Part shown: positions 1 to 64,000 of the stretch, piece by piece
Layout of the letters: the number at the start of each line of letters is the position of its first letter
Numbering within the stretch: position 1 is the first letter of the stretch
NCBI RefSeq assembly: GCF_011492945.1
Contig: NZ_CP045119.1
Coordinates: 4,278,001-4,342,000 of the forward strand
Direction: 5' to 3'
Length of the DNA stretch: 64,000 nt
Source of the DNA: Rubrobacter tropicus
Lineage (GTDB): Bacteria > Actinomycetota > Rubrobacteria > Rubrobacterales > Rubrobacteraceae
Translations under genes and position numbers: made by a program
Notes under the pieces: model-generated
Database searches by the model: none
Told to the model about the DNA's origin: nothing
What the model saw: the letters and a program-made list of their open reading frames with translations, nothing else

Positions 1-363
1 GGCATCTCCGTGGACGTCATAGTAGAGAGCGGCGTCAAGGACGGGGCCGCCGACGTGGCCTTCACCGTCACCCGCGGCAACTTCGAGGAGGCCCGAAAAC
101 TCGCTGCCGGGGTCGCCGACGCTTTGGGCGGCGCGGTCGAGGGGGAGCGGGACCTCGGCAAGGTCTCCGTCGTCGGCACGGGGATGCTGAACCGCCCGGG
201 CTACGCCGCGCGCATGTTCGCCTCGCTCGGCGAGGCGGGCATTCCGATCAGGATGGTCTCGACCTCGGAGATACAGGTGACGTGCGTGTTGCCCGCAGAT
301 CGGGTAGAAGAGGCCGTAAGGGTCTTGCACAGGGATTTCGAGCTGGAGGAGAGAGATGTTTAG
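1..363 (+). CDS. lysC: Aspartate kinase, C-terminal part (cut by window edge)
   Basis: The open frame enters from the left edge and encodes about 120 residues of the tandem ACT regulatory region of aspartokinase. Recognisable pieces are a V-x-VVGTGM-type turn, a segment on the A-R-MF-SL-EAGI-I pattern and the I-MVSTSEI strand that normally contacts lysine or threonine. The enzyme phosphorylates L-aspartate, the committed step to lysine, methionine, threonine and diaminopimelate. The frame overlaps dapA by 8 nt, so the two are translationally coupled in a lysC-dapA-dapB operon. The catalytic domain lies outside the window. Confidence 0.93.
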   Translation, partial: GISVDVIVESGVKDGAADVAFTVTRGNFEEARKLAAGVADALGGAVEGERDLGKVSVVGTGMLNRPGYAARMFASLGEAGIPIRMVSTSEIQVTCVLPADRVEEAVRVLHRDFELEERDV

Positions 364-1249
364 CGGAGCGTTCACGGTGCCCGTCACCCCGTTCAGGAAC
401 GGCGGGGTCGATGTCGAGGCCATCGAGGGCATGGTCGAGTTTCAGTTGCAGAACGGTATCCACGGGCTCGTTCCTTGCGGGACCACCGGTGAGACGCCCG
501 CCCTCAGCGAGAGTGAAGACCGGCTCGTCATAGAGACTGTGGTGAGGATGGCGGATGGGCGGGTGCCTGTTATAGCCGGGTCCGGCTCCAACAGCACGGA
601 CATGGCGATCAAGTATACGAAGATGGCGGAAGAAGCCGGCGCTGACGGTTCCCTGCAGGTCGCCCCCTACTACAACAAGCCGACCCAGGAGGGCCTGTAC
701 CGACACTTCGCGGCCATAGCGGAGAATACGGACCTACCCCTGATCCTCTACAACATCCCCGGAAGGACGGCGGTCACCATCTCCGCCGAGACCATTGCCC
801 GCCTCGCCGAGATACCCAACATCGTCGGCGTCAAAGAATCCACCCTGTCGATGAACATGGTGAGCGACATCAAGAGGCTCTGCGGCGAGGAGTTCGCCAT
901 CCTCTCTGGCGACGATCCAATGACACTTCCCCTGATCGCCCTCGGCGGCCACGGCGTACTCTCCGTCGCCTCCAACGTGGCCCCGGCGGCCGTCTCCGAC
1001 ATGGTCAACGCCCTGCTAGCCGGGGACTTCGAGCGGGGCCGCGAGCTCCACTACGAGCTCCTGCCGCTCTTCCGGGTCCTGTTTATCGAGACGAACCCGA
1101 TCCCGGTAAAGTCCGCGGCCTCCATCTTGGGTCTCTGCTCGGATGAGATGCGACTGCCCATGATCCCACTGGGCGGAGAGAACCTCGACCACCTGCGCCG
1201 CGTCATGGAGGAGACGAACCACCTCCTCCCCACCCCGGAAGAAGTTTGA
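356..1249 (+). CDS. dapA: 4-hydroxy-tetrahydrodipicolinate synthase
   Basis: Condenses pyruvate with aspartate semialdehyde, the first dedicated step to diaminopimelate and lysine. The 297-residue length is normal for this TIM-barrel family. Visible signatures are the G-TTGE-P-L motif near residue 45, the Y-Y-KP-QEGLY segment near residue 107, YNIPGRT near residue 135 carrying the conserved Tyr, and the Schiff-base lysine in VGVKES near residue 163. The ATG at 356 lies inside the end of lysC, with the GAGGAGAG of the lysC tail acting as ribosome binding site. The stop codon overlaps the TTG start of dapB. Confidence 0.96.
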   Translation: MFSGAFTVPVTPFRNGGVDVEAIEGMVEFQLQNGIHGLVPCGTTGETPALSESEDRLVIETVVRMADGRVPVIAGSGSNSTDMAIKYTKMAEEAGADGSLQVAPYYNKPTQEGLYRHFAAIAENTDLPLILYNIPGRTAVTISAETIARLAEIPNIVGVKESTLSMNMVSDIKRLCGEEFAILSGDDPMTLPLIALGGHGVLSVASNVAPAAVSDMVNALLAGDFERGRELHYELLPLFRVLFIETNPIPVKSAASILGLCSDEMRLPMIPLGGENLDHLRRVMEETNHLLPTPEEV

Positions 1250-2034
1250 ACGACCGGGATACCGTCCGCGTCACGATAGTCGGCGCCGCGGGCCGCATGG
1301 GCCGCGAGCTCTGCCGCGCCGCCCTAAAGACGGAGGGGATAACGCTCGCCGGCGGCACCGTCGAGCCCGGCTCTCCCGAGGTCGGCACCGACCTCGGCGA
1401 GCTCTGCGGCGCGGGCAAAGCCGACGTGGTCGCCACGGAGGAACCGACAGACGACGCCGGCGTCCTCATCGAGTTCACGACACCCGAGGCCACCGTCGGG
1501 CATCTTGCCCACGGCCTGCCGCACGTCGTAGGCACCACGGGCCTATCGGAAGAACAACTCGCGAACGTCGAGCAAGCAGCCGAAAGCGTTCCGATAGTGC
1601 TCGCCCCGAACATGAGCGTCGGGGTAAACCTGTTGCGCGAGGTAGTCCGGGACCTCTCCGCGAAGCTGGAGGGCTACGACATCGAGGTCGTCGAAACCCA
1701 CCACCGGAACAAGAAGGATGCCCCTTCCGGGACGGCGCTTTTCCTCGCGCGGGCCGCCGCGGAAGGCCGCGGCGAGAGACTGGAAGACGTGGCCGTCTAC
1801 GGCAGAGAAGGCCTGTCGCCGCGCGAGCCCGGTGAAATCGGCATCCACGCCCTGCGCGGCGGCGCCGTCGTCGGCGAGCACCGCCTCGTCTTCTACTCCG
1901 AGGGCGAAGAGGTCGAGGTCGTCCACCGCGCCCTCTCCCGCCGCACCTTCGCCGACGGAGCTTTGCGGGCCGCGAAGTTCGCCGCTAAAGCGAAGCCGGG
2001 CCTTTACGGCATGGCGGACGTGCTGGGCGCCTGA
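1246..2034 (+). CDS. dapB: 4-hydroxy-tetrahydrodipicolinate reductase
   Basis: NAD(P)H-dependent reductase after DapA in the diaminopimelate pathway. The 262-residue protein starts with a dinucleotide-binding GAAGRMGREL motif (about residues 13-22), has the VGTTGL segment near residue 96, and the E-HHR-KKDAPSGTA signature near residues 150-163 with catalytic His and Lys. A TTG start at 1246 forms a TTGA overlap with the dapA stop, so translation is coupled. The gene ends directly at the left end of a palindromic repeat element. Confidence 0.95.
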   Translation: MNDRDTVRVTIVGAAGRMGRELCRAALKTEGITLAGGTVEPGSPEVGTDLGELCGAGKADVVATEEPTDDAGVLIEFTTPEATVGHLAHGLPHVVGTTGLSEEQLANVEQAAESVPIVLAPNMSVGVNLLREVVRDLSAKLEGYDIEVVETHHRNKKDAPSGTALFLARAAAEGRGERLEDVAVYGREGLSPREPGEIGIHALRGGAVVGEHRLVFYSEGEEVEVVHRALSRRTFADGALRAAKFAAKAKPGLYGMADVLGA

Positions 2035-2176
2035 GTGGTTTGCTGAGGTTCCCTCAGCAAACCACGCGGTCGGCGATCAGCCCGCTCCGGCTTCGCCTCA
2101 GCAATCAGCTTTTTCTTCTGCTGAAAGCTGACCGCTGGTAGCTGATTGCTTTTCAACCTCTCTGCAAACCGTTCTA
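2035..2176. repeat. Palindromic repeat element with GCAAACCG terminus
   Basis: The left end reads GTGGTTTGCTGAGG and the right end CTCTGCAAACCGTTCTAG, partial inverted repeats of each other. The interior contains the words AGCTGACCGCT and CTCCGGCTTCGCC seen in other spacers of this window. The left end starts right after the dapB stop. The right-end CTA at 2174-2176 is the stop codon (TAG on the minus strand) of the next gene. Confidence 0.7.
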
Positions 2177-2953
2177 GTTCCCGGGTTCGAGGCTCTTTCT
2201 AAGGGCTTCGCGGGTCGCCGCGCGAGATTCCCTTTCGTGGGCGGCGCCCTCGTAGTGCTCGCGCGTCGCGGCGAGGATGGTGTCCCTGGCCTCGGTCGGC
2301 GAGTCGGTCAGGGAGAGGAGGTTCAGATCCGCCTCCGAGGCTTTGCCTTCGGAGATCATGGCGGAACGGACCCAGTCCAGGAGGCCGCGCCAGTAGTCCG
2401 AGCCGAAGAGGACTATCGGGAAGTCCCGGATCTTGCCGGTCTGGATGAGCGTGAGCGCCTCGAAGAGCTCGTCCATGGTGCCGAACCCGCCGGGAAAGAT
2501 GACGAAGGCCTGGGCGTACTTGACGAGCATGGTCTTGCGGACGAAAAAGTAGCGGAAGTCCACCTCGACGTCCACGTAGGGGTTGGCGTGCTGCTCGAAC
2601 GGGAGCTCGATGTTCAGTCCGACGGAGGTGGCGCCGGCCTCCCTGGCGCCGCGGTTGCCGGCCTCCATGATGCCGGGTCCCCCGCCCGTGATGATCCCAA
2701 ACCCCGCCTCACCGAGAAGACGCCCGACCTCGACGGCCGTGGCGTAGGCGGGGTCGTCCCGGCCGACCCTCGCCGAGCCGAAGATCGTGACCGCCGGGCC
2801 GAGCCCGGCGAGCTCCTCGAACCCTTCGACGAACTCGCCCATAATCCTCAACACCCGCCACGTATCCGTCTCCCGGAATGCCGCCCTCTCGGCCGGCCCC
2901 GAAAGCAGCCGCTCGTCCTGCGTCTTGCGCCGCGCCGGCCTACCGTCGTCCAT
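2174..2953 (-). CDS. LOG family protein (nucleotide 5'-monophosphate nucleosidase-like)
   Basis: About 259 residues, Rossmann-like. The diagnostic PGGFGTMDELFE motif and the GGGPGIMEAGNRGA segment place it in the LOG/lysine decarboxylase-like family (TIGR00730), whose members cleave the glycosidic bond of adenosine monophosphate or cytokinin nucleotides. I chose the ATG at 2953 because it lies 8 nt after a TAGATA hexamer; an in-frame TTG 21 nt upstream is the alternative. The stop TAG is supplied by the adjoining repeat. The bacterial physiological substrate is uncertain. Confidence 0.88.
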   Translation of the reverse strand: MDDGRPARRKTQDERLLSGPAERAAFRETDTWRVLRIMGEFVEGFEELAGLGPAVTIFGSARVGRDDPAYATAVEVGRLLGEAGFGIITGGGPGIMEAGNRGAREAGATSVGLNIELPFEQHANPYVDVEVDFRYFFVRKTMLVKYAQAFVIFPGGFGTMDELFEALTLIQTGKIRDFPIVLFGSDYWRGLLDWVRSAMISEGKASEADLNLLSLTDSPTEARDTILAATREHYEGAAHERESRAATREALRKSLEPGN

Positions 2954-2991
2954 AGCCCCGTTATCTACCCGCAAACCGTCCCGGCGACACG

Positions 2992-3030
2992 AAAGGGGAG
3001 GGGGCGCGGACCCAGCGCCCCCTCCCCTTT
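2992..3030. terminator. Perfect 16-bp hairpin, probable terminator
   Basis: AAAGGGGAGGGGGCGC and its exact complement flank a 7-nt loop. It follows the stop codon of the minus-strand gene ending at 3046 after about 15 nt. On the minus strand the stem ends in CCCCTTT, a short T tract, so a rho-independent terminator is the simplest reading. No long T run is present. Confidence 0.65.
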
Positions 3031-3045
3031 ACTGAAAGCTGACAG

Positions 3046-3381
3046 CTAACCGACGAACTTCTCGCAGCCGACGAAGCGGTCGAGGTTCTGGTCCGCCCCC
3101 TTCTTCACGGTGTCGTAGCCGTCGCCGCAGTCCACGTAGTCACCGTCGCCGTCGCCGACGGAGTTCACGAGGTCGTTGCCCGGCCCGGAGTAGAGATTGT
3201 CCACGCCGGACCCGCCGTAGACGTGGTCGCCGCCTCCACCGCCGTGAATAACGTCGGCCTTGCCCGTGCCCTTGAGGGTGTCGCCGGCCGCCGTGCCGTT
3301 GAGCGTCGCCGCGAAAGCCGCCGTCGCCGAGAGAACCACCATCATCGCCACCGCAGCCGCCACCCGAACCATCCGCCCCAT
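3046..3381 (-). CDS. Secreted RTX-like calcium-binding repeat protein
   Basis: About 111 residues. The ATG at 3381 follows an AAAGGGG ribosome binding site and gives a signal peptide (M-G-R-M-V-R, hydrophobic core, then ATAAFAA). The mature part has loose G-D-x-L-x-G-x-x-x-D-x-I nonapeptides (GTAAGDTLKG, GKADVIHGG, GVDNLYSG, GNDLVNS) typical of hemolysin-type Ca2+-binding beta-rolls. Two Cys residues near the end could form a disulfide. It has no toxin or protease domain and its function is unknown. An upstream extension in the same frame lacks a ribosome binding site and a signal peptide and was rejected. Confidence 0.75.
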   Translation of the reverse strand: MGRMVRVAAAVAMMVVLSATAAFAATLNGTAAGDTLKGTGKADVIHGGGGGDHVYGGSGVDNLYSGPGNDLVNSVGDGDGDYVDCGDGYDTVKKGADQNLDRFVGCEKFVG

Positions 3382-3587
3382 GCCGTGCCCCTTTCGGTCT
3401 GCGCCCCCGGACCTCTCCGGTTGCCGTGATTGGAACTCTAAAGGGACCGCGTTACACACCGGCCACAGGCGCACAACGGTTGGGGACCAGTTTGGTGACG
3501 TTCGTATAACAACGCACAAAGACGGAACCCTCCCCGGCGCAGCGTTGTACGGGAAACAGGCGGCAAGGTTCTTTCGAGGAGGGCGGC

Positions 3588-4454
3588 GTGGGAGCGAAGA
3601 AGGTCGAACACCGTAAGGGATCGTGGCTGATCGGCGCGTTCTTGCTCGTGATCCTCCTCTCGCAGGGGTGCGGGGGCGGCGGGTCAGGCGAGTCGGGCGG
3701 GGTCGCCGTCTCTTCTTCGGACGGTTCGGAGGCGGCGGTCGGCGCGGAGATGGCGGCCGTTCGGGGGTCGCGGGCCGGGACCGTAGAGGGCTTCGACAGG
3801 ATGGTCGTCAAGACGGCGGAGCTCGGCCTCAGGTCCGAGGACGTGCGCGGGAGCGCGGCAGAAGCGCGGGAGGTCTCGGCCCGGTTCGGGGGCGACGTGT
3901 TGAGCTCGCGGGTCTACGAGAAGTCGGGTGACGTTTCGGCCGACCTCGTCATCTCCGTGCCCTCGGGCGAGTTCGAGGCGGCGCTCGACGAGCTGCGCGG
4001 TTTGGGAGGCCGGATCACGACGGACTCCACTGAGGGCCAGGACGTCACGGAGGAGTTCGTTGACCTTGAGTCGCGCGAGAGGAACCTTCTCGCCGCCGAG
4101 GAGAGCCTTCTCGCGCTCTACGAGAAGGCCGAAAGCGTCGACGACACGCTGGAGGTAGAGAGGGAGCTTACGCAGATAAGGGGCGAGATAGAGCAGGTGC
4201 AGGGTAGGATCCGGTACCTCGAAAAGCGGACCTCATCGTCCGAGATCTCCCTGACCATAGAGCCGACAGCGACCGCAAGGCCCGAACCGGCCTGGTCCCC
4301 GCGCCCCGCGGCCTCCCGGGCCTGGGACGCGTCGCTCCTCGTCCTCCAGGCCGCGGCGACCGCGACGATCTCGGCCGTTGTCTTCTGCTGGTGGCTCCTC
4401 CCCGCCTTCGTGGCGGGGCTCGTCTGGTGGAGGCGAAGCCGGGCAAGTCTCTGA
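3588..4454 (+). CDS. DUF4349 domain lipoprotein
   Basis: 288 residues. The GTG at 3588 has GAGGAGGG 5-12 nt upstream. A lipoprotein signal (hydrophobic LIGAFLLVILLSQ followed by GCGGGG) is followed by a low-complexity linker, then the DUF4349 core: an alpha/beta region with V-F-G-V-x-S-x-x and LVISVPSGEFEAALDELR, a coiled-coil helix pair (about residues 155-215) with EFVDLESRERNLLAAEE and VERELTQIRGEIEQVQGRIRYLEKR, then a beta strand. A C-terminal membrane segment near residues 250-280 completes the family architecture. The role, presumably at the cell envelope, is unknown. Confidence 0.85.
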   Translation: MGAKKVEHRKGSWLIGAFLLVILLSQGCGGGGSGESGGVAVSSSDGSEAAVGAEMAAVRGSRAGTVEGFDRMVVKTAELGLRSEDVRGSAAEAREVSARFGGDVLSSRVYEKSGDVSADLVISVPSGEFEAALDELRGLGGRITTDSTEGQDVTEEFVDLESRERNLLAAEESLLALYEKAESVDDTLEVERELTQIRGEIEQVQGRIRYLEKRTSSSEISLTIEPTATARPEPAWSPRPAASRAWDASLLVLQAAATATISAVVFCWWLLPAFVAGLVWWRRSRASL

Positions 4455-4527
4455 CCCCCTCTCCGGCGCGTTTCCGGGTTCGCGTTAAACTCTCCCGGAC
4501 CGTTCACACCGAGAGAGCGAGAGAGAT

Positions 4528-6381
4528 ATGACCGAAGTTCCGTCGGTGCCCCTGATCCCACGCGAAGTTCTCTTCGGCAACCCGGAGAGGGTGAGCCCGC
4601 GTCTGTCCCCCGACGGCGAACGCCTGGCCTTCCTGGCCCCGAAGGACGGCGTCCTGAACGTGTGGGTGGGTCCTGTGGGGGCGCCGATAGGCGGCGGCGA
4701 GTTCGAAGCCGTAACCGACGACCGCAGGCGCGGCATCAGGCTCTTTTTCTGGGCCGAGGACGACGAGCACATCGTCTACCTCCAGGACGAGGGGGGCGAC
4801 GAGAACTGGCGAATCCACGCCGTCCGGCCCGCCACCAAAGAGGACAGGGACCTCACGCCCTTCGATAACGTGCAGGCCCAGATCCTGGAGAAAAGCCGCC
4901 ACTTCCCCGACTCGCTCCTCGTCGCCCTGAACCGGGAGAACCCCGAGCTCCACGACGCCTACCGCCTCACCCTCTCCACAGGCGAACTCGACCTCGTAGC
5001 CAAGAACCCCGGCGACGTGGTCGGCTGGGTCGCCGACAAGGACTTCGAGGTTCGGGCCGCGATGGCCGCAACACCCGACGGCGGCTTCGACCTGCTCCTG
5101 CGCGAGGGCGAGGAGTGGCGCCAGTTCCTGAGCTGGGACAAGGAGGACGCCCTTTCGAGCGGTCCCGTGGGCTTCGCGGAAGATGCCGGCAAGATGTACC
5201 TGCTCGACTCCCGGGGCGCCAACGCCGCCAGGCTGGTCCTGCTCGACCTCGAAAGCGGGGAGACGGAGGCTCTCGTCGAGGACCCGCGCTACGACGTCTC
5301 GGAGGTCATGGTCCACCCGGAGACCCACGCCGTTCAGGCCGCCGCGGTCCAGCGGGCGAGGACGGAGTGGATCCTGCTCGACGAGAAGCTCCGCGGCGAC
5401 TTCGAGTCCATAAAGAACCTCGGACGGGGGGATTTCACGGTAACGAGCCGCGACCGGTCCGACGAAAACTGGCTGGTCGCCGTGAACTCCGACGAAGGCG
5501 GGGCCTCGTACTTCGCCTACGACCGGCAAACGAGGCGCGGCGGGCACCTCTTCGACGCCAGGCCCGACCTCGCCGAGTACACCCTGGCGAAGATGGAGCC
5601 GGTCTCCTTCACCTCGCGCGACGGGCTCGATGTAGAGGGCTACCTGACGCTGCCGCCGGGCGTGGAGCCGAAGAATCTGCCGATGGTGCTCAACGTCCAC
5701 GGCGGGCCGTGGGCGCGGGACGGCTGGGGCTACGACCCGGAGGCCCAGTGGTTCGCCAACAGGGGCTACGCCTGCCTCCAGGTCAACTTCCGGGGCTCGA
5801 CCGGCTACGGCAAGGAGTTCCTGAACGCCGGCAACAAGGAGTGGGCAGGAAAGATGCACGACGACCTCGTCGACGCCGTCGCGTGGGCCGTGGACCGGGG
5901 TGTGGCCGACCCGGAGAAGGTGGCCATCTACGGCGGCTCCTACGGCGGTTACGCGGCGCTCGTGGGCGCCACGTTCACCCCCGACCTGTTCAGGTGCGCC
6001 GTCGACATCGTGGGGCCTTCCAACATCATCACGCTCATAGAGAGCGTCCCGCCGTACTGGAAGCCGCTAATCGCGACCTTCACCGAACGCGTCGGCAACC
6101 CCGAGACCGAGGCCGACTTCCTCAAGAGCCGCTCTCCGCTGTTCTTCGTCGATAACATAAAGATACCGCTGCTCATCGCGCAGGGCGCGAACGACCCCCG
6201 CGTCAAACAGGCGGAGTCAGAACAGATAGTCGCCGCCATGAAAGAACGAGGCATCGACCACGAGTACCTGCTCTTCGAGGACGAGGGCCACGGCTTCGCC
6301 CGCCCCGAAAACCGCCTCAAGTTCTACGCCGCGGCCGAAGAGTTCCTGGCAAAGCACCTCGGAGGGAGGACAGAAGGGTAG
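4528..6381 (+). CDS. S9 family prolyl oligopeptidase-like peptidase
   Basis: 617 residues. An N-terminal beta-propeller (about residues 20-340, with SPDGERLAF and TDDRRRGIR blades) precedes an alpha/beta-hydrolase domain. The nucleophile is Ser471 in GGSYGGYA. Asp in NDPRV and His in GHGFARPEN complete the triad. HGGPWARDGWGY is the oxyanion region. This is the acylaminoacyl/dipeptidyl peptidase type acting on short peptides, probably cytoplasmic because no signal peptide is seen. The ATG at 4528 follows GAGAGAGAT. A palindromic repeat begins 6 nt after the TAG stop. Confidence 0.93.
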   Translation: MTEVPSVPLIPREVLFGNPERVSPRLSPDGERLAFLAPKDGVLNVWVGPVGAPIGGGEFEAVTDDRRRGIRLFFWAEDDEHIVYLQDEGGDENWRIHAVRPATKEDRDLTPFDNVQAQILEKSRHFPDSLLVALNRENPELHDAYRLTLSTGELDLVAKNPGDVVGWVADKDFEVRAAMAATPDGGFDLLLREGEEWRQFLSWDKEDALSSGPVGFAEDAGKMYLLDSRGANAARLVLLDLESGETEALVEDPRYDVSEVMVHPETHAVQAAAVQRARTEWILLDEKLRGDFESIKNLGRGDFTVTSRDRSDENWLVAVNSDEGGASYFAYDRQTRRGGHLFDARPDLAEYTLAKMEPVSFTSRDGLDVEGYLTLPPGVEPKNLPMVLNVHGGPWARDGWGYDPEAQWFANRGYACLQVNFRGSTGYGKEFLNAGNKEWAGKMHDDLVDAVAWAVDRGVADPEKVAIYGGSYGGYAALVGATFTPDLFRCAVDIVGPSNIITLIESVPPYWKPLIATFTERVGNPETEADFLKSRSPLFFVDNIKIPLLIAQGANDPRVKQAESEQIVAAMKERGIDHEYLLFEDEGHGFARPENRLKFYAAAEEFLAKHLGGRTEG

Positions 6382-6410
6382 GAGAGCTGTCAGCTATCAG
6401 CGGTCAGCTT

Positions 6411-6593
6411 TCAGCGAGGGGGGATGGGCCGGACTTTTTCGGGGCGGGTTTCGTCCTCCAGGAGAGGTGAGATCACCGATTCGACCCAGGCCGCGTCGAC
6501 GCCCATGCGGCGCGACACCTCGTCTACCCGCATCCCGGATCGCCACAACCGCTCGGCCTCTTCGGCCAGGCATACTTCCCCATGCTCCTCCAC
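6411..6593 (-). CDS. Small putative helix-turn-helix protein
   Basis: 60 residues. The GTG at 6593 is preceded by a strong AGGAGG with 6-nt spacing, which supports real translation. The centre (AEEAERLWRSGMRVDEVSRRMGVDAAWVESVI) has the spacing of a compact helix-turn-helix with a Gly in the turn. The tail is basic and proline-rich. The last codons and the TGA fall in a TCAGC-type repeat that follows the S9 peptidase gene. I cannot assign it to a family; a DNA-binding role is inference. Confidence 0.6.
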   Translation of the reverse strand: MEEHGEVCLAEEAERLWRSGMRVDEVSRRMGVDAAWVESVISPLLEDETRPEKVRPIPPR

Positions 6594-6631
6594 GGCGGTC
6601 CTCCTATCCGCGTTGGGGAACGGAAAAAGCG

Positions 6632-6659
6632 AAGGCCGGGGCTGAGACGCCCCGGCCTT
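6632..6659 (-). terminator. Rho-independent terminator of the lysine-rich gene
   Basis: An 11-bp perfect stem (AAGGCCGGGGC with its complement) and a 6-nt loop. On the minus strand it is followed by CGCTTTTTCC. It lies 22 nt downstream of the stop codon at 6681. Confidence 0.75.
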
Positions 6660-6680
6660 CCCGATCTCTGCCTTTGCTAC

Positions 6681-6824
6681 TTATTTCAGGAGGCGCTTGG
6701 CGGTCTTTGCCACCTTCTTCTCGGTAGATCCGCCAGACTTCTTGCCCTTCTTGCTACCGGTGGCCTTCTTGCCCCCGACGGCCTTCTTGATCTGCTTCTC
6801 GATCCCGGCCATGCGCGCGGTCAC
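6681..6824 (-). CDS. Small lysine-rich protein (47 residues)
   Basis: A short frame with 14 Lys and 2 Arg in 47 residues and few acidic residues (MAGIEKQIKKAVGGKK near the start, KKVAKTAKRLLK at the end), resembling the basic tails of bacterial histone-like proteins. The GTG at 6824 has AGGAG with 6-nt spacing. An ATG at 6812 is a second possible start but lies 13 nt from the nearest purine tract. A clean terminator follows the stop. A nucleic-acid-binding role is inferred from composition only. Confidence 0.55.
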   Translation of the reverse strand: MTARMAGIEKQIKKAVGGKKATGSKKGKKSGGSTEKKVAKTAKRLLK

Positions 6825-6889
6825 GCTCCTCTCCTGGACTCCTTGATACCGGGATTCCTACCCCGCGAGACCGACGCCCAAACGGAGGG

Positions 6890-7168
6890 TCAGCCCGTGG
6901 CGGGCAACTCCAGGCGCATGCCAGGATAGATCCGGGCCCCCGGGAGGTCATTGGCCTCCCTGATGACCTCTACGGCCACCCGCGGGTCTTCGGACGGCGG
7001 ATAATGATCCGTCGCAACGGACCAGAGCGTGTCCCCGGGGGAGACGGTGTAGAAGACGGAGGGCGACTCCGCGCCGGCCCCGCCGCCCGAGTAGAGGGCG
7101 AACGCGAGCACGGCCGCGACGAACAGGGCCCCGATCCTTCTCCTGCGATAAACGTGTTCCTTTTTCAC
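6890..7168 (-). CDS. LysM domain cell-wall protein
   Basis: 92 residues. A basic N terminus and a membrane or signal segment (IGALFVAAVLAFALYS) are followed by a single LysM module: YTVSPGDTLWSVATDHYP, the bridging helix DPRVAVEVIREANDL, then IYPGMRLELP. LysM binds N-acetylglucosamine polymers such as peptidoglycan. Size and layout match YneA-type small envelope proteins, which in other bacteria suppress division during SOS. No lexA gene is next to it, so that role is unproven. Start is GTG at 7168; the ribosome binding site is poor. Confidence 0.8.
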   Translation of the reverse strand: MKKEHVYRRRRIGALFVAAVLAFALYSGGGAGAESPSVFYTVSPGDTLWSVATDHYPPSEDPRVAVEVIREANDLPGARIYPGMRLELPATG

Positions 7169-7245
7169 CCACGAAAGATACGGGAAGGAGGTCTATTTCC
7201 CAACGGTTTTCTGCGGACTTTGTGGCCCTCGCGCGGGCGGGCCAT

Positions 7246-7251
7246 TAGAAT
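7246..7251 (+). promoter_or_regulatory. -10 element of dapF (TAGAAT)
   Basis: A TAGAAT hexamer with 10 nt to the dapF ATG. No Shine-Dalgarno sequence is visible in between, so the transcript would have almost no leader. Confidence 0.55.
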
Positions 7252-7261
7252 TACCCGAACT

Positions 7262-8065
7262 ATGCGCTTCACGAAGATGCACGGCGCGGGCAACGATTTC
7301 CTGATCTTCGACCCGGGTGAGGTTCAGGAGGCGGATCTGCCGACGCTCGCCCGCCGCTCCTGCGACCGGCACTTCGGAGTCGGGGCCGACGGTATCCTCG
7401 TCCCGGTCCCAACCCCGGACGCCGACCTCGAGATGGTCTACCTGAACTCCGACGGCTCGTACTCGGAGATGTGCGGCAACGGCCTGCGCTGCCTGGCCCG
7501 CTACGCAAGGGATTACGAGATCGTTGAGTCTGACGCCCTCACAGTCGCCACCGGGGCGGGAATAAAGAAGGTCATCCTCTTCGAGGACGGCTCCTCGCGG
7601 GTCGACATGGGCCCGCCATCTTTCGCCCAGGAGGTCGAGGCCGGCGGCTTCCGCCTCCTTCGGGTCTCCATGGGCAACCCGCACGCGGTCGCGTTCCTGC
7701 AAGACCCCGGAGACCTCGAAGCGTTGGACCTCCGCGACATCGGGCCGCCGCTGGAACGCGACCCGCTCTTCCCGGAGGGTACGAACGTCGAGTTCGTCCA
7801 CGTCAGGGGCGGGCACGCGGTACGAATGAGGATCTGGGAACGCGGCGCCGGCGAGACGCTCGCCTCCGGCTCGGGCTCGTGCGCGGCCGCGGTGGCCGCG
7901 ATAAAGCTCGGCCTCGCCGAAAGCCCCGTCAAAGTCCACCTCGACGGCGGCGTGGTGGAGATAGCGTGGTCCAAAGAAGGCGAGCCAGTCTACATGACGG
8001 GCCCCGCAGAGTACGTCTGCGAGGGAGAGCTTGTCAGCATTTCAGCCGGTCAGCACTTCAGCTAG
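7262..8065 (+). CDS. dapF: Diaminopimelate epimerase
   Basis: 267 residues. Converts LL- to meso-diaminopimelate, supplying lysine and peptidoglycan. The N terminus MRFTKMHGAGNDF is diagnostic. The first catalytic Cys is in SEMCGNGLRC (about residue 70) and the second in ERGAGETLASGSGSCA. The ATG at 7262 was chosen over an in-frame upstream extension because family members begin here. The last residues (about SISAGQHFS) and the TAG stop are encoded by a TCAGC-type repeat, so the C terminus appears to have been rewritten by repeat insertion. Confidence 0.95.
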   Translation: MRFTKMHGAGNDFLIFDPGEVQEADLPTLARRSCDRHFGVGADGILVPVPTPDADLEMVYLNSDGSYSEMCGNGLRCLARYARDYEIVESDALTVATGAGIKKVILFEDGSSRVDMGPPSFAQEVEAGGFRLLRVSMGNPHAVAFLQDPGDLEALDLRDIGPPLERDPLFPEGTNVEFVHVRGGHAVRMRIWERGAGETLASGSGSCAAAVAAIKLGLAESPVKVHLDGGVVEIAWSKEGEPVYMTGPAEYVCEGELVSISAGQHFS

Positions 8066-8165
8066 TCAGCACTTCAGCTTTTTCCTGACGGGCTGAGAGC
8101 GAGGGCCGCGTAGCGGGCCGACGCGTGCTGACGAGCGGAGGCGACGGTCGGAGCGGGCTGACAAG
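8038..8165. repeat. TCAGC-type palindromic repeat between dapF and response regulator
   Basis: The spacer between convergent genes repeats CAGCATTTCAGC, TAGTCAGCACTTCAGC and GACGGGCTGAGAGCG, then ends GCGGGCTGACAAGCTA. The left end encodes the last residues and TAG of dapF. The right-end CTA is the stop codon (TAG) of the minus-strand gene. Confidence 0.7.
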
Positions 8166-8819
8166 CTACTTCAGCTTCACGAGGCCGTGGCGGGCGGCGA
8201 AGAGGAGGGCTTGCAGCCGGGAGTGGACGCCGAGCTTGTTCAAGATGTTCATCATGTGGGTGCGTTCGGTATCGACGCTCATGTGGAGGCGGGCCGCGAT
8301 CTCCTTGTTGGAGAGGCCTTCCGCGAGGGTCTGGAGCACCTCGCGTTCGCGGGGCGTGATCTGCTCCAGGCTCATCCGCGCTTCGCGCTCTTCTTCGCGG
8401 CTCCGGCCGGCGATTCGGAGGAACTCGACGAGTTCCTGGGGGGAGAGGAGGGTCTCCCCGGAGGCCAGGCGCCGCGCCGCGCCGAGGATCTCGTCCACGT
8501 CGGCGGACTTGTGGAGGACGCCCGCCGCCCCGGCCTCGACGGCCCTGGCGTGCTCCGCCTTGTCCAGGCTGGCCGTCAGGATGAGGGCTATGAACTCCCG
8601 GTTGACCCCGCGCAGTTCCCGGATCAACTCGACGCCCTCCCCGTCCGGCAGGGAGAGGTCTATGACGCCGAGGTCGGCCTCCAGGCCCACCGCGTCCCGC
8701 CGGGCCTCGGCCAGCGACCCGACCTGGGCGACGACCTCGAACTCGGGCTCTTGATCGAAGATGAACGCGAGCGTCTGCCTGAACGAAGCGTGGTCCTCGA
8801 CGAGCAAGATTCGCTGCAT
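8166..8819 (-). CDS. NarL/LuxR-family response regulator
   Basis: 217 residues. The receiver domain (residues 1-120) has acidic ED at 8-9, phospho-acceptor Asp54 in VIDLSLPDG, T/S in LILTAS and a Lys in LHKSAD. The LuxR-type helix-turn-helix (about residues 150-210) has LTPREREVLQ-like ITPREREVL, LSNKEIAARLHMS and LGVHSRLQAL. The ATG at 8819 follows GAAAGGAAAGAA. It lies 95 nt downstream of a histidine kinase gene on the same strand, its probable partner. The stop TAG abuts a repeat. Confidence 0.92.
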   Translation of the reverse strand: MQRILLVEDHASFRQTLAFIFDQEPEFEVVAQVGSLAEARRDAVGLEADLGVIDLSLPDGEGVELIRELRGVNREFIALILTASLDKAEHARAVEAGAAGVLHKSADVDEILGAARRLASGETLLSPQELVEFLRIAGRSREEEREARMSLEQITPREREVLQTLAEGLSNKEIAARLHMSVDTERTHMMNILNKLGVHSRLQALLFAARHGLVKLK

Positions 8820-8914
8820 TTCTTTCCTTTCGGGAAAAAGGCCCAACGGCTCCCGCTTGCGGGGGAAAATATAACAGCATCGGCGCCACGGGGCGCCCCT
8901 TGCGGGCCACGGTG

Positions 8915-10324
8915 TCAGGCTTTCCCGTTGCGCCCTTCATCTCCGTCAAGGAGACCCGGCGGTATGCGCAGGCGAACGAGCGTGCCCCGGCCGGGCTCGG
9001 CCTCCACCTCGAGCTCGCCGCCCAGCGACTGGGCCCGCTCGCGCATCCCGGTCAGCCCCATCCCGGCGGGTGTCTCCGAACCGAAGCCCCGGCCGTCGTC
9101 CCTGACCTCGACCAGCTCCCTCCCGAGGGAGACCGTGACGCGGCTGGCGGCCGCGTGGCGCCTGACGTTGGCGAGCGCCTCCTGGACCACGCGGGCGACC
9201 TCGGCCGCGAGCGGTCCGCGGAGCGTGGCCGGGAAGTCTCCGGCGGCGGAGAGCTGGAAAGAGCAGGCCGGTGCCATCTGGCGGTTCAGCTCCACCAACG
9301 ACTCCAGCGAGCGCATCAGGGTCTGTTCTCCCGCCCCTTCGAGCCGCAGGTCGTAGATGGCGTCGCGTATCCCGGCGACCGAGCGTTCGAGGGCCTCCAC
9401 CTGCCGCGCGGTCTCGGCTTCGCGGTCGGCGCCCTCGGGCATGCGCGAGGCGATCCGCAGTGACTGGAGGGCGTAGGTGAGGTCCTGGAGAACCACGTCG
9501 TGCAACTCGCGGGCGATCCGGCGGCGCTCGGCTTCACGGATCTCACCCAGCGCCTCCTCGGCCCGCTTCTGCTCCGTCGTGTCCTTTGCGAAGCCCTCGT
9601 AGAAGACCACGGAACCCTCGGCGTCGCGGACGGCGCGGGCGTTTACGGAGGTCCATGCCACCTTCCCGTCGCCGCGGCTGATCTTCATCTCGAAGTCCTG
9701 CACGAACCCGTCGCGCTGGATGAGGCGCCCGAACTCCTCCCTGCGTCCCGGCTCCGCGTAGAGCTGATCCCCGATGCTCGACACCTTCCCGAGCAGGTCC
9801 TCCGGGGAGTCGTAGCCGTACATGCGGGCCAGCGCCGGGTTGGCCGTCAGGAACTTCCCCTCTGCCGTGGTCTGGAAGATGCCCTCGACGGCGTTCTCGA
9901 AGATGGAGCGGTAGTTCTCCTCCGCCTGCCGGCGCTGCCTGCGGACCTCCGCGTCCCCGAGCTCCCGCTCTATGGCGGAGTTGAGGCGCGTGAGGTTGTC
10001 TTTCATTATGTAGTCGTGGACGCCCGCCTTCATGGCCGAGACCGCCGCGTCCTCGCCGATCCTGCCGCTCACGATTATGAAAGGCAGGTCCACGAAACCC
10101 TTGCCCCGCACCAACTCCAGCGCCGCGAGCGAGTTGAAGGCGGGCATGGAATGGTCGGAGATGACGAGGTCCCACGCCTCTTCTTCCAGGGCGGCCTCCA
10201 TGCCCCCCGCCGTCTCGACGCGCCTGGAGACCGGCTCGTAGCCGCCGCGGCGGAGTTCGCGCAGGAGGAGCAACGCATCGTCCTCCGAGTCCTCGACGAG
10301 CAGCACCCTTAGCGGGACGCCCAT
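8915..10324 (-). CDS. Receiver-PAS-histidine kinase (NarX/DesK-type)
   Basis: 469 residues, apparently cytoplasmic. An N-terminal receiver domain (residues 5-120, Asp57 in SDHSMP) is followed by a PAS/PAC sensor region (about 135-255, ENAVEGIFQTTAEGKFL). Then come a HisKA_3 dimerisation helix with phospho-acceptor His275 in ARELHDVVLQDL and a HATPase_c domain with VQEALANVRRHA (N box), DDGRGF and GMGLTGMRERA (G boxes). HisKA_3 kinases phosphorylate NarL-type regulators, matching the next gene downstream. With its own receiver it could take part in a phosphorelay, possibly with the solo receiver at 10755. Confidence 0.92.
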   Translation of the reverse strand: MGVPLRVLLVEDSEDDALLLLRELRRGGYEPVSRRVETAGGMEAALEEEAWDLVISDHSMPAFNSLAALELVRGKGFVDLPFIIVSGRIGEDAAVSAMKAGVHDYIMKDNLTRLNSAIERELGDAEVRRQRRQAEENYRSIFENAVEGIFQTTAEGKFLTANPALARMYGYDSPEDLLGKVSSIGDQLYAEPGRREEFGRLIQRDGFVQDFEMKISRGDGKVAWTSVNARAVRDAEGSVVFYEGFAKDTTEQKRAEEALGEIREAERRRIARELHDVVLQDLTYALQSLRIASRMPEGADREAETARQVEALERSVAGIRDAIYDLRLEGAGEQTLMRSLESLVELNRQMAPACSFQLSAAGDFPATLRGPLAAEVARVVQEALANVRRHAAASRVTVSLGRELVEVRDDGRGFGSETPAGMGLTGMRERAQSLGGELEVEAEPGRGTLVRLRIPPGLLDGDEGRNGKA

Positions 10325-10449
10325 CTAGGCATTCCCCCCGCGGACCCGCTTCGGTGAGATGAGCAGCATAGTATCCATCTGAAAGGTGAGTCTATTCTAT
10401 TGGCACGCCCGGTTCGGGGCAAACAGGAGAAAAAAACGAAACATGATAA

Positions 10450-10494
10450 ATCACTCATTTGGGGGATGCCGCCCGACGCGGCGTGCCGGATACT
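10450..10494 (+). promoter_or_regulatory. 19-bp near-palindrome plus ATACT box, copy 1
   Basis: ATCACTCATTTGGGGGATG at 10450-10468, then exactly 21 nt, then ATACT at 10490-10494. It matches two other copies by the consensus ATCNNYCATWTKSGGGATG. It could be an activator operator placed upstream of a -10 element, or an extended -35 element for an alternative sigma factor. Confidence 0.5.
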
Positions 10495-10550
10495 CTCGTG
10501 CAAGCGGCCGTGCCCCTTCCCCCCTCCTGGGGTCCGGTCCCTATCAAAGC

Positions 10551-10587
10551 CGGGCCGGCTACTATTTCCCCCTCCTCAGCCGGCCCG
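10551..10587. repeat. Inverted repeat with 10-bp perfect arms
   Basis: CGGGCCGGCT and AGCCGGCCCG flank a 17-nt pyrimidine-rich loop. It lies between the two copies of the near-palindrome. It could be a hairpin in a leader transcript or a protein-binding site. Confidence 0.45.
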
Positions 10588-10629
10588 CTTATCACGTTGC
10601 GACGCGGAGACGAGAGGCGTGACGCCAAG

Positions 10630-10674
10630 ATCATCCATTTGCGGGATGCGGGTCCTCGCCGCCGGGGATATATT
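10630..10674 (+). promoter_or_regulatory. 19-bp near-palindrome plus ATATT box, copy 2
   Basis: ATCATCCATTTGCGGGATG at 10630-10648, 21 nt, then ATATT at 10670-10674 within GGATATATTGTGCT. It starts exactly 180 nt after copy 1 and about 125 nt before the receiver gene. TATATT is the best -10 candidate of the three copies. Confidence 0.55.
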
Positions 10675-10754
10675 GTGCTGACCGATAGAACGGTTTCCGG
10701 TAGAGCGCGTAAAGGCGATAGAACTATGGATTACCAAGGCGGAATCGCAGGGTC

Positions 10755-11198
10755 ATGAAGGAGCAGACCATCCTGCTCGTTGAAGACAACCCAGACGACG
10801 AGTTGCTGATGCTGCGCGCCCTCGCCAAGAACGACGTTACCGGCGGGGTGGTCGTCGCCCACGACGGGGTCGAGGCGCTCGACTACCTCTTCGCCTCGGG
10901 TCCCTACGCCGGACGGGACACCGAAGGCATGCCGCGCCTGATCCTGCTCGATCTGCAACTGCCGAGGCTCAACGGCCTCGAAGTCCTCGAACGCCTGCGC
11001 TCGGACGAACGAACGCGCCTCTTGCCGGTCGTGATCCTGACCTCGTCCAACGAGCGCCAGGACATGCTCAAAGGCTACGGCCTCGGCGCCAACTCCTACG
11101 TCCGCAAACCCGTGGATTTCGGAGAGTTCATCGGCACCGTCGAGCAACTCAAACGCTACTGGCTGAACCTGAACGAGGCGCCCCCCGAGAGCACTTAG
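10755..11198 (+). CDS. Single-domain response regulator (Rcp1-like)
   Basis: 147 residues comprising only a CheY-like receiver domain. Acidic residues in LLVEDNPDDE, phospho-acceptor Asp66 in LLDLQLPRLNG, T/S in ILTSS and Lys in VRKPVDF are present. The extended YLFASGPYAGR insertion is typical of Rcp1-type regulators that work with bacteriophytochrome-like kinases. No output domain exists, so it acts by protein interaction or in a phosphorelay. It is divergent from the receiver-PAS kinase. Start ATG at 10755. Confidence 0.92.
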   Translation: MKEQTILLVEDNPDDELLMLRALAKNDVTGGVVVAHDGVEALDYLFASGPYAGRDTEGMPRLILLDLQLPRLNGLEVLERLRSDERTRLLPVVILTSSNERQDMLKGYGLGANSYVRKPVDFGEFIGTVEQLKRYWLNLNEAPPEST

Positions 11199-11255
11199 CC
11201 CCACGCGCCCGTCGAAGAGGTCGCAAAACGCCCCATCCCTGGCTTCGAAGCGAGA

Positions 11256-11425
11256 CTAAAGCGGATTGCAGTGGCTCAATGCCACCGCAATCCGCGCTGT
11301 CGGCTGTCGGCCCGCTCCGGCTTCGCCTCAGCTTTCGGCTGTCAGCTTTTGTTTCTGGCCGGAAGCTGACCGCTGAAAGCTGATAGCCCTCCAAAGAGGC
11401 CCAACCTCTTTGCAAACCGCTCTAA
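11256..11425. repeat. Terminal-inverted-repeat element (CTAAAGCGG family)
   Basis: The left end CTAAAGCGGATTGCA and right end TGCAAACCGCTCTAA are imperfect inverted repeats. The interior carries CTCCGGCTTCGCC and AAGCTGACCGCTGAAAGC words. It closely matches the element at 30413-30583. The right end supplies the TAG stop of the minus-strand DUF815 gene. Confidence 0.75.
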
Positions 11426-12720
11426 TGCCCTACGGCCAGCCCGGCCTCCAGCTCGTCCACGAACTGGCGGGCCGTGCGCCCGGAACGGCCCGCGTGCCAG
11501 CGGTCCCACAGAAGTGCCCTCTCCCGCAGTTCCTCTTTCGGCACTTCCAGGCGTCTCTCCCTGGCGATCCCGGTAACTATCTCGAGGTACCGCTTCTGGT
11601 CCGGGGCGGGGAAGGTGACGCGCAGCCCGAATCGGGCGGCGAGCGACTGCTTCTCCTGCACCGTGTCGCGGGCGTGGACGTCGTCGGTCCCGTCCCGCTC
11701 GGAGAAGCTCTCGCGAACCAGGTTGCGGCGGTTGGAGGTCGCGTAGACCCTAACGTTGTGCGGCGGCTCCTCGATGCTCCCCTCCAGCAAGGCCTTCAAC
11801 GCCTTGTACTCGACCTCGTGCTCCTCGAAGGACAAGTCGTCCACGAAAAGTATGAAGCGCGGACCCCGCCCCCGCAGGCGCCCGAGCACGCGCGGCAGCG
11901 ACCCGAGATCCTCCTTGGCAACCTCGACGAGCCGCAACCCCCCGTCGGCGTACTCGTTGAGCAGGGCCTTCACCGTGGAAGACTTGCCCGTCCCCGGCTG
12001 TCCGTAGAGAAGCGCGTTGTGCGCCGGCAACCCATCCAAAAAACGCCTCGTGTTCTCGACCAGGGGCTCCCGCTCTCGCTCGTAGGCGACCAGGCTCTCA
12101 AGCCTGATGGGGTCGGGGTCCGGCACGGTAAGCAGGCCTTCTCCGTCCCAGCGAAACGCCCTGTGCCCGCCGAAGACGCCCGCGCCGTGCCGGGAGAAGT
12201 GATCCGCCAGGGTCCCGGTCTGTCCTCCCCAGTCCCCGGCGGCGGCGAGCGTTCGGGCGAGCCCGGCCCTCGGTGACCCGGCGCTCGAAAGCGTCGGGTC
12301 CGTCCAGGGGACCCAGACCCCGGCGAGGTCCGGCACAGCCTCTTCGACCGAGCCGAGCAGGGCCTTCGCGTCCAGGTCAAAGAGCGCCCGAAGCGTCCCG
12401 AGGTCGCGACCGGCCTGATCCCGGACCATCCCCGCCACCTCCCCCCTCTCAGCCCCGAGGCTGAAAGGGTTCTCGTCGTCCAGCAGACGCCCGACGAGGT
12501 ACGACTGCCAGGCGTCCGGCAGCAGCCGCTCCGGCTCCGAAACGAGCCCCTCCCACACCCTCCCGAACACCCCGGCCACCTCTACCGGCTCCGGCCGCCC
12601 CGACGCCAAAAGCTCCAACAACGCCAAGAGGTCTTCCACCACCGGCGAATCGAGCACCCCGCGCAACACGGCCACCCCCCGCGCCCGCATCAACAAAGCC
12701 TCGATGTCAATACCATCCAT
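11422..12720 (-). CDS. DUF815 family AAA+ ATPase
   Basis: About 432 residues. The Walker A motif YGQPGTGKSST lies about residue 220, the Walker B-like FILFVDDLSFEE about 265, and VRVYATSNRRNLV is the sensor region. This order and the RDTVQEKQSLAARFGL segment identify the DUF815 family of predicted ATPases. Its substrate is unknown and the N-terminal 200 residues are not recognised. The ATG at 12720 was chosen because a TAAAGT hexamer lies 10 nt upstream and overlaps the alternative GTG at 12732. The stop codon lies inside a repeat terminus. Confidence 0.85.
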   Translation of the reverse strand: MDGIDIEALLMRARGVAVLRGVLDSPVVEDLLALLELLASGRPEPVEVAGVFGRVWEGLVSEPERLLPDAWQSYLVGRLLDDENPFSLGAERGEVAGMVRDQAGRDLGTLRALFDLDAKALLGSVEEAVPDLAGVWVPWTDPTLSSAGSPRAGLARTLAAAGDWGGQTGTLADHFSRHGAGVFGGHRAFRWDGEGLLTVPDPDPIRLESLVAYEREREPLVENTRRFLDGLPAHNALLYGQPGTGKSSTVKALLNEYADGGLRLVEVAKEDLGSLPRVLGRLRGRGPRFILFVDDLSFEEHEVEYKALKALLEGSIEEPPHNVRVYATSNRRNLVRESFSERDGTDDVHARDTVQEKQSLAARFGLRVTFPAPDQKRYLEIVTGIARERRLEVPKEELRERALLWDRWHAGRSGRTARQFVDELEAGLAVGH

Positions 12721-12736
12721 ACGAGACGGCACTTTA

Positions 12737-13006
12737 CAGCACGCCGGCTTCGCCGGCTTTCAGCACGCTCCGGCTTCGCCTCCGCTCTCGGCACGCTCCG
12801 GCTTCGCCTCCGCTCTCGGCACGCTTCGGCCCGCTCCGCGGGCCTCGCTCCCAGCCGGTCAGCTTCTTGCCGCGCAATACCCAACCGGACAGCGCTCTGC
12901 GCGGCGGTTCGGATGTCGCGATGCGTAACGCACACAGACGACCGGCTGACAGGCTGAAAGCCCCCGGAGGGGGCGTGCTGAAAGGCGCGGAGCGCCGGGC
13001 TGACTA
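12737..13006. repeat. Long dispersed palindromic repeat, copy 1
   Basis: The arms carry CAGCACGCTCCGGCTTCGCC words on the left and GAAAGCCCCCGGAGGGGGCG and GGGCTGACTAGCT on the right. They surround a non-palindromic core with CAGCTTCTTGCC, GCGGTTCGG and CACACAGACGACCGGCTGAC. The same arm-core-arm plan occurs at 15304-15597, 24296-24564 and 63258-63452. It ends 3 nt before the stop codon of the permease gene. Confidence 0.75.
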
Positions 13007-13009
13007 GCT

Positions 13010-13873
13010 CTACGTGTATATGTCTCTGTGGCGGAAGGCGGGGACCGCCAGCAGCACGAGCGCTACGGCGACGAGCGTTAGGCCCCAGAAGTTCGTCCAG
13101 TCGATGCCATCTTCTATTGCGGAGCCATAGTAGTAGAAGGCCGAGGCGGGCTGGAGGTCTTCGAGATCTTCGGAGACGCGGCCGAGCGTGTCGAGGAGGT
13201 ACATGGCGAAGAGGAGGAAGGCCGGGATGGCTATGGCCAGGGCCCGGCGGTGGAAGACGGCCGAGCAGAGCATGGCGGCGGCACCGAAGACGAGGCAGAG
13301 GGGCCACATGTTCAGGACGGCGGCGGCCGTGTTGGCGACGGGGAGGTTTACGTCCATCAGGAAAGCCGTGGCCTGAGTCAGGACGCCCATGAGGGCAAGG
13401 ATGGCCAGCAGCGAGAAGGCCATGGAGGCGAAGCTCCCGACGACGAGTTGCCAGCGCGGGATCGGGTTGCCAAGCAGGACGTCTATGGTGCCACGCTCCT
13501 CGGCGCCCGCTATCGTCCCGGCCGCCGCCAGGATCGGGAAGAACGCGAGCGCCAGCGGGGCGAGCAGGAACACCTGGGAGTTCATGTAGTTCTCGACGTC
13601 GGCGAGGTCCGTGATCCCGAACGCCTCCAACATCCCTTCGGGGTAGGCTTCCAGAAGCTGGTTCATCTGATCCGCGCTCCCGCTGAACGTGGTGAACGAG
13701 GCGACTATCGCCGCGCTGTAGAGACCGAGCGCCGCCCCCCAGATGAGCGCGCCCCTCGACTGCATCTTCGTGGTATGAAAGACGAGCGCCGAAAGCGTCG
13801 TCAGCGGCGCGGCCCGCCTGGCCGAGTGCTTTCCCCGCCCGCCAGCCTTCCGCAAGCCCAACACACCCATCAC
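13010..13873 (-). CDS. ABC exporter permease (ABC-2 type)
   Basis: 287 residues with about six hydrophobic segments (for example ALIWGAALGLYSAAIVA, VFLLAPLALAFFPILAAAGTIAG, LVVGSFASMAFSLLAILALMG, WGLTLVAVALVLLAVPAF). The EERGTIDVLLGNPIPRWQLVV coupling segment after the third helix is typical of ABC-2 permeases. The GTG start forms a GTGA overlap with the upstream ATPase stop. With the ATPase and GbsR-like regulator it forms a three-gene drug- or lipid-exporter-type operon; the substrate is unknown. Confidence 0.88.
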   Translation of the reverse strand: MMGVLGLRKAGGRGKHSARRAAPLTTLSALVFHTTKMQSRGALIWGAALGLYSAAIVASFTTFSGSADQMNQLLEAYPEGMLEAFGITDLADVENYMNSQVFLLAPLALAFFPILAAAGTIAGAEERGTIDVLLGNPIPRWQLVVGSFASMAFSLLAILALMGVLTQATAFLMDVNLPVANTAAAVLNMWPLCLVFGAAAMLCSAVFHRRALAIAIPAFLLFAMYLLDTLGRVSEDLEDLQPASAFYYYGSAIEDGIDWTNFWGLTLVAVALVLLAVPAFRHRDIYT

Positions 13874-14769
13874 TTCCCTCCTTCTTGCCCGTAGTAGGTC
13901 AGGAAGATCTCCTCCAGGCTCGGACGCTCGTATTCCAGGCCAACCAGGCGGTGCTTCGAGGCCTGCTTGATCATCCCATCCGGCTCGGAATGGAGCGTGA
14001 ACGAGAGCCTCGGCCCGGCGGCTCTCAGGTCTTCGACGCCCGGCAGCGCCGCGAAAGGCCCTCCGTCGACGGGCTCGTCGAAGGTGAGCGTCACGTGCCG
14101 GAAGGCTTTGTCCACTATCTCGTGGGTCGGCTCGACGGTCACGAGCTCGCCCTCGCGGATGATCCCGACGCGGTCGCAGACCCGCTCGACTTCGGAGAGA
14201 ACGTGCGAGGAAAAGAACACCGTCCGCCCCTCGGCCTTCGTCTCCTCAACGACGTCGAGGAACTCCTCCTGGACAAGCGGGTCGAGGCCTCCGGTTGGCT
14301 CGTCCAGGATCAGGAGCGGCGGCCTGTGGAACATGGCCTGTATTAGCCCGATCTTCTGCTTGTTGCCCCGCGAGAGCCGCCGCATCGGACGGTGAAGGTC
14401 CGCCCCGAAACGCTCCGCCAACTCGTGCGCGTACCCGAGGTCCCCAACCCCGCGCAGCCTCGCGAAGAACCGTAGCAACCCATCCCCGGTCGTCCTGTCC
14501 TCCAGCGCGAACTCACCCGGAAGGTTCCCGACGCGGGCCCGCACCTCCACGCTCCGCTTCCGCGTGTCGAGACCGAAGATCTCGGCCCTTCCCGCCGTCG
14601 GCCTCATAAACCCGAGCAACGTCCGAATGGTGGTCGTCTTGCCGGCCCCGTTCGGCCCCAGAAACCCGAAGACTTCGCCCTCGTCCACTTCGAGGTCCAC
14701 GTCTTTGATCCCGCGCCCCTTGCGCCCGTAGACTTTCGTTAGCCCCTCGGTGCTTATGACGGCGCCCAC
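13870..14769 (-). CDS. ABC exporter ATP-binding protein
   Basis: 299 residues. Walker A GPNGAGKTTT (about residue 39), signature LSRGNKQKIGL, Walker B LLILDEPTGGLDP and switch His in FSSHVLSEVERV are all present. The C-terminal roughly 80-residue extension is usual for ATPases of ABC-2 multidrug or antibiotic exporters (DrrA/CcmA type). It overlaps the permease by 4 nt and begins 4 nt after the regulator gene stop. Confidence 0.92.
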   Translation of the reverse strand: MGAVISTEGLTKVYGRKGRGIKDVDLEVDEGEVFGFLGPNGAGKTTTIRTLLGFMRPTAGRAEIFGLDTRKRSVEVRARVGNLPGEFALEDRTTGDGLLRFFARLRGVGDLGYAHELAERFGADLHRPMRRLSRGNKQKIGLIQAMFHRPPLLILDEPTGGLDPLVQEEFLDVVEETKAEGRTVFFSSHVLSEVERVCDRVGIIREGELVTVEPTHEIVDKAFRHVTLTFDEPVDGGPFAALPGVEDLRAAGPRLSFTLHSEPDGMIKQASKHRLVGLEYERPSLEEIFLTYYGQEGGK

Positions 14770-14772
14770 GTC

Positions 14773-15258
14773 CTACTCCTTACGCATCGCCCCTGTTTTC
14801 CGACGTTCCTTTTCCTCGTCCCAGCGCTCCAGGACGACGGGCAACTCCTTTTTCCAGAAAGCGTAGAAGTCCCGCATCTCTTCGAGGCCCTCCCTGGCCT
14901 CCCGGCTACCGGGGTCGAGGAGTCGCAGACCGCGCTCGGCCATCTCCTGGAACACCCCGATCAAGGCCATCTGCTGCCGCGTAGTCTCCTGCCAGGCGTC
15001 AGACTCCATGCGGAAGTAGTCCCGCCGCTCCCCGGGCCGACTCAACCGCCGTACCATCCCCATCTGCACGAGCGTACGCGTCGCCTGGCTGATAGAGCCC
15101 CGACTCGCCCTCAACTCGTTCGCCAACTCCCCGGCGGACCGCTCGGGCGGCTCCGCGGTCAACAATACCCCCAACACCCGCCCCAACATCCGCGATCCCC
15201 CGGCCCGCTCGAAGAGAAGACCGAAATCCTCCGCGTAATGCAAGCGCTCCTCGTCCAC
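14773..15258 (-). CDS. GbsR/MarR-like transcriptional regulator
   Basis: 161 residues. A winged helix-turn-helix (about residues 25-80) has SAGELANELRASRGSISQATRTLVQMGMV and a wing at SRPGERRDYFRM. A helical C-terminal dimerisation part follows. The pattern fits the GbsR/MarR branch that represses adjacent exporter genes. It is first in the operon with the ATPase and permease. The GTG start is preceded by TTGACT-17-TACGAT and a 6-nt gap, so the mRNA is predicted to be leaderless. A perfect inverted repeat overlaps the -35, suggesting autorepression. Confidence 0.86.
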   Translation of the reverse strand: MDEERLHYAEDFGLLFERAGGSRMLGRVLGVLLTAEPPERSAGELANELRASRGSISQATRTLVQMGMVRRLSRPGERRDYFRMESDAWQETTRQQMALIGVFQEMAERGLRLLDPGSREAREGLEEMRDFYAFWKKELPVVLERWDEEKERRKTGAMRKE

Positions 15259-15264
15259 CTCCTC

Positions 15265-15293
15265 ATCGTACTACTTTCATAAGTTTCAGTCAA
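15265..15293 (-). promoter_or_regulatory. Promoter of the GbsR-ABC operon (TTGACT-17-TACGAT)
   Basis: On the minus strand: -35 TTGACT (15293-15288), 17-nt spacer, -10 TACGAT (15270-15265), then 6 nt to the GTG start at 15258. Both hexamers are near consensus. The expected +1 coincides with the start codon. Confidence 0.75.
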
Positions 15294-15302
15294 TACTGAA
15301 AC
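15283..15302. promoter_or_regulatory. Operator GTTTCAGT-4-ACTGAAAC
   Basis: Perfect 8-bp inverted repeat with a 4-nt centre, covering the -35 hexamer of the operon promoter. This position suits a repressor, most simply the GbsR-like product of the first gene. Confidence 0.7.
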
Positions 15303-15303
15303 A

Positions 15304-15597
15304 AGCACGGCGCTGCGCGCCTCTCAGCACGCTCCGGCTTCGCCTGCGCTTTCGGCACGCATCGGCCTGCTACGAGCAGTCCTCGCTTTCAGCCTGTCAG
15401 CTTCTTGCCTCGCAAGGCCAGACCGGGCGGCGCAAAGCGTGGCGGTTCGGGTGTAGCGGGGCGTTATGTCCAAAGACGACTGGCTGAAAGCCTCCGTAGG
15501 AGGCGTGCTGAGAGCGAGGGCCGCAAGGCCCGAAGCGCGCTGAGAGCGGAGCCCTTAGGGCGTAGCGGGCTGACGAGCTGCCCGTAGGGCGGCGTGC
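15304..15597. repeat. Long dispersed palindromic repeat, copy 2
   Basis: Arms with CAGCACGCTCCGGCTTCGCC and GCCTGCTACGAGCAG on the left, and GAGGGCCGCAAGGCCCGAAGCG and GGGCTGACGAGCTGCCC on the right. The core has CAGCTTCTTGCC, GACCGGGCGGCG and CAAAGACGACTGGCTGAAAGC. No gene is visible in this stretch of about 300 nt. Confidence 0.75.
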
Positions 15598-16212
15598 TTA
15601 CCCGCCGAACAGGCGGGACCAGAAGCCGCGGTTCTTCAGGGCGTTGAGTTCGGCTTCGAGGCGGACCCGGTCCTCGGAGAGGGCGGATTTCTCTTCGGTG
15701 AGTTTGGTGTGTTGTTCGACCAGGCGGCTGCGGTCCTCTTCCAATCTTTGCTTCTCTTCTTCGAGGGTCGAGATGGTCTTTTCCTGGAGTTCGCGTTGGA
15801 ACTCGACGAGGTTGAGGCGTTCGATCTCGGACCAGAGGCGGTCTATCTCCATGCGGGCCGCGTCGCGTTCCTGGCGGACCTCGTCGATCCGGCGGGTACG
15901 TTCTTCGAGGCGGGTCTTGTAGTCCTGTCCCTGCTGCAGCAGGCGTTCGTAGCGCTCGAAGGGTACGGCGGGCAGGCGGGAGTTCGTGGGAGGGTCCTCT
16001 CCGATGACTTCGCCCTCGAAGATCTCCTCTTCGGCCGCCTCCGCCTCCAACTCGCGCGCGAGGTTCAGGACCTCGCCCAGAGAGAGACCGAGATCCCCGT
16101 TCTCCCCGCGCCCGGCCCTGAGACGTCCCTCCTGCACGAAGCGCCGGACCCTCTCCGGGGTCACGTCCAGCACCGCCGCCGCCCCGTTAAGCCCGATGCG
16201 CTCCTCTTCCAT
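15598..16212 (-). CDS. Putative DNA-binding protein with helix-turn-helix and coiled coil
   Basis: About 204 residues. The N terminus (IGLNGAAAVLDVTPERVRRFVQEGRLRAGRGENGDLGLSLGEV) is a MerR/excisionase-like winged helix. A long coiled coil (about residues 95-195) follows, with heptads such as YERLLQQGQDYKTRLEERTRRIDEV and TISTLEEEKQRLEEDRSRL. The basic-aromatic tail NRGFWSRLFGG could be amphipathic. The ATG at 16212 lies 7 nt after a TAAAAT hexamer, and an ATG 9 nt upstream overlaps that hexamer, so I prefer 16212. A nucleoid or segregation role is speculative. Confidence 0.75.
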   Translation of the reverse strand: MEEERIGLNGAAAVLDVTPERVRRFVQEGRLRAGRGENGDLGLSLGEVLNLARELEAEAAEEEIFEGEVIGEDPPTNSRLPAVPFERYERLLQQGQDYKTRLEERTRRIDEVRQERDAARMEIDRLWSEIERLNLVEFQRELQEKTISTLEEEKQRLEEDRSRLVEQHTKLTEEKSALSEDRVRLEAELNALKNRGFWSRLFGG

Positions 16213-16219
16213 GCGGGGC

Positions 16220-16225
16220 ATTTTA
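16220..16225 (-). promoter_or_regulatory. -10 element (TAAAAT), leaderless start
   Basis: Minus-strand TAAAAT, 7 nt before the ATG at 16212. No ribosome binding site lies between them. Confidence 0.6.
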
Positions 16226-16242
16226 CTTGAGAATGAGGCGTC

Positions 16243-16374
16243 AGGCATCAGGCCACAGGCTTCAGATTTTTGCCTCGATAAGCGATCCTCACACCGTAAC
16301 AACTTGGCAGGTTGCTGGCCGCGGCATCACCCTGCAGAGCTTTCCCCGACACCTGAAACCTGTGGCCTGATGCC
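16243..16374. repeat. 132-bp element with 17-bp perfect terminal inverted repeats
   Basis: AGGCATCAGGCCACAGG at the left end and its exact complement at the right end enclose about 98 nt without coding potential. A CTGAAACCTG word next to the right arm recurs near 50030. It lies between the coiled-coil gene promoter and the Rieske gene stop. No target duplication is obvious. Confidence 0.75.
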
Positions 16375-16380
16375 TACTCT

Positions 16381-16905
16381 TCAGGCCTTTACCACCTCGC
16401 CGTTCTGCACTTCGACCGGGATCTCTGGCAGCGGGGTCTGGGCAGGGCCGGAGACTACCTCGGCGCCGTTGGCCGGGTCGAAGACCGAGCCGTGGCACGG
16501 GCAGGCAAGCTGGGCGTTCTTGTAGGCGACGGTGCAGCCCGCGTGGGTGCAGATGGCGGAGTAGGCCACGAAGTTTCCGTCGTCCAGGTGGATCAGCACG
16601 GCGTCCTTGCCCCCGTCCTTGAACTTCACGGCGCTCCCCGGCGCGACCTCGGACTCCTGCGCGATGGCGGACCCGCCGGACGTGGCACCCGCCATGGTGG
16701 TCTCGCCCGACATCATCGTCGTCTCCCCCGAAGCGGGGCCGGAAGCCGCCGGGGTGCTCGCCCCGCCACCGGAGCCGCCACCGGAGCCGCTACCCGATCC
16801 TCCGGAGCTTCCACCGCCGCCGCAGGCCGCCAGGGAGGCGGAGGCTGCCCCGACGCCGAGGGCAGCGGAGAGACGGATGAACGTTTCGCGCGAGATCTTC
16901 CCCAA
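16381..16905 (-). CDS. Rieske (2Fe-2S) lipoprotein
   Basis: About 174 residues. The TTG at 16905 has AAGGAGG with 5-6 nt spacing, which decides the start over a longer frame. The N terminus is an export signal ending LAAC, a lipobox, followed by a Gly/Ser-rich linker of about 50 residues. The C-terminal Rieske domain has CTHAGC and ACPCHGSVFD, supplying two Cys and two His ligands plus the disulfide Cys pair. Proteins of this type carry electrons at the outer membrane face or periplasm-like space. Its redox partner is not encoded nearby. Confidence 0.9.
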   Translation of the reverse strand: MGKISRETFIRLSAALGVGAASASLAACGGGGSSGGSGSGSGGGSGGGASTPAASGPASGETTMMSGETTMAGATSGGSAIAQESEVAPGSAVKFKDGGKDAVLIHLDDGNFVAYSAICTHAGCTVAYKNAQLACPCHGSVFDPANGAEVVSGPAQTPLPEIPVEVQNGEVVKA

Positions 16906-16963
16906 AGCATCCTCCTTTTTGCGGACAGACACTCGGATATACGTGACCGGCACGGCTTTGGTT

Positions 16964-17914
16964 CTATCCGGGCGCGTCGGCCCTTGAGATAAAGTTATCA
17001 TAGAGGACCGCGGCCAGGATGCCACCGATTATGGGACCGATTATGTAGATCAGGGCCAGGTCCCAGTTGTTCCAGGCCACGATTATCGGGCCGAGGGCGC
17101 GGGCCGGGTTGACGGCCGCCCCGGTCGTCGGGCCGCCTATGAAGATGGCGGCGGCGAGCGCGAACCCGACCGCTATCGGCGCCACGCCGGCCGGCGCCCT
17201 CTCGTCGGTGGCGACCGAGATGACCACGAACACGAGGATGAAAGTTATGAAGATCTCGACGAGCACGGCCTGCAAGAAGCCGACGCCGGGCCCGGTCGCG
17301 GGGGAGGCGAGGCCGACCTGGTTGCGGGCCTCGGCCCCGAACGTGATCCAGGTCGCGACGGCGGCCAGGATGGCCCCCAATAGCTGCGCCCCTATGTAGG
17401 CCGGCACGAAGTTCCAGGGAAACTTCCTGGTAACGGCGAGGCCTAGGGTTATCGCCGGGTTCAGATGTGCCCCCGAGACGTGCCCGAGGGCGGCGACCAG
17501 GGCGACCAGCACGAGGCCGAAGGCGAGTGGTATGGCGAGCGAGTCGTAGGGCAGGCCCGTTATCGGCCGCTCGAGGACGGTCGCCACGACAACGGCGGTG
17601 CCGGTGTAGACCAGGATAAAGGTGCCGATAAGCTCCGCCACGGCGGCGGGCAACACGTTAGAGCCGATCTGGCTCCCGTAGAGGCCGGTGCCCGACCCGG
17701 AACCCGAACGCTCCCTGGCGCTTCTCCTCTGCACGCCTCCCCGCCCCGCCCCGCCGGAACCGCGGCCAGAGGTCGGCGTGGCCTGCCGCTCGCCCAGGAA
17801 CGGCTCGTCGAGCAGGCCCTCGTCGCGGTCGTAACCCCGGTCGCGGCGGGAGCCGCCCTCGCGTGGGGGAAGATCCCAGTTCAGGTCGTCTTCCCTTCCA
17901 CCCCTATCCGACAT
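16964..17914 (-). CDS. MIP/aquaporin family channel
   Basis: 316 residues. Six helices and two half-helices with both signature motifs, HLNPAITLG (first NPA) and AVNPARALGP (second NPA). The GHVSGAHLNPA context is typical of AqpZ-like channels. Unusually, about 90 residues of hydrophilic Arg/Gly/Asp/Ser-rich sequence precede the first helix, predicted disordered and cytoplasmic. Water or small-solute specificity cannot be settled by eye. It is in line with the Rieske lipoprotein, 58 nt upstream of it. Confidence 0.92.
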   Translation of the reverse strand: MSDRGGREDDLNWDLPPREGGSRRDRGYDRDEGLLDEPFLGERQATPTSGRGSGGAGRGGVQRRSARERSGSGSGTGLYGSQIGSNVLPAAVAELIGTFILVYTGTAVVVATVLERPITGLPYDSLAIPLAFGLVLVALVAALGHVSGAHLNPAITLGLAVTRKFPWNFVPAYIGAQLLGAILAAVATWITFGAEARNQVGLASPATGPGVGFLQAVLVEIFITFILVFVVISVATDERAPAGVAPIAVGFALAAAIFIGGPTTGAAVNPARALGPIIVAWNNWDLALIYIIGPIIGGILAAVLYDNFISRADAPG

Positions 17915-18079
17915 TCGTGTCTCCCCTCTGCTGCCATGAGGCGCTGATCGTTGTATGACGCGATGATTCCGGCTTTCCTACCCGCCCTGCCGTATTTGTA
18001 TGTGTCGTCCTTATCCCGCGCCCCCCGCGGCGCATATGTAAGATGGGAACGACATCGGAGCTGGAGAGGAGATCTGCCC

Positions 18080-18574
18080 TTGAACGGCATGGTGTGGGTG
18101 CGCGTCCTGGTTGGCGCCGTGTGGCTGAACGGCGGGATCGAGAAACTGCTGAACCCGGATTTCCCCCGACAATTCGCCGATAGCCTGGCGGCCGGCGGCT
18201 TCGTCTCCCAGGCGCCCCCGTTTTTCCGCGGGTTCATGCAGGGCACGGTGGTCCCGAACGCCGAGCTCTTCGCGCAGATAGTGCGGGCCGGCGAGCTCAC
18301 GCTCGGCATCGCGTTGCTGCTCGGTTTTCTTACCAACCTCGCGGCCGTTGGCAGCATCGTTTTGAGCTCCATGATCCTGCTCTCCGCGGGCGGCGTGCGG
18401 CTCGGGACGGGCCTCGGGGCCCCCGAGTTCATCACCATAAACGTGCTGGTGGCCCTGATTTCGCTGGTCATCATCTTCAGCCCCGCCGCCAAACGCCTCT
18501 CCGTGGACGCGGGCCTCGCCCGCCGAAGCCCCGGCCTCTCGCCCCTGCTGGTCAACCGCAGAGAACGGACCTGA
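18080..18574 (+). CDS. DoxX family membrane protein
   Basis: About 164 residues with four hydrophobic helices. The start WVRVLVGAVWLNGGIEKLLNP matches the DoxX consensus (R-x-x-x-G-x-x-F-x-x-x-G-x-x-K). The TTG at 18080 has GAGAGGAG 8 nt upstream; an ATG 9 nt later is the alternative. DoxX proteins associate with thiol or oxidative-stress enzymes or quinol oxidases in some bacteria; the role here is unknown. It is divergent from the aquaporin gene. Confidence 0.82.
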   Translation: MNGMVWVRVLVGAVWLNGGIEKLLNPDFPRQFADSLAAGGFVSQAPPFFRGFMQGTVVPNAELFAQIVRAGELTLGIALLLGFLTNLAAVGSIVLSSMILLSAGGVRLGTGLGAPEFITINVLVALISLVIIFSPAAKRLSVDAGLARRSPGLSPLLVNRRERT

Positions 18575-18698
18575 GCTTGCGCCTCTCCCGTCCGCGGCAT
18601 ATATTCCCGACCATGCTCTGACGCGCAAACCCGCTTCCAGCAAGGCCTCCCCCGGGCGGCGCCCGCCGACACACCCGCCGAACGAGGAGGCCCCGAGC

Positions 18699-19619
18699 AT
18701 GAACTTTCCACCCATCCCCGAAGACTTCGTCCGCACCCAGACCTCGCTCCACGGCGACGCGGGCGCCGCCTGGCTGGACCGCCTGCCGGCCCTCACCGGA
18801 GAGTTCGAGGAACGCTGGTCCCTGTCCGTAGGCCCCCCGTTCCCGAACCTCTCCTACAACTGGGTGGCGCCCGCGCTCCGCGAGGGCGGCACGCCCGCAG
18901 TCCTGAAACTCTCATTCCCCGGGGAGAAGGAGTTCGGGACCGAGGCCGCGGCGCTGGAGGTCTTCGCCGGCGGGGGCATCTGCCGCCTGCTGGAGTTGGA
19001 CCTAGACAGGGGAGCGATGCTTCTGGAACGCCTCGAACCGGGGACGCCGCTCACCGCCCTCCGAAGCGACGAAGAGGCAACCGCCACGGCCGCGGGCGTG
19101 ATGAAGAAGCTCTGGCGCCCCGCCCCGGCCGGCCACGCGTTCCCAACGGTCGCGGACTGGGCCAGGGGCTTCGACCGTCTGAGACGGCGTTTCGGCGGCG
19201 GCACGGGGCCGATGCAGGCCCGGCTCGTCGAGGAGGCCGAGTCTCTCTTCGCCGACCTCCTCGCCTCGCAGGGCGAGCCGCTCCTGCTCCACGGCGACCT
19301 ACACCAGGAGAACATCCTGAAAGCGGGCCGCGAACCGTGGCTCGCCATAGACCCTAAAGGCGTGGTCGGCGAAGCGGCCTACGACACCGCGGCACTCCTC
19401 CACAACCCGGCACAAGCGCTCGACACGCCAGACCCGAAGAAGCTCCTCGAACGGCGCCTCGAGGTGCTATCGGGAGAACTCGGCCTCGACCGCGCCCGCA
19501 TCCGGGCATGGGGCCTGGCCCAGGCCGTCCTCGCCGGATACTGGACCCTGGAAGACGGCGGAAGCGTGTGGGACGAGGCGTTGGTTTTCGCCCGGTTGCT
19601 CGAAGAGATCGAGGATTAG
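18699..19619 (+). CDS. Aminoglycoside/streptomycin 6-kinase-like phosphotransferase
   Basis: 306 residues. The APH fold shows VLKLSFPGEKEFGTEAAAL (ATP-binding Lys and Glu), catalytic loop LLHGDLHQENIL and Asp of IDPKGVVGEAAYD (metal binding). The IDPKG-x-x-GE-x-x-YD form resembles streptomycin 6-phosphotransferases. The ATG at 18699 follows GAGGAGG. In a soil-type actinobacterium this could be a resistance kinase or a housekeeping small-molecule kinase. The TAG stop is the first triplet of the repeat element at 19617. Confidence 0.85.
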   Translation: MNFPPIPEDFVRTQTSLHGDAGAAWLDRLPALTGEFEERWSLSVGPPFPNLSYNWVAPALREGGTPAVLKLSFPGEKEFGTEAAALEVFAGGGICRLLELDLDRGAMLLERLEPGTPLTALRSDEEATATAAGVMKKLWRPAPAGHAFPTVADWARGFDRLRRRFGGGTGPMQARLVEEAESLFADLLASQGEPLLLHGDLHQENILKAGREPWLAIDPKGVVGEAAYDTAALLHNPAQALDTPDPKKLLERRLEVLSGELGLDRARIRAWGLAQAVLAGYWTLEDGGSVWDEALVFARLLEEIED

Positions 19620-19803
19620 AGCGGTTTGTGGAGGTATCGAGCCCATCGCGAAAAGGCTCTCGGATTCTAAGGCTTTGAGGTCCTCGGGTTCTCGGGGGTG
19701 GAGGATCGGGGCTTCTATGGGGTTTCGTGGCGCGCCCCTCGAGACCTCGGTGCCTCGAGGCCTCACGGCCGACGAGGGTCCGTCCTTACGCAAACCGCTG
19801 TAG
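19617..19803. repeat. Terminal-inverted-repeat element, inverted copy A
   Basis: The left end TAGAGCGGTTTGTGGAGG and right end CCTTACGCAAACCGCTGTAG are inverted repeats. The interior is GAGG/CCTC-rich. The segment around 19725-19770 (TTTCGTGGCGCGCCCCTCG and onward) matches the reverse complement of 20560-20604 over about 45 nt, so the two elements are inverted copies on either side of the cobalamin adenosyltransferase gene. Confidence 0.8.
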
Positions 19804-19956
19804 GGACCGTCTTTATTCCGCGGGCCGTCGGTCCGCCGGGCAGGTTCGAAACCCGCCCCTACGAGGGTGTGGGGTGTTTGCGGGTGTTCGGCGGCTTGCA
19901 ACGGTCGAGACCCCGCGATACGGTGCCCGTGGTTTACACACGGTCGAGGAGAACGC

Positions 19957-20487
19957 TTGAGCGAACACGACAACAACCCGCCGGTCTCTACCGGGCGGGG
20001 CGACGACGGGACCACCACCCTGCTCGGCTCGGGCAGGATGGGCAAGAACGACCCACGGATAGTCGTGCTCGGCGACGTGGACGAGGCAAGCTCTTTTCTG
20101 GGCCTGGCCCGCGCCGAGGCGGAAGGGGAACTTGCGGAGCTCCTGATCGAGTTGCAGCGGCTCCTCTACCGGGTCATGGGCGACGTCGCCATGCCCAAAG
20201 AGGACGATCTCGTCGGAGAGGCCGATCTGGATCTCGTGGACCGGGCGCTCGAGGATTGGCGGAACCGGACCGAGATCCCCAGAGAGTTCGTCATTCCCGG
20301 CGAGAGCCGGCTCGGGGCGCTGCTCGACGTCGCCCGCTCCGTCGTGCGCCGCGCGGAGCGGAGCCTCGTCGCCGCCGGCTACGGACAGGGACACCCCTAC
20401 GCCGTCAGGGTAGTCAACCGGCTCTCCGACCTGCTCTTCGTCGTCGCGCGCAACGCGGACGGCGGCAAGACCCTGTCGAAAGGATGA
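19957..20487 (+). CDS. Cob(I)yrinic acid a,c-diamide / cob(I)alamin adenosyltransferase (PduO type)
   Basis: About 176 residues. Transfers adenosyl from ATP to cob(I)alamin. Family marks are DEASSFLGLARAEA near residue 40, RSVVRRAERSLVAAG with the Arg-rich catalytic helix, and NRLSDLLFVVAR near the C terminus. The TTG at 19957 follows GAGGAGAA. An upstream extension of the frame runs through repeat-derived DNA and was rejected. It lies alone between two inverted copies of a repeat element, with no other cobalamin gene in the window. Confidence 0.9.
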   Translation: MSEHDNNPPVSTGRGDDGTTTLLGSGRMGKNDPRIVVLGDVDEASSFLGLARAEAEGELAELLIELQRLLYRVMGDVAMPKEDDLVGEADLDLVDRALEDWRNRTEIPREFVIPGESRLGALLDVARSVVRRAERSLVAAGYGQGHPYAVRVVNRLSDLLFVVARNADGGKTLSKG

Positions 20488-20512
20488 AATAGCCCGGAAC
20501 TCGACGCTCACC

Positions 20513-20714
20513 TTTAGCGGCGTGCATGGGGTATGAACCTGGAGTTGGCAAGGTCTTGAGGTTTTGAGGCATCGAGGTCTCGAGGGGCGCGCCACGAAAC
20601 CAAGAGAAAGTCCCGGCCCTCCACCCCTAAAAGCCTCCAGAACCTGAAAGCCTAAAAACCTCCCTACCTCGTGGCCCGTTCGCGACGGGCCCCATCCTTC
20701 CGCAAACCGCTGTA
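20513..20714. repeat. Terminal-inverted-repeat element, inverted copy B
   Basis: The interior GAGGCATCGAGGTCTCGAGG is the reverse complement of the inner part of the element at 19617. The right end is CATCCTTCCGCAAACCGCTGTA. The left boundary (TTTAGCGGCGTGCA) is approximate. The copy at 57278 has the same orientation as this one. Confidence 0.75.
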
Positions 20715-20752
20715 ATATGTCGTCCATCTGACGAAGAACGAGAGGGGGAACG

Positions 20753-21718
20753 GTGGCGGTTGACTTCGGGGTGTTCGTGCCGCAGGGCTGGCGGATGGAC
20801 CTCGTTGGGATAGAAGATCCCTACGAGCAGTACGAGGCGATGACGCGGGTGGCGAAGGTCGCGGACGGGACCGGCGCCTACGATTCCATCTGGGTCTACG
20901 ACCACTTCCACACCGTCCCCGAACCGACCAGGGAGACCACCTTCGAGGCGTGGACCATAAGCGCCGGGTTGGCGCGGGACACAGATAGGGTCAAGATCGG
21001 GCAGATGGTCACCTGCAACGGCTACCGCAACCCGGCGCTGCTGGCCAAGATGGCCTCGACGGTCGACGTCATGAGCAACGGGCGGCTGCTCTTCGGGCTC
21101 GGGGCCGGCTGGTACGAGCACGAGTGGCTCGCCTACGGCTACGGCTTCCCCGAGGTACCCGTCAGGATGCGCATGTTCAAGGAGGCGTGCGAGATCATCC
21201 ACCGCATGTTCACCGAAGACGACCTCGTCTTCGACGGCGAGTTCTACAAACTGGACAAACCGATAAACGAGCCAAAAGGCGTGAGCGAACCGCACCCGCC
21301 GATCTGGATCGGGGGCGGCGGCGAAAAAGTAACCCTGAAGCTCGTGGCCCGCTACGGCGACGCCTGTAACGTCGGCGGCGATATCGACACCCTCAAACAC
21401 AAGTTCGAGGTTCTAAAAGGCCACTGCGAGAACGAGAACCGCCCCTACGAAGACATCACCCGCTCCACCTCCATAAACGCCTACCTGCTCGAACCCGGCG
21501 AGAACCCCGAAGAAGCGACCAGAGAGGCCCGCGGCCCCAAGAGCTACGACGAGTACAGCCAGGAGTTCATGGTAGGCACCGCAGACGAGATCGTAGAACG
21601 CCTCCAGCCGATGGCCGACGCGGGCGTCAACTACTTCATAGCCTACCTGCCCCGCGTCGCCCACGAGCCCGAGATGGTCGAGCGCTTCGCGAAAGAGGTA
21701 GTGCCAGCGGTCTCCTAG
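20753..21718 (+). CDS. LLM class F420-dependent oxidoreductase
   Basis: 321 residues, luciferase-like (beta/alpha)8 barrel. FGVFVPQGW at the start, SIWVYDHFHTVP near residue 45, GLGAGWYEHEW near residue 115 and HPPIWIGGGGEKVTLKLVARYGDACN near residue 185 match the TIGR03560/F420 branch. It probably uses reduced or oxidised F420 as hydride carrier; the substrate is unknown. The GTG at 20753 has GAGAGGGGG upstream. A TCAGC-type repeat starts a few nt after the TAG. Confidence 0.88.
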   Translation: MAVDFGVFVPQGWRMDLVGIEDPYEQYEAMTRVAKVADGTGAYDSIWVYDHFHTVPEPTRETTFEAWTISAGLARDTDRVKIGQMVTCNGYRNPALLAKMASTVDVMSNGRLLFGLGAGWYEHEWLAYGYGFPEVPVRMRMFKEACEIIHRMFTEDDLVFDGEFYKLDKPINEPKGVSEPHPPIWIGGGGEKVTLKLVARYGDACNVGGDIDTLKHKFEVLKGHCENENRPYEDITRSTSINAYLLEPGENPEEATREARGPKSYDEYSQEFMVGTADEIVERLQPMADAGVNYFIAYLPRVAHEPEMVERFAKEVVPAVS

Positions 21719-21721
21719 AAG

Positions 21722-21837
21722 AGTCAGCCTGTCAGCACTTCAGCTAGTCAGCACTTCAGCTTCTTGCTGACGGGCTGAGAGCGGGGCCTGCGGAGCGGGG
21801 CGAAGCGGGGCGATGCGGGCTGACCGGCTGACGGGCT
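21722..21837. repeat. TCAGC-type palindromic repeat
   Basis: Carries GTCAGCACTTCAGC twice, then GCTGACGGGCTGAGAGCGG and GCGGGCTGACCGGCTGACGG. It fills the gap between two convergent genes and closely resembles the dapF spacer at 8038. Confidence 0.7.
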
Positions 21838-22206
21838 CTACCCGGCCGGCTTCTCCACCCATTCAGGTTCCGGCGTTATGTTCGGCTCCGGCTTGTTGCC
21901 CGGTCCGTCGAGGCCCGTGGAGGTGACGGTCATCAGGGGACGGACCTTTATGTCGTGGTCGCAGACGGCCTGGCAGGAGAGGCGGACCTCCCCAAGAAGG
22001 TTGCGGCTCTGGAGGACTTCGAGCTCGGCCCGCGTCATCCGGTCGGGTTCGCCTTCGAGGTACTCGATGCGACAGGTGGTGCACTTGGCGTACGCGCCGC
22101 AGCGGTGGAGGATGTCGACGCCGGCGTCCTCCTCGATGGCGAGGACCAGCCGCTTGCCCTCCCCGACGTCGAAAGTGCCAGCGCCTTCTACTTCGATCCT
22201 GGGCAA
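21838..22206 (-). CDS. 2Fe-2S plant-type ferredoxin
   Basis: About 122 residues. The cluster motif is CGAYAKCTTC (C-x5-C-x2-C) with the fourth Cys in RLSCQAVC, and the fold matches an adrenodoxin/chlorosome-like [2Fe-2S] ferredoxin. I prefer the TTG at 22206 because GGAAAGGA lies 6 nt upstream. An ATG at 22233 exists but its codons (M-A-E-S) are derived from a TCAGC-type repeat. The Pro/Glu-rich C-terminal tail is not conserved. The redox partner is unknown. Confidence 0.85.
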   Translation of the reverse strand: MPRIEVEGAGTFDVGEGKRLVLAIEEDAGVDILHRCGAYAKCTTCRIEYLEGEPDRMTRAELEVLQSRNLLGEVRLSCQAVCDHDIKVRPLMTVTSTGLDGPGNKPEPNITPEPEWVEKPAG

Positions 22207-22412
22207 AAGAGGTCCTTTCCAGCTTTCAGCCATCAGCCGTCAGCGGTTGGCTTACCGACGCCGCATTGTATCCCAACGCCGATTTCGGCTCTCATCTGGG
22301 GAACGCCACGTCTTTGGAGCGGACGACGGACGGTTTTCTGGCTGAAAGCTGAAAGCTGATTGCTGATCGCTCCCCAAATCGTCTAAACTCCCTTCTACGA
22401 AAGGGGGCCCGT

Positions 22413-22775
22413 TTGGACCAGACACCGCCATCCATCAAGGTAGAGAAGCCCTGGGGGAAGTTCGAGCAGTACACGCACAACCTGCCCTCCACGGTCAAGA
22501 TCATCACGGTCGCCCCCGGCGGCACGCTCTCGCGCCAGTACCACCACCACCGCGACGAGCTGTGGGTGGTCATAGACCCCGGCGCGTGCGTCGAGTTGGA
22601 CGAGAAGGTCCTCTCGCCGGAGCCCGGTGAGAAGCTCTACATCCCCCGCGGGACGGTCCACAGGCTGTCGGCGGATGGCAAGGAGCCCGTTCGGATACTC
22701 GAGGTCTCCTTCGGGGAGTTCGACGAGGAAGACATAGTGCGCCTCGAAGACGTCTACGGCCGCGCGGTTCAGTGA
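22413..22775 (+). CDS. Cupin, phosphomannose isomerase type II C-terminal-like
   Basis: 120 residues, a single cupin barrel. PWGKFEQY at the start, LSRQYHHHRDELWVVIDPG (metal-binding His residues) and GEKLYIPRGTVHRLSA (second cupin motif) match the isomerase half of mannose-6-phosphate isomerase/GDP-mannose pyrophosphorylase enzymes. The nucleotidyltransferase half is absent, so it could be a standalone mannose-6-phosphate isomerase. The TTG at 22413 has GAAAGGGGG upstream and a TAAACT hexamer before that. Confidence 0.85.
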   Translation: MDQTPPSIKVEKPWGKFEQYTHNLPSTVKIITVAPGGTLSRQYHHHRDELWVVIDPGACVELDEKVLSPEPGEKLYIPRGTVHRLSADGKEPVRILEVSFGEFDEEDIVRLEDVYGRAVQ

Positions 22776-22793
22776 TCCCGGGCCGAGACCCGG

Positions 22794-23711
22794 GTGGGGG
22801 CTAGCGGCAGGGGCGGTCCCCGCCGCCCAGGACGCGAAGGGCCGCAGAACCGCCCCCCAAACAGGACGCGCAGGTCCGGAGAAAGCCCGGCCGGGCCCAA
22901 CCTCCTGACGGTAGTGGCGGCCCTGCTCGTCCTCGCGTTGCTCGTCGTGGTGGCCGTCTTCCTTTGGCGGACCCTGGGTGATGAGGTGCCCGGCTCCAGC
23001 GTCGCCGAGGACTCCATAGACTCGGGCCGAGAGCCGAAGGTGGAGATCACCAACGGCCCCGGAAGCGTCACCGTAGAGGGGGCGGAAGGCTCCGAAGCCG
23101 TCGAGTACGAGGTAACGCGGTACGCGGTCGCCGGGGACCCGGCGGCGGCCAGGAGCGCGGCGTCCGAGGTCCCCGTCAACGTGGCGCGCGAGGGATCGAC
23201 GGTGACGCTGGAGACGAACGGCGGCGGCGAGACGGGCGCGGACTACTCGGTTGTGGTCCCGGCCGGCGGCGGCGTCGAGGTGGAGTCCGAAGAGGGTGAC
23301 GTGGAGGTTTCGGGGGTGGACGGCGCCGTTACGGTGCGGGCGGCATCGGGCGACGTGGCGGTAAGGGACGTCGCCGGGGACATCACGGTCGAGGCCGAGA
23401 TGGGCGACGTCGTAGTTGGCGGCATCAGGACGGACACGGGCAACGTGGAGCTTGCCGTCGAGTCCGGGGACGTCGCGCTGGAGGACCTGATCGTGGGCAC
23501 CCTCGAGGCAACGGTGGAGACGGGCGACGTGACCCTCTCGGGGCGCTTCTCGGGCGACGGCCGCGTCTCCGTCGGCACGGGCGACGTGACGGCCCGTCTC
23601 CCCTCGGACGACGTCACGGACCTCTCCCTGGAGACCCTGGTCGGCAAAGTCTCGCGCGACACACCCGACGAGAACGCGCGGCCCGAAAACCGGAAGGGCG
23701 GCAACGAGTAG
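22794..23711 (+). CDS. DUF4097 family membrane-anchored beta-repeat protein
   Basis: 305 residues. A basic N terminus of about 40 residues leads to one membrane helix (LLTVVAALLVLALLVVVAVFLW), then an extracytoplasmic beta-helix-like domain with repeated short strands such as VEVESEEGDVEVSGVDG, VTVRAASGDVAVRDVAG and VEAEMGDVVVGGI, typical of DUF4097 putative adhesins. The start (GTG at 22794) is weakly supported by its ribosome binding site. It overlaps the next gene by 1 nt. Confidence 0.8.
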   Translation: MGASGRGGPRRPGREGPQNRPPNRTRRSGESPAGPNLLTVVAALLVLALLVVVAVFLWRTLGDEVPGSSVAEDSIDSGREPKVEITNGPGSVTVEGAEGSEAVEYEVTRYAVAGDPAAARSAASEVPVNVAREGSTVTLETNGGGETGADYSVVVPAGGGVEVESEEGDVEVSGVDGAVTVRAASGDVAVRDVAGDITVEAEMGDVVVGGIRTDTGNVELAVESGDVALEDLIVGTLEATVETGDVTLSGRFSGDGRVSVGTGDVTARLPSDDVTDLSLETLVGKVSRDTPDENARPENRKGGNE

Positions 23712-24295
23712 TGGACCGTCACCGCGGCAGGTACGGCGGCTCCCCGGAGGACTTCTGGGGGGCGCTGCGGGGCGCCTGGCTCGCCCCGAGGGATTTCTTC
23801 GCCGGGCTCGACCCCGACGCCGGGTTCGTCAGGCCGACCCTCTTCGTCTCGATGGTCCTCTACCTCAACCTGGTGCTGGGGGAGGCGTTGCAGGCGGTCT
23901 GGGCAGGGGAGTTCAACGTCGGCTTCCTATACGTGCTCTTCTTCGGGCTCGTCGTCTCCCTGGTGCTCGCCCCTTTCCTCATCTCCGGCCTTGCCGTGCT
24001 CGTGCAGGTAATCCACGCCGGAGGCCCGTCCCGCCACGGCTTCCGCACCCTGTACCGCCACCTCGCCTACGCGGCCGGCATCGGAATAGTGCTCTGGGTC
24101 CCCTTCGGCCCGCTCGTGGCCATCCCCTACGGCGCCTACGTCGCAACCACGGCCGTAAGATCGGCCCTCGACGCCGACTGGCGCCGGGCGGCGGCGGCGG
24201 CCCTGATCCCGCTAGGAGCTGTGGTTCTGATCCTGCTCCTGCTAACGGGCCTGGACGAGATCCCCGACCTCCTGACGAACCCACCAGGAAGCTGA
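23711..24295 (+). CDS. Yip1 domain membrane protein
   Basis: 194 residues with five hydrophobic segments. The layout fits the Yip1 domain: an amphipathic FWGALRGAWLAPRDFFAGLDP start, then four or five helices including a G-x-P-F-G-P turn. The GTG overlaps the TAG of the DUF4097 gene (TAGTG), so the pair is probably co-translated and may act together in the membrane. The function is unknown. The TGA lies in the first bases of a palindromic repeat. Confidence 0.75.
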   Translation: MDRHRGRYGGSPEDFWGALRGAWLAPRDFFAGLDPDAGFVRPTLFVSMVLYLNLVLGEALQAVWAGEFNVGFLYVLFFGLVVSLVLAPFLISGLAVLVQVIHAGGPSRHGFRTLYRHLAYAAGIGIVLWVPFGPLVAIPYGAYVATTAVRSALDADWRRAAAAALIPLGAVVLILLLLTGLDEIPDLLTNPPGS

Positions 24296-24564
24296 CGCTT
24301 CAGCCCGCTGCGCCCTGCTTCGCAGGACTCCGCTTGTCAGCCCGGCGCTTCGCGCCTCGTCAGCCCGCTCCGGCTTCGCCTGCGCTCTCAGTTTCTTGCC
24401 GGGTGAGGCCCGACCGGGTAGCGTTATAAGTGGCGGTTCCAGCGTCGTGAAGAGCAACGTGTACAGACGACTAGCTGACAAGCTGAAAGCGAGGGCCGCA
24501 AGGCCCGAAGCGTGCCGAGAGCGGAGCCCTGCGAAGCAGGGCGCAGCGGGCTGACGAGCCGCCG
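24296..24564. repeat. Long dispersed palindromic repeat, copy 3
   Basis: Arms with CGCCCTGCTTCGCAGG and CAGCCCGCTCCGGCTTCGCC on the left, and GAGGGCCGCAAGGCCCGAAGCG and GCCCTGCGAAGCAGGGCGCAG on the right form long stems. The core has CAGTTTCTTGCC, GACCGGGTAGCG and GTACAGACGACTAGCTGAC. It lies between two convergent genes and encodes the last residues of the minus-strand hydrolase. Confidence 0.75.
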
Positions 24565-25743
24565 TCAGGCGGCGTGCTGTCTCAGCGCGAGCGCGGTGAG
24601 GAGCGCGGAGCCGCGGGGCAGTATCTTCTCGTCGAAGGCGAACTGGGGCGTGTGCAGGCCGGAGACGTCTTCTCCGACGCCGAGCCAGACGAAGGCGCCG
24701 GGGATTCTTTGCAGGAAGTATGCGAAGTCTTCTGCGCCCATAGAGGGGTTCGGCAGTTCCAGGACGGAGTCCTCGCCGAAGAGGCCTACGGCCACCTTCA
24801 GGGCGTTGGCCGACACGCCCGCGTCGTTTCTGGTGACGGGGTAGGAGAAGCGGTAGTCGAGGGTCGCGTCGCCGCGCATGCCGCGGGAGACCCCCCGGGC
24901 GAGGGCTTCTATCCTCTCCGGCATCTTTTGGCGGAGGTCTTCGTTGAGGGTTCGGACGGTGCCGCCAATCCGGGCCTTCTCGGGGATGACGTTGAAGGCG
25001 GTTCCGGCCCCGATCTCCCCCACCGTCAGCACCGCGGGCTCGACCGGGTCGACCTCGCGGGACACGACCGTCTGCAGGGCGATGACGACCTGGGCGGCGA
25101 TCACGACGGCGTCGGCGGAGAGGTGCGGCATCGCGCCGTGTCCGCCCGTGCCCTTGATCTCCATCTCGAAGGCGTCGGCGGCGGCCATGATCGGGCCCGC
25201 CTTGGTCGCCACGGTCCCGAACGGCAACCCCGGCCACAGGTGCAACGCGAAGATGGAATCGAGCCCCTCGGCCACGCCCTCCTCGACCATGACCTCTCCC
25301 CCGCCCCCGCCCTCCTCGGCGGGCTGGAAGATGAATCGGACGGTCCCATCCAGCCCGTCCCTCATGCCGCAGAGCGCGTGGGCGGCTCCTACGAGCATGC
25401 TCGTGTGACCGTCGTGGCCGCAGGCGTGCATCTTGCCCTCGATCTCGGAGGCGAAATCGAGGCCCGTTTCCTCCGTGATGGGGAGCGCGTCCATGTCGGC
25501 CCTCAGGCCGACCGTCGGCCCGTCTCCCCCGCCCTTCAGCGTCGCGACTATGCCGTTCTCGGCGACGCCGGTCTCTATATCCAGCGGCAAACCTTCGAGT
25601 GCCGCGAGCACCTTCTCCGCCGTTTTCTTCGTGTCGAAGCCGAGTTCGGGTTCGCGGTGGATGTCGCGTCGGAGGGCGGAGATCTTCTCCCCGTACTCCT
25701 CTTCTATCTCGGACTGCAGGTTTTGTAGGCTGGCAACGTCCAT
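24565..25743 (-). CDS. M20 family amidohydrolase/peptidase
   Basis: About 392 residues. The dinuclear metal site is visible as MHACGHDGHTSMLVG, EEGGGGGEVMVEEGV and MGAEDFAYFLQ. DIHREPELGFDTKKTA at the N terminus is typical of the IAA-amino acid/hippurate/N-acyl amino acid hydrolase (M20D) branch. The ATG at 25743 follows GAGAGGAGATCTC. The C-terminal residues (about QHAA) come from the adjoining repeat. The substrate is an N-acyl amino acid or similar amide. Confidence 0.92.
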   Translation of the reverse strand: MDVASLQNLQSEIEEEYGEKISALRRDIHREPELGFDTKKTAEKVLAALEGLPLDIETGVAENGIVATLKGGGDGPTVGLRADMDALPITEETGLDFASEIEGKMHACGHDGHTSMLVGAAHALCGMRDGLDGTVRFIFQPAEEGGGGGEVMVEEGVAEGLDSIFALHLWPGLPFGTVATKAGPIMAAADAFEMEIKGTGGHGAMPHLSADAVVIAAQVVIALQTVVSREVDPVEPAVLTVGEIGAGTAFNVIPEKARIGGTVRTLNEDLRQKMPERIEALARGVSRGMRGDATLDYRFSYPVTRNDAGVSANALKVAVGLFGEDSVLELPNPSMGAEDFAYFLQRIPGAFVWLGVGEDVSGLHTPQFAFDEKILPRGSALLTALALRQHAA

Positions 25744-25791
25744 GAGATCTCCTCTCCCGCTTCGGGTTCGTCCCAACTTACCACAGGGCGC

Positions 25792-26724
25792 TCAGGCCCC
25801 GGGGGACCAGACCGTCGGCACCCGGGGCAACCTTTCCGGGTCGAAACGGGAAAGAAGGTCTTCGATGCCAGGTTTCTCCCCGGGTTCGGCCAGGCCGAGC
25901 GTGCGCGCCATCCAGGCCAAGACATCTCCCGGTCCCTCGCCCGCCGCGGCCCGGTCGGCGAGCGTGACGGCGCCGTGGCGTTTGGCGAGGCGCTGGCCGT
26001 CCGGGCCGAGCACGAGGGGGACGTGGGCGTAGCGGGGAATGGGCAGGCCGAGCAGTCGGCAGAGCAGGATCTGGCGCGGCGTCGAATCCACCAGGTCCGC
26101 GCCCCTGACCACTTCTCCGATACCCTGATCCGCATCGTCCACGATCACGGCGAGCTGGTAGGCGGGCGCCCCGTCGTTGCGACGCACCACGAAGTCGTCC
26201 GTCTGTGCTTCCTGGTGCCCGAGAACTCGGTCCCGGAACTCGATACGGTTGCCCTCGGCCCGCACCCGCAGGGCGGGCGGTCGTCCGGCGACCTCCTTTT
26301 CGACGCGTTCGGCCCGTGTCAGTTCGCGGCAGGTGCCAGGGTAGCGGTCGGCGTTGGAGATGCCGTGCGGGGCCGACGCTGCGGCCCGGATCTCCTTCCG
26401 CGTGCAGTAGCACGGATAGAGCAGGCCTTCGGCATCGAGCCACGCGATGGCATCCTCATACAGCCCCATCCTTTCGGACTGCCGCACAATAGGCCCATCC
26501 CAATCCAGTCCCATGGCCCGCAGGTCGTCGAGCTGGGCCTCTTCTATACCGGGCCGTACCCGCGAGTGGTCGATGTCTTCGACGCGTACCAGGAAGCGTG
26601 CCCCGGCAAAGCGGGCAAAGAGCCAGGCGAGCAGGGCGGTCCTGAGGTTGCCGACGTGGAGCGGTCCCGTCGGGCTCGGGGCGAAGCGCCCAGCTGCATC
26701 GTGCTCTCTGTTTCGGTCGCGCAA
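25792..26724 (-). CDS. gluQ: Glutamyl-Q tRNA(Asp) synthetase
   Basis: 310 residues, much shorter than GluRS because the anticodon-binding domain is missing. GRFAPSPTGPLHVGNLRTA contains the HIGH-like motif (HVGN), RLAKRHGA is the KMSK-like motif, and CYCTRKEI with YPGTC supplies the zinc ligands. It activates glutamate and attaches it to the queuosine base at position 34 of tRNA-Asp. QueG, the last queuosine synthesis enzyme, is encoded at 59662. Confidence 0.93.
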   Translation of the reverse strand: MRDRNREHDAAGRFAPSPTGPLHVGNLRTALLAWLFARFAGARFLVRVEDIDHSRVRPGIEEAQLDDLRAMGLDWDGPIVRQSERMGLYEDAIAWLDAEGLLYPCYCTRKEIRAAASAPHGISNADRYPGTCRELTRAERVEKEVAGRPPALRVRAEGNRIEFRDRVLGHQEAQTDDFVVRRNDGAPAYQLAVIVDDADQGIGEVVRGADLVDSTPRQILLCRLLGLPIPRYAHVPLVLGPDGQRLAKRHGAVTLADRAAAGEGPGDVLAWMARTLGLAEPGEKPGIEDLLSRFDPERLPRVPTVWSPGA

Positions 26725-26755
26725 AGCGGACCAGAGTCTAGCAAGGCGACGAGAA

Positions 26756-27670
26756 TCAGTAGGCCCTACGCCGGAACAGCCAGAGCGCCAGCAGGAGCGC
26801 CGCCGTCGCGGTAACCACGCACACTACGAGGCTGCGAGCGGCCATCATCTCGCCGGAGTAAGGCTGCAGGCCGATCCAGTAATCGTAGAGCCGGAAGTGG
26901 TCGAAGGACCGGTACCAGGGAGGGAACTTCATCGGGCCCATCGTGTACAGGCGGTCGCCCCAGACGATCCACTCCACGAGCGCCCTGAGAAGGTCAGGGC
27001 CGGCCAGGATCACGAACACGGACGCCACGGTCGCCAGGAGGGTCCGCAAGATGTCGCGGAAGATCACGGACATGATCAGCGCCACCCCGAGGACAAACAG
27101 CGACCCCAGGTACGTCAGACCCGTCGAAAGCAGGATCTTCGACACCTGCACGGCTTCTGGCGGATACCCGCGTGCGAAAGCGGTGAGAATGATGCTCCCG
27201 CCGCCGATCGCGGCGATGACGAACAGGCAGGTCGCGCACACGGCGTACTTCGTCAGCAACATCCGAGTGCGGCCGACCGGTTTGGAGAGGAGCAGAAAGA
27301 TCGAACCCCTGCCCACCTCGCCGGCGACCAGCCCTATACCGAACAGGCCGGCCAGCGGCACGATGACCGCGACGTTACGGAAATGGGTGAGATCCCGCAA
27401 CTGCCACCGGGCTATCTGTTCGACGTACGCGGGATCCTGCATGTTCCGTATCTCGTTGCGCTCGCTGGTCACGAACCGTCTCTGCTCCTGCTCGTCCACC
27501 GGACCCAAGATCTTCTCCGGTGACCGCAGATCTCTCTGCATCATGTCGATCTGGGATTGAACGCCCTCCTTTATTGCCTCGTAGGAACTTACGGTCGGTA
27601 TGAGGATCAGAAACGCGACCACGCCGATCAGGAACTTCCACCGCGCGTCCCGCCACTCTTTAGCGATCAC
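26756..27670 (-). CDS. ABC exporter permease (ABC-2 type, YtrC/D-like)
   Basis: 304 residues with about six helices (LIGVVAFLILIPTV, NVAVIVPLAGLFGIGLVAG, TYLGSLFVLGVALIMSVIF and others). The large extracytoplasmic segment after helix 1 and the EVGRGSIFLLLSKPVGRTRMLLTKY coupling segment fit the ABC-2 family. It overlaps the ATPase gene by 11 nt. It forms an operon with the ATPase and the YtrA-type GntR repressor. The substrate is unknown. Confidence 0.85.
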   Translation of the reverse strand: MIAKEWRDARWKFLIGVVAFLILIPTVSSYEAIKEGVQSQIDMMQRDLRSPEKILGPVDEQEQRRFVTSERNEIRNMQDPAYVEQIARWQLRDLTHFRNVAVIVPLAGLFGIGLVAGEVGRGSIFLLLSKPVGRTRMLLTKYAVCATCLFVIAAIGGGSIILTAFARGYPPEAVQVSKILLSTGLTYLGSLFVLGVALIMSVIFRDILRTLLATVASVFVILAGPDLLRALVEWIVWGDRLYTMGPMKFPPWYRSFDHFRLYDYWIGLQPYSGEMMAARSLVVCVVTATAALLLALWLFRRRAY

Positions 27671-28595
27671 CCTCGTCCTCCACGTACGCGACGAAGATGT
27701 CTTCGAGGGTCATTCCGGTCGAATCGACGTCGATGACGGAGTGGGGACGGTCCCGCAAACCCCGCTCGACGGCCTCGACGTCACCCCGTCCCTCGCGCTC
27801 GACCTCCTTGACGTCGGGCAGGGTCTGGAGGCTTCGCACTTCTTCTTCGGGGGGCGTGTCGGCGTAGACGACGCGGAAGACGCGGTGCGTCTCGCGCATA
27901 TCGTCGAGGTCGCCGCTAGCGAGCAGCTTGCCGCCCTTGATGATGCCGACGGTGTCCGCGACGGCCTCTATGTCGGAGAGGAGGTGGGTGGAGAAGAAGA
28001 CGGTCCGGCCTTCTGCGGCCACGTCGCCGACGAGGACCTTTAGGAAGGCGCGGCGGGCCACGGGGTCGAGGCCCGAGGTCGGCTCGTCGAGTATTAGTAG
28101 ATCCGGGCTGCCGCCCAGCGCGAGGCAGAGCTGGAGCTGGGCCTTCTGGCCTTTGGAGAGCTTTCGTATCCTGGCGTCCGCGGGGAGGCCGAAGACGCCG
28201 ATGTAACGGTCTACGAGGTCCTGGTCCCAGGACCGGCTGAGGTCTCGGCAGAGGGCGCAGATTCTTGACACCGTCATCCCCTCGTAGAGGCTGTTGACCT
28301 CGCTGGCGAACCCCACCCGCGCCCTGACCTCCAGGCTCTCCTCGACCACGTCGTGGCCGAGCACCTTCGCGCTCCCGCCGTTCGGCTTTCGGAAACCCAT
28401 CAACGTCTTTATGGTGCTCGTCTTGCCCGCGCCGTTCGGCCCCAGGAAGCCGTACACGGAACCCCGCGGCACCGTCATGCTCAACCCGTCCACGGCCCGC
28501 TTGCGCCCGTAGTTCACGACGAGATCTTCTACCTCTATGGCCGCGCCCTCCTCCGGCACCGATGCCACCTCCCCCGCCCGCACGTCCGCCATCAC
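27660..28595 (-). CDS. ABC exporter ATP-binding protein
   Basis: 311 residues. Walker A GPNGAGKTST (about residue 53), Q-loop, signature LSKGQKAQLQL, Walker B LLILDEPTSGLDP and switch His in FSTHLLSDIEA are complete. The C-terminal regulatory extension (about residues 225-311) is typical of ABC-2 exporters. It overlaps the GntR gene by 4 nt and the permease by 11 nt, so all three should be co-translated. Confidence 0.92.
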   Translation of the reverse strand: MMADVRAGEVASVPEEGAAIEVEDLVVNYGRKRAVDGLSMTVPRGSVYGFLGPNGAGKTSTIKTLMGFRKPNGGSAKVLGHDVVEESLEVRARVGFASEVNSLYEGMTVSRICALCRDLSRSWDQDLVDRYIGVFGLPADARIRKLSKGQKAQLQLCLALGGSPDLLILDEPTSGLDPVARRAFLKVLVGDVAAEGRTVFFSTHLLSDIEAVADTVGIIKGGKLLASGDLDDMRETHRVFRVVYADTPPEEEVRSLQTLPDVKEVEREGRGDVEAVERGLRDRPHSVIDVDSTGMTLEDIFVAYVEDEGDR

Positions 28596-28996
28596 CGTTC
28601 CTCCCCTTTCTCCCTCGGAATGCGCTCGAACTCGGAATCAAGGCCTTCCCACAAATCGTCCTCGGTGATGCCTAAAGCCGCCGCGTCGCGCACCAGCACC
28701 CGCAAACGCTCGAAGATCGCCTCGCGTTGGCGACCCCGCGCCACCTCAGCCACACCCTCAGCCACGACCGTCCCAACTCCCGGCCTGCTCTCGACGAGCC
28801 CCTCCCTCTGGAGCTCGTTGTAGGCCTTGACTATGGTGTTGGGCGCGATCGCCAACTCCTCCGCCAGCCCCCGCACCGTCGGCAACTTCTCGCCGGGACC
28901 CAAACCACCCACCTCGACCGCGTGACGCACCTGGGCCGCGAGCTGGACGTAGATCGGAACCCCACTCCGCGGGTCTATGTCGATCCAGACCGCCAC
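28592..28996 (-). CDS. GntR family regulator (YtrA subfamily)
   Basis: About 134 residues. An N-terminal winged helix (GVPIYVQLAAQVRHAVEVGGLGPGEKLPTVRGLAEELAIAPNTIVKAYNELQREGLVESRPGVGTVV pattern) is followed by a short helical tail of about 50 residues, the hallmark of YtrA-type regulators that repress ABC-2 transporters. The GTG at 28996 has GGAGG with 8-nt spacing; an in-frame TTG at 29011 overlaps that site. It is first in the operon. An inverted repeat GTGTCA/TGACAC lies upstream. Confidence 0.88.
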   Translation of the reverse strand: MAVWIDIDPRSGVPIYVQLAAQVRHAVEVGGLGPGEKLPTVRGLAEELAIAPNTIVKAYNELQREGLVESRPGVGTVVAEGVAEVARGRQREAIFERLRVLVRDAAALGITEDDLWEGLDSEFERIPREKGEER

Positions 28997-29015
28997 CCCA
29001 ATCACCTCCAATCCC

Positions 29016-29041
29016 GTGTCAATGTCTTATATTTATGACAC
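29016..29041. promoter_or_regulatory. Operator-like inverted repeat GTGTCA-14-TGACAC
   Basis: Perfect 6-bp arms around an AT-rich 14-nt centre (with TATATTTA), 20-45 nt upstream of the GntR start. The AT-rich centre probably contains the -10 region. It is a plausible binding site for the YtrA-type regulator. Confidence 0.55.
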
Positions 29042-29255
29042 AACAATACACAAGTGTGCTACGCGGGTCAAGGGCCAAAAACCGGGCTATTGCCCCCGCC
29101 ATACGTATCCGTCACGCGAATTGCAGAAAGGGGCCCGCGGCCACGGCCCGACCGGATCGCATCGCTAGCGCTGCTCACTAGAGGGAAGCTCCGTTCTGGT
29201 GTTTGGGAACGTCGAGGCCGCCGGGCAACGGGGTCGTAGTTCCGGGCCGTGCCCG
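29042..29255. other. 214-nt intergenic region
   Basis: It lies upstream of the GntR operon and downstream of the adenylyltransferase gene. Beyond the operator and a GC-rich stretch I see no gene or clear structure. Confidence 0.4.
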
Positions 29256-30158
29256 CTAGAGGTCGGGCGAGGCCGCCACGTGGGGGCGTATAGCTTCTTC
29301 GATACGGGTCGGGTGGTCGAGGCCGAAGCCGGCGGCGACCCGCCGGGAGAGTTTGGAGAACAGGCTCAAGGTCGCCTGGAAAGCGACGAAGGCGTCCCCG
29401 GCGTCGAACCGGCCGTAGCAGCGGTGCAGCCTGTCCCACACGTCCGGTGCCGCCCACTCGCGCATGTGGATCCCGATGTGCCAGACGTCGGCCTCGGGGC
29501 CGAGGCGTGCGAGCGCGTCCCACTCGATGAGCCGCAGCAGCATCCGCTTCATGGTCCCGTCGCGCACCTTGACGACCCACAGCTCGCCCCGCGCGAGGTA
29601 GGGGGGAATGTGGGCGGCCTCGAACCAGAACTCAGAGCACACCGCCAGCAGTTCGGCGTCCGTGGGCGGTCGTAGGCGCGGGCCCCGGCCCGACGGGTCG
29701 GGCAGCCGCGAGGCGAGTCCGGAGGGGTCGGCGAGGACGACGTAGCCCCGCTCGTACAGGGCGTCGAGGCCTCCTTTCGCGAGGTCGGCCAGGACTTCCA
29801 TCGGCCGGATCTGGATGTCGGCCTTCAGCCCCCCGGCGAAGAATACAGAATATGTGATCCGGCGGTCGACGTCTTCCCCGCCGCCTTCGGACCAACGCAT
29901 GTGGACCCACACGGGAGAGATCTCTTCGAGCCAAGCGGAAGAGGAGCCGTAGCGCTCGGGCTCGGCGACGAAGACCTCCACGTCGTAGTCCGACGCCGCG
30001 TCGACCGGCCCCCGCGCTCGGGCGCGCGAACCGGTCAGGATCACCGCCCCAAGCCCGTCCTGGCGCCGCGCCCAGTCGAGCACCTGGCGCAAGAAGGGGT
30101 CCCGGGAAAGGTCGCCGGCCGGCCCTACCCGCCCCCGGTGGCGTTCCGATTCTTCCAT
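29256..30158 (-). CDS. Aminoglycoside 6-adenylyltransferase-like nucleotidyltransferase
   Basis: 300 residues. The nucleotidyltransferase motif is LTGSRARARG followed by SDYDVEVFV (G-S-x9-D-x-D), with a second carboxylate in KADIQIRP. The C-terminal helical part (WVVKVRDGTMKRMLLRLIEWDALARLG) matches AadK/AadE streptomycin adenylyltransferases. The ATG at 30158 follows GGGAGGAG. A longer reading of the frame runs back through the repeat at 30413 and is rejected. It could confer streptomycin resistance or be a housekeeping homologue. Confidence 0.86.
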   Translation of the reverse strand: MEESERHRGRVGPAGDLSRDPFLRQVLDWARRQDGLGAVILTGSRARARGPVDAASDYDVEVFVAEPERYGSSSAWLEEISPVWVHMRWSEGGGEDVDRRITYSVFFAGGLKADIQIRPMEVLADLAKGGLDALYERGYVVLADPSGLASRLPDPSGRGPRLRPPTDAELLAVCSEFWFEAAHIPPYLARGELWVVKVRDGTMKRMLLRLIEWDALARLGPEADVWHIGIHMREWAAPDVWDRLHRCYGRFDAGDAFVAFQATLSLFSKLSRRVAAGFGLDHPTRIEEAIRPHVAASPDL

Positions 30159-30412
30159 CCCGTTACTCCTCCCGAGAGCCCTACACGGCGCGTCGTGGAA
30201 GAGGAACGATGCCACGTCCGGGGGTCGGGGGCCACCTCCGGGCGACGAAGAAGGCCGGTTCGCCCGATTCCTGCCAACGGCTTGACGGATACGTGCAGCG
30301 CCGGCCGCGGCCAGGTTTGCAGAGGATTCGGGTCGGTTTAGGAATACTAGGGGCAGTTGATGAACGCGTACCGGCTCCGCGACGAGGGATGCGTTTGCCG
30401 GAGGTCTTGGTT
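30159..30412. other. 254-nt intergenic region upstream of the adenylyltransferase gene
   Basis: It should contain the promoter of the minus-strand adenylyltransferase gene, but no convincing -35/-10 pair is seen. No credible gene. Confidence 0.4.
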
Positions 30413-30583
30413 CTAAAGCGGATTGCAGTGGCATTGAGCCGCCGCGATCCGCGCGGTCAGCGATCGGCCCGCTGCGGCTTCGCCCCCGCTTTCGGCGGTC
30501 AGCTTTTTTGCTCTTTCTGAAAGCTGACCGCTGAAAGCTGATAGCCCCGCAAAGAGGTTGGGCCTCTTTGCAAACCGCTTTAG
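30413..30583. repeat. 171-bp element with 15-bp terminal inverted repeats
   Basis: CTAAAGCGGATTGCA and TGCAAACCGCTTTAG match as inverted repeats at 14 of 15 positions. The interior shares AAGCTGACCGCTGAAAGCTG and CTTCGCC words with the element at 11256, with which it is nearly colinear. It is MITE-like; no transposase is present in the window. Confidence 0.8.
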
Positions 30584-30587
30584 AAAG

Positions 30588-30613
30588 GGGTGGCCGTGGG
30601 GGCACGGCCACCC
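30588..30613 (-). terminator. Terminator-like hairpin after the haloperoxidase gene
   Basis: An 11-bp perfect stem GGGTGGCCGTG with a GGGG loop (+ strand). On the minus strand it follows the stop codon at 30623 by about 10 nt and is followed by CCTTTCT, a weak T tract. Confidence 0.6.
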
Positions 30614-30622
30614 GGTAGCGCG

Positions 30623-31456
30623 TCAGCCCAGGAAGTCGAGCAAGGCGCGGTTGAACTGGTCGGCGTGGGTGGCGTTGAGGCCGTGGGGTCCGCCTTCGAT
30701 CAGGACCAGCGAGCTGCCCTCGATCATCTCGTGGGAGCGCCTGCCGCTGATCTCGAACGGAACGATGGCGTCGGAGTCGCCGTGGATGATGAGCGTCGGA
30801 ACGTCGATCCCGGCGACGTCGTCCCGGAAGTCGGTGCGCCCGAAGGCAGTTATGCAGTCGAGCGTCCCCTTGGGCGAGGCGAAAGCCGCGATGTCCCGGT
30901 TGTAGATCCTGAACGGCTCACCGACCAGATCGTTCCGGTCGCCCGCCGCGAAGAAGCCCGTGGTGAACTGGTCGAGGAACGCTATGCGGTCGCCCTTCAC
31001 ACCGTCCTGGAACTGCTGGATGGTGGCCTCGTCCAGCCCGCCCTCGGGGTTGTCGTCGCTCTTGTACAGGTACGGCGGCACGGCGGCGGCCAACACGGCC
31101 TTCGACACGCGCCCGGTCCCGTACCGGCTTATGTAACGGACGACCTCGCCGCCGCCCATCGAGAACCCGACCAGCGTAACGTCGCTGAGATCCAGGAACG
31201 TGAGCAGCCCGTCGAGGTCCGCGGCGAACGTGTCGTAATCGTAACCCTCCCAGGGCTGGGAAGACTTGCCGAAACCGCGGCGGTCGTAGGTGATGACGCG
31301 GTGGCCGGCCTCGACAAGCGCCGGCACCTGGCTCTCCCAGGACCGGCCGCTCAAAGGCCAGCCGTGGATCAGGACGACCGGGCTACCCGAACCGTGGTCC
31401 TCGTAGTACAGCTCGACCGGCGCGCTGTTCTCGTTTCCAACCTGCACATACGCCAA
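30623..31456 (-). CDS. Alpha/beta hydrolase, cofactor-free haloperoxidase type
   Basis: 277 residues. Nucleophile Ser99 in GFSMGGGE, Asp in IHGDSDAIVP and His in GGPHGLN form the triad. VLIHGWPLSGRSWE is the oxyanion region and the YDRRGFGKSSQP signature is typical of bacterial non-heme chloroperoxidases (perhydrolase/esterase activity). Start ATG at 31456, with GAGGAGGC-type purines (CTTTGTTTTGGCGT context) less clear. It is monocistronic with its own terminator. Confidence 0.88.
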   Translation of the reverse strand: MAYVQVGNENSAPVELYYEDHGSGSPVVLIHGWPLSGRSWESQVPALVEAGHRVITYDRRGFGKSSQPWEGYDYDTFAADLDGLLTFLDLSDVTLVGFSMGGGEVVRYISRYGTGRVSKAVLAAAVPPYLYKSDDNPEGGLDEATIQQFQDGVKGDRIAFLDQFTTGFFAAGDRNDLVGEPFRIYNRDIAAFASPKGTLDCITAFGRTDFRDDVAGIDVPTLIIHGDSDAIVPFEISGRRSHEMIEGSSLVLIEGGPHGLNATHADQFNRALLDFLG

Positions 31457-31562
31457 AACAAAGCCTCCTCACCCTAGACGTTCCCGTGAACGTTGCAGAA
31501 TATATACTCCACTTCGTATGAAAACTGTGGGTTCTGCGATAGAAGCCAACTACCGGGTAATG

Positions 31563-32372
31563 CTAAGGGACCCAGACACGCGTGGGGGCGTCCTTCGGGA
31601 TGGATGTCAGGACCACGTGCCTGGTGCCCAAACGCCAGAGCTCGCGGGAGACTACCGAGGCGTCGGCCATGGTGCGGCCGGGTTCGACGCCGGTGATGAG
31701 GGCTGCGGTCCGGGCGCCTGGAAGGACTTTCGCGAGGGAGCCTTCTACGAGGGCTTGGGCGAAAGCGCGGGCCGTGATGCTCTGTCCGTGGCCCACGCCG
31801 GTGAGCTCGGAGAAGAGGGCGGGACGGTGGACGTGCTCTTCGTCCACCGGGGAGCCGAGGGCGTCGACATTGCCCACGGCGACCACGAGTGTCGAGGCGT
31901 CGGGGAGGGCCGGTTCGTGGTCGGCGGTTCCCTTGATCGGGCGCTGGCGCGACCCATCGGCCTCGACGAGAAGGACGTCGGCGAGCGTGGCGAAATCCGA
32001 GACGAGGTCGGGCGGGACGCCGCCGACCCTGCCCTTGGAGAGCATGGCGCTGCCGGCAGCCACGCGGGCGTTGCCTTCGGAGAAGGAGATCTTTATCTTC
32101 CCGCGCAACTCCTCCGGGTCTTCCGAAGTAACGAGGGGCCCTATCCCTCGCGCTTCGTCGAGGGACATCTTGGTGGTCGGGACCACGAGGACCGTCAGGC
32201 CCGCCTCGGCGAGCTCCGAGGCCACCTGCAGGATCGACCCGGACTTGCCGCCGGCCCCCGCGAAGGCGACGACGTCCCCTGCGGAGATGCCAAGTGCCGC
32301 GTGCAGCTTCAAAAAAGACTCCAACCCCCGCTGATCGCGGGCTCCCCTTGTACGAGTACATCCATGGTACAT
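31563..32372 (-). CDS. yqeC: YqeC family selenium-cofactor protein
   Basis: About 269 residues. A P-loop-like start (VVAFAGAGGKSGSILQVASELA), VLVVPTTKM, VLLVEADGSRQRPIKG and ALITGVEPG are the family landmarks. YqeC proteins are found with selenium-dependent molybdenum hydroxylase maturation genes. Here it stands alone, without yqeB, selD or hydroxylase genes in view. In GAGGKSG the usual Thr/Ser after GKS is Gly, worth noting for nucleotide binding. The start is uncertain: TTG/ATG at 32375/32372 or a TTG about 45 nt downstream after AGCGGGGG. Confidence 0.8.
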   Translation of the reverse strand: MYHGCTRTRGARDQRGLESFLKLHAALGISAGDVVAFAGAGGKSGSILQVASELAEAGLTVLVVPTTKMSLDEARGIGPLVTSEDPEELRGKIKISFSEGNARVAAGSAMLSKGRVGGVPPDLVSDFATLADVLLVEADGSRQRPIKGTADHEPALPDASTLVVAVGNVDALGSPVDEEHVHRPALFSELTGVGHGQSITARAFAQALVEGSLAKVLPGARTAALITGVEPGRTMADASVVSRELWRLGTRHVVLTSIPKDAPTRVWVP

Positions 32373-32501
32373 CAAATTAGGGGTTCGGCGCTTTATGTCA
32401 TATTGGCTACTATAGATTTGGTGTAGGATGGGGCTGGCTGTATCCGCGAAGGGGGCGGGGATTACCGGCGGGGAGGCCGGGGTAACAAAGGCGGGAGCCC
32501 C

Positions 32502-32975
32502 ATGACTTTACAGGACGGAGAAGGGAGCGCCGGGATGGAAGGGCGAGAACGGGTAGTAGAGTTCGGCAGGGAGTTGCGGGAGGGTCCCGAGCCTTCGGAC
32601 CGGAGCATCAAAGAGATCATCGACGTCCTGAGGCCCCAGGTCCAGGAGCTCGTCGCCAAGCAGACCGAGCTCGCGAGGACCGAGCTTGCGCCCGTCGGCA
32701 AGCGGGCCGGGCTCGCGGCGGGGCTGCTCGCGGCGGCCGCCGTGTTCATGCTGGTGTTCCTCATATTCCTCTCCCTGACCGGGGTCTACGTGCTCGCGGT
32801 CTTCCTGCCGCAGTGGGTAGCGGCCTTGATCGTCTCTGGTATATTGCTGCTGGTAGGGGGGATACTCGCGGGGGCGGGCGCGAGCATCTTGAGGAAGCTC
32901 GATCCCAAGCCCCACAGGACAATTCGCACCCTCCAGCAGAACGTCAACTGGCTCAAGGGACAGATCAGCCGATGA
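32502..32975 (+). CDS. Phage holin family (DUF1469-like) membrane protein
   Basis: 157 residues. A cytoplasmic helix (SIKEIIDVLRPQVQELVAKQTELARTELAPVGKR) is followed by two membrane helices (LLAAAAVFMLVFLIFLSLTGVYVLAV and WVAALIVSGILLLVGGILAGAGA) and a basic tail. This is the Actinobacteria-type 'putative superfamily III holin' common in chromosomes and not evidence of a prophage. The stop overlaps the ATG of the DUF3618-like gene by 4 nt, so the two are coupled. Confidence 0.82.
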   Translation: MTLQDGEGSAGMEGRERVVEFGRELREGPEPSDRSIKEIIDVLRPQVQELVAKQTELARTELAPVGKRAGLAAGLLAAAAVFMLVFLIFLSLTGVYVLAVFLPQWVAALIVSGILLLVGGILAGAGASILRKLDPKPHRTIRTLQQNVNWLKGQISR

Positions 32976-33307
32976 ACGAGATACCGGAGCGCATAGAGCG
33001 GGAGATGTTCGAGATCCGGAGCCGCATGGCCCCGGACGTCCGAGACCTGAAGCAGCACGTCGAACCGAAGGCCGTCACCAGGAAGCTTACGGCCAGGATC
33101 AAGGACAGGGTGAGGAGCGCGGGCAAGAACCTCGTCGAGTCCGTGAAACGCCAGGCGAACATGGTCGGCGAGGCCGGGAGGAAGAAGAGCCCGGCCCCGC
33201 TCACGGACGCCGTCAAGAGCGACCCGCGTCCCCTGGTCCTGCTCGTCATAACCCTGTTCATCACGCTCCTGGCGGCGCGCAAGATCTCCAACGGCCGAGG
33301 GGATTAG
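32972..33307 (+). CDS. DUF3618-like membrane protein
   Basis: 111 residues. The N-terminal part (ERIEREMFEIRSRMAPDVRDLKQHVEPKAVTRKLTARIKDRV) matches DUF3618, where an R-x-x-M/L-x-x-x-I-D-x-L helix precedes a hinge. One C-terminal membrane helix (PLVLLVITLFITLLAARK) follows. The ATGA overlap with the holin-like gene and the recurrence of this pair in Actinobacteria suggest a joint envelope function. Confidence 0.8.
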   Translation: MNEIPERIEREMFEIRSRMAPDVRDLKQHVEPKAVTRKLTARIKDRVRSAGKNLVESVKRQANMVGEAGRKKSPAPLTDAVKSDPRPLVLLVITLFITLLAARKISNGRGD

Positions 33308-33357
33308 CGGGGCAACCGCCCCCGGCCGGACGCGCTTCTAACGACCCGAAGAACGAC

Positions 33358-34560
33358 TTGACGCACGTACACTTCCAGCCCGTCGGCGGCGCCGCCGGCG
33401 ACATGACCCTCGCCAGCCTCATCGCGGCGGGTGCGCCGCCGGAAGAGATCACGGCCTCCCTCGGCCGTCTGAACGTCCCCTTCGAACTCTCGACCGAGAA
33501 CGCCGAGGTCAACGGCGTGGGCGCGCTCAGGGTCTCGGTCCACAGCCCCAAAGAGCACGCGCACCGCGATTTCGCGACCATCCGTACCCTGATAGAAGGA
33601 GCGGATCTGCCCGAGAGGGCGGCCTCGCGCTCCGTCGAGGCGTTTCGCCGGTTGGCGGTCGCCGAGGGCGCGGTCCACGGCGTCGACCCGGAGAAGGTGA
33701 CGTTCCACGAGGTCGGGGCCGTCGACTCCGTAGTGGACGTGGTGGGGAGCTGCCTCGCCCTCGAACTCCTCGACGCTTCCTCCGTAACCTGCGGTCCGCT
33801 GCCGATGGGCACGGGCGTCGTCAGGGCGGCCCACGGCGCGCTCCCGGTCCCCGGTCCGGCCACGCTGGAGGTCCTCAAGGGATCCAAGATCCGATGGACG
33901 GAAGAGCCCCGCGAGACGACCACCCCGACAGGCGCCGCGCTGATGAGCGCCTTCACCAACGGCCTCTTTACGGACGCCCCCCCGCCGATGACCCTGGTCT
34001 CCATCGGTTACGGGGCGGGCCGCGCCCGGCTCCGAAACGCCCCCAACCTGTTGCGGGCCGTGGTCGGCGAACTGGAGGGAACCGCCGAGGATCTGGAACT
34101 CTTGGAAGCAAACGTGGACGACGCGCCGGGCGAGCTTCTCGGCCCCGCGACGGAGAAGCTCCTGGCCGCAGGCGCCCTCGACGCCTGGCTGGAACCGATA
34201 ACCATGAAACGGGGCCGCGGAGCCTACAAGGTCTGCGCCCTCGTAAAAAGCGTCGACAGGGAACCCATGTCTCGCCTCCTGATGCGCGAGACCGGTACTT
34301 TAGGCGTCCGCCACCGCGGCGTCGGCCGCACCGTGGCCGAGCGCCGACACGCCACCGTGGACCTCCCCTACGGCCGCTGCCGCATCAAAATAGGAAGCCT
34401 GGACGGCCAGGACTTCGTGGCCTCCCCCGAGTTCGCCGACGCGTCCCGCCTCTCCTCCGAAACAGGATTGCCGCTGCCCCAGGTCTACGCCGACGCGAAG
34501 GCCGCGTACGCTGCCAGCTATCAGCTTGCAGCTATCAGCCGTCAGCAAGAACGCCCGTAG
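33358..34560 (+). CDS. larC: Nickel-pincer cofactor biosynthesis protein LarC
   Basis: 400 residues. The VHFQPVGGAAGDMTLASLI start, KVTFHEVGAVDSVVDVVG near residue 120, TPTGAALM near residue 195, VSIGYGAGR and the C-terminal LEANVDDAPGELLG and MKRGRGAYKV segments are LarC landmarks. LarC inserts nickel into the pyridinium dithiocarboxylate cofactor with CTP hydrolysis. larB, larE and lactate racemase are not in the window. The TTG at 33358 starts with T-H-V-H-F. About 12 C-terminal residues (SYQLAAISRQQE) are repeat-derived. Confidence 0.9.
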   Translation: MTHVHFQPVGGAAGDMTLASLIAAGAPPEEITASLGRLNVPFELSTENAEVNGVGALRVSVHSPKEHAHRDFATIRTLIEGADLPERAASRSVEAFRRLAVAEGAVHGVDPEKVTFHEVGAVDSVVDVVGSCLALELLDASSVTCGPLPMGTGVVRAAHGALPVPGPATLEVLKGSKIRWTEEPRETTTPTGAALMSAFTNGLFTDAPPPMTLVSIGYGAGRARLRNAPNLLRAVVGELEGTAEDLELLEANVDDAPGELLGPATEKLLAAGALDAWLEPITMKRGRGAYKVCALVKSVDREPMSRLLMRETGTLGVRHRGVGRTVAERRHATVDLPYGRCRIKIGSLDGQDFVASPEFADASRLSSETGLPLPQVYADAKAAYAASYQLAAISRQQERP

Positions 34561-34671
34561 CCGAAACCGGCCACGCAAGACCAGCCAAAAGCTGACAGGC
34601 TGAAAGCGAGGCCTGCTCGTAGCAGGCCGAAGCGTGCTACGAGCGGAGGCGCAGCCGGAGCGTGCTGAAAG
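34508..34671. repeat. TCAGC-type repeat overlapping the 3' end of larC
   Basis: CAGCTATCAGCTTGCAGCTATCAGCCGTCAGC lies inside the larC reading frame. GCTGACAGGCTGAAAGCGAG, GCCTGCTCGTAGCAGGC and GCGTGCTGAAAGCTA follow. The right-end CTA is the stop codon of the minus-strand cold-shock gene. It sits between convergent genes. Confidence 0.7.
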
Positions 34672-34875
34672 CTACAACGGCGTTACGTTCGACGCCTGCG
34701 GCCCCTTCCTGCCTTCGGACGGCTCGTAGGAGACTTTAGAGCCCTCCTCCAGGCTCTTGAAGCCGCTTCCCGCTATGCCTGAGTAGTGGACGAAGAGATC
34801 CTCGCCTCCGTCGTCCGGGGAGATAAAGCCGTAGCCCTTCTCGTCGTTGAACCACTTAACCGTTCCCTGGGCCAT
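34672..34875 (-). CDS. Cold-shock protein (CspA family)
   Basis: 67 residues. A single OB-fold domain with both RNA-binding motifs: [10 protein letters not shown] (RNP1) and DLFVHYS (RNP2). The start [17 protein letters not shown] is the usual family start, so I chose the ATG at 34875; a GTG 15 nt upstream is possible. It acts as an RNA chaperone. The stop TAG is supplied by the edge of the repeat downstream of larC. Confidence 0.95.
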
Positions 34876-35056
34876 GGCTTCCGCGCCCACCTTTCTCTTG
34901 CCGGCCAGACGTGCGTCGGGCCTCTGTACAACCTCCGATCCGAAATCTAGTACAAAACGCCGCCCGATGCACGCCCCCGCGCCGATAGTTCGTATCCACG
35001 AGCGCCCTTCTACGACCTGCGCCGCGGCCTCGACCGTTAAATCCCCGTTCGTGGCT

Positions 35057-35062
35057 TAGAAT
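35057..35062 (+). promoter_or_regulatory. -10 element (TAGAAT), leaderless start of ygfZ-like gene
   Basis: TAGAAT with 6 nt to the ATG at 35069 and no ribosome binding site. The predicted +1 is at the start codon. Confidence 0.7.
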
Positions 35063-35068
35063 AGACCT

Positions 35069-36040
35069 ATGAGAGAGCTAAGAGAGAACCCCCGGGAAGC
35101 CGGCACGCCACACGAAAATCCGGGCCTCGCGGCCCTGTCGCGGGGCGCGGCCGCCATCGAACGTCCGGGCAGGGGTCTCCTTCGCCTGAGGGGCAGGGAC
35201 CCTGTCGGGATGCTGAACGCCGTCCTTACCAACGAAGTCCCGAAGGACTTCGACCTCGGCGCCTACGCCCTGCTGCTGAACCCCAAAGGCCGGGTGCAGG
35301 CGGACCTGCGGGTCCTGAAGGCTGACGATGCCGTTCTCGTTGACACGGAACCCGAGGGCGCGGGCGCGGCGCGGGAGATCCTGAGCCGCTACGCACCTTT
35401 CTCCCGCGTCACGCTCGAAGACCTCTCCGAGGCCTGGTCCGTGCTCGGCCTCTACGGGCCCCTCGCCGGAGATCTGCTCGACGGCCTCGCCCTGACGGAA
35501 CACCGGACGGCGGAGGTCGAGATCGGCGGCGAGGCGCTGCTCGCGGTGGGCGTCGCCGCCCCGGTCCCGGGCTACGACCTGCTCGGCCCTTCGGAGACCG
35601 TGGCTCACGCCTTGAGGGGCCTGATCGAACGCGGGGCCACCCCGGCGGACCTCGACGCCTACGAGACCGCCAGAATAGAGGCCGGCATCCCCCGCTTCGG
35701 CGCGGACATCACGCCCGAGAACTTCCCCGGCGAGGCAGGCGTCCTCGAACGCGCCGTGAACTTCGCCAAGGGTTGCTACCCGGGCCAGGAGACCGTGGCC
35801 CGGATGCGCTACCGGGGCCACCCCAACAAGACCCTGTACAGGATCTCCTCCAGCAACGTCCCCGAAGCCGGCACCCCCGTCTTCCAGGCCGGTAAGTCCA
35901 TCGGCACCATCACCAGCGTCGCCCCCCTGCGGGTGAACGGGGAGACTTCGGCCCTCTGCTACCTGTCGCGCAACGCGGACCTCGAATCGCCCCTCACCGC
36001 CGCCGGCTCAGAGGTCGGTGTTCTGGGCGAGGTCTCGTGA
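35069..36040 (+). CDS. ygfZ: YgfZ/GcvT-like folate-binding protein
   Basis: 323 residues. The signature KGCYPGQETVARMRYRG near residue 231 and the aminomethyltransferase-like fold (LLRLRGRDPVGMLNAVLTNEVP at the start) identify the YgfZ family. YgfZ helps maintain certain Fe-S enzymes, including tRNA-modifying radical-SAM enzymes, in a folate-dependent way, which suits its location 0.6 kb before the suf operon. The predicted mRNA is leaderless. The stop overlaps the chorismate mutase GTG by 4 nt. Confidence 0.92.
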   Translation: MRELRENPREAGTPHENPGLAALSRGAAAIERPGRGLLRLRGRDPVGMLNAVLTNEVPKDFDLGAYALLLNPKGRVQADLRVLKADDAVLVDTEPEGAGAAREILSRYAPFSRVTLEDLSEAWSVLGLYGPLAGDLLDGLALTEHRTAEVEIGGEALLAVGVAAPVPGYDLLGPSETVAHALRGLIERGATPADLDAYETARIEAGIPRFGADITPENFPGEAGVLERAVNFAKGCYPGQETVARMRYRGHPNKTLYRISSSNVPEAGTPVFQAGKSIGTITSVAPLRVNGETSALCYLSRNADLESPLTAAGSEVGVLGEVS

Positions 36041-36336
36041 AACCCCCCGAAGAGTGCGCGAAGATCGAAGACGTGCGCGAGGCCATAGACGGGCTCGACC
36101 ACGAGATCCTGACCCTCCTCGGCAGACGGGCCCACTACGTCACAGCCGCAACGCGGTTCAAGACGGGCCCCGACAGCGTCCGCGCCCCGGAACGCCAGAG
36201 GGCCATGCTGGCCCTGCGCCGCCGCTGGGCCGAAGAGGCGAACCTCGACCCCGACTTTGTCGAAAAGCTCTACAAAGACATCGTCTCCCACTTCGTGGCC
36301 CGCGAGATGGAGCACTGGCGGGGCGACCAGGCGTAG
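36037..36336 (+). CDS. Chorismate mutase (AroQ class)
   Basis: 99 residues, all-helical. EDVREAIDGLDHEILTLLGRRAHYV matches the AroQ N-terminal helix. Arg in RRAHYV, Lys in TRFKTG, the RAPERQRAML segment and ADPDFVEKLYKDIVSHFVAREM-like C-terminal helix complete the fold. It converts chorismate to prephenate; an isochorismate pyruvate-lyase relative is possible because of length and sequence. The GTG forms a GTGA overlap with ygfZ. Confidence 0.85.
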   Translation: MKPPEECAKIEDVREAIDGLDHEILTLLGRRAHYVTAATRFKTGPDSVRAPERQRAMLALRRRWAEEANLDPDFVEKLYKDIVSHFVAREMEHWRGDQA

Positions 36337-36342
36337 AACCCG

Positions 36343-36365
36343 TTATCGGGAACCGTTCCCGATAA
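36343..36365. terminator. Perfect 11-bp inverted repeat after the chorismate mutase gene
   Basis: TTATCGGGAAC-C-GTTCCCGATAA starts 6 nt after the stop. There is no T run, so it could be an operator or a processing or termination hairpin. The half-site TTATCGGGAAC also occurs at 54027. Confidence 0.5.
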
Positions 36366-36449
36366 GCACCCTTTAGGAGGGCGGTTCCATGTTACAAGCG
36401 GGTTGTGACGTCGTGGGCTGACAATGGCTCTCAGGAAGGATCAATCGGG

Positions 36450-36465
36450 TGTGATCGAGGTCACG
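36450..36465. promoter_or_regulatory. CRP/GlxR-like site TGTGA-6-TCACG
   Basis: TGTGATCGAGGTCACG matches the CRP-family consensus TGTGA-N6-TCACA at 9 of 10 defined positions. It lies about 155 nt upstream of sufC and roughly 100 nt upstream of the predicted suf promoter start. Confidence 0.55.
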
Positions 36466-36530
36466 AATCCTGCGTGTGGAGCGCGTTTTGGCTGGTTTCA
36501 GGAAAAGTTCTTGGTTGTGATGCGTTTACG

Positions 36531-36559
36531 TTGTTGGGGTAGGGGGGCTGTGGTTAAAT
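36531..36559 (+). promoter_or_regulatory. suf operon promoter (TTGTTG-17-TTAAAT)
   Basis: -35 TTGTTG at 36531-36536 and -10 TTAAAT at 36554-36559 with a 17-nt spacer. The predicted leader is about 40 nt to the sufC ATG. Confidence 0.6.
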
Positions 36560-36604
36560 GGGACATGTAGTAGCAAAGTTTTCACAGGTGGATTGGCGGG
36601 TTCG

Positions 36605-37357
<753 letters not shown>

Positions 37358-37371
37358 GGAAGGGACCCGAT

Positions 37372-38784
37372 ATGCCAGAAGACAAGAGCATCCAGGAGCT
37401 TGGGCTCGACGAGTACAAGTACGGCTTCAGCGATCCTGAGGAGTACTTCTTCAAGACCCCGAGGAAGGGGATAGACCCCGAGATCGTCGCCATGATCTCC
37501 AAGCACAAGAACGAGCCCGAGTGGATGCTGGAGTACCGCTTGAAGGCCCTGGAGTCTTTCCTCGAGCGTCCGACCCCGCAGTGGGGCGGCGACCTCTCGG
37601 AGCTGGATTTCGACGAGATCTACTACTACATCCGCCCGATGGAGAACCAGGGCCGCTCCTGGGACGACGTCCCCGACGACATCAAGAACACTTTCGAGAA
37701 GCTGGGCATCCCGCAGGCCGAGCGCGAGTCGCTCGCCGGCGTCGGCGCCCAGTACGAGTCGGAGGTCGTCTACCACTCGTTGAAGGAGGAGTGGGACAAG
37801 GCCGGCGTCGTGTTCATGGACATGGACTCGGGCCTGCGCGAGCACGAGGACCTCGTGCGCGAGTACTTCGGGACCATCATCCCGGCCGACGACAACAAGT
37901 TCTCGGCGCTCAACAGCGCGGTCTGGTCTGGCGGCTCGTTCGTGTACGTCCCGCCGGGGGTCCACATCGACATCCCGCTGCAGGCGTACTTCCGCATCAA
38001 CGCGGAGAACATGGGCCAGTTCGAGCGGACCTTGATCATCGCCGACGAGGGCTCCTACGTTCACTACATCGAGGGCTGCACGGCGCCCACGTACACCACC
38101 AACTCGCTCCACTCGGCCGTCGTCGAGCTCATAGCGAAGCCGAACGCGCGCATCAGGTACTCGACCATCCAGAACTGGTCGCACAACACCTACAACCTGG
38201 TGACCAAGCGCGCGGTCGCCGAGGAGAACGCCACCGTGGAGTGGGTAGACGGCAACCTCGGCTCCAAGCTCACCATGAAGTACCCGGCGGTCTACCTGAC
38301 CGGCGAGGGCGCCCGCGGTGAGATCCTGTCGGTTGCTTACGCCGGCGACGGCCAGCACCAGGACGCCGGCGGCAAGGTCGTCCACGCAGCACCCAACACT
38401 TCCTCGCTTATCACCTCCAAGTCCATCTCCAAGGGGACGGGCAGGAGCACGTACCGCGGGCTCCTCAAGGTGCACGAGGGGGCCGTCGGCTCCAAGAGCC
38501 GGGTCGAGTGCGACGCGCTGCTCCTCGACGAGAACGCGCGGACGGACACTTATCCGTACATCGAGATCGAGGAGAAGAAGGTCAACACCGAGCACGAGGC
38601 AACGGTCTCGAAGGTCGGGGAGGACCAGCTCTTCTACCTCATGAGCCGCGGGCTCTCGGAAGAAGCCGCGATGGCGATGGTCGTCAACGGGTTCATCGAG
38701 CCCATAGCCAAGGAGCTTCCGCTCGAGTACGCCATCGAGTTGAACCGCCTGATCCAGCTCGAGATGGAAGGTTCGGTCGGGTAG
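37372..38784 (+). CDS. sufB: Fe-S assembly scaffold SufB
   Basis: 470 residues. SufB landmarks are [20 protein letters not shown]-like N-terminal helix, the central beta-helix with [28 protein letters not shown] (conserved Cys implicated in cluster assembly) and [21 protein letters not shown] with [13 protein letters not shown] at the C-terminal core that contacts SufC. It begins 15 nt after sufC. A TCAGC-type repeat and a terminator-like hairpin follow the stop. Confidence 0.96.
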
Positions 38785-38852
38785 AGCCGGTAGGCTAGTC
38801 AGCATTTCAGCCGGTCAGCTCCCTGGCCGGTCACCGAGGGACGATTAGCAGT

Positions 38853-38884
38853 GGGGCGGGTCCCAAGTGGGCCCGCCCTTTTTG
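38853..38884 (+). terminator. Intrinsic terminator or attenuator between sufB and sufD
   Basis: GGGCGGGTCCCA-AG-TGGGCCCGCCC, an 11-bp stem with one bulged T, followed by TTTTT. It stands 69 nt after the sufB stop and 22 nt before the sufD ATG, so sufD and downstream genes would be expressed by read-through. Confidence 0.75.
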
Positions 38885-38905
38885 ATTAGAGCAAAGGCAG
38901 GTCGT

Positions 38906-40267
38906 ATGCAGCAGAAGGAAGCGCCGGAGGTTCTGAAGTCCAAGGGTATCACCGAGGAGACGGTCAAGGCCCTCTCCTCGTTCAAGGACGAGCCCGACTG
39001 GCTCGCGGAGAAGCGCCTCTCGGCGTGGCGGGCCTTCGAGGCGCTGCCGATGCCGAGCTTGCGCGACGAGGCCTGGCGCTACACGGACATCTCCGACGTG
39101 CGCATCGAGGACTTCCTGCCGTACGCGCCCAGCCCGGACGTTTCGAGTGAGGACGAGCTGCCGGAGGCCGTCCAGAGGCTCATCAAGGAGGGCGAGGAGA
39201 ACAGCGCCCTGCTCGTCCAGCACAACTCCGAGACCGCCTACTCGCGGGTCGACGACGAGGTCGGCCGCAAGGGCGTTATCTTTACGGACCTGCACACGGC
39301 TCTCAGGGAGCACGAGGAGATCGTCAGGGAGAAGCTCTTCGGGCTCGTGCCGGAGGACTACGACAAGTTCGCGGCGCTGTGCGCGGCGGGCTTCGCCGGC
39401 GGTTCGTTCCTGTACGTTCCCAGGGGCGTCGACGTGGAGGTGCCGATCCAGAGTTACCGGTGGCTGGACGTGGTCGGCTCGATCATGCCCCGCACCCTCA
39501 TCGTGGTCGAAGAGGGCGCGAGCGTCACTTACATCGACGAGTACGCCAGCGCGAGCGCGGAGGAGCCGGCGTTCTCGAACGGGGCGGTGGAGCTGTACGT
39601 CGGCGAGGGGGCGCACCTGCGCTACGTCTCGCTGCAGAACTGGGAGCGCAACGTGCTCCACTTCAACACCATCCGCTCCGAGGCCGGCAAGGACTCGACG
39701 ATCAACAGCCTCGTCGTGGCGCTCGGCTCGCAGCTTAGTCGCACGAACGTGGAGGCGGGCCTGACGGCGCCGGGGAGCGACTCGGAGATGCTCGGTTTGT
39801 ACTTCGCCGACCAGAACCAGGTCCTCGACCACCACACGCTTCAGGACCACATCTCGCCCAACGCCCATTCGGACCTGCTCTACAAGGGGGCCTTGCGCGA
39901 CGAGTCGATCGCCGTCTTCTCGGGACTCATCAGGGTCGAGCCGGGGGCGCAGAAGACCGACGCCTACCAGACGAACAGGAACCTTATTCTCGGGACCGAC
40001 GACGCCTTCGCGGTGTCTTTGCCGAACCTGGAGATCATGGCCGACGACGTGAAGTGCTCCCACGGCTCGACCACCGGGCAGGTCGACGACGTGGAGCTCT
40101 TCTACCTGATGAGCCGCGGCATCCCGCGGGCCGAGGCCGAAAAGCTCGTGGTGTTCGGGTTCTTCGGGGAGGTTACGAGCCGCATCCCCCTCAAGGGCCT
40201 CAAGGAGAAGCTGGACCGGGCCATAGAGGGCAAGATCGGGCTCGGCTTCGAGGAGCGGGTCGCCTAG
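38906..40267 (+). CDS. sufD: Fe-S assembly protein SufD
   Basis: 453 residues. The SufB-paralog beta-helix with LYVPRGVDVEVPIQ, EEGASVTYIDEYAS and the C-terminal core [37 protein letters not shown], containing the conserved His of SufD. SufD partners SufB and is needed for iron acquisition in the complex. The ATG at 38906 follows AAAGGCAGG; an upstream in-frame extension would be inside the terminator hairpin. Confidence 0.95.
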   Translation: MQQKEAPEVLKSKGITEETVKALSSFKDEPDWLAEKRLSAWRAFEALPMPSLRDEAWRYTDISDVRIEDFLPYAPSPDVSSEDELPEAVQRLIKEGEENSALLVQHNSETAYSRVDDEVGRKGVIFTDLHTALREHEEIVREKLFGLVPEDYDKFAALCAAGFAGGSFLYVPRGVDVEVPIQSYRWLDVVGSIMPRTLIVVEEGASVTYIDEYASASAEEPAFSNGAVELYVGEGAHLRYVSLQNWERNVLHFNTIRSEAGKDSTINSLVVALGSQLSRTNVEAGLTAPGSDSEMLGLYFADQNQVLDHHTLQDHISPNAHSDLLYKGALRDESIAVFSGLIRVEPGAQKTDAYQTNRNLILGTDDAFAVSLPNLEIMADDVKCSHGSTTGQVDDVELFYLMSRGIPRAEAEKLVVFGFFGEVTSRIPLKGLKEKLDRAIEGKIGLGFEERVA

Positions 40268-40269
40268 AG

Positions 40270-40617
40270 ATGCCGGAGTTCCACAAGGTAGCCTCGACGG
40301 ACGAGGTGGCCCCGGGCACGGTCAGGCAGTACAGGGTAGAGGACCGTCCCGTCGCCCTGTGCAACGTGGACGGCGAGTTCCACGCTTTTGAAGACGTCTG
40401 CACCCACGCCTTCGCCTACCTGAGCGAGGGTGGGATGGAGGGGGACAAGATAAAGTGCCCCCTCCACGGCGCCCTCTTCGACGTGAGGTCGGGCAAGCCG
40501 AAGAGTCTCCCCGCCGTGAAGCCCGTGCCGAAGCACGAGGTCAAGGTCGAGGACGGGAACGTCTACGTCGCCATGAACCCCGAGCGCGTCAAGGTGAGGA
40601 CCCGGAGACGCGTGTGA
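40270..40617 (+). CDS. Rieske-type ferredoxin (non-heme dioxygenase ferredoxin-like)
   Basis: 115 residues. The cluster motifs CTHAFAYLSEG and KCPLHGALFD provide two Cys and two His without the disulfide Cys pair, as in soluble Rieske ferredoxins. The start MPEFHKVASTDEVAPGTVRQY is typical of this family. Suf operons of Actinobacteria often carry such a gene after sufD. It begins 3 nt after sufD and overlaps the nuclease gene by 4 nt. Confidence 0.9.
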   Translation: MPEFHKVASTDEVAPGTVRQYRVEDRPVALCNVDGEFHAFEDVCTHAFAYLSEGGMEGDKIKCPLHGALFDVRSGKPKSLPAVKPVPKHEVKVEDGNVYVAMNPERVKVRTRRRV

Positions 40618-41315
40618 GCCGGGTGGCGCGCCGTTTCGCGCTCCTGGCCGCGATCATCGCCGTGGCCGCCCTCTCCGTATCCTGCTCGGAGGCGGAGATC
40701 GACGATCTCCTGAACGAGGTTCTTCAAGAGATCGAGAACTCGAACGCTGGCGGCAAGGTTCCAGCGAACGCGGGCAAGGCCCTCAAACAGCTCGAGGTCG
40801 CGCCAGCCGGCTCCATGTCCGGGTACGACAGGGAGGCCTTCCCGCACTGGTCCGACGCCCAGGAGAACGGGTGGCGCGTCTCGGACAGCTCTTGCGACGC
40901 GCGCGACGCGGCCCTGATCCGGGACGGCAAGGACGTGGTAGTTGGCGAGGGCTGCGACGTCGAGTCGGGCCGCTGGCTCGACCCCTACACAACGCGAACC
41001 TACACCGACCCCCTGGACATAGACATAGACCACCTGGTCCCCCTGGCGAACGCCTACAGGAGCGGGGCCTCCGCCTGGGACGAGGCGGAGCGCGAGCGTT
41101 ACGCGAACGACCCGGACAACCTCCTCTCCGTCGAGGACAACGCAAACCAGGAGAAAGGAGACAAGGGTCCCGAGGCGTGGAAACCGCCGAACAGGGCCAT
41201 CTGGTGCTCCTACGCGAAGGATTGGATCTCCGTTAAATCTGACTACGCCCTGACCATCAACCCCCAGGAGAAATCGGCCCTGAGACAGATGCTCTCCACC
41301 TGCAAAAAGAATTGA
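40614..41315 (+). CDS. HNH-family (GmrSD/DUF1524-like) lipoprotein nuclease
   Basis: 233 residues. Lipoprotein signal RFALLAAIIAVAALSVSC with the lipobox Cys near residue 21, then an HNH-type domain: DIDIDHLVPLANAYRSGA (catalytic DH), NLLSVEDNANQEKGDKGPEAWKPPN and a Cys pair that could form disulfides (SSCDAR, GEGCDVE, IWCSY, STCKKN). Related extracellular nucleases degrade environmental DNA. The GTG overlaps the ferredoxin stop (GTGTGA), so it is translationally coupled to the suf cluster, which is unexpected. Confidence 0.86.
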   Translation: MSRVARRFALLAAIIAVAALSVSCSEAEIDDLLNEVLQEIENSNAGGKVPANAGKALKQLEVAPAGSMSGYDREAFPHWSDAQENGWRVSDSSCDARDAALIRDGKDVVVGEGCDVESGRWLDPYTTRTYTDPLDIDIDHLVPLANAYRSGASAWDEAERERYANDPDNLLSVEDNANQEKGDKGPEAWKPPNRAIWCSYAKDWISVKSDYALTINPQEKSALRQMLSTCKKN

Positions 41316-41371
41316 CGGGTTCCTCCAAAGCGGAGTTCCGCTCGACCTTCCCGTCCACCCCCGGAGGCGTC

Positions 41372-41620
41372 ATGACCGAAGAGGCGGGCGCCATCACCGG
41401 AGAGCTAGAACTCCTCTGCTGGCCCGAGAACGACGGGCTTCACGTCGCGGCGCGCTACGCCGAAACGGACGACTGGTACACCGTCTCCGGTGGCCCGGTG
41501 CGGCTGACGGGCGACCTCGAAGGCGTATCCGAACAGGTAGCGCAACACCTGCGCACGCCGGGTCCCGTAGTGGACGGGAACGAGAAGGCGGTTTCGTTGG
41601 AGGGGTTCGCCGGGGCCTGA
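41372..41620 (+). CDS. Small conserved-looking hypothetical protein
   Basis: 82 residues. The ATG at 41372 follows CGGAGG with 4-nt spacing. The sequence (ITGELELLCWPENDGLHVAARYAETDDWYTVSGGPVRL) is mostly beta, acidic, with no membrane segment. It lies 56 nt after the nuclease gene on the same strand and nearly touches the convergent TetR gene. I do not recognise a family. Confidence 0.6.
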   Translation: MTEEAGAITGELELLCWPENDGLHVAARYAETDDWYTVSGGPVRLTGDLEGVSEQVAQHLRTPGPVVDGNEKAVSLEGFAGA

Positions 41621-41622
41621 GG

Positions 41623-42222
41623 CTACGCGTCTTCGGGTTCTCGCACGAAGACGCGCCTGGTCAGGTCCTGCATTCGGTCGACGTAGCGGCCGGTAGGCCA
41701 GCCACGCTCCATCGTCAGGCTCTCCCAGTTGCGGATCGAGAGCATCGTCCAGAGGAGATCGGCGGCCTCGTCCAGCGTCCACCCGGGGGCGAGCGTCCCG
41801 TCTCGATCCAGGCGTTCGATGATGTTGCGGCAGGCTTCGTATACGGCCCCCATCCGGTCGTCCCAGGCCGCGGCGACGGCCTCGTCGGTCTCCCGCGCCG
41901 CCAGCATCGCCCGCGCTATGCCGTAGATCTGCGGTATGTAGTTACCCCAGAACTCGACGTAAGCCTCGAGACGCTCGACGCCGCTGCCCGCCGCCCGGTA
42001 GCGGCGTAGCCGTTCGTCGAGCCCGAGAACCTCATCCCCATAACGGACGGTCGCCACCATGAGCTCCGCCCTGGTGCCGAAGTGATCGTACACCGCCTGC
42101 CTGGAGACGCCCGCCCCCCCGGCAACGTCGCTCATGCGGACGCCCCGACCGAGACGCTCCTCCATCAGCCGCCACGCCGCGTCCATGATCCGGCCCCGGG
42201 TTTTCGGATCTCCTCTTGACAC
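41623..42222 (-). CDS. TetR family regulator
   Basis: 199 residues. The N-terminal helix-turn-helix is RGRIMDAAWRLMEERLGRGVRMSDVAGGAGVSRQAVYDHFGTRAELM (TetR pattern). The C-terminal ligand domain is Trp-rich and not assignable. It is divergent from an SDR/NmrA-like gene across a perfect 14-bp-arm operator. The GTG at 42222 is 7 nt after a TACACT hexamer with TTGACA 16 nt further upstream, so it is probably leaderless and autoregulated. Confidence 0.9.
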   Translation of the reverse strand: MSRGDPKTRGRIMDAAWRLMEERLGRGVRMSDVAGGAGVSRQAVYDHFGTRAELMVATVRYGDEVLGLDERLRRYRAAGSGVERLEAYVEFWGNYIPQIYGIARAMLAARETDEAVAAAWDDRMGAVYEACRNIIERLDRDGTLAPGWTLDEAADLLWTMLSIRNWESLTMERGWPTGRYVDRMQDLTRRVFVREPEDA

Positions 42223-42244
42223 GACGTAAAGTGTACGCTAGCTT
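42216..42244 (+). promoter_or_regulatory. Promoter of the NAD(P)-binding gene (TTGACA-17-TAGCTT)
   Basis: TTGACA at 42216-42221, 17-nt spacer, TAGCTT at 42239-42244. The -35 and spacer coincide with the left arm of the TetR operator. Confidence 0.6.
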
Positions 42245-42255
42245 TACGTCGTGTC
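42218..42255. promoter_or_regulatory. TetR operator, perfect 14-bp inverted repeat
   Basis: GACACGACGTAAAG and its exact complement flank a 10-nt centre. Divergent overlapping promoters lie in it, so one repressor could control both genes. Confidence 0.8.
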
Positions 42256-42257
42256 AA
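42230..42257 (-). promoter_or_regulatory. Promoter of the TetR gene (TTGACA-16-TACACT)
   Basis: Minus-strand -35 TTGACA (42257-42252), 16-nt spacer and -10 TACACT (42235-42230), 7 nt before the GTG at 42222. Confidence 0.65.
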
Positions 42258-42272
42258 TTTACACGATGTAAA
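42258..42272. promoter_or_regulatory. Secondary operator TTTACA-CGA-TGTAAA
   Basis: A perfect 6-bp inverted repeat sharing the TTTAC words of the main operator, placed just downstream of the predicted start of transcription of the NAD(P)-binding gene. Confidence 0.5.
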
Positions 42273-42292
42273 GCTCGGGTATGGAGGTGGAG

Positions 42293-42916
42293 ATGAAGGT
42301 GCTGGTTTTCGGGGCGACGGGTAGCGTGGGGCGGCACATCGTCGAGCAGGGGCTTGCGCGGGGGCACGAGGTAACGGCGTTTGTGCGGGATCCGTCCGGG
42401 CTCGAAGTCGGGCGTGAGGGTTTGAACGTCTTCGAGGGCGATGTTCTGGAACCCGCCTCGGTAGAGGCGGCGGTGCGGGGGCAGGAGGCCGTGTTGTGTT
42501 CCATCGGCGCGGGCAGGAGGGGCGGGGTCCGCTCGGAGGGTACGCGAAACATCGTCCGCGCGATGGAGGAGGCGGGCGTGCGGCGTTTCGTCTGCCAGAC
42601 GACGCTCGGGGCCGGGGAGAGCTCGGGCAACCTCAACTTCTTCTGGAAGCACGTCATGTTCGGGCTCCTTCTGCGGGAGGCTTTCGCGGACCACGAACAG
42701 CAAGAAGCGCACGTCAGGAAGAGCGGGTTGGACTGGACGATAGTCCGTCCGGCCGCCTTCACCGACGGCGGGCGCACGGGGGAGTACCGGCACGGCTTCT
42801 CGCCAGACGAGAGGGAGATCTCGCTAAAAATCTCCCGCGCCGACGTCGCCGACTTCATGCTGGACCAGTCGGAGGATGGGACGTACCTCCGCGAGGCGCC
42901 GGGCTTATCGTATTGA
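42293..42916 (+). CDS. NAD(P)-binding (SDR_a5/NmrA-like) protein
   Basis: 207 residues. Rossmann start MKVLVFGATGSVGRHIVEQGLARGHEV with G-x-x-G-x-x-G, then VFEGDVLEPASVEAAVRGQEAVLCSIG, and DWTIVRPAAFTDG near residue 145. This is the atypical SDR family of NAD(P)H-binding reductases or sensors; the catalytic Tyr-Lys pair is not obvious. The ATG at 42293 has GGAGG 5 nt upstream; an ATG 12 nt earlier is the alternative. It is controlled by the divergent TetR protein. Confidence 0.85.
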   Translation: MKVLVFGATGSVGRHIVEQGLARGHEVTAFVRDPSGLEVGREGLNVFEGDVLEPASVEAAVRGQEAVLCSIGAGRRGGVRSEGTRNIVRAMEEAGVRRFVCQTTLGAGESSGNLNFFWKHVMFGLLLREAFADHEQQEAHVRKSGLDWTIVRPAAFTDGGRTGEYRHGFSPDEREISLKISRADVADFMLDQSEDGTYLREAPGLSY

Positions 42917-43013
42917 ACCCCGCCCTTCGGGGCGGGACCGGCCGCAGAGATCAAGGAGCCGCGCCCGGCGCGTGGCGGAAGACGCAGGGACCAACGACAC
43001 CTGGGGGTACCGC

Positions 43014-43597
43014 ATGAGACGCCAACCGACAGAGGCGGTAGGCCACGCGCCTCTCCGCCGGCCAGACTCCGGAACGGCCCTCAGCGCCCTCACGCTGATA
43101 CCGGCCACGCTCACCACCGGCCTCGTGGCCGGCGTCTTCTACGCCTACTCCGTCTCGGTCAACCTCGGCCTGGCAGGACAGCCCGACGCAGGCTACGTAG
43201 CCACCATGAACGCCATAAACGAGAAGATACAGAACCCCCTGTTCTTCGCGGGCTTCATCGGGTCCGTCCTGTTCCCGCTGGTGGCGCTCGGCGCCACCTT
43301 CCCCGTCGCGGGTCGTCCCGCTTGCGGCTCGTCGCCCTGGCCTGCGCGCTGCATATCGGGGGCGGCTTCCTGGTGACCGTCTTCGCCAACGTGCCCCTGA
43401 ACGAGGAGTTGGCCCGCGTCGCCGCCGACGCGTCCCCGGGCGAGTTGGCCCGCGCGAGGGCGGCCTACGAGGGTCCGTGGAACCTCTGGAACGGCGTGCG
43501 CGCGGTGTCCTCGACGCTGGCCTTCCTCGCCCTCATCGGGTCCTGCCTGTCGGGCGCGGGGCGCGGAACGCGGGGAGGAGACACGTTCGGGGGATAG
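43014..43597 (+). pseudogene. DUF1772 (anthrone oxygenase-like) membrane protein, frameshifted
   Basis: Two adjacent frames encode the two halves of one DUF1772 protein. The first, from ATG 43014, runs through SALTLIPATLTTGLVAGVFYAYSVSV and NPLFFAGFIGSVLFPLVALGATF. The second resumes near 43320 with RLVALACALHIGGGFLVTVFANVPLNEEL and WNLWNGVRAVSSTLAFLALIG, including the conserved N-VP-N and W-x-x-W-N-x-x-R motifs. The shift between 43305 and 43325 (GTCGTCCCGCTTGCGG) corresponds to one missing base. It could be a true mutation or a sequencing error. Confidence 0.78.
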
Positions 43598-43646
43598 GTC
43601 CCGGGCCGGCCGGCCGTGGCCGGGATGCTTTACCGACAGGACGGGG

Positions 43647-43666
43647 CGGGTAAGCACATTTACCCG
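43647..43666. promoter_or_regulatory. Inverted repeat CGGGTAA-6-TTACCCG
   Basis: Perfect 7-bp arms around GCACAT, about 35 nt upstream of the GFA-family gene. It is operator-like; the binding protein is unknown. Confidence 0.5.
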
Positions 43667-43698
43667 AGCAGGATCAGGGACACCAATGGGAGGCCTCA

Positions 43699-44163
43699 AT
43701 GCTACTCGAAGGGTCGTGCCACTGCGGATCCGTCCGTTTCCGGGTCCAGTCCGAGACGTTCTACCCTTACCAGGCTTGCTACTGCTCCATCTGCCGCAAG
43801 ACGGCGGGCGGCGGTGGGTACGCCGTAAACCTCGGGGCAGAGGCGGGCACGCTCGAGGTCGAAGGTCGGGACAACGTCTCTGTGTATACCGCGAGTTCCA
43901 GGGACCGCGGCTCCCCGGAGAGGAACTTCTGCGGGCATTGCGGCAGCTTCCTGTGGCTCTTCAACCCGATGTGGCCGGATCTCGTCCACCCGTACGCCTC
44001 TGCCATAGACACCCCGCTCCCGAAGCCCCCGGAGTGCGTCCGGATCATGCTGAACTACGCCGCGCCCTGGTGCGACATACCCGCCAACGACCGCGAAACG
44101 CACTTCCCCGAGTACCCGGAAGAATCCCTGGAAGACTGGCACCGTCGACACGGGCTTCTGTAA
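43699..44163 (+). CDS. GFA family zinc-binding protein
   Basis: 154 residues. The zinc-site Cys pattern is complete: GSCHCGSVRF, ACYCSICRKT and NFCGHCGSFLW, as in glutathione-dependent formaldehyde-activating (GFA/CENP-V) proteins. Activity on S-hydroxymethylglutathione is not assured; Actinobacteria generally lack glutathione. The ATG at 43699 follows GGGAGG. Confidence 0.9.
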   Translation: MLLEGSCHCGSVRFRVQSETFYPYQACYCSICRKTAGGGGYAVNLGAEAGTLEVEGRDNVSVYTASSRDRGSPERNFCGHCGSFLWLFNPMWPDLVHPYASAIDTPLPKPPECVRIMLNYAAPWCDIPANDRETHFPEYPEESLEDWHRRHGLL

Positions 44164-44248
44164 AGGAATCCCCTGGCCCCAGAGCCTCCTGACCCGGCGG
44201 ATTCCCGCGCCCCGGCGACGACGTGCGTCTTGCGGGATGTTCCCGGCT

Positions 44249-44986
44249 TTACGCGGTTCGTACTGGGATTCCTTTCTCACGCATCGCGTCCCGACCCGAT
44301 ACGACGAAGGCGACGAGCAGAGGATGAGGGCTCTCGGGAGAAGATCTCGTCTGCGGCACGAAAAGGGTCGCCACGTAGAAGGGGTGTTCCGGCAGTTCCA
44401 CTATCCGGGCCTCGCCGTCTGCGTCCGTTCCCGAGACGCGCAGGCCGGCCGCTTCTACGAGTCGCCGGCTCCCAGGTGTCAGCCCGTAGTTGCAACGGTA
44501 CTCTTCCACGACTGTCCGGGCGTCGTAGACCCCGTGGACCCTCGACCCTGGTTCGATCTCCACCTCCATCTTGCGTCCGAAAGGGGAGCAACTCATGGCA
44601 GAAATGAAAGGGTCCGGGGTGTTGGGATCGTACTCGGCGTGGCCGGCGTTGGGCATGCAGAGAACGTTGCGGGCGTACTCGATCACAGCGTGCTGAAACC
44701 CCCCGCACGTCCCGATAAACGGCACGCCCCTCTCGCGGACGAAATGGATGGCCTCGAGCACCCCGTCGAAGTTCCTGTAAGGGCTGCCGGGAGAGCAGAA
44801 GACGGCGTCGAACCTCCGCAACGCGTTCGAGGCACGTCCTTCGAGGGCATCGGTGGGCAACCACTCCGTCCTGACGGAAACCCCGAGAGACGCTCCCGCG
44901 TGTCCGAGCGCCTCTTCGGTCGCGTCGTGCGTGGGATTATTCCGGTCGCGGTCGCCGACGATGCCGATCCTGACAATATCCGCCAT
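44249..44986 (-). CDS. CTP synthase C-terminal-region-related protein (degenerate glutamine amidotransferase)
   Basis: About 245 residues, a stand-alone class-I amidotransferase-like domain resembling the C-terminal half of CTP synthase. The nucleophile elbow Cys is present (FIGTCGGFQHAVIEYARNV). However, the usual F-H-P-E near the C terminus is LFVPQTRSSPESPHPLL, so the catalytic His and Glu are replaced by Val and Gln. A related family has members with selenocysteine at the elbow position. The ATG at 44986 follows AGAGGAGG with 5-nt spacing. Glutaminase activity is unlikely; a redox or unknown role is possible. Confidence 0.82.
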   Translation of the reverse strand: MADIVRIGIVGDRDRNNPTHDATEEALGHAGASLGVSVRTEWLPTDALEGRASNALRRFDAVFCSPGSPYRNFDGVLEAIHFVRERGVPFIGTCGGFQHAVIEYARNVLCMPNAGHAEYDPNTPDPFISAMSCSPFGRKMEVEIEPGSRVHGVYDARTVVEEYRCNYGLTPGSRRLVEAAGLRVSGTDADGEARIVELPEHPFYVATLFVPQTRSSPESPHPLLVAFVVSGRDAMREKGIPVRTA

Positions 44987-45065
44987 TCTGGCCTCCTCTG
45001 GACGGGCGAAAACAACGGAGATCCAGTATGTCACACCCGGAGGGCGAGAAGGCCGTCGCCCCTGC

Positions 45066-45071
45066 TACAAT
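45066..45071 (+). promoter_or_regulatory. -10 element (TACAAT) of sufU
   Basis: TACAAT, 9 nt before the ATG at 45081. Very short leader expected. Confidence 0.55.
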
Positions 45072-45080
45072 CTTCGCAGG

Positions 45081-45488
45081 ATGATGCGGGAACTCTACAG
45101 AGAGATCCTCCTGGATCACTTCGAGCGCCCGCGCAACCGGCGAGAGCTCGAAAGCGCGGAGATCGAAGAACACCTCAACAACCCTTTGTGCGGCGACGAG
45201 GTGACCGTCTACGCCAACGACCGTGAAGGGAAGCTGGAGGTGAGCTTCATAGGGCGGGGCTGCTCCATCTCGCAGGCGTCCGCCTCGATGCTCACGGAGC
45301 GCCTGATGGGCAAGAGCCGCGAGGAGGCGGAGCAAGAGATCGAGGCTTTCCTGGAGATGATGCGCACGGAGCCCGACGAGGAACTCGGCGAGCTCGCAGC
45401 CCTCAAGGGCATCGTCCAGACCCCGAACCGAATCCGCTGCGCCACGCTGGCCTGGGACGCTCTAAAGCGCGGGCTCGAAAATCGCTAG
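45081..45488 (+). CDS. sufU: Fe-S cluster assembly protein SufU
   Basis: 135 residues. LYREILLDHFERPRNRRELE starts the NifU/IscU-like fold. The three Cys ligands lie in NPLCGDEVTVYA, GRGCSISQAS and RIRCATLAW, and the insertion between the first two Cys characteristic of SufU is present. It accepts sulfur from SufS in Gram-positive SUF systems. It stands 4.8 kb from the suf operon and no sufS is in the window. ATG at 45081 or 45084. Confidence 0.93.
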   Translation: MMRELYREILLDHFERPRNRRELESAEIEEHLNNPLCGDEVTVYANDREGKLEVSFIGRGCSISQASASMLTERLMGKSREEAEQEIEAFLEMMRTEPDEELGELAALKGIVQTPNRIRCATLAWDALKRGLENR

Positions 45489-45509
45489 AAGTTTCGTCCC
45501 CGCTACAGA

Positions 45510-46016
45510 TCACCCACCGAACCGCTCCGGGTACCGGGCGAAGGTGAAGGTTTTTTCGGCCTCCACGCGCAGGTAGACGCCCTCTCCCCAATCCAGCACG
45601 CTCCCGCCGCCGGGCTCCCGAAAGGCGTCTTCCAGCGGTGGAAATTCGGGGTGATCCCGCCCCAAAACCTCGGCCCGGCCGTGCGCGATGATCGCCAGGT
45701 CGTTTTCCCCGTACAGCGTGAGGCTGACCGCGGGGCGCTCTAAGAGGTGGCGGGTACGGGCGGCGGTCGCCACGGTCGGGACGTGGAACCGTCCCCGGTA
45801 GAAGAGCGCGCCCGTGGGCGCAACGCGGGGCTCGCCCCCCCTAGTGACCGTGGCGAGGGCCACGGTCTGTGTTCCTTGCAAAAGGCGGGCGAGTTGGACG
45901 GCGGAAAGGGAGTGCTCCGGCATGCCGAAGGAGGCGCGGAGAAAGTCTCCGGCGCCTTCGACGCTCCGGTCGAGCAGCGCCTGCAACCGCTCGAAGTCCC
46001 GTGGAGTCTCCTTCAT
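45510..46016 (-). CDS. Pyridoxamine 5'-phosphate oxidase family (FMN/F420-binding) protein
   Basis: 168 residues, split beta-barrel. VALATVTRGGEPRVAPTGALFYRGRFHVPT gives the flavin-binding strands, and VSLTLYGENDLAIIAHGRAEVLG completes the barrel. About 25 N-terminal residues form a helix. These proteins reduce or oxidise small substrates using FMN, F420 or heme; specificity is unknown. It lies downstream of a small gene on the same strand (25-nt gap), probably in one transcript. Confidence 0.85.
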   Translation of the reverse strand: MKETPRDFERLQALLDRSVEGAGDFLRASFGMPEHSLSAVQLARLLQGTQTVALATVTRGGEPRVAPTGALFYRGRFHVPTVATAARTRHLLERPAVSLTLYGENDLAIIAHGRAEVLGRDHPEFPPLEDAFREPGGGSVLDWGEGVYLRVEAEKTFTFARYPERFGG

Positions 46017-46041
46017 CCGGGCTTCGTCGGCGCTTGAGTTA

Positions 46042-46299
46042 CTAGCCCTTCCCGTTGCCGTTCTCGGTCTCCAGGGACTCGAGCACCCCGCGCAGCAGGC
46101 CGGGCGCGAGCTCGTCTCCGCCGGGGCTTATTACCCAGTTGAGGCCGCTCCCTCCGGGGATGTTGGGGCACTTGACCCTGGCGCAGAGCACGTAGGTCTC
46201 GAGTTCCGCCTCCTCCGGGTAGAAACTGGTCAGGTGGGTGACCAAAGTCGTCACCGAGTTGTTGAACAAGGATAACTCTATCGCCACGGGTTCCTCCAT
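46042..46299 (-). CDS. Hypothetical protein
   Basis: About 85 residues. It starts MEEPVAIELSLFNNSVTTLVTHLTSF and contains a Cys pair (YVLCARVKCPNI) then a mostly polar tail. It has no signal peptide or membrane helix. The start is uncertain: ATG 46299 or a GTG 15 nt upstream. It precedes the flavin-binding protein gene. I do not recognise a family. Confidence 0.6.
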   Translation of the reverse strand: MEEPVAIELSLFNNSVTTLVTHLTSFYPEEAELETYVLCARVKCPNIPGGSGLNWVISPGGDELAPGLLRGVLESLETENGNGKG

Positions 46300-46431
46300 C
46301 CGGCTCTCTCGCACTAACGTCCCTGCAACATGCTACCCTTCATCGCCGCTCTTCACTCGGCCCGGCGTTTGCCGGCCGCGTTGCGGGGTAACCTCCCGGA
46401 GACGTTCCACGGACCTCTGGAGGAGACGGAC

Positions 46432-47196
46432 ATGAGCCCGGTAGCCATAGTGACGGCGTCAGACTCGGGGATAGGACAGGAATGCGCGAAGGAGCTCGCC
46501 GAGAGCGGCTTCGACGTGGGCATCACGTACCGTTCGGACGAGGCGGGTGCCGGTGAGACGCTCGCGGCGGTCGAGAAGGCCGGACGCAGGGGCGAGGTGC
46601 GGCGCCTGGATCTGACGGAGTTGCCGGGCGCCGCGGACGTGATCGACGACCTCGCCAACGCCCTCGGCGGCGTGGACGCGCTCGTCAACAACGCCGGAAC
46701 GGGCGACCCGACCGGGGATTTCCTCAAGCTCCCGTACGAGGAGTGGCGGCAGGTCATAGATACGAACCTCTCCGGGTCGTTCCTCTGCGCCCAGCGGGCG
46801 GCCAGGAGGATGGTCGAGACGGGAAACGGCGGCAGGATAATAAACATTACCTCCGTCCACGAACACGTCCCCAGAATGGGTGCCTCCGCCTACTGCGCCT
46901 CGAAAGGCGGCCTCGGCCTCCTCACCAAAGTGATGGCTATGGAGCTCGGGGAGCACGGCATCACCGTAAACGCCGTGGGCCCGGGCGAGATAGCGACCCT
47001 CATGACTGGCGCCGAAGATACCGACCCCGAGACCATAGAGCGCCCGAACATACCGCTCGGGAGGCCGGGCCACGCCCGCGAGATAGCACACTTCGTCGCC
47101 TTCCTCGCTTCCGAAAAGAGTTCCTACGCCACCGGCTCCTCCATCATCGTCGACGGCGGGCTGACGCTGATGGGCGCGCAGTTGGGCGCAGGCTGA
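46432..47196 (+). CDS. SDR family oxidoreductase
   Basis: 254 residues. The glycine-rich cofactor motif is the variant TASDSGIG (usually T-G-x3-G-I-G; the first Gly is Ala). NNAG is present, and the catalytic set is Ser in NITSVHEH, Tyr and Lys in YCASKGG. The VDGGLTL C terminus is typical of classical SDRs. The ATG at 46432 follows GGAGGAG. The substrate is unknown; the fold matches ketoreductase or sugar dehydrogenase types. Confidence 0.9.
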   Translation: MSPVAIVTASDSGIGQECAKELAESGFDVGITYRSDEAGAGETLAAVEKAGRRGEVRRLDLTELPGAADVIDDLANALGGVDALVNNAGTGDPTGDFLKLPYEEWRQVIDTNLSGSFLCAQRAARRMVETGNGGRIINITSVHEHVPRMGASAYCASKGGLGLLTKVMAMELGEHGITVNAVGPGEIATLMTGAEDTDPETIERPNIPLGRPGHAREIAHFVAFLASEKSSYATGSSIIVDGGLTLMGAQLGAG

Positions 47197-47325
47197 GTTG
47201 AGCTTTCAGCAGTCAACAGTCAGCCAAGAGCAAAAGAGCTGATGGCTGAGAGCGTAGGCGAAGCCGAAGCGGGCCGATAGCTGACGGCGCGGGTTGCGGG
47301 GGCGATGCCCCCGCAACCCGCTCTA
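47197..47325. repeat. Repeat element with GCAACCCGCTCTAG terminus
   Basis: TCAGC words (CTTTCAGCAGTCAACAGTCAGCC, GCTGATGGCTGAGAGCG) are followed by a perfect hairpin at 47289-47321: a 15-bp stem GCGGGTTGCGGGGGC with a 3-nt GAT loop. The terminal CTA at 47323-47325 is the stop (TAG) of the minus-strand channel gene. The hairpin may also terminate that transcript. Confidence 0.75.
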
Positions 47326-48468
47326 GAAGAGCCTCTCGCCGGGACCGCTCTGCAGTTCTTCGAGGTCGTAGCCGAGTTCCCCGGCCGAGGCCTCGAAGAA
47401 GGCCCGGTTGCGGTGGGCGAAAGCCAGCCACTGTCCGTAGCGGTGGTAGGCCTCTTCGGGGTCTTGCGGTTCCTCCAGGTGCGCGAGGTCGCGCATAAAG
47501 GCGTTCATCTGCAGAAACCGTCCGAGCCAGTAGTCCGTGGGTTCCTTACCGCGCAGGAGCGCGGCCTCGAAGGTCTCGAAGGGGACGGGGTCTGGTGGTT
47601 CGCCGAGCCGCTCGGGTAGAAAGCGTTCCTCCAGGTAGTCGGTGATCGTGCCGAGGCCGGTGAGCAGGGTGGGCAACCAGGGCGTCTCGCCCGCGGGGTG
47701 GCCCTCCGGGAGCCCCCAGCGCAAGGCCCCCGACATGCCCCCGATCATGCGAAACGTGAAGGGTATGGAGCGGTAGGCGCGGCGGCTGTGGTAGTAGTAG
47801 ACGATGGGGTACTGGCGGATCCCCTCGTAGATCTCCACGAGACCCCGGTGGAGCGACATCAGGTGCGTCTCGAGGCCCCTGTGCCGGCCGCCGGGAAAGT
47901 GCGGGGCGAGGATGCTCCAGGGGTCCCCCGTATCCTGTGCCTGGTGGTAGAGCCCGGCCGAGATCACGCCCAGCCGCTGCAAGACGTTGTAGACCCCGAG
48001 AACGTAGGTGATCGAGAGCGTCAGTATCCCGAAGCCTATAAGCGCCTCGGAGACGGTCAGGGCCTGGTAGATGCCGCCGGTCGGGGTGATATCGCCGAGG
48101 CCCAAAGTGGAGATGGCGGTCCCGCTGAAGTAGAACGCCTCGCCCAAGGACGGTTTCAAATGGCCCACGGAGAGCGAGAAGTCCCCGTTCCTCATGCCGT
48201 GCAGGTAGATCAGGGCGTATCCCAGAGAGACGAGGAAGATCCAGACCGTTATCGTGACCGGCACCATGATCGGGGCCGCCATCGAGAGCCCGAAAGCCCT
48301 GTACCTCCTCGGCAACGGGCGCGTGGCGAGGCGCACCGCCCCGAAGATTCTCTCGTAGAGGCGGCTGCTCAAGAACCCGAAACCGTCGTAGTGGAGCACC
48401 GTGGAGAACACGTCGAGGAGCCCCACGAGGATGAGTAGCGCGCCGGCCGGTACGAGGAGCCAGTCCAT
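47323..48468 (-). CDS. Two-helix potassium-channel-like protein
   Basis: 381 residues. An N-terminal helix (LLVPAGALLILVGLLDVFSTVL), a second pair of helices around a pore loop, and a cytoplasmic part of about 200 residues. The pore loop is FYFSGTAISTLGLGDITPTGG. The selectivity filter reads TLGLGD in place of TVGYGD. The helix after the loop (ALTVSEALIGFGILTLSITYVLGVYNVL) fits an inner pore helix. The cytoplasmic domain is not a RCK/TrkA domain I recognise. K+ selectivity is uncertain. Confidence 0.8.
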   Translation of the reverse strand: MDWLLVPAGALLILVGLLDVFSTVLHYDGFGFLSSRLYERIFGAVRLATRPLPRRYRAFGLSMAAPIMVPVTITVWIFLVSLGYALIYLHGMRNGDFSLSVGHLKPSLGEAFYFSGTAISTLGLGDITPTGGIYQALTVSEALIGFGILTLSITYVLGVYNVLQRLGVISAGLYHQAQDTGDPWSILAPHFPGGRHRGLETHLMSLHRGLVEIYEGIRQYPIVYYYHSRRAYRSIPFTFRMIGGMSGALRWGLPEGHPAGETPWLPTLLTGLGTITDYLEERFLPERLGEPPDPVPFETFEAALLRGKEPTDYWLGRFLQMNAFMRDLAHLEEPQDPEEAYHRYGQWLAFAHRNRAFFEASAGELGYDLEELQSGPGERLF

Positions 48469-48503
48469 GCGACTGACTTACCCCGCCCGCGCCAACCTTA
48501 GGC

Positions 48504-49916
48504 TCAACGCAAGACCCACGTGTCCTTCGTAACGCCGCCGCTCGAAACGTTGACGAGCCTGCTTCCGCGGGCGGCGACCCTCGTCATCGCGCCCGGTACG
48601 ACCCACACGGTCTGCTCGTCCGGGGCCAGGGCGTGGATGCGGTAGTCGGCGTAGGAGTCTTTCAAGACGAAGTCGCCGCCGGCTTCGCCCGTCTCGCAGA
48701 GGACGTGCGTGGAGAAGTCTATCGGGTCCTGGGCGACGAACTCGACGGGGTTCTCTTCGACGCCGGCGCGGAATTCCCCTATGGCCTCTTCGGTCTCCTC
48801 AGGGGCTATGAGTACGCCCTTTCCGCCCCAGCCGCTGCGGCTCTTGACCACCAGCTCGTCGAAGTGGTCCATCACGTAGTTTTTGTCTTCTTCTATCGCC
48901 AAAGAGTAGGTTCGGAGGTTCTGGAGGACGGGTTCCTCGCCGAGGTAGGTTCGGATCATCTCCGGGATGAACGGGTAGACGCCCTTGTCGTCGGCGATGC
49001 CGAGGTTCGGTGCGAAGACCGCCTCGACCTTGCCCGAGGCCTGGCTCTCGATCAGGCCAGGCAGGTCGTCGTAGATCCTGCCGTCCTCGATGCGCTCGTA
49101 GATCACGTCGATCCTGCGCCCGCTCTCTTTGTGAACGAGAAAACCGTTCCGGTCGAGCTCGACGTCGCCCCGCCCGGCGAGGATGGCCCCGTGCTCGTGT
49201 GCGAAAAGGTTGTGGTCGAGAAAGTACTGGTCCTCGTGGCCGGTCGAGAGAACGGCGATGGTCGGATCCTGCCTGGGCGAGACGGCCCGCAGCACCTCGC
49301 CGAAGCGCCCCATCAGCCCGTCTAGCGGACGCACGTCCAGGGCCGCGTAGGCTTCCGGCAGCACCTCGGCCGTCGTGGCCCGCAACAGGTGCATCGGCTC
49401 GATTCCGACGGGCATCTTGGCGTTGTCCTCGATGATCAGGTACTCCCAGCCGCCGGCCCCGTCCCCCTCGACGGCCACCACGTCGAAGCCCATCTGACGG
49501 TTGGGCACGCCCCCGAACCGCGTCGGGATCGACCCGTCGTAGAGGGTGCTGCTAGAAAGGATCTCCCCCGGCACCACCTCGTCCTTGCCCATCTCCAGCC
49601 GCCGCAGCCACTCGTTGATGGCGAGCATCCGCTGGGTCAACCCCCGCTCCAGGACCTCCCACCCGACGGCCGGCACCAGGCGCGGCACGTAGTCCGTAGG
49701 GTAAGTCTTGTCCTCGCGGTCGGGGATACCAAGGTCCCGCTGTACGCCCAGCAACCGCTCGTGGGCGAGCCCGACCCTGCGCCCCCACTCCCCCGCCCCC
49801 ATCCGGCCCATCTCTTCGAGCACGGCCCCGTAGTGAGAGAATGGCTTCCCATCTTCCCCGAACACCTCGTTCGGGCCGGACAGTCGCCGGTCGAAAGTCG
49901 GGGAGTTGTCAGCCAT
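48504..49916 (-). CDS. Circularly permuted ATP-grasp protein
   Basis: 470 residues. The core matches the circularly permuted type-2 ATP-grasp family (DUF404/DUF407): YPTDYVPRLVPAVGWEVLERGLTQRMLAINEWL, DGSIPTRF-like N-terminal signature, EDNAKMPVGIEPM, IDVIYERIEDG and VVKSRSGWGGKGVLIAPEE with the ATP-binding Lys/Gly segment. Such proteins are thought to form amide bonds in small peptides and often occur with transglutaminase-like or alpha-E genes, which are not adjacent here. Confidence 0.88.
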   Translation of the reverse strand: MADNSPTFDRRLSGPNEVFGEDGKPFSHYGAVLEEMGRMGAGEWGRRVGLAHERLLGVQRDLGIPDREDKTYPTDYVPRLVPAVGWEVLERGLTQRMLAINEWLRRLEMGKDEVVPGEILSSSTLYDGSIPTRFGGVPNRQMGFDVVAVEGDGAGGWEYLIIEDNAKMPVGIEPMHLLRATTAEVLPEAYAALDVRPLDGLMGRFGEVLRAVSPRQDPTIAVLSTGHEDQYFLDHNLFAHEHGAILAGRGDVELDRNGFLVHKESGRRIDVIYERIEDGRIYDDLPGLIESQASGKVEAVFAPNLGIADDKGVYPFIPEMIRTYLGEEPVLQNLRTYSLAIEEDKNYVMDHFDELVVKSRSGWGGKGVLIAPEETEEAIGEFRAGVEENPVEFVAQDPIDFSTHVLCETGEAGGDFVLKDSYADYRIHALAPDEQTVWVVPGAMTRVAARGSRLVNVSSGGVTKDTWVLR

Positions 49917-50058
49917 CAGCTTCCAGCGGTCGGCTCTTCATCGGGTGGCGCCGCCCCTGGCGCGAACACGGTTTTCATCCAGCAGATAGTAGCGGTTCCG
50001 CGTAACAGTCGCTACCTCCGGTGCTTCCTGATACCTGAAACCCGAAGCCTGAAACCTT

Positions 50059-50463
50059 CTATCCAAACACGCCCACGAGGGCGCACGGCAGGCCCAGCAT
50101 AAAAGAGATCGAGAACGTAATGGCGAAGAACACGTTGTGCTCGGAGACGTAGGAATAGAGGCGGTTGTAGTGGAGCATCAGGAGGGCGGAGGGGACGGCG
50201 ATGCCGGTCATCAAGACCGCCATCACCCGGATGGTGTTGAGCGGCCCCAGGCGTTCGCTCACCCCGTCGCGGTTGAGCAGGAGCAGCCCGAACCAGTCCG
50301 CCGTGAGCATGAGGGATACGCAGAAGACCGCGAGCAGCCCGACGAACACGGGGCGCGGGAAGAGGGGCCCGCGAACCGGGGCGTCGAGGCTTGTGTCGTC
50401 CTCGTCGAGAAGCTTTTTCGGGGGGCCGCCGAAGGGCTTCGGCCACTTCTTCGAGTTCTTCAT
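50059..50463 (-). CDS. Hypothetical three-helix membrane protein
   Basis: 134 residues. A basic, Pro-rich cytoplasmic N terminus (KKWPKPFGGPPKKLLDEDD) is followed by three hydrophobic helices (VFVGLLAVFCVSLMLTADWFGLLLL, VMAVLMTGIAVPSALLMLHY, FFAITFSISFMLGLPCALVGVF). The ribosome binding site is weak. No family recognised. Confidence 0.65.
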   Translation of the reverse strand: MKNSKKWPKPFGGPPKKLLDEDDTSLDAPVRGPLFPRPVFVGLLAVFCVSLMLTADWFGLLLLNRDGVSERLGPLNTIRVMAVLMTGIAVPSALLMLHYNRLYSYVSEHNVFFAITFSISFMLGLPCALVGVFG

Positions 50464-50530
50464 GGCCCGGGTAATGGTAGCGCATGTTTTCCGCGGACGC
50501 CGCGTTGGGACCTCTGGAAAGGATATCTTC

Positions 50531-51340
50531 CTACCCGCGGACGAAGCCTCCCTCGGAGTGGATGGTCTGGCCCGTGATCCAGGCGGCCTCGTCGCTGGCG
50601 AGGAAGGCCACGAGCCTCGCCGCGTCCTCGGGCTGCCCGATCCTGCCGGCAGGGAACTTCGGCAGCAATTCCCGCTCCAACTCCTCGGTCATCCAGCCGG
50701 TATCCGTCGGCCCGGGGTTTACGGCGTTGACCGTGATCCCCCTGTCCCCCACACCGGCCGCCAACGACCCGGTGAACGCCTCGATGGCGCCTTTGGTGAT
50801 GACGTAGGCGAGCTCCTCCTCCATCGGCCCGAGCGACTGCCCGGAGCTGAAGTTGACGATCCTGCCGCCCGGGCCGCCCGGGTACCTCCGCGCGAACAGA
50901 ACCGAAAGCAACGCCATCGCCCGCACGTTGACGGCGTAATGCGCGTCGAGGGTTCCGGCATCGAGCGCCTCGTAGCCGTCCCGCGTCGAGTGGGCAGCCG
51001 TGTTCACCAGTATGGATGGCCTCCCCAGCCTCTCCTCCGCCGCGTCGAGGAGTCTTTTGGGAGATTCCGGGAGCGACAGGTCCACCTCCAACCCAGCCGC
51101 CCGAACCCCGACCGCGCGTAGCTCCTCGACGAGCCTCTCCGGCTCGTTCTCGTCCGGGTCCCACGGCATCTCGCGATCGTAGGACTTCCAGTACGAAAGC
51201 ACGATGTCGGCACCGCGGGCGGCCAGAGCCCGGCAGACGGCCGACCCGATACCCCGCCGCCTCCCGACCCCGGTGACGACGGCCACGCGCCCGCGCAATT
51301 CCTCCGTACGGGTGAACGGTTCTGGCGCATTCTGCGACAC
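50531..51340 (-). CDS. SDR family oxidoreductase
   Basis: 269 residues. VAVVTGVGRRRGIGSAVCRAL is an extended cofactor loop of the FabG/'3-oxoacyl reductase-like' type. NTAAH replaces the usual NNAG. Catalytic Ser is in NFSSGQS and the Tyr-Lys pair in YVITKGA. The C-terminal HSEGGF is standard. The GTG at 51340 follows AAGGAG. The substrate is unknown. Confidence 0.9.
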   Translation of the reverse strand: MSQNAPEPFTRTEELRGRVAVVTGVGRRRGIGSAVCRALAARGADIVLSYWKSYDREMPWDPDENEPERLVEELRAVGVRAAGLEVDLSLPESPKRLLDAAEERLGRPSILVNTAAHSTRDGYEALDAGTLDAHYAVNVRAMALLSVLFARRYPGGPGGRIVNFSSGQSLGPMEEELAYVITKGAIEAFTGSLAAGVGDRGITVNAVNPGPTDTGWMTEELERELLPKFPAGRIGQPEDAARLVAFLASDEAAWITGQTIHSEGGFVRG

Positions 51341-51483
51341 GGTCAGCTCCTTGTGTCAAAGCCCGCGGCGCGGGCCGGCATACGGGCCCACGGGCACGAA
51401 CGTTTTGCTATTCGGATGAAGGGTTCAGGGAGCAGCAGGCCCTCTTCGCGCAAGCCCTCCGGGGCGGTCCTGCAGCCCCGTGC

Positions 51484-52353
51484 CTACACCAACTCTCCTC
51501 TCGCAACCAGCTGGACCTTGCCGCCGACGGAGACTCTTATCTCTTCGCCCTCGCTTCCGGCTTGCAGGTACAGGAGGGATGGGCGGTGGATCTCGTACCC
51601 TTGCTCGACCCGCACCTCCACGGAATCCGTGCCGAAGTAGCGGTGCTCGACCAGGTAGCCGGCCAGGCAACCGGCGGCGCTCCCGGTCGCCGGGTCCTCG
51701 GGGATGCCCAGATCGTCTGTGAACATGCGGGCCGAGACGTCGCCGGGTCCGCCCTCGTGGGGTTCGGGACAGAACGCGTACAGGTTCTTGCCAGCGCCGG
51801 TCGCCTCGCGGTAGAGCTCCAGGTTCATCCGGCAGCGCTTCAGGGCGTCGAGGTTTTTCAGCGGGACGATGATGGCGGGGAGGCCCGTCGAGACTTCCTG
51901 GACCGGGTGGCGCCCGTCCAAGTCGTCTTCCTGGAGATTGAGGGCCCGGGCAATCCTGGCCGGGTCCGACCGCCGTCCGAAGGTCGGGGGGAGTTGGCGC
52001 ATCCAGAGGACTTCGCCGAAGGTTACGGGGATCTTGCCCGCCTTCAGGTTCAAGACTAGGCCGTCGATGGGTTCGGCGAGGACCTCGTTCCGGATCACGT
52101 CCGCCGTTCCGAGCGTCGGATGCCCGGCGAAGGGAACCTCCCCGCCCAGCGTGAAGATGCGCACGTCGTAGCCACCGTCGCGCTCTTCTTCGGAGAGGAT
52201 GAACGCGGTCTCCGAGTAGTTCATCTCCCACGTTATCTTCTGGAGTACTTCGTCGGGCAGGTCGGCGGCGCCCCGGACGACGGCGAGGGGGTTCCCGGCG
52301 TACTTCTCCTCGGCGAAGACGTCCACGATGGTGAAGGTCGGGTTCACAGGCAA
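51484..52353 (-). CDS. PhzF family isomerase/epimerase
   Basis: 289 residues, two-domain diaminopimelate-epimerase-like fold. FTIVDVFAEEKYAGNPLAVV at the start, catalytic Glu in MNYSETAFIL (about residue 46), VPFAGHPTLGTA and DDLGIPEDPATGSAAGCLAGYL are PhzF landmarks. No other phenazine genes are nearby, so it is more likely a stand-alone isomerase. It lies 3 nt after the dppA gene in the same direction. Confidence 0.93.
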   Translation of the reverse strand: MPVNPTFTIVDVFAEEKYAGNPLAVVRGAADLPDEVLQKITWEMNYSETAFILSEEERDGGYDVRIFTLGGEVPFAGHPTLGTADVIRNEVLAEPIDGLVLNLKAGKIPVTFGEVLWMRQLPPTFGRRSDPARIARALNLQEDDLDGRHPVQEVSTGLPAIIVPLKNLDALKRCRMNLELYREATGAGKNLYAFCPEPHEGGPGDVSARMFTDDLGIPEDPATGSAAGCLAGYLVEHRYFGTDSVEVRVEQGYEIHRPSLLYLQAGSEGEEIRVSVGGKVQLVARGELV

Positions 52354-52356
52354 CTC

Positions 52357-53196
52357 CTATCCGTAGTCCGGGTCGCCCGTCGCCATTCGCATGACGCCTA
52401 TGAACATCTTGAAGGCCGCCTCGTAGTCTTCGTGGGTCCAGGAGACGCGACGGTCGTCCACCCGCTTCAGTTGCGGGAAGAACATGACGCTCGCGGCGGT
52501 GCTTGCGGTCGCGAACTCCGCGGTGAAGGTGTAGGGCGGTTCCGGGGCGTAGGGCGCGAGGGTCTCTGCCCGATGGACGGCTTCCTCGGCCGCGGCGCGG
52601 ATCTTTGCTAGCGCGACAGCCCGCGGCAGGCACCGGGCAGTGTAGCGGTCTATGGCGGTCTTGACCCTGGCGGTCTTCACGCCGGCGTAGAGGGACTCTG
52701 CCTCGGCACACGTCAGGTCGTCGCCGGTTACGAGGCCGACAGAAACGCCCGAGAGGCCGGCGAGGGTCGCGTTCATCCGGGCCTCGCTGCAGGGCTCGCC
52801 GTTGAGCTCTACGCCCGTGACCACGTTCGGACTGCTGAAGGTGTGGCTCAGGATGCCCTCCATGCCGGCGCGGGCGTGGTAGCCGACGAAGAAGGCGACG
52901 TCGGAGCCCTCGAAGCCCTGCATCATCGAGAGGGGTTTGCGGGAGCCGACTATAAGTTCCGCGCGTTCGTCCAGGTCTTCGAGAAGGATGTTGCGCATCC
53001 CATCGTGTGCCTCGTTTACGAGGATCTCGGTGGCGCCGCCCCTGGCCGCGCCCTCTATGGCGGCGTTCACGTCGGCGGTCAGAAAGCGGCGAAAGCGTTC
53101 GTACTGGGAGCGGCCCGGGATCACGTCCTGCGGGTGGGTTACCCCCGTGACACCCTCCATGTCCGCCGAGACAAAGACCCTCAACCAGTCCCCCAT
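52357..53196 (-). CDS. dppA: M55 family D-aminopeptidase (DppA-like)
   Basis: 279 residues. The metal-binding start VFVSADMEGVTGV, VNEAHDGMRNIL (about residue 62), YHARAG near residue 104, and PNVVTGVELNGEPCSEARMNA match DppA, a zinc-dependent D-aminopeptidase that self-assembles into a ring. It acts on D-Ala-containing peptides from cell-wall turnover. It is followed by phzF with a 3-nt gap. The start (ATG at 53196) lies close to a CRP-like site in the divergent region. Confidence 0.9.
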   Translation of the reverse strand: MGDWLRVFVSADMEGVTGVTHPQDVIPGRSQYERFRRFLTADVNAAIEGAARGGATEILVNEAHDGMRNILLEDLDERAELIVGSRKPLSMMQGFEGSDVAFFVGYHARAGMEGILSHTFSSPNVVTGVELNGEPCSEARMNATLAGLSGVSVGLVTGDDLTCAEAESLYAGVKTARVKTAIDRYTARCLPRAVALAKIRAAAEEAVHRAETLAPYAPEPPYTFTAEFATASTAASVMFFPQLKRVDDRRVSWTHEDYEAAFKMFIGVMRMATGDPDYG

Positions 53197-53203
53197 CCGT
53201 CTG

Positions 53204-53219
53204 TGTGATCCAGGTCAAA
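53204..53219. promoter_or_regulatory. CRP/GlxR-like site TGTGA-6-TCAAA
   Basis: TGTGATCCAGGTCAAA matches the CRP-family pattern at 8 of 10 positions, and its centre shares the T-C-N-A-G-G core with the suf upstream site. It lies between the divergent dppA and small-protein genes, about 28 nt upstream of the predicted +1 of the latter. Confidence 0.45.
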
Positions 53220-53227
53220 GACCAGTG

Positions 53228-53233
53228 TACAAT
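53228..53233 (+). promoter_or_regulatory. -10 element (TACAAT), leaderless start
   Basis: TACAAT with 6 nt to the ATG at 53240 and no ribosome binding site. Confidence 0.7.
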
Positions 53234-53239
53234 CTATGC

Positions 53240-53488
53240 ATGACGGTGTTTCGCTACGGGCGGGATCACTTCGAGGAGGGCGAGTACGTGCGCCGCACGG
53301 ATGCCACCCCCGGCGACGGTCTCGACCCGGTAGTCCGCATAGTGGAAGACCTTGGGACCGTCGAGATCCCCTGCGGCAAGGCGGATTGCAGGAGCAACTG
53401 CCTGGAGTACATGGTCAGATCCTTCCGCCAGACGGACGAGTACACCGTGGCGGACTGCAAACTCTCGCCGCTAGTGAGCGTTATCTAG
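53240..53488 (+). CDS. Small Cys-containing protein, leaderless mRNA
   Basis: 82 residues. It starts MTVFRYGRDHFEEGEYVRRTD and holds three closely spaced Cys residues in CGKADCRSNCLEY plus one in VADCKL, which could bind zinc or another metal. It has no signal peptide or membrane segment. I chose ATG 53240 because it sits 6 nt after a TACAAT hexamer; the ATG 4 nt upstream is in another frame with poor composition. No family recognised. Confidence 0.68.
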   Translation: MTVFRYGRDHFEEGEYVRRTDATPGDGLDPVVRIVEDLGTVEIPCGKADCRSNCLEYMVRSFRQTDEYTVADCKLSPLVSVI

Positions 53489-53526
53489 CCCGTCGGTTCT
53501 GGAGCGACGGCGGTAGCGGGCCAGGT

Positions 53527-53988
53527 TCACGAGGCCCGGATGAGGCCCTCGGTTCTGTCTACGACGTCCAGCAGGTCTCCCAGGGCCAGGTCGTAGGCTT
53601 TCAGGCACCGGCCGCCGAAACAGATCGCCCCCGCGAGGCCCGGCTCGTGGGGCAGTTGGACCCAGGCGGGGGTGCGCGCGGGGTCGGCTGTGTTCGGTTG
53701 GCTCGATATCACTAGGTGCGGGCAGACCCTCGTTACCTCGGCCCGCAGGTCGACCGGATCGGCGACCGCCACTTCAGCGCGGGGACGAAGCTCCCGGATG
53801 ACCCCGGCTATCGCGTCCCCGTAGGAGCGGTACTGAAACTCGAAGACCACGAGCACCCTTACCGGGGGACCCGCCCCCTCTGAAGGCGCCGTCGCGTTCG
53901 TTGGCAAGTATGCGGCCGGTTCGAAGCCCGCGGCCGGGCGGGTGCGGTACTCCGAACGGGAGAGGGCTGGTGTGGCGGTTGCTAGCAT
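53527..53988 (-). CDS. Hypothetical protein with a receiver-like fold
   Basis: 153 residues. About 45 low-complexity N-terminal residues precede an alpha/beta domain (VRVLVVFEFQYRSYGDAIAGVIRELRPRAEVAVAD, ... PHLVISSQPNTAD) reminiscent of a flavodoxin or receiver fold without phosphorylation residues. The ATG at 53988 follows GAGGAGG with 6-nt spacing. The function is unknown. Confidence 0.65.
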   Translation of the reverse strand: MLATATPALSRSEYRTRPAAGFEPAAYLPTNATAPSEGAGPPVRVLVVFEFQYRSYGDAIAGVIRELRPRAEVAVADPVDLRAEVTRVCPHLVISSQPNTADPARTPAWVQLPHEPGLAGAICFGGRCLKAYDLALGDLLDVVDRTEGLIRAS

Positions 53989-54140
53989 CTGATCCTCCTC
54001 GGCACTGCCGTGAAGCCGGAAGTCCTTTATCGGGAACGTGTCAAGGTGTTTATCGGTAGTTTGCCCGTCGGTCCTGTAGTGCTCCTGTCGGGGAGATGAC
54101 GATTTCGACAGAGAGGGGCTCGGGAATCCGGGCCTTGGGC

Positions 54141-54146
54141 TAGGAT
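54141..54146 (+). promoter_or_regulatory. -10 element (TAGGAT), leaderless start
   Basis: TAGGAT with 6 nt to the ATG at 54153. No ribosome binding site. Confidence 0.65.
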
Positions 54147-54152
54147 GTGGGC

Positions 54153-54839
54153 ATGATCCGGATCCTGATCGTGGAGGACGAGGCCCACCTGGCCGGGCTG
54201 CTCGCCCGGGTGCTCGGCGAAGAGGGGTACGCGGCCGAGGTTTGCGGGGACGGCCGCTCGGCCCTGGCGCTGGCGTTGACCGAGTCCTTCGACCTGCTCC
54301 TGGTGGACCGGATGCTGCCCGACATCGACGGCCTCCAGGTGGTGCGCAGGCTCCGGGCGGCGGAGATGGGCGCGCCCATCCTGATGCTCACCGCCCGGAC
54401 CCAGATCGAAGACCGCGTGGCCGGGCTGGACGCGGGGGCGGACGATTACCTCCCCAAGCCCTTCGCCTTTCCGGAGTTGCTGGCGCGGGTTCGGGCTCTC
54501 ACGCGGCGGCCCCACGACGCGTTCCCCGAAGCTTCCATCAGGGTCGGAGACGTGGAGCTCGACCCGGCGCGCCACGTGGCGCGCCGCGGCGACGAGCGGG
54601 TAGACCTGACCTCCAGAGAATTCGCGCTGCTTGCCACCCTGATCCAACGCCCCGGCCAGGTCTTTACGCGCTCGTTGTTGCTCGCCACGGTCTGGGGCGG
54701 GACGAGCGACGTGTACGCGAACGTGGTGGACCTCCACGTCTCCCACCTGCGAAAGAAGTTGGACCGCGCCGGCGAACCCTCCCTCATAAGGACCGTGCGC
54801 GGCGTCGGCTACGCCTTCGAACCCCCGGACGGCGCCTGA
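54153..54839 (+). CDS. OmpR-family response regulator
   Basis: 228 residues. The receiver has ED at 8-9, phospho-acceptor Asp52 in LLVDRMLPDIDG, T in MLTART and Lys in YLPKPFAF. The winged-helix DNA-binding domain (about residues 130-225) has DLTSREFALLATLIQRPGQVFTRSLLL and VDLHVSHLRKKLDR with VRGVGYAFE. It overlaps the kinase gene by 1 nt (TGATG). The mRNA is predicted to be leaderless. Confidence 0.95.
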   Translation: MIRILIVEDEAHLAGLLARVLGEEGYAAEVCGDGRSALALALTESFDLLLVDRMLPDIDGLQVVRRLRAAEMGAPILMLTARTQIEDRVAGLDAGADDYLPKPFAFPELLARVRALTRRPHDAFPEASIRVGDVELDPARHVARRGDERVDLTSREFALLATLIQRPGQVFTRSLLLATVWGGTSDVYANVVDLHVSHLRKKLDRAGEPSLIRTVRGVGYAFEPPDGA

Positions 54840-56068
54840 TGTTCGGCAGGAGCCGCGTGCGCCTCACGCTCGGGTACGTGGGCATCCTGGCCTTCATCCT
54901 CCTGCTCTTCGCCGCGGTGGTCGTGGCCGGTTTCCGGTACGCGGTAGCCGAGCTGCAGGACCGTCAACTCGTCTCCGAGGCCGAGAGCAGGGTGGCTATC
55001 GTCTCCGGCGGCGGCAGCGTCTACGGCGGCGGCTCGAACGAGTTCGGCTGGTCTGTGGTCGGCCCCGACGGACGCCCGCTGGGCAGGACCTCCACGAGCT
55101 CGGACTTCGGCCTACCCCGTCCAGATCTCGCCCGGCGGGCGGCCAGGGAAGGAACGCTGCGCAACACCATCGAGAGGCAGGACGACTACGTGCGGGTCGT
55201 GAGCCTGCCCGTAAAGCGGGCGGGAGAGGTGGTCGCCGTCGTCCAGGTTGCCCAGTCGCGGAGGGTGGTCGACGAGGCCGTGCGCAAGTTCGTCTCGATC
55301 CTGGCGCCCATAGGGGTGGTGGCGCTAGCCCTCGCGGCCGTTGGGGGGCTGTTCATGTCCGGCAGGGCGATGAGGCCTATCCGCGAGGCCTTCGACAAGC
55401 AGCGCGCCTTCGTCGCGGACGCCTCCCACGAGCTAAAGACGCCCCTGACCCTGATCCGGGCCGACGCCGAGGTGATCGCCCGCGGCAACAACAGCCCGGA
55501 CGACAGGGACCTCCTGGAGAACCTGCTCCTCGAGACCGACAGGATGGACGGCGTTCTGTCGGACCTCCTGGTCCTGGCCAGGCTCGATGCCGGAAAGCTC
55601 CCCGTCGACAAAGAGACCTTCGATCTGGCCGAGATCCTGGCCGACGGCGCCGACCGGTTCGCGGCCAAAGCCGACGTCGAGGGCGTCGGCTTCGAGGTAG
55701 AGACGTCCGGCAAGCTCCCCGTCCGCGGCGACAGGGAACGTACGCGCCAGATCCTGGCCGCCCTCCTGGACAACGCCGTGAGGCACACGCCGCCGGGGGG
55801 CAGCGTGACGATCGCCGGCCGTCGCGAAGGCGACAGGGTCGTCGCCACCGTCGAGGACTCCGGCCCCGGCATCCCCCGCGAGCACCTCTCGCGCGTGTTC
55901 GACCGCTTCTACCGGAGCGGCGCCGCCCGCGCCAGAAGGAGCGGCACGGGCCTGGGCCTCGCTATCGCCCGAGATTTCGCCCGCGCCCAGGGCGGCGACC
56001 TAACGGCCGGCAACAGCGAAAGGGCCGGGGCCATCTTCAGCCTGAGCCTGCCCTCGACCTCACGCTGA
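54839..56068 (+). CDS. Membrane sensor histidine kinase (HisKA type)
   Basis: 409 residues. Two membrane helices (about 8-32 and 152-174) enclose an extracytoplasmic sensor of about 120 residues with YGGGSNEFGWSVVGPDGRPLGR. HAMP-less linker, then HisKA with phospho-acceptor His197 in ADASHELKTPLTLIRADAE. HATPase motifs are LDNAVRHTPPGG (N box), VEDSGPGIP (G1), RFYRSG (F box) and GTGLGLAIA (G2). It partners the regulator at 54153. The signal is unknown. Confidence 0.93.
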   Translation: MFGRSRVRLTLGYVGILAFILLLFAAVVVAGFRYAVAELQDRQLVSEAESRVAIVSGGGSVYGGGSNEFGWSVVGPDGRPLGRTSTSSDFGLPRPDLARRAAREGTLRNTIERQDDYVRVVSLPVKRAGEVVAVVQVAQSRRVVDEAVRKFVSILAPIGVVALALAAVGGLFMSGRAMRPIREAFDKQRAFVADASHELKTPLTLIRADAEVIARGNNSPDDRDLLENLLLETDRMDGVLSDLLVLARLDAGKLPVDKETFDLAEILADGADRFAAKADVEGVGFEVETSGKLPVRGDRERTRQILAALLDNAVRHTPPGGSVTIAGRREGDRVVATVEDSGPGIPREHLSRVFDRFYRSGAARARRSGTGLGLAIARDFARAQGGDLTAGNSERAGAIFSLSLPSTSR

Positions 56069-56110
56069 AAGCGGCCGACGGCCCCGTTGGGACGAATTGG
56101 CTAGGCGAAG

Positions 56111-56155
56111 ATCCCCCATATTGGGGATGGAGGGCCGGGGGCCGGCGGGCATACT
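56111..56155 (+). promoter_or_regulatory. 19-bp near-palindrome plus ATACT box, copy 3
   Basis: ATCCCCCATATTGGGGATG at 56111-56129, 21 nt, then ATACT at 56151-56155 (CATACTGTGCT). The first 18 nt are palindromic at 8 of 9 pairs. The box lies 27 nt before the ATG at 56182, as expected of a -10 element. Confidence 0.6.
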
Positions 56156-56181
56156 GTGCTCGCAGGCTTCCGAGGACGGAG

Positions 56182-57231
56182 ATGACCCACGCGCAGGTGA
56201 AGGCGAAGGCCGCGGTCAGAATCCTGGCCTCGCTGATGGCCGCCCTGGTGATCTGGACCGCCGCGCCGGCCTCCCGGGCGGAGGCCGGGCTCGCGCGCGT
56301 CGGGCCGGTAGATCAGAACACGAAGTTCCCGGGCTGGATCGAGGACGAAAAAGGCTTGCGGCTGGCGCCGTGCCTCTCTCCCCCAAACTGCTCGACCACG
56401 CTGCCGGAAGAGGACCGTCCTCCTTCCACGCCGGACAACATCGGGGATCGGGTTACCTACTGGTCGGCCACCGCCTCCCTAAATACCAACGGGGGTGGCG
56501 ACGCCTCCCTGGAGCTGGCCACCAGGGGCGGGTTTATGCCCCACTCGAAACCGATCGACGGCGCACAGCAGGTCCTGAACCGCATCCGCATCCGGGCGGA
56601 CAACCTGAAACCCGGCGCGACGTACGAGGTGACCCATCCGTACGGGGCGGAGACGTTCACGAACGTGAGGGGCGGACGGCGGGGTATCGACTTCACCGAG
56701 GACGTCGGGTGCCTCCAGGCGCCGTGCGGGGACTTCGCGACTACCCTCAACGGCCGCGTCGGGCCCTGGCTGGCCTGGGACACCGCGGCCCACAACCCGC
56801 CGGCGGGATACGTGGGGGACCCCTCGACGCCACACGAGGTAACCGGCAGTCCGATGACCGACGCGGACGGCAACCCGCAGAACTACTTCGAGATCGAAGG
56901 CCCGAACATCGGAGGCCCCGGGGTGGACGTCGTTCGAACCGCCCTGTTCTCCGTGGAGGGCAAGGTCTCCGGCCTGACCGCGTTCGCCAGCCCGGCAGGC
57001 GGAAGCCCAGGCAAGGCCCGGTCCGTTTCCCTGACGGCATCCGACCCGCGCGCTGAGGTCTTCTACACCACGGACGGCACCGAACCGACCGGGGAAAGCA
57101 CCCCATACACGAGACCTCTCCGCCTCGAGAAGACGACCACGGTGAAGTACCTGGCGCTCGGCCCGCCCGACGAGAAAGGCGAACGAGAGCGCTCGCCCGT
57201 GCGCACGGAGACCTACGAGATCCAAGATTAA
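56182..57231 (+). CDS. Secreted protein with C-terminal chitobiase-like (CHB_HEX_C_1) domain
   Basis: 349 residues. Signal peptide: ILASLMAALVIWTAAPASRAEA. The central part (about 40-265) is a beta-rich region of unknown function with Cys residues that could pair (LAPCLSPPNCS, DVGCLQAPCGDF). The C-terminal 80 residues (ARSVSLTASDPRAEVFYTTDGTEPTGESTPYTRPL) are a chitobiase/beta-hexosaminidase C-terminal-like Ig module often found on wall-associated enzymes. GAGGACGGAG precedes the ATG. It follows the OmpR-type system and shares the near-palindromic promoter element with the receiver gene at 10755. Confidence 0.78.
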   Translation: MTHAQVKAKAAVRILASLMAALVIWTAAPASRAEAGLARVGPVDQNTKFPGWIEDEKGLRLAPCLSPPNCSTTLPEEDRPPSTPDNIGDRVTYWSATASLNTNGGGDASLELATRGGFMPHSKPIDGAQQVLNRIRIRADNLKPGATYEVTHPYGAETFTNVRGGRRGIDFTEDVGCLQAPCGDFATTLNGRVGPWLAWDTAAHNPPAGYVGDPSTPHEVTGSPMTDADGNPQNYFEIEGPNIGGPGVDVVRTALFSVEGKVSGLTAFASPAGGSPGKARSVSLTASDPRAEVFYTTDGTEPTGESTPYTRPLRLEKTTTVKYLALGPPDEKGERERSPVRTETYEIQD

Positions 57232-57277
57232 GCGAATGGTTCGAGGAAACACGAGCTAAACCCGGCTGATAGGCTGA

Positions 57278-57449
57278 CTATGCCGGGTTGCGTAAGGACC
57301 GGACCTGGAGGTTCGTGAGGCATCGAGGTTTTGGGGGGTGCGTCTCGGAACCCCGGGGAAGCCCCGACCCTCCGCCCCTGAAAGCCCTGGAACCTCCGTG
57401 ACTCGTGGTCCGTTCGCTTTGGGCCCCATCCTTCCGCAAACCGCTGTAG
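57278..57449. repeat. Terminal-inverted-repeat element, GAGG family copy
   Basis: GGGTTGCGTAAGGA on the left and TCCTTCCGCAAACCGCTGTAG on the right are inverted repeats. The interior GAGGCATCGAGGTTTTGGGG and GTTCGCTTTGGGCCCCATCC matches the element at 20513 in the same orientation. A short TCAGC-type piece (GAAAGGCGCGAAGCGCCG) follows up to 57500. Confidence 0.7.
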
Positions 57450-57500
57450 CTGAAAGGCGCGAAGCGCCGTGCTGACAAGCCGCCGCAGGCGTCGCGCTAC

Positions 57501-58055
57501 TCAGTAATCGTACTGGTCGTAGCTTCTCTGCTGGGGCGGTCGTCCGGCCTCGTAGAGGCGTTGCAGGGTACCCCCTATCAGGGGCGAGAGGAAGAGGCCT
57601 GCGAGGCCGGCGGGGAGCAGGTCGCGGGCGATGGTCCAGGCTATGAGCAGGCCGACGCCGGGCGCCGAGTGGACGGAGTTGCGGACCAGCTTCAGCGGGT
57701 CGAGGACGCCTCCGGGCGGCAGGATCCCGTAAGCGTAGACGAGCAGGGTCAGGACGCCGGAGATGGTGCCCGTAAGTAAGGCTAGGGCGAGGCTCAGAAC
57801 GAGACGCGAGCCGGAGCGTTCGTCCCCGTTGGAACCGCGGCGCAAGAGAAGGGCAGCGCCGAAGATGGGGGCGGCTATGAGGCCGGCGAGGAGGCCGACG
57901 GCCATGTAGACGAGGGCGAGGGTGGTCAGGTCGCCCTCGCTGCTGGTGCCGCCCTGCATGATCAGGAGCACGAAAGGCTCGGGGAACAGCGACTTCACGA
58001 ACATGAAGGTGAACCCGTAGGCGACCCCGATACCGAGTAAACGCAGAAGTATCAT
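57501..58055 (-). CDS. Hypothetical four-helix membrane protein
   Basis: 184 residues with four to five hydrophobic stretches (LLRLLGIGVAYGFTFMFV, ALVYMAVGLLAGLIAAPIFGAALLL, LVLSLALALLTGTISGVLTLLVYAYGI, GVGLLIAWTIARDLLPAGLAGLF) and a Tyr/Gln-rich tail RSYDQYDY. No family recognised. It is monocistronic. Confidence 0.7.
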   Translation of the reverse strand: MILLRLLGIGVAYGFTFMFVKSLFPEPFVLLIMQGGTSSEGDLTTLALVYMAVGLLAGLIAAPIFGAALLLRRGSNGDERSGSRLVLSLALALLTGTISGVLTLLVYAYGILPPGGVLDPLKLVRNSVHSAPGVGLLIAWTIARDLLPAGLAGLFLSPLIGGTLQRLYEAGRPPQQRSYDQYDY

Positions 58056-58160
58056 GACCGCCCCGGTCCGCCTCGCAGGCTGTTGTGAATCGTTCTCATC
58101 GTGCCGAGAATCTACCGCCCGGTTGCCAGAAAGTCAGCAAGAGCTTTCACCGGGCCTCGA

Positions 58161-59561
58161 CTACTCGGCGCCCGTCGTGTCCGCGGCCTCCCCGCTCGCG
58201 TCCACCCAGACGGTCTTCGGGTTCATGAACTCGTGGATGCCGAAGTGGGAGAGCTCGCGGCCGTAGCCCGAGTTCTTGGCGCCGCCGAAGGGGATCTCGG
58301 GCGTCGACTCCGTCATGCGGTTTATGTAGGTCATCCCCGCCTCGAGCTCGTCGATGAAACGGTCCTGCTCGGCCGAATCGTTCGTCCACGCGGAGGAGCT
58401 CAACCCGAAGTCCGAGTCGTTGGCGAGGGCTATGGCCTCGTCTATGTTACGCACCCGGAACAGCGAGGCTACGGGACCGAAGATCTCCTCCCGGTAAGCC
58501 GGCGACCCTTCGGGGATGTCGGTCAAGACGGTCGGCGGGTAGAAGTTGCCCGGCCCGTCCCCCTTCTTGCCGCCGGTCAGGACCCTGGCGCCGGCCTCGA
58601 CGCTCTTGTCCACCTGCCCGGAGACGTCGTCGAGGATCTGGGGTGTCGCGAGGGGGCCCATGTCCGTGTTCTCGCTCATCGGGTCGCCGACTTCGAGCGC
58701 GGCCATGCCCTCGACGTAGCGGCGCGTAAAGTCTTCCGCTATCTCTTCGTGGAGGATGATCCTCTTCGCGTTGATGCACGACTGACCGTTGTTGAGCGTC
58801 CGCGACGTCACGGCGTTACTTATGGCCTTATCCAGGTCCGCGCTCGGCATCACTATGAACGGGTCGCTGCCGCCTAGCTCGAGCACGGTCTTCTTTATGT
58901 TCCCGCCCGCCTCGCTCGCGACCTGCCGGCCGGCCGGCTCGCTGCCCGTGAGCGTAGCCGCCCGAACGCGCGGGTCGTCGATAACGGCCTGGACCTGGCC
59001 CGAGGAGATCAAAAGCGTCTGAAAAGCCCCTTCCGGGAAACCCGCCCTGTGGATGATGTCCTCTATCGCCAGCGCGCACTGCGGCACGTTGGAGGCGTGC
59101 TTGAGCAGCCCCACGTTGCCGGCCATCAGCGCGGGCGCGGCGAACCGGAAGACCTGCCAGAACGGGAAGTTCCAGGGCATCACAGCGAGCACGGGCCCGA
59201 TGGGCTGGTAGCGGACGAAGGTCCTGGCACCCTCCAGTTTTATCTGCTCGTCGGCGAGCATCTTCTCGGCGTTCTCGGCGTAGTAGCGGCACCCGCGGGC
59301 GCACTTGTTCGCCTCTCCTATGGCCGAGGCGAGAGTCTTGCCCATCTCGAGCGTCATGATGCGGCCGAGTTCCTCCGCCTCCTCTTCCAGGATCTCGGCC
59401 GCCCGCGTCAGCCACCGGGACCGGTCCGCAAAAGACGTCTTCTTATACTCGCGGAAAGTCTCGGCCGCGAGCTGGAGCTTCCGGTCGATCTCTTCGTCGC
59501 CCAGGGCGTCGAAGGTCTTGATCTCCTCCCCCGTCGCCGGGTTTACCGTAGATATGGCCAC
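58161..59561 (-). CDS. NAD(P)-dependent succinate-semialdehyde dehydrogenase-like ALDH
   Basis: 466 residues. Catalytic Cys in NNGQSCINAKR and Glu in TVLELGGSDPFIV, cofactor motif MPWNFPFWQVFR, and TGSEPAGRQVA for NAD binding. The short N terminus, starting ISTVNPATGEEIKTF, and ...YINRMTESTPEIPFGGAKNSGYGRELS match the bacterial SSADH (GabD/Sad type). The GTG at 59561 follows GAGGAGG with 6-nt spacing. It may act on succinate semialdehyde from GABA or 4-hydroxybutyrate. Confidence 0.93.
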   Translation of the reverse strand: MAISTVNPATGEEIKTFDALGDEEIDRKLQLAAETFREYKKTSFADRSRWLTRAAEILEEEAEELGRIMTLEMGKTLASAIGEANKCARGCRYYAENAEKMLADEQIKLEGARTFVRYQPIGPVLAVMPWNFPFWQVFRFAAPALMAGNVGLLKHASNVPQCALAIEDIIHRAGFPEGAFQTLLISSGQVQAVIDDPRVRAATLTGSEPAGRQVASEAGGNIKKTVLELGGSDPFIVMPSADLDKAISNAVTSRTLNNGQSCINAKRIILHEEIAEDFTRRYVEGMAALEVGDPMSENTDMGPLATPQILDDVSGQVDKSVEAGARVLTGGKKGDGPGNFYPPTVLTDIPEGSPAYREEIFGPVASLFRVRNIDEAIALANDSDFGLSSSAWTNDSAEQDRFIDELEAGMTYINRMTESTPEIPFGGAKNSGYGRELSHFGIHEFMNPKTVWVDASGEAADTTGAE

Positions 59562-59661
59562 CGTGATCCTCCTCGAAGATGTCTTCAGCCTTTCAGGAAG
59601 TATATATACCCGCTCGAACCACACGCCTCACAGGCACCCGGCGGTACAATCCGAACTCCTG

Positions 59662-60834
59662 ATGGAACGCGAACAGGCAAGCATCGACCCTACCGAAGCC
59701 AGGCGTATCCTCGAAGGACGGGCACGCGAGGCGGGCTTCGACCTGGTCGGGGTGACACGGGCGGAGCCTTTGCGGGAGGGCGGCGAGCGGCTGCGCCGCT
59801 GGCAGGAGGCCGGGATGGCCGCCGACATGGGTTATATGCACAGGCCCGTGGAGTTGCTGGCTAACCCGAAGAAGCTGCAGAAGAGCGCCAGGAGCGTCGT
59901 CTCGCTCGGGGTCTCGTACTACCCGGGGGAGCACCCGGAGAACGAGACGGGCGGCGGACGGGTCGCCCGGTACGCCTGGGGGCGGGACTACCACGAGGTC
60001 ATCAAGGGTCGGTTGTTCCGGCTGCGGGAAGAGTTGGAGGAGGCGCTGGGAACGAGGATCAAGGCGCGGGGCTTCACGGACGCGGTGCCGCTCCTCGAGA
60101 GGTCCGCGGCCCAGCACGCGGGGCTAGGCTTCTTCGGGCGAAACTCTTGTTTGATCGACGGGGACATCGGGTCTTACTTCTTTATAGCGGACTTGATAGT
60201 GGACCTCGAGCTGGATCCCGACGAGCCGGGCACGGGGACTTGCGGGCGTTGCACCCGCTGCATGGACCGCTGCCCGACCGGCGCAATAAAGGCCCCCGGC
60301 GTGGTCGATGCCAGGCTCTGCATCTCTTACCTGACGATAGAGAACTCTGGGGAGATCCCGCGCGAGCTGCGCCCGAAGGTGGGCGACTGGGCCTTCGGTT
60401 GCGACGTCTGCCAGGAGGTCTGCCCCTACAACAAGACGAAGGCCACGAGGAGCCGCTGGCCCGAGTTTTCGGAAGGGAGCGGCGCCGGGCCGTACCTGGA
60501 GATGGAAGAGGTGCTGAAGATACGGACCGACGAGGAGTTCGAGGCCCGTTTCGCCGGTACGCCGCTCACCCGCCCTGGTCGGGCGGGGCTTTTGCGGAAT
60601 TGCTGCGTGGCGGCCGGGAACCTGAGATCAAAGAAGGCGATTCCTGCGTTGAAAGACTGTCTGCAAAACGATCTTTCGGCGCTCGTGCGGGGGCATGCGG
60701 CGTGGGCTCTGGGCGAGATCGGGGGTTCAGAGGGGGCGCTTCGGGAGGCGCTTGGAGAGGAGAAAGACGGGTGGTGCCTGGGGGAGATCCGGCACGCTTT
60801 GAGCGGCGCGGCCACGGGCGCGGGCTTGGGTTAG
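59662..60834 (+). CDS. queG: Epoxyqueuosine reductase
   Basis: 390 residues. Reduces epoxyqueuosine to queuosine in tRNA using cobalamin and two 4Fe-4S clusters. Cluster motifs: CGRCTRCMDRCPTGAI and CDVCQEVCPYNK. The corrinoid-binding N-terminal part has GFFGRNSCLI and YFFIADLIVD. A C-terminal HEAT-like helical repeat (ALKDCLQNDLSALVRGHAAWALGEIG) is present. ATG 59662 lies 11 nt after a TACAAT hexamer. Its cofactor links it to the cobalamin adenosyltransferase gene only indirectly. Confidence 0.94.
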   Translation: MEREQASIDPTEARRILEGRAREAGFDLVGVTRAEPLREGGERLRRWQEAGMAADMGYMHRPVELLANPKKLQKSARSVVSLGVSYYPGEHPENETGGGRVARYAWGRDYHEVIKGRLFRLREELEEALGTRIKARGFTDAVPLLERSAAQHAGLGFFGRNSCLIDGDIGSYFFIADLIVDLELDPDEPGTGTCGRCTRCMDRCPTGAIKAPGVVDARLCISYLTIENSGEIPRELRPKVGDWAFGCDVCQEVCPYNKTKATRSRWPEFSEGSGAGPYLEMEEVLKIRTDEEFEARFAGTPLTRPGRAGLLRNCCVAAGNLRSKKAIPALKDCLQNDLSALVRGHAAWALGEIGGSEGALREALGEEKDGWCLGEIRHALSGAATGAGLG

Positions 60835-60846
60835 AATAGGGAAACG

Positions 60847-61653
60847 ATGGCGAAGACTACCAACTATTACGAGGTCCTCGGCGTTCCGCGCGAGGCCTCG
60901 CAGGCAGAGATCAGGAACGCCTACCGCAACCTAGCCAAGGAGCTCCACCCCGACCACCCGGGCGGGAGTGCCACGGAGTTCTCCCGGCTGCAGGAGGCCA
61001 ACGCCGTGCTCTCGGACCCGGACCGCCGCCGAGAGCACGACGAGTCCCTGGACCTCGCCCACGCCGCGGACCAGCTTGCCGGCCTCAACTTCGACTTCGA
61101 CCAGCCGGAGGACGAGCTCTCCTCCCGCCGCCGCGCCCGCGAGAGTGCGGGACCCTCCCTGGGCGAGCGCCTCAAGGGTCGCTTCGGCAGGAAGGAAGGC
61201 TCCGAAAACGGCGGCGGTTTCGGCAGGGATACCGGCAGGAGGACGCGCGGGCGCTACGACGTGACCGAGGCGCGCTGGTACGAGCCCCACCGCTTCGACC
61301 CCGAGCCCGTAACCCTGAAGTCGGGCGCCACGAGCTTCGTCGGCGCTTTTCTCGCGTTTATCGTGGCGGGGCAGGTCGGGATCTGGGCCTCGGGCCAGGG
61401 CGCGGGCGTCCTCGAATTCCTCACGGTCTTGAACCCGTTCATGTTCCTCGTCTACACGCTCGTCGGGCTCGTCGCCGGCTACCTCGCATTCAGGACGGCC
61501 GGGTGGGCCGGGCTGGCCCTCGTCTTCGTGGCGGCGCTGGTCGTCGGCGGCCAGGGAGAGCCTCCCAGCCTGTTGCGGTTCCTGACCGTCGGCATCGTCA
61601 CGCTGCTCGTCGTGATCTGGCTCGGCAACCGCCGCGACGCCGCCGGCCGCTGA
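60847..61653 (+). CDS. Membrane-anchored J-domain protein
   Basis: 268 residues. J domain at residues 5-70 (YYEVLGVPREASQAEIRNAYRNLAKELHPDHPGG; HPD motif intact, EFSRLQEANAVLSDPDRRREHD). A charged linker of about 60 residues follows. Four hydrophobic segments at the C terminus (SFVGAFLAFIVAGQVGIW, MFLVYTLVGLVAGYLAF, WAGLALVFVAALVVGG, LTVGIVTLLVVIWLG) anchor it in the membrane. It would recruit DnaK to the membrane. ATG 60847 lies 9 nt after a TAGAAT hexamer (60832-60837). Its stop overlaps the next gene. Confidence 0.88.
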   Translation: MAKTTNYYEVLGVPREASQAEIRNAYRNLAKELHPDHPGGSATEFSRLQEANAVLSDPDRRREHDESLDLAHAADQLAGLNFDFDQPEDELSSRRRARESAGPSLGERLKGRFGRKEGSENGGGFGRDTGRRTRGRYDVTEARWYEPHRFDPEPVTLKSGATSFVGAFLAFIVAGQVGIWASGQGAGVLEFLTVLNPFMFLVYTLVGLVAGYLAFRTAGWAGLALVFVAALVVGGQGEPPSLLRFLTVGIVTLLVVIWLGNRRDAAGR

Positions 61654-63257
61654 CCTCCCCGGCTGAGATCCAGTCGTTCATCTCCCGCTTCGAGGGGCGG
61701 GTGGCCCCCGTCGAGAAGAGGGTCGCCGAGGCCTGGTGGGGCCTGGCCGTGACGGGCTCGGAGGAGGCGCAGAAAGAGCTCGTCCGGGCCGGGACAGAGT
61801 ACAACCGGCTCTTCGCGGACGAAGGGGAGCAGGAGGCGGTAGCGGGCTGGTACGGGGAACTCGACTCCCTGGACGACGAGCTCTTGCGCCGGCAGGTCGA
61901 GGTCTTGTACAGGACTTACGCGTCCAAGCAGGGCGACGCGGGGGCGCTCGACAAGATCGAGGAGCTCGAGGCCGAGGCGAACGCGGTCTACGGCAACCAT
62001 CGGGGCACCGTGGGCGGCAGGCCGGTCGGGGAGAACGAGGTCAGGGACATCCTGCGAACCGCCGGAGACGAATCGGTGAGGCGCGAGGCGTGGGAGGCCT
62101 CCAAGACCGTCGGGCGCGAGGTAGAGGGAACCGTCCGGGAGCTCGCCCGCCTCAGGAACAGGCTCGCCAGGGAGGCCGGCTACAAAGACCACTACCATCG
62201 GTCGCTGGACCTGCAGGAGATGGACGTCGAGGAGCTGGAGAGGCTCATGGCGGATCTCGAATCCGCCACGGACGCCCCGTTCCGGGAGCTGAAAAAACGC
62301 CTGGATGAACGCCTCCGGGAGAAGTTCGGGGTCGAGGTAGTGAGGCCGTGGTTTTTGTCCGACCCCTTCTTCCAGGAGACCCCGGAGGACGGCAACCTGG
62401 ACACGGACCGCTTCTTCGAGGGCAAGGACCTCGAGGCCCTGACCAGGAAGACCTACGACTCCCTGGGTCTCGAGGTGCGGGGCGTGGTGGCGAAGAGCGA
62501 CCTGTACGCCAGGCCTGGCAAGAACCAGCACGCGTTCTGCCTCCCGGTCGGGCGGGACTACCCTTACGACGTGCGGGTCCTTGCGAACCTGCGGGCCGGA
62601 AAGCCGGACGCGTACTGGATGAACACGATGCTCCACGAGTTCGGCCACGCCGTCTACGACAGGCACATAAACCTGAAGCTCCCCTACCTCTTGCGAGGCG
62701 TCTCCCACATCGCCACGACCGAGGCCATAGCCCTCATGATGGGCGCCCTGGGCGAAGAACCGGGCTGGCTGCAGAGCGTGGCGGGCGTGCCCGAAGACGA
62801 GCTGGCGTCCGAGCGGGAGCGGCTCGCCGCTCGGCGCAGGGAAGAGCTGCTCGTCTTCACGCGCTGGGCGCTAGTAGTATTCCGGTTCGAGAAAGAACTC
62901 TACGCCGACCCCGACAGAGAAGACCTCAACGGGGTCTGGTGGGACCTCGTCGAGAAGCTGCAGCTCGTTCCTCGTCCGCCGGGGCGGGACGAGCCGGACT
63001 GGGCGGCCAAGATCCACGTGGCCACTGCCCCCGTCTACTACCAGAATTACGTGCTCGGAAACCTCATAGCCGCCCAGCTGAGGAACTACCTGGAGACCCA
63101 CATCACCCAGGGTCCCTTCTACCAGAACGAGGTGGCGGGCCGCTACCTCCTCGAATCCTTCTTCGGACCCGGCGCGCGAGAGAACTGGCGCGACACCGTT
63201 CTCAGGGCCACCGGGGAACCGCTAGATCCGGCCCACTTCGTCAGCAGCATCAGGTAG
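61650..63257 (+). CDS. M3/M2-like metallopeptidase (HEFGH)
   Basis: About 535 residues, all-helical. The zinc site is HEFGHAVYDRHINLKLPYLL (H-E-x-x-H) with the downstream Glu in TTEAIALMMG. The zinc helix and the ...YNQNYVLGNLIAAQL-like segment fit M3/M2 carboxypeptidase-related enzymes. Sequence homology begins around LTSPAEIQSFISRFEGRVAPVE, where the only start-like codon is a CTG at 61650 within the CTGA overlap with the J-protein stop. GTG at 61701 is an alternative that would lose 17 residues. Confidence 0.85.
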   Translation: MTSPAEIQSFISRFEGRVAPVEKRVAEAWWGLAVTGSEEAQKELVRAGTEYNRLFADEGEQEAVAGWYGELDSLDDELLRRQVEVLYRTYASKQGDAGALDKIEELEAEANAVYGNHRGTVGGRPVGENEVRDILRTAGDESVRREAWEASKTVGREVEGTVRELARLRNRLAREAGYKDHYHRSLDLQEMDVEELERLMADLESATDAPFRELKKRLDERLREKFGVEVVRPWFLSDPFFQETPEDGNLDTDRFFEGKDLEALTRKTYDSLGLEVRGVVAKSDLYARPGKNQHAFCLPVGRDYPYDVRVLANLRAGKPDAYWMNTMLHEFGHAVYDRHINLKLPYLLRGVSHIATTEAIALMMGALGEEPGWLQSVAGVPEDELASERERLAARRREELLVFTRWALVVFRFEKELYADPDREDLNGVWWDLVEKLQLVPRPPGRDEPDWAAKIHVATAPVYYQNYVLGNLIAAQLRNYLETHITQGPFYQNEVAGRYLLESFFGPGARENWRDTVLRATGEPLDPAHFVSSIR

Positions 63258-63452
63258 GCAGCACGCTTCGCCCTTCGGGCTCCGCTCTCAGCGCGCTGCA
63301 GCCTTCGGCTTTCGCTCTCAGCACGCCTGCTTCGCAGGCTTTCAGGTAATCGTCTGTGGACGCTACGCCCGGCGACACTCTAATCGTCGTGTGTGGCGCT
63401 GTCCGGTCCGGCTCCGCGTGGCTGAAAGCGAGGCGGAGCCGGAGCGGGCTGA
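63258..63452. repeat. Long dispersed palindromic repeat, copy 4 (inverted core)
   Basis: CAGCACGCTTCGCC and TCAGCGCGCTGCAGCC words on the left, GCCTGCTTCGCAGGC, a core AATCGTCTGTGGACG that is the reverse complement of the core in the other three copies, and a right arm GAGGCGGAGCCGGAGCGGGCTGACTAGCT. It fills the gap between two convergent genes; the CTA at its right edge is the stop of the next gene. Confidence 0.7.
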
Positions 63453-64000
63453 CTAGCTTCCCTTCACCGGGATCTCCACGCCTTCGAAGGAGCCGTCGCG
63501 GGCGCTTGTGGTGCCGACTTGCAGGGCGCCCTTGCCCGAGAACGGCGGCAGGTCCAGGGTCGCCTCGAAGTAGCCCCAGGTGGTGCTCCAGTCGTTGGCG
63601 GTTACGGTCTCGCGGACGAGCTCCTTGCCCCTGGCGTCTCTGAGTACCACGGTGTTGGCCGCCTCGAAGTTGCGGGAGTAGCCGCTGACGGTGAGGGGGT
63701 CGGAGACCCTGGCCCCGGGGCGGGGCTCGACGAGGACGGTGTTTCCCCCCGCCGCCGGTTGGGGTTTCTTCAGGGGCGTCCCCGCTGGCTTGAAGTCGAC
63801 CACGAGGCGGGCCGGGTCGGCGAGCTCCAGCGTCCGGTAGCGGAAGGACTTCCGGGCCAGCAGGTCCACGAACATGCCGCCCTCGGGGGCGCGTACGACG
63901 TGGAAACCTTCCATCAGGCCTTTTCCGAAACCCCCGTCCGAGACGCCCGTGGCGCTGGCTGAGGGAAGTTGAATCCTGGTCAGGCCGTCTCCTTTAGGGC
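63453..64000 (-). CDS. Gmad2/AMIN-like domain protein, 3' part (cut by window edge)
   Basis: The open frame enters from the right edge and encodes about 180 residues ending at a TAG. The visible part has an AMIN-like stretch (RYRTLELADPARLVVDFKPAGTPL), then a Gmad2 immunoglobulin-like domain (VEPRPGARVSDPLTVSGYSRNFEAANTVVLRDARGKEL, ...WGYFEATLDLP) as found in spore-germination and other wall-associated proteins. A methionine at 63914 is internal, not the start. The stop codon is in the repeat edge. Confidence 0.8.
   Translation of the reverse strand, partial: PKGDGLTRIQLPSASATGVSDGGFGKGLMEGFHVVRAPEGGMFVDLLARKSFRYRTLELADPARLVVDFKPAGTPLKKPQPAAGGNTVLVEPRPGARVSDPLTVSGYSRNFEAANTVVLRDARGKELVRETVTANDWSTTWGYFEATLDLPPFSGKGALQVGTTSARDGSFEGVEIPVKGS

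Follow-up and report, generated by a model that had tools for sequence, protein, structure and literature searches.

Heptameric repeats of sequence GGGAATC / GGGGA(C/T)T have been described in Xanthomonas and Nostoc, on the coding strand, no further than 50 bp from the stop codon and in inverted pairs (Rehm et al. 2015, PMC4692102); distances are given there in 50-bp classes only, and the sections consulted report no stop-codon bias. The TCAGCNN repeat of Rubrobacter tropicus is alike in its tandem 7-nt unit, its coding-strand position near stops and its inverted pairs, whereas the Xanthomonas and Nostoc heptads are G-rich and quadruplex-forming and TCAGCNN, which is without a G-tract, cannot form a quadruplex, has two free positions, is found ≤6 nt from the stop 5 to 10 times as often as expected and favours TAG. 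Another heptamer, TAACTGA, is repeated in Beggiatoaceae and cyanobacteria with a patchy distribution across distant phyla and no known mobilising mechanism (MacGregor 2015, PMC4679880). Both heptamers are patchy across phyla, but the TAACTGA repeats of Beggiatoaceae are for the most part found shortly before a start codon, and TAACTGA repeats are direct and not inverted, with fixed unit letters.

The REP / BIME palindromes, tagged by GTAG or CGTC, are for the most part located downstream of genes and in intervals that separate genes of convergent or unidirectional orientation (Di Nocera et al. 2013, PMC3733652). The TCAGCNN arrays are likewise dispersed repeats downstream of genes, in convergent and tandem regions; REPs, however, are single tagged hairpins of 20-40 bp, with GTAG families linked to RAYT transposases, whereas oriented heptad arrays, with paired arms around loops or cores of ~10-125 nt, and no RAYT gene are found here, the two being set apart by their layout and not by scoring of the GTAG/CGTC tags. 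In E. coli, numerous REPs are found no further than ~15 nt from a stop codon and influence translation. Inverted ends around a conserved core (81 nt in one family here, 85 nt in the distant genome G042) partly recall MITEs; in the present case, however, no target-site duplication was detected, the ends consist of arrays, the core is unique or one arm is lacking in many copies, and no transposase partner was found. The repeat is thus distinguished from its known relatives by the TCAGCNN unit, a precision of a few nucleotides and the TAG bias. A literature search on the repeat letters returned no related work among titles and abstracts, and no Rfam family matched the window above its gathering score.

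TCAGCNN elements of the window and their layout

The window is the whole stretch of 64,000 nucleotides that was analysed (positions 4278001-4342000 of a 4.38 Mb contig; genome, 4.58 Mb). A preliminary description had reported repeats adjoining stop codons at a series of loci, each of which was inspected, the offset being the number of nucleotides between the stop and the nearest downstream TCAGC in sense orientation. The reading of all these loci confirmed the adjoining repeats, with offsets of 0-14 and, in the case of dapF, with the TAG inside the array. The features are listed below.

6390-6415 (+): four-unit TCAGC array, 8 nt past the stop TAG (6379-6381) of the gene 4546-6381
8031-8165 (no strand): composite element between dapF and the regulator, made of a left sense array of 8-nt units (~8031-8077), a short loop, a hairpin module and a GCTGA-type right arm adjoining the regulator stop; fold -68.9 kcal/mol, z -3.84
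8063-8065 (+): dapF stop TAG inside the array (AGCTAGTCAGC), which starts at ~8031 within the coding frame
8166-8168 (-): regulator stop TAG, followed by CTTG-TCAGC, offset 4
12945-13009 (-): GCTGA-type arm, which reads as sense TCAGC relative to the permease, of the element past the permease stop TAG (13010-13012), offset 6 (TAG AGCTAG TCAGC)
21719-21837 (no strand): element spanning the entire interval between the LLM gene (stop TAG 21716-21718, +, offset 5) and the ferredoxin-like gene (stop TAG 21838-21840, -, offset 6); fold z -3.04
34516-34671 (no strand): element abutting the stop TAG (34672-34674, -) of the cold-shock gene, offset 3; its left arm overlaps the 3' end of an ORF ending at 34560
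38785-38819 (+): single-sided sufB array directly 3' of the stop TAG 38782-38784, offset 14, with repeat-like AGCCGG from +1
38852-38883 (+): GC hairpin and T-run downstream of the sufB array, terminator-like as read from the sequence
63422-63455 (-): array edge CTAGTCAGC; the TAG within it (63453-63455) terminates an ORF that continues beyond the end of the window, offset 0
12838-12955, 15376-15493 and 24367-24484: members of a MITE-like family whose arms flank a conserved ~81-nt core (TTCTTGCCGCGCAG...GACGACTG-like), present in many copies in the genome

In most cases the unit is the heptad TCAGCNN, that is TCAGC followed by two freely varying letters, and some arrays are built of octads, as in dapF. 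A periodic run at lag 7 was detected in 27 of the 60-mers taken past stops versus 0 coding controls. Arms are either single or in inverted pairs, and the initial designation as a palindromic repeat fits the pairs and not the many single-sided arrays, the basic unit being an oriented tandem array. The order of paired arms is always TCAGC followed by GCTGA, the reverse order never being found at short range. Their spacing is mostly 0-20 nt or 80-125 nt, the longer class corresponding to the 81-nt core family or to unique stretches of 84-125 nt. These unique cores (L002:3167, L025:17716, L048:3076, L033:9465 and ~15 more) nearly fill their intergenic regions, and only two arm pairs of this type in the sample are spaced by 130-400 nt. 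Their interpretation as captured DNA was rejected, as they have no homologs in the sample and several hold native-looking terminators; they may be ordinary intergenic sequence flanked by two arrays.

Two further repeats were observed. The first is a long and regular one-strand tandem array of ~30 alternating TCAGCTA and TCAGCGG units in the same genome (C1:762712-762919). The second is a separate dispersed repeat of ~150 nt ending in GCAAACCGCTGTA, located at positions 20565-20714 and 57316-57448 of the window.

Placement at stop codons and bias towards TAG

The distances were analysed in a sample made of the window and 60 evenly spaced stretches of 20 kb (1.264 Mb, 28% of the genome). Genes were called with a purpose-written frame-specific Markov model (1,208 genes, 84% coding), and ortholog alignments support the gene ends discussed here. 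An array was defined as at least two units, which gave 257 arrays in intergenic DNA. Several cut-offs (array definition, distance classes) were picked after inspection of the data and the p-values are therefore descriptive.

TCAGC on the coding strand becomes about ten times more frequent over the 30 nt that follow a stop, with counts of 99, 101 and 106 in the first three 10-nt bins past 1,154 stops versus ~5-13 per bin before the stop. The outer edge faces a stop codon in 197 of the 257 arrays and 48 of these, all sense-oriented, start at ≤6 nt from it. Random placement over all intergenic DNA predicts 4.8 ± 2.2 such arrays, and when each array is instead re-placed inside its own intergenic interval the prediction is 9.7 ± 3.1, the highest of 500 trials giving 19. 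An excess over both nulls is also present at 12 and 30 nt, so that its size does not depend on one cut-off. A start codon is faced by the outer edge of 60 arrays, of which not one is ≤6 nt from the start and a single one is ≤12 nt from it. The stop-flush placement is real, genome-wide and far above chance, and the earlier statement that it is more precise than an intergenic location demands is upheld by a 5-fold to 10-fold excess over the nulls. The array density is 4.6 per kb in convergent regions, ~1 in tandem regions and 0.26 in divergent ones. In tandem gene pairs less than 50 nt apart, TCAGC occurs within 40 nt of the stop in 1 case out of 223; operon-internal junctions are nearly array-free.

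The stop codon is TAG in 60 of the 75 genes with an array at offset 0-6 (80%) versus 467 of 1,094 elsewhere (~43%, p=2e-10), and a weaker bias is seen at 7-30 nt (57%, p=0.03). The junctions are phased: TAG-CNN-TCAGC (19 cases), TAG-AGCNN-TCAGC (16), TAG-TCAGC (13) and TAG-CNNN-TCAGC (8) are the commonest letter classes at offsets 3, 5, 0 and 4, respectively. A TAG is located within 8 nt of the array edge at 45 of the 63 stop-proximal ends and at 9 of the 111 other ends, and this scarcity away from stops indicates that TAG is not an inherent end of the element. CTAG lies directly at the array edge at 9 of the 63 stop-proximal ends (1 of the 111 ends away from stops), which speaks against it as a general target or junction. 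Of the targeting suggested initially, the placement at gene ends stands, together with a TAG bias found mainly in flush arrays, and CTAG as a general target is without support.

Stop codons in sister species and distribution in other phyla

The orthologs of sufB, the LLM gene and dapF were sought in eight genomes of the same genus, and a wider set of genes was compared via reciprocal best hits. The sufB stop is the identical codon in every complete copy read. After this same TAG, an array is found in the R. tropicus genome (G000) and an array of different sequence in G006, the copies of G004, G005, G007 and G001 being array-free. The SufB proteins of these four genomes are closer to that of G000 than the G006 protein is; these identities, which are not a tree, suggest that sufB may have gained arrays twice independently. 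A GC hairpin with a T-run is located 3' of sufB in most relatives, array or no array. For the LLM gene, G004, G005, G003 and G002 have their stop at the same codon or at one next to it, and in G005 and G003 (L202, L204) another heptad family, of AGGTTNN type, starts right after the LLM TAG, with an inverted copy downstream. The regulator stop is shared with G004 and G003, whose 3' sequence is unrelated, and the stop of the gene 4546-6381 is conserved in G004, where the array is absent. For the permease, the regulator, the cold-shock gene and others, reciprocal best hits show that array-free relatives share the stop position.

Since array-free orthologs have the same stop, the stop is probably older than the array in most cases and the array lineage-specific, an order of TAG before array that is supported by a handful of ortholog pairs. 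As most relatives are without arrays, array turnover appears to be fast. The intergenic DNA of the available relatives is too diverged to provide an exact empty site for a base-by-base view of the insertion junctions. In dapF, the G004, G005 and G003 proteins end at codon 259 (..CEGEMLG* or ..CEGELLG*), and an element follows the native TAG in G003 and G005. In G000, the frame enters the array and the protein reaches 267 aa (..VSISAGQHFS*). dapF is exceptional in that the array has taken the place of its native end and provides the stop.

The preliminary description had suggested that the repeat often forms the TAG itself; this applies to a minority (the offset-0 cases and dapF), the TAG being usually the gene's own stop. 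In the ortholog comparison that it had proposed, repeat-free orthologs keep their stop positions, and the repeat thus mostly does not create the stop. Such shared positions, in combination with random repeat-to-stop distances, had been named there as evidence to the contrary; the shared positions were found and random distances were not seen. Its interpretation is partly supported and survives in a narrowed form.

In other phyla, TCAGCNN is multi-copy, often in inverted pairs, in 20 of 20 genomes chosen for at least one match (G041-G060, several phyla; e.g. L072, L077, L116, L138). Up to 1,469 matches were counted in one cyanobacterium, the reversed pattern being near zero; these whole-genome counts with the reversed-pattern control are the usable result, the contig scan alone being weak as ~480 chance matches are expected in it. 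Among genomes not chosen for matches, TCAGCNN is rare, being present in 7 of the 39 of a cyanobacterial sample (the starting genome included) and in 3 of the 60 of a sample of the own phylum (G000 included). In the distant genomes G042 and G053 (400 kb each), the arrays favour convergent regions and are not flush with stops: G042 has 0 arrays within 12 nt of a stop and G053 has 3 versus 1.5 expected within 6 nt. The congeneric G006 has a small flush excess (4 versus 0.7 expected within 6 nt). In G042, the arms flank one conserved 85-nt core in 13 copies (e.g. L287:5680), with variable heptad spacers at both ends, so that the spacers change faster than the core. It is conceivable, though quite improbable, that the arrays of cyanobacteria, Nitrospira, Planctomycetota, Acidobacteria, Deltaproteobacteria, Bacteroidia and the Rubrobacter lineage form one horizontally spread class, whose mobilising system would recognise TCAGC iterons and, in the Rubrobacter lineage, target positions just past TAG stops.

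Explanations of the flush placement

Placement, orientation, TAG bias, identical stops in array-free orthologs and turnover between species are direct observations, and the flush position itself would come from a preference at insertion and not from later selection. We give a probability of about 0.4 to this reading as a whole, in which the elements insert preferentially just past TAG stops and are tolerated there, and place it slightly ahead of a retained function at the 3' end. The repeats would be non-autonomous elements scattered over the genome, with oriented arrays of TCAGCNN heptads, or of octads, forming their ends, either as inverted pairs or as single arms. Their entry would strongly prefer the first few nucleotides past a stop codon, TAG in the main, where a transcription unit ends, and they would persist there because this stretch contains no coding sequence, promoter or ribosome-binding site. 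The stop would mostly be older than the array; in a minority of cases, the array would invade the last codons and bring a new in-frame TAG.

This insertion preference is favoured by the fast turnover, the recurrent occupation of one stop by unrelated sequences and the TAG bias. The flush excess over both nulls, with no array ≤6 nt from a start, argues in the same direction, as do the facts that TAG is not an inherent element end and that the stop is the same in array-free relatives, and the constant polarity from TCAGC to GCTGA. Against it stand the absence of target-site duplications and of Y1/RAYT or other machinery among what was found, and the missing flush placement in G042 and G053 despite the same heptads. 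The search for a RAYT / Y1 transposase (Y1_Tnp, PF01797) gave 0 candidates in G000 and positive results in control genomes, and RAYT-driven REP mobilisation was rejected on this result. No target-site duplication was found at the elements, and apparent duplications of 3-4 nt fall at symmetric AGCNN/NNGCT positions and resemble the palindrome itself.

The orientation of the arrays and their enrichment between convergent genes fit equally well with selection for an RNA function at the 3' end, exerted by sense arrays just past the stop and by the long hairpins of paired arms (protection or definition of the mRNA end, slowing or termination of the polymerase, or insulation of convergent genes), in which only stop-adjacent copies work and persist. 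The order of densities, highest in convergent and lowest in divergent regions, is the same in G006, G042 and G053, single arrays of tandem intergenic regions are sense in 24 cases and antisense in 8, and positions recur across species with differing sequences. Two-arm elements also fold better than shuffled sequence (z -3.84, -5.76 and -3.04; one single-sided array, -1.78). The spacer dinucleotides of opposing arms, however, do not covary (12 matches out of 95 versus 13.2 expected), which speaks against a pairing of the arms through their spacers, and no extra structure is seen over the 40 nt past the stop (p=0.12). Terminator-like hairpins are not depleted behind flush arrays, with 14% in both classes in convergent regions and 30% versus 12% elsewhere in tandem ones, and sufB has a canonical terminator plus an array; a simple replacement of terminators was rejected on these grounds. 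The absence of covariation, of terminator depletion and of added structure speaks against the arrays being simply terminators, and the pure terminator role contained in the earlier proposal of a terminator or mRNA-end function is not supported, the sufB terminator being present regardless of the array. Most arrays are, in addition, not conserved between sister species, and selection for a 3'-end function is considered somewhat less likely than the insertion preference.

Neutral insertion anywhere in intergenic DNA, followed by purging of the copies that hit genes, promoters or ribosome-binding sites, explains why arrays keep away from starts, from divergent regions and from the short junctions of operons. 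It is disfavoured and judged improbable: re-placement within the same region falls far short of the 48 arrays observed, promoter-free convergent regions are also skewed (62 ends ≤10 nt from the stop versus 32 expected in the first test, carried out on these regions only) and the TAG bias is left unexplained. That the repeat makes the stop, an array landing in a gene end and the frame halting at the array's TAG, describes a minority class consistent with the extended dapF frame (267 versus 259 aa) and with the 13 genes in which TCAGC immediately follows TAG, several of them with repeat sequence upstream of the stop too, but it is very unlikely as the explanation and is ruled out as a general rule by the array-free orthologs sharing the stop at sufB, LLM, permease, regulator, cold-shock and other genes, TAG being moreover no feature of array ends away from stops.

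The TCAGCNN arrays provide a sharply quantified case of a stop-adjacent repeat with controls in sister species, in which the clustering of bacterial repeats at gene ends becomes testable as insertion preference versus selection at the mRNA end. A single degenerate heptad also turns up in phyla unrelated to one another, for which no cause is known. If the targeting is true, the site preference of these elements would be defined by stop codons, and misses would add or replace C-terminal residues, as in dapF.
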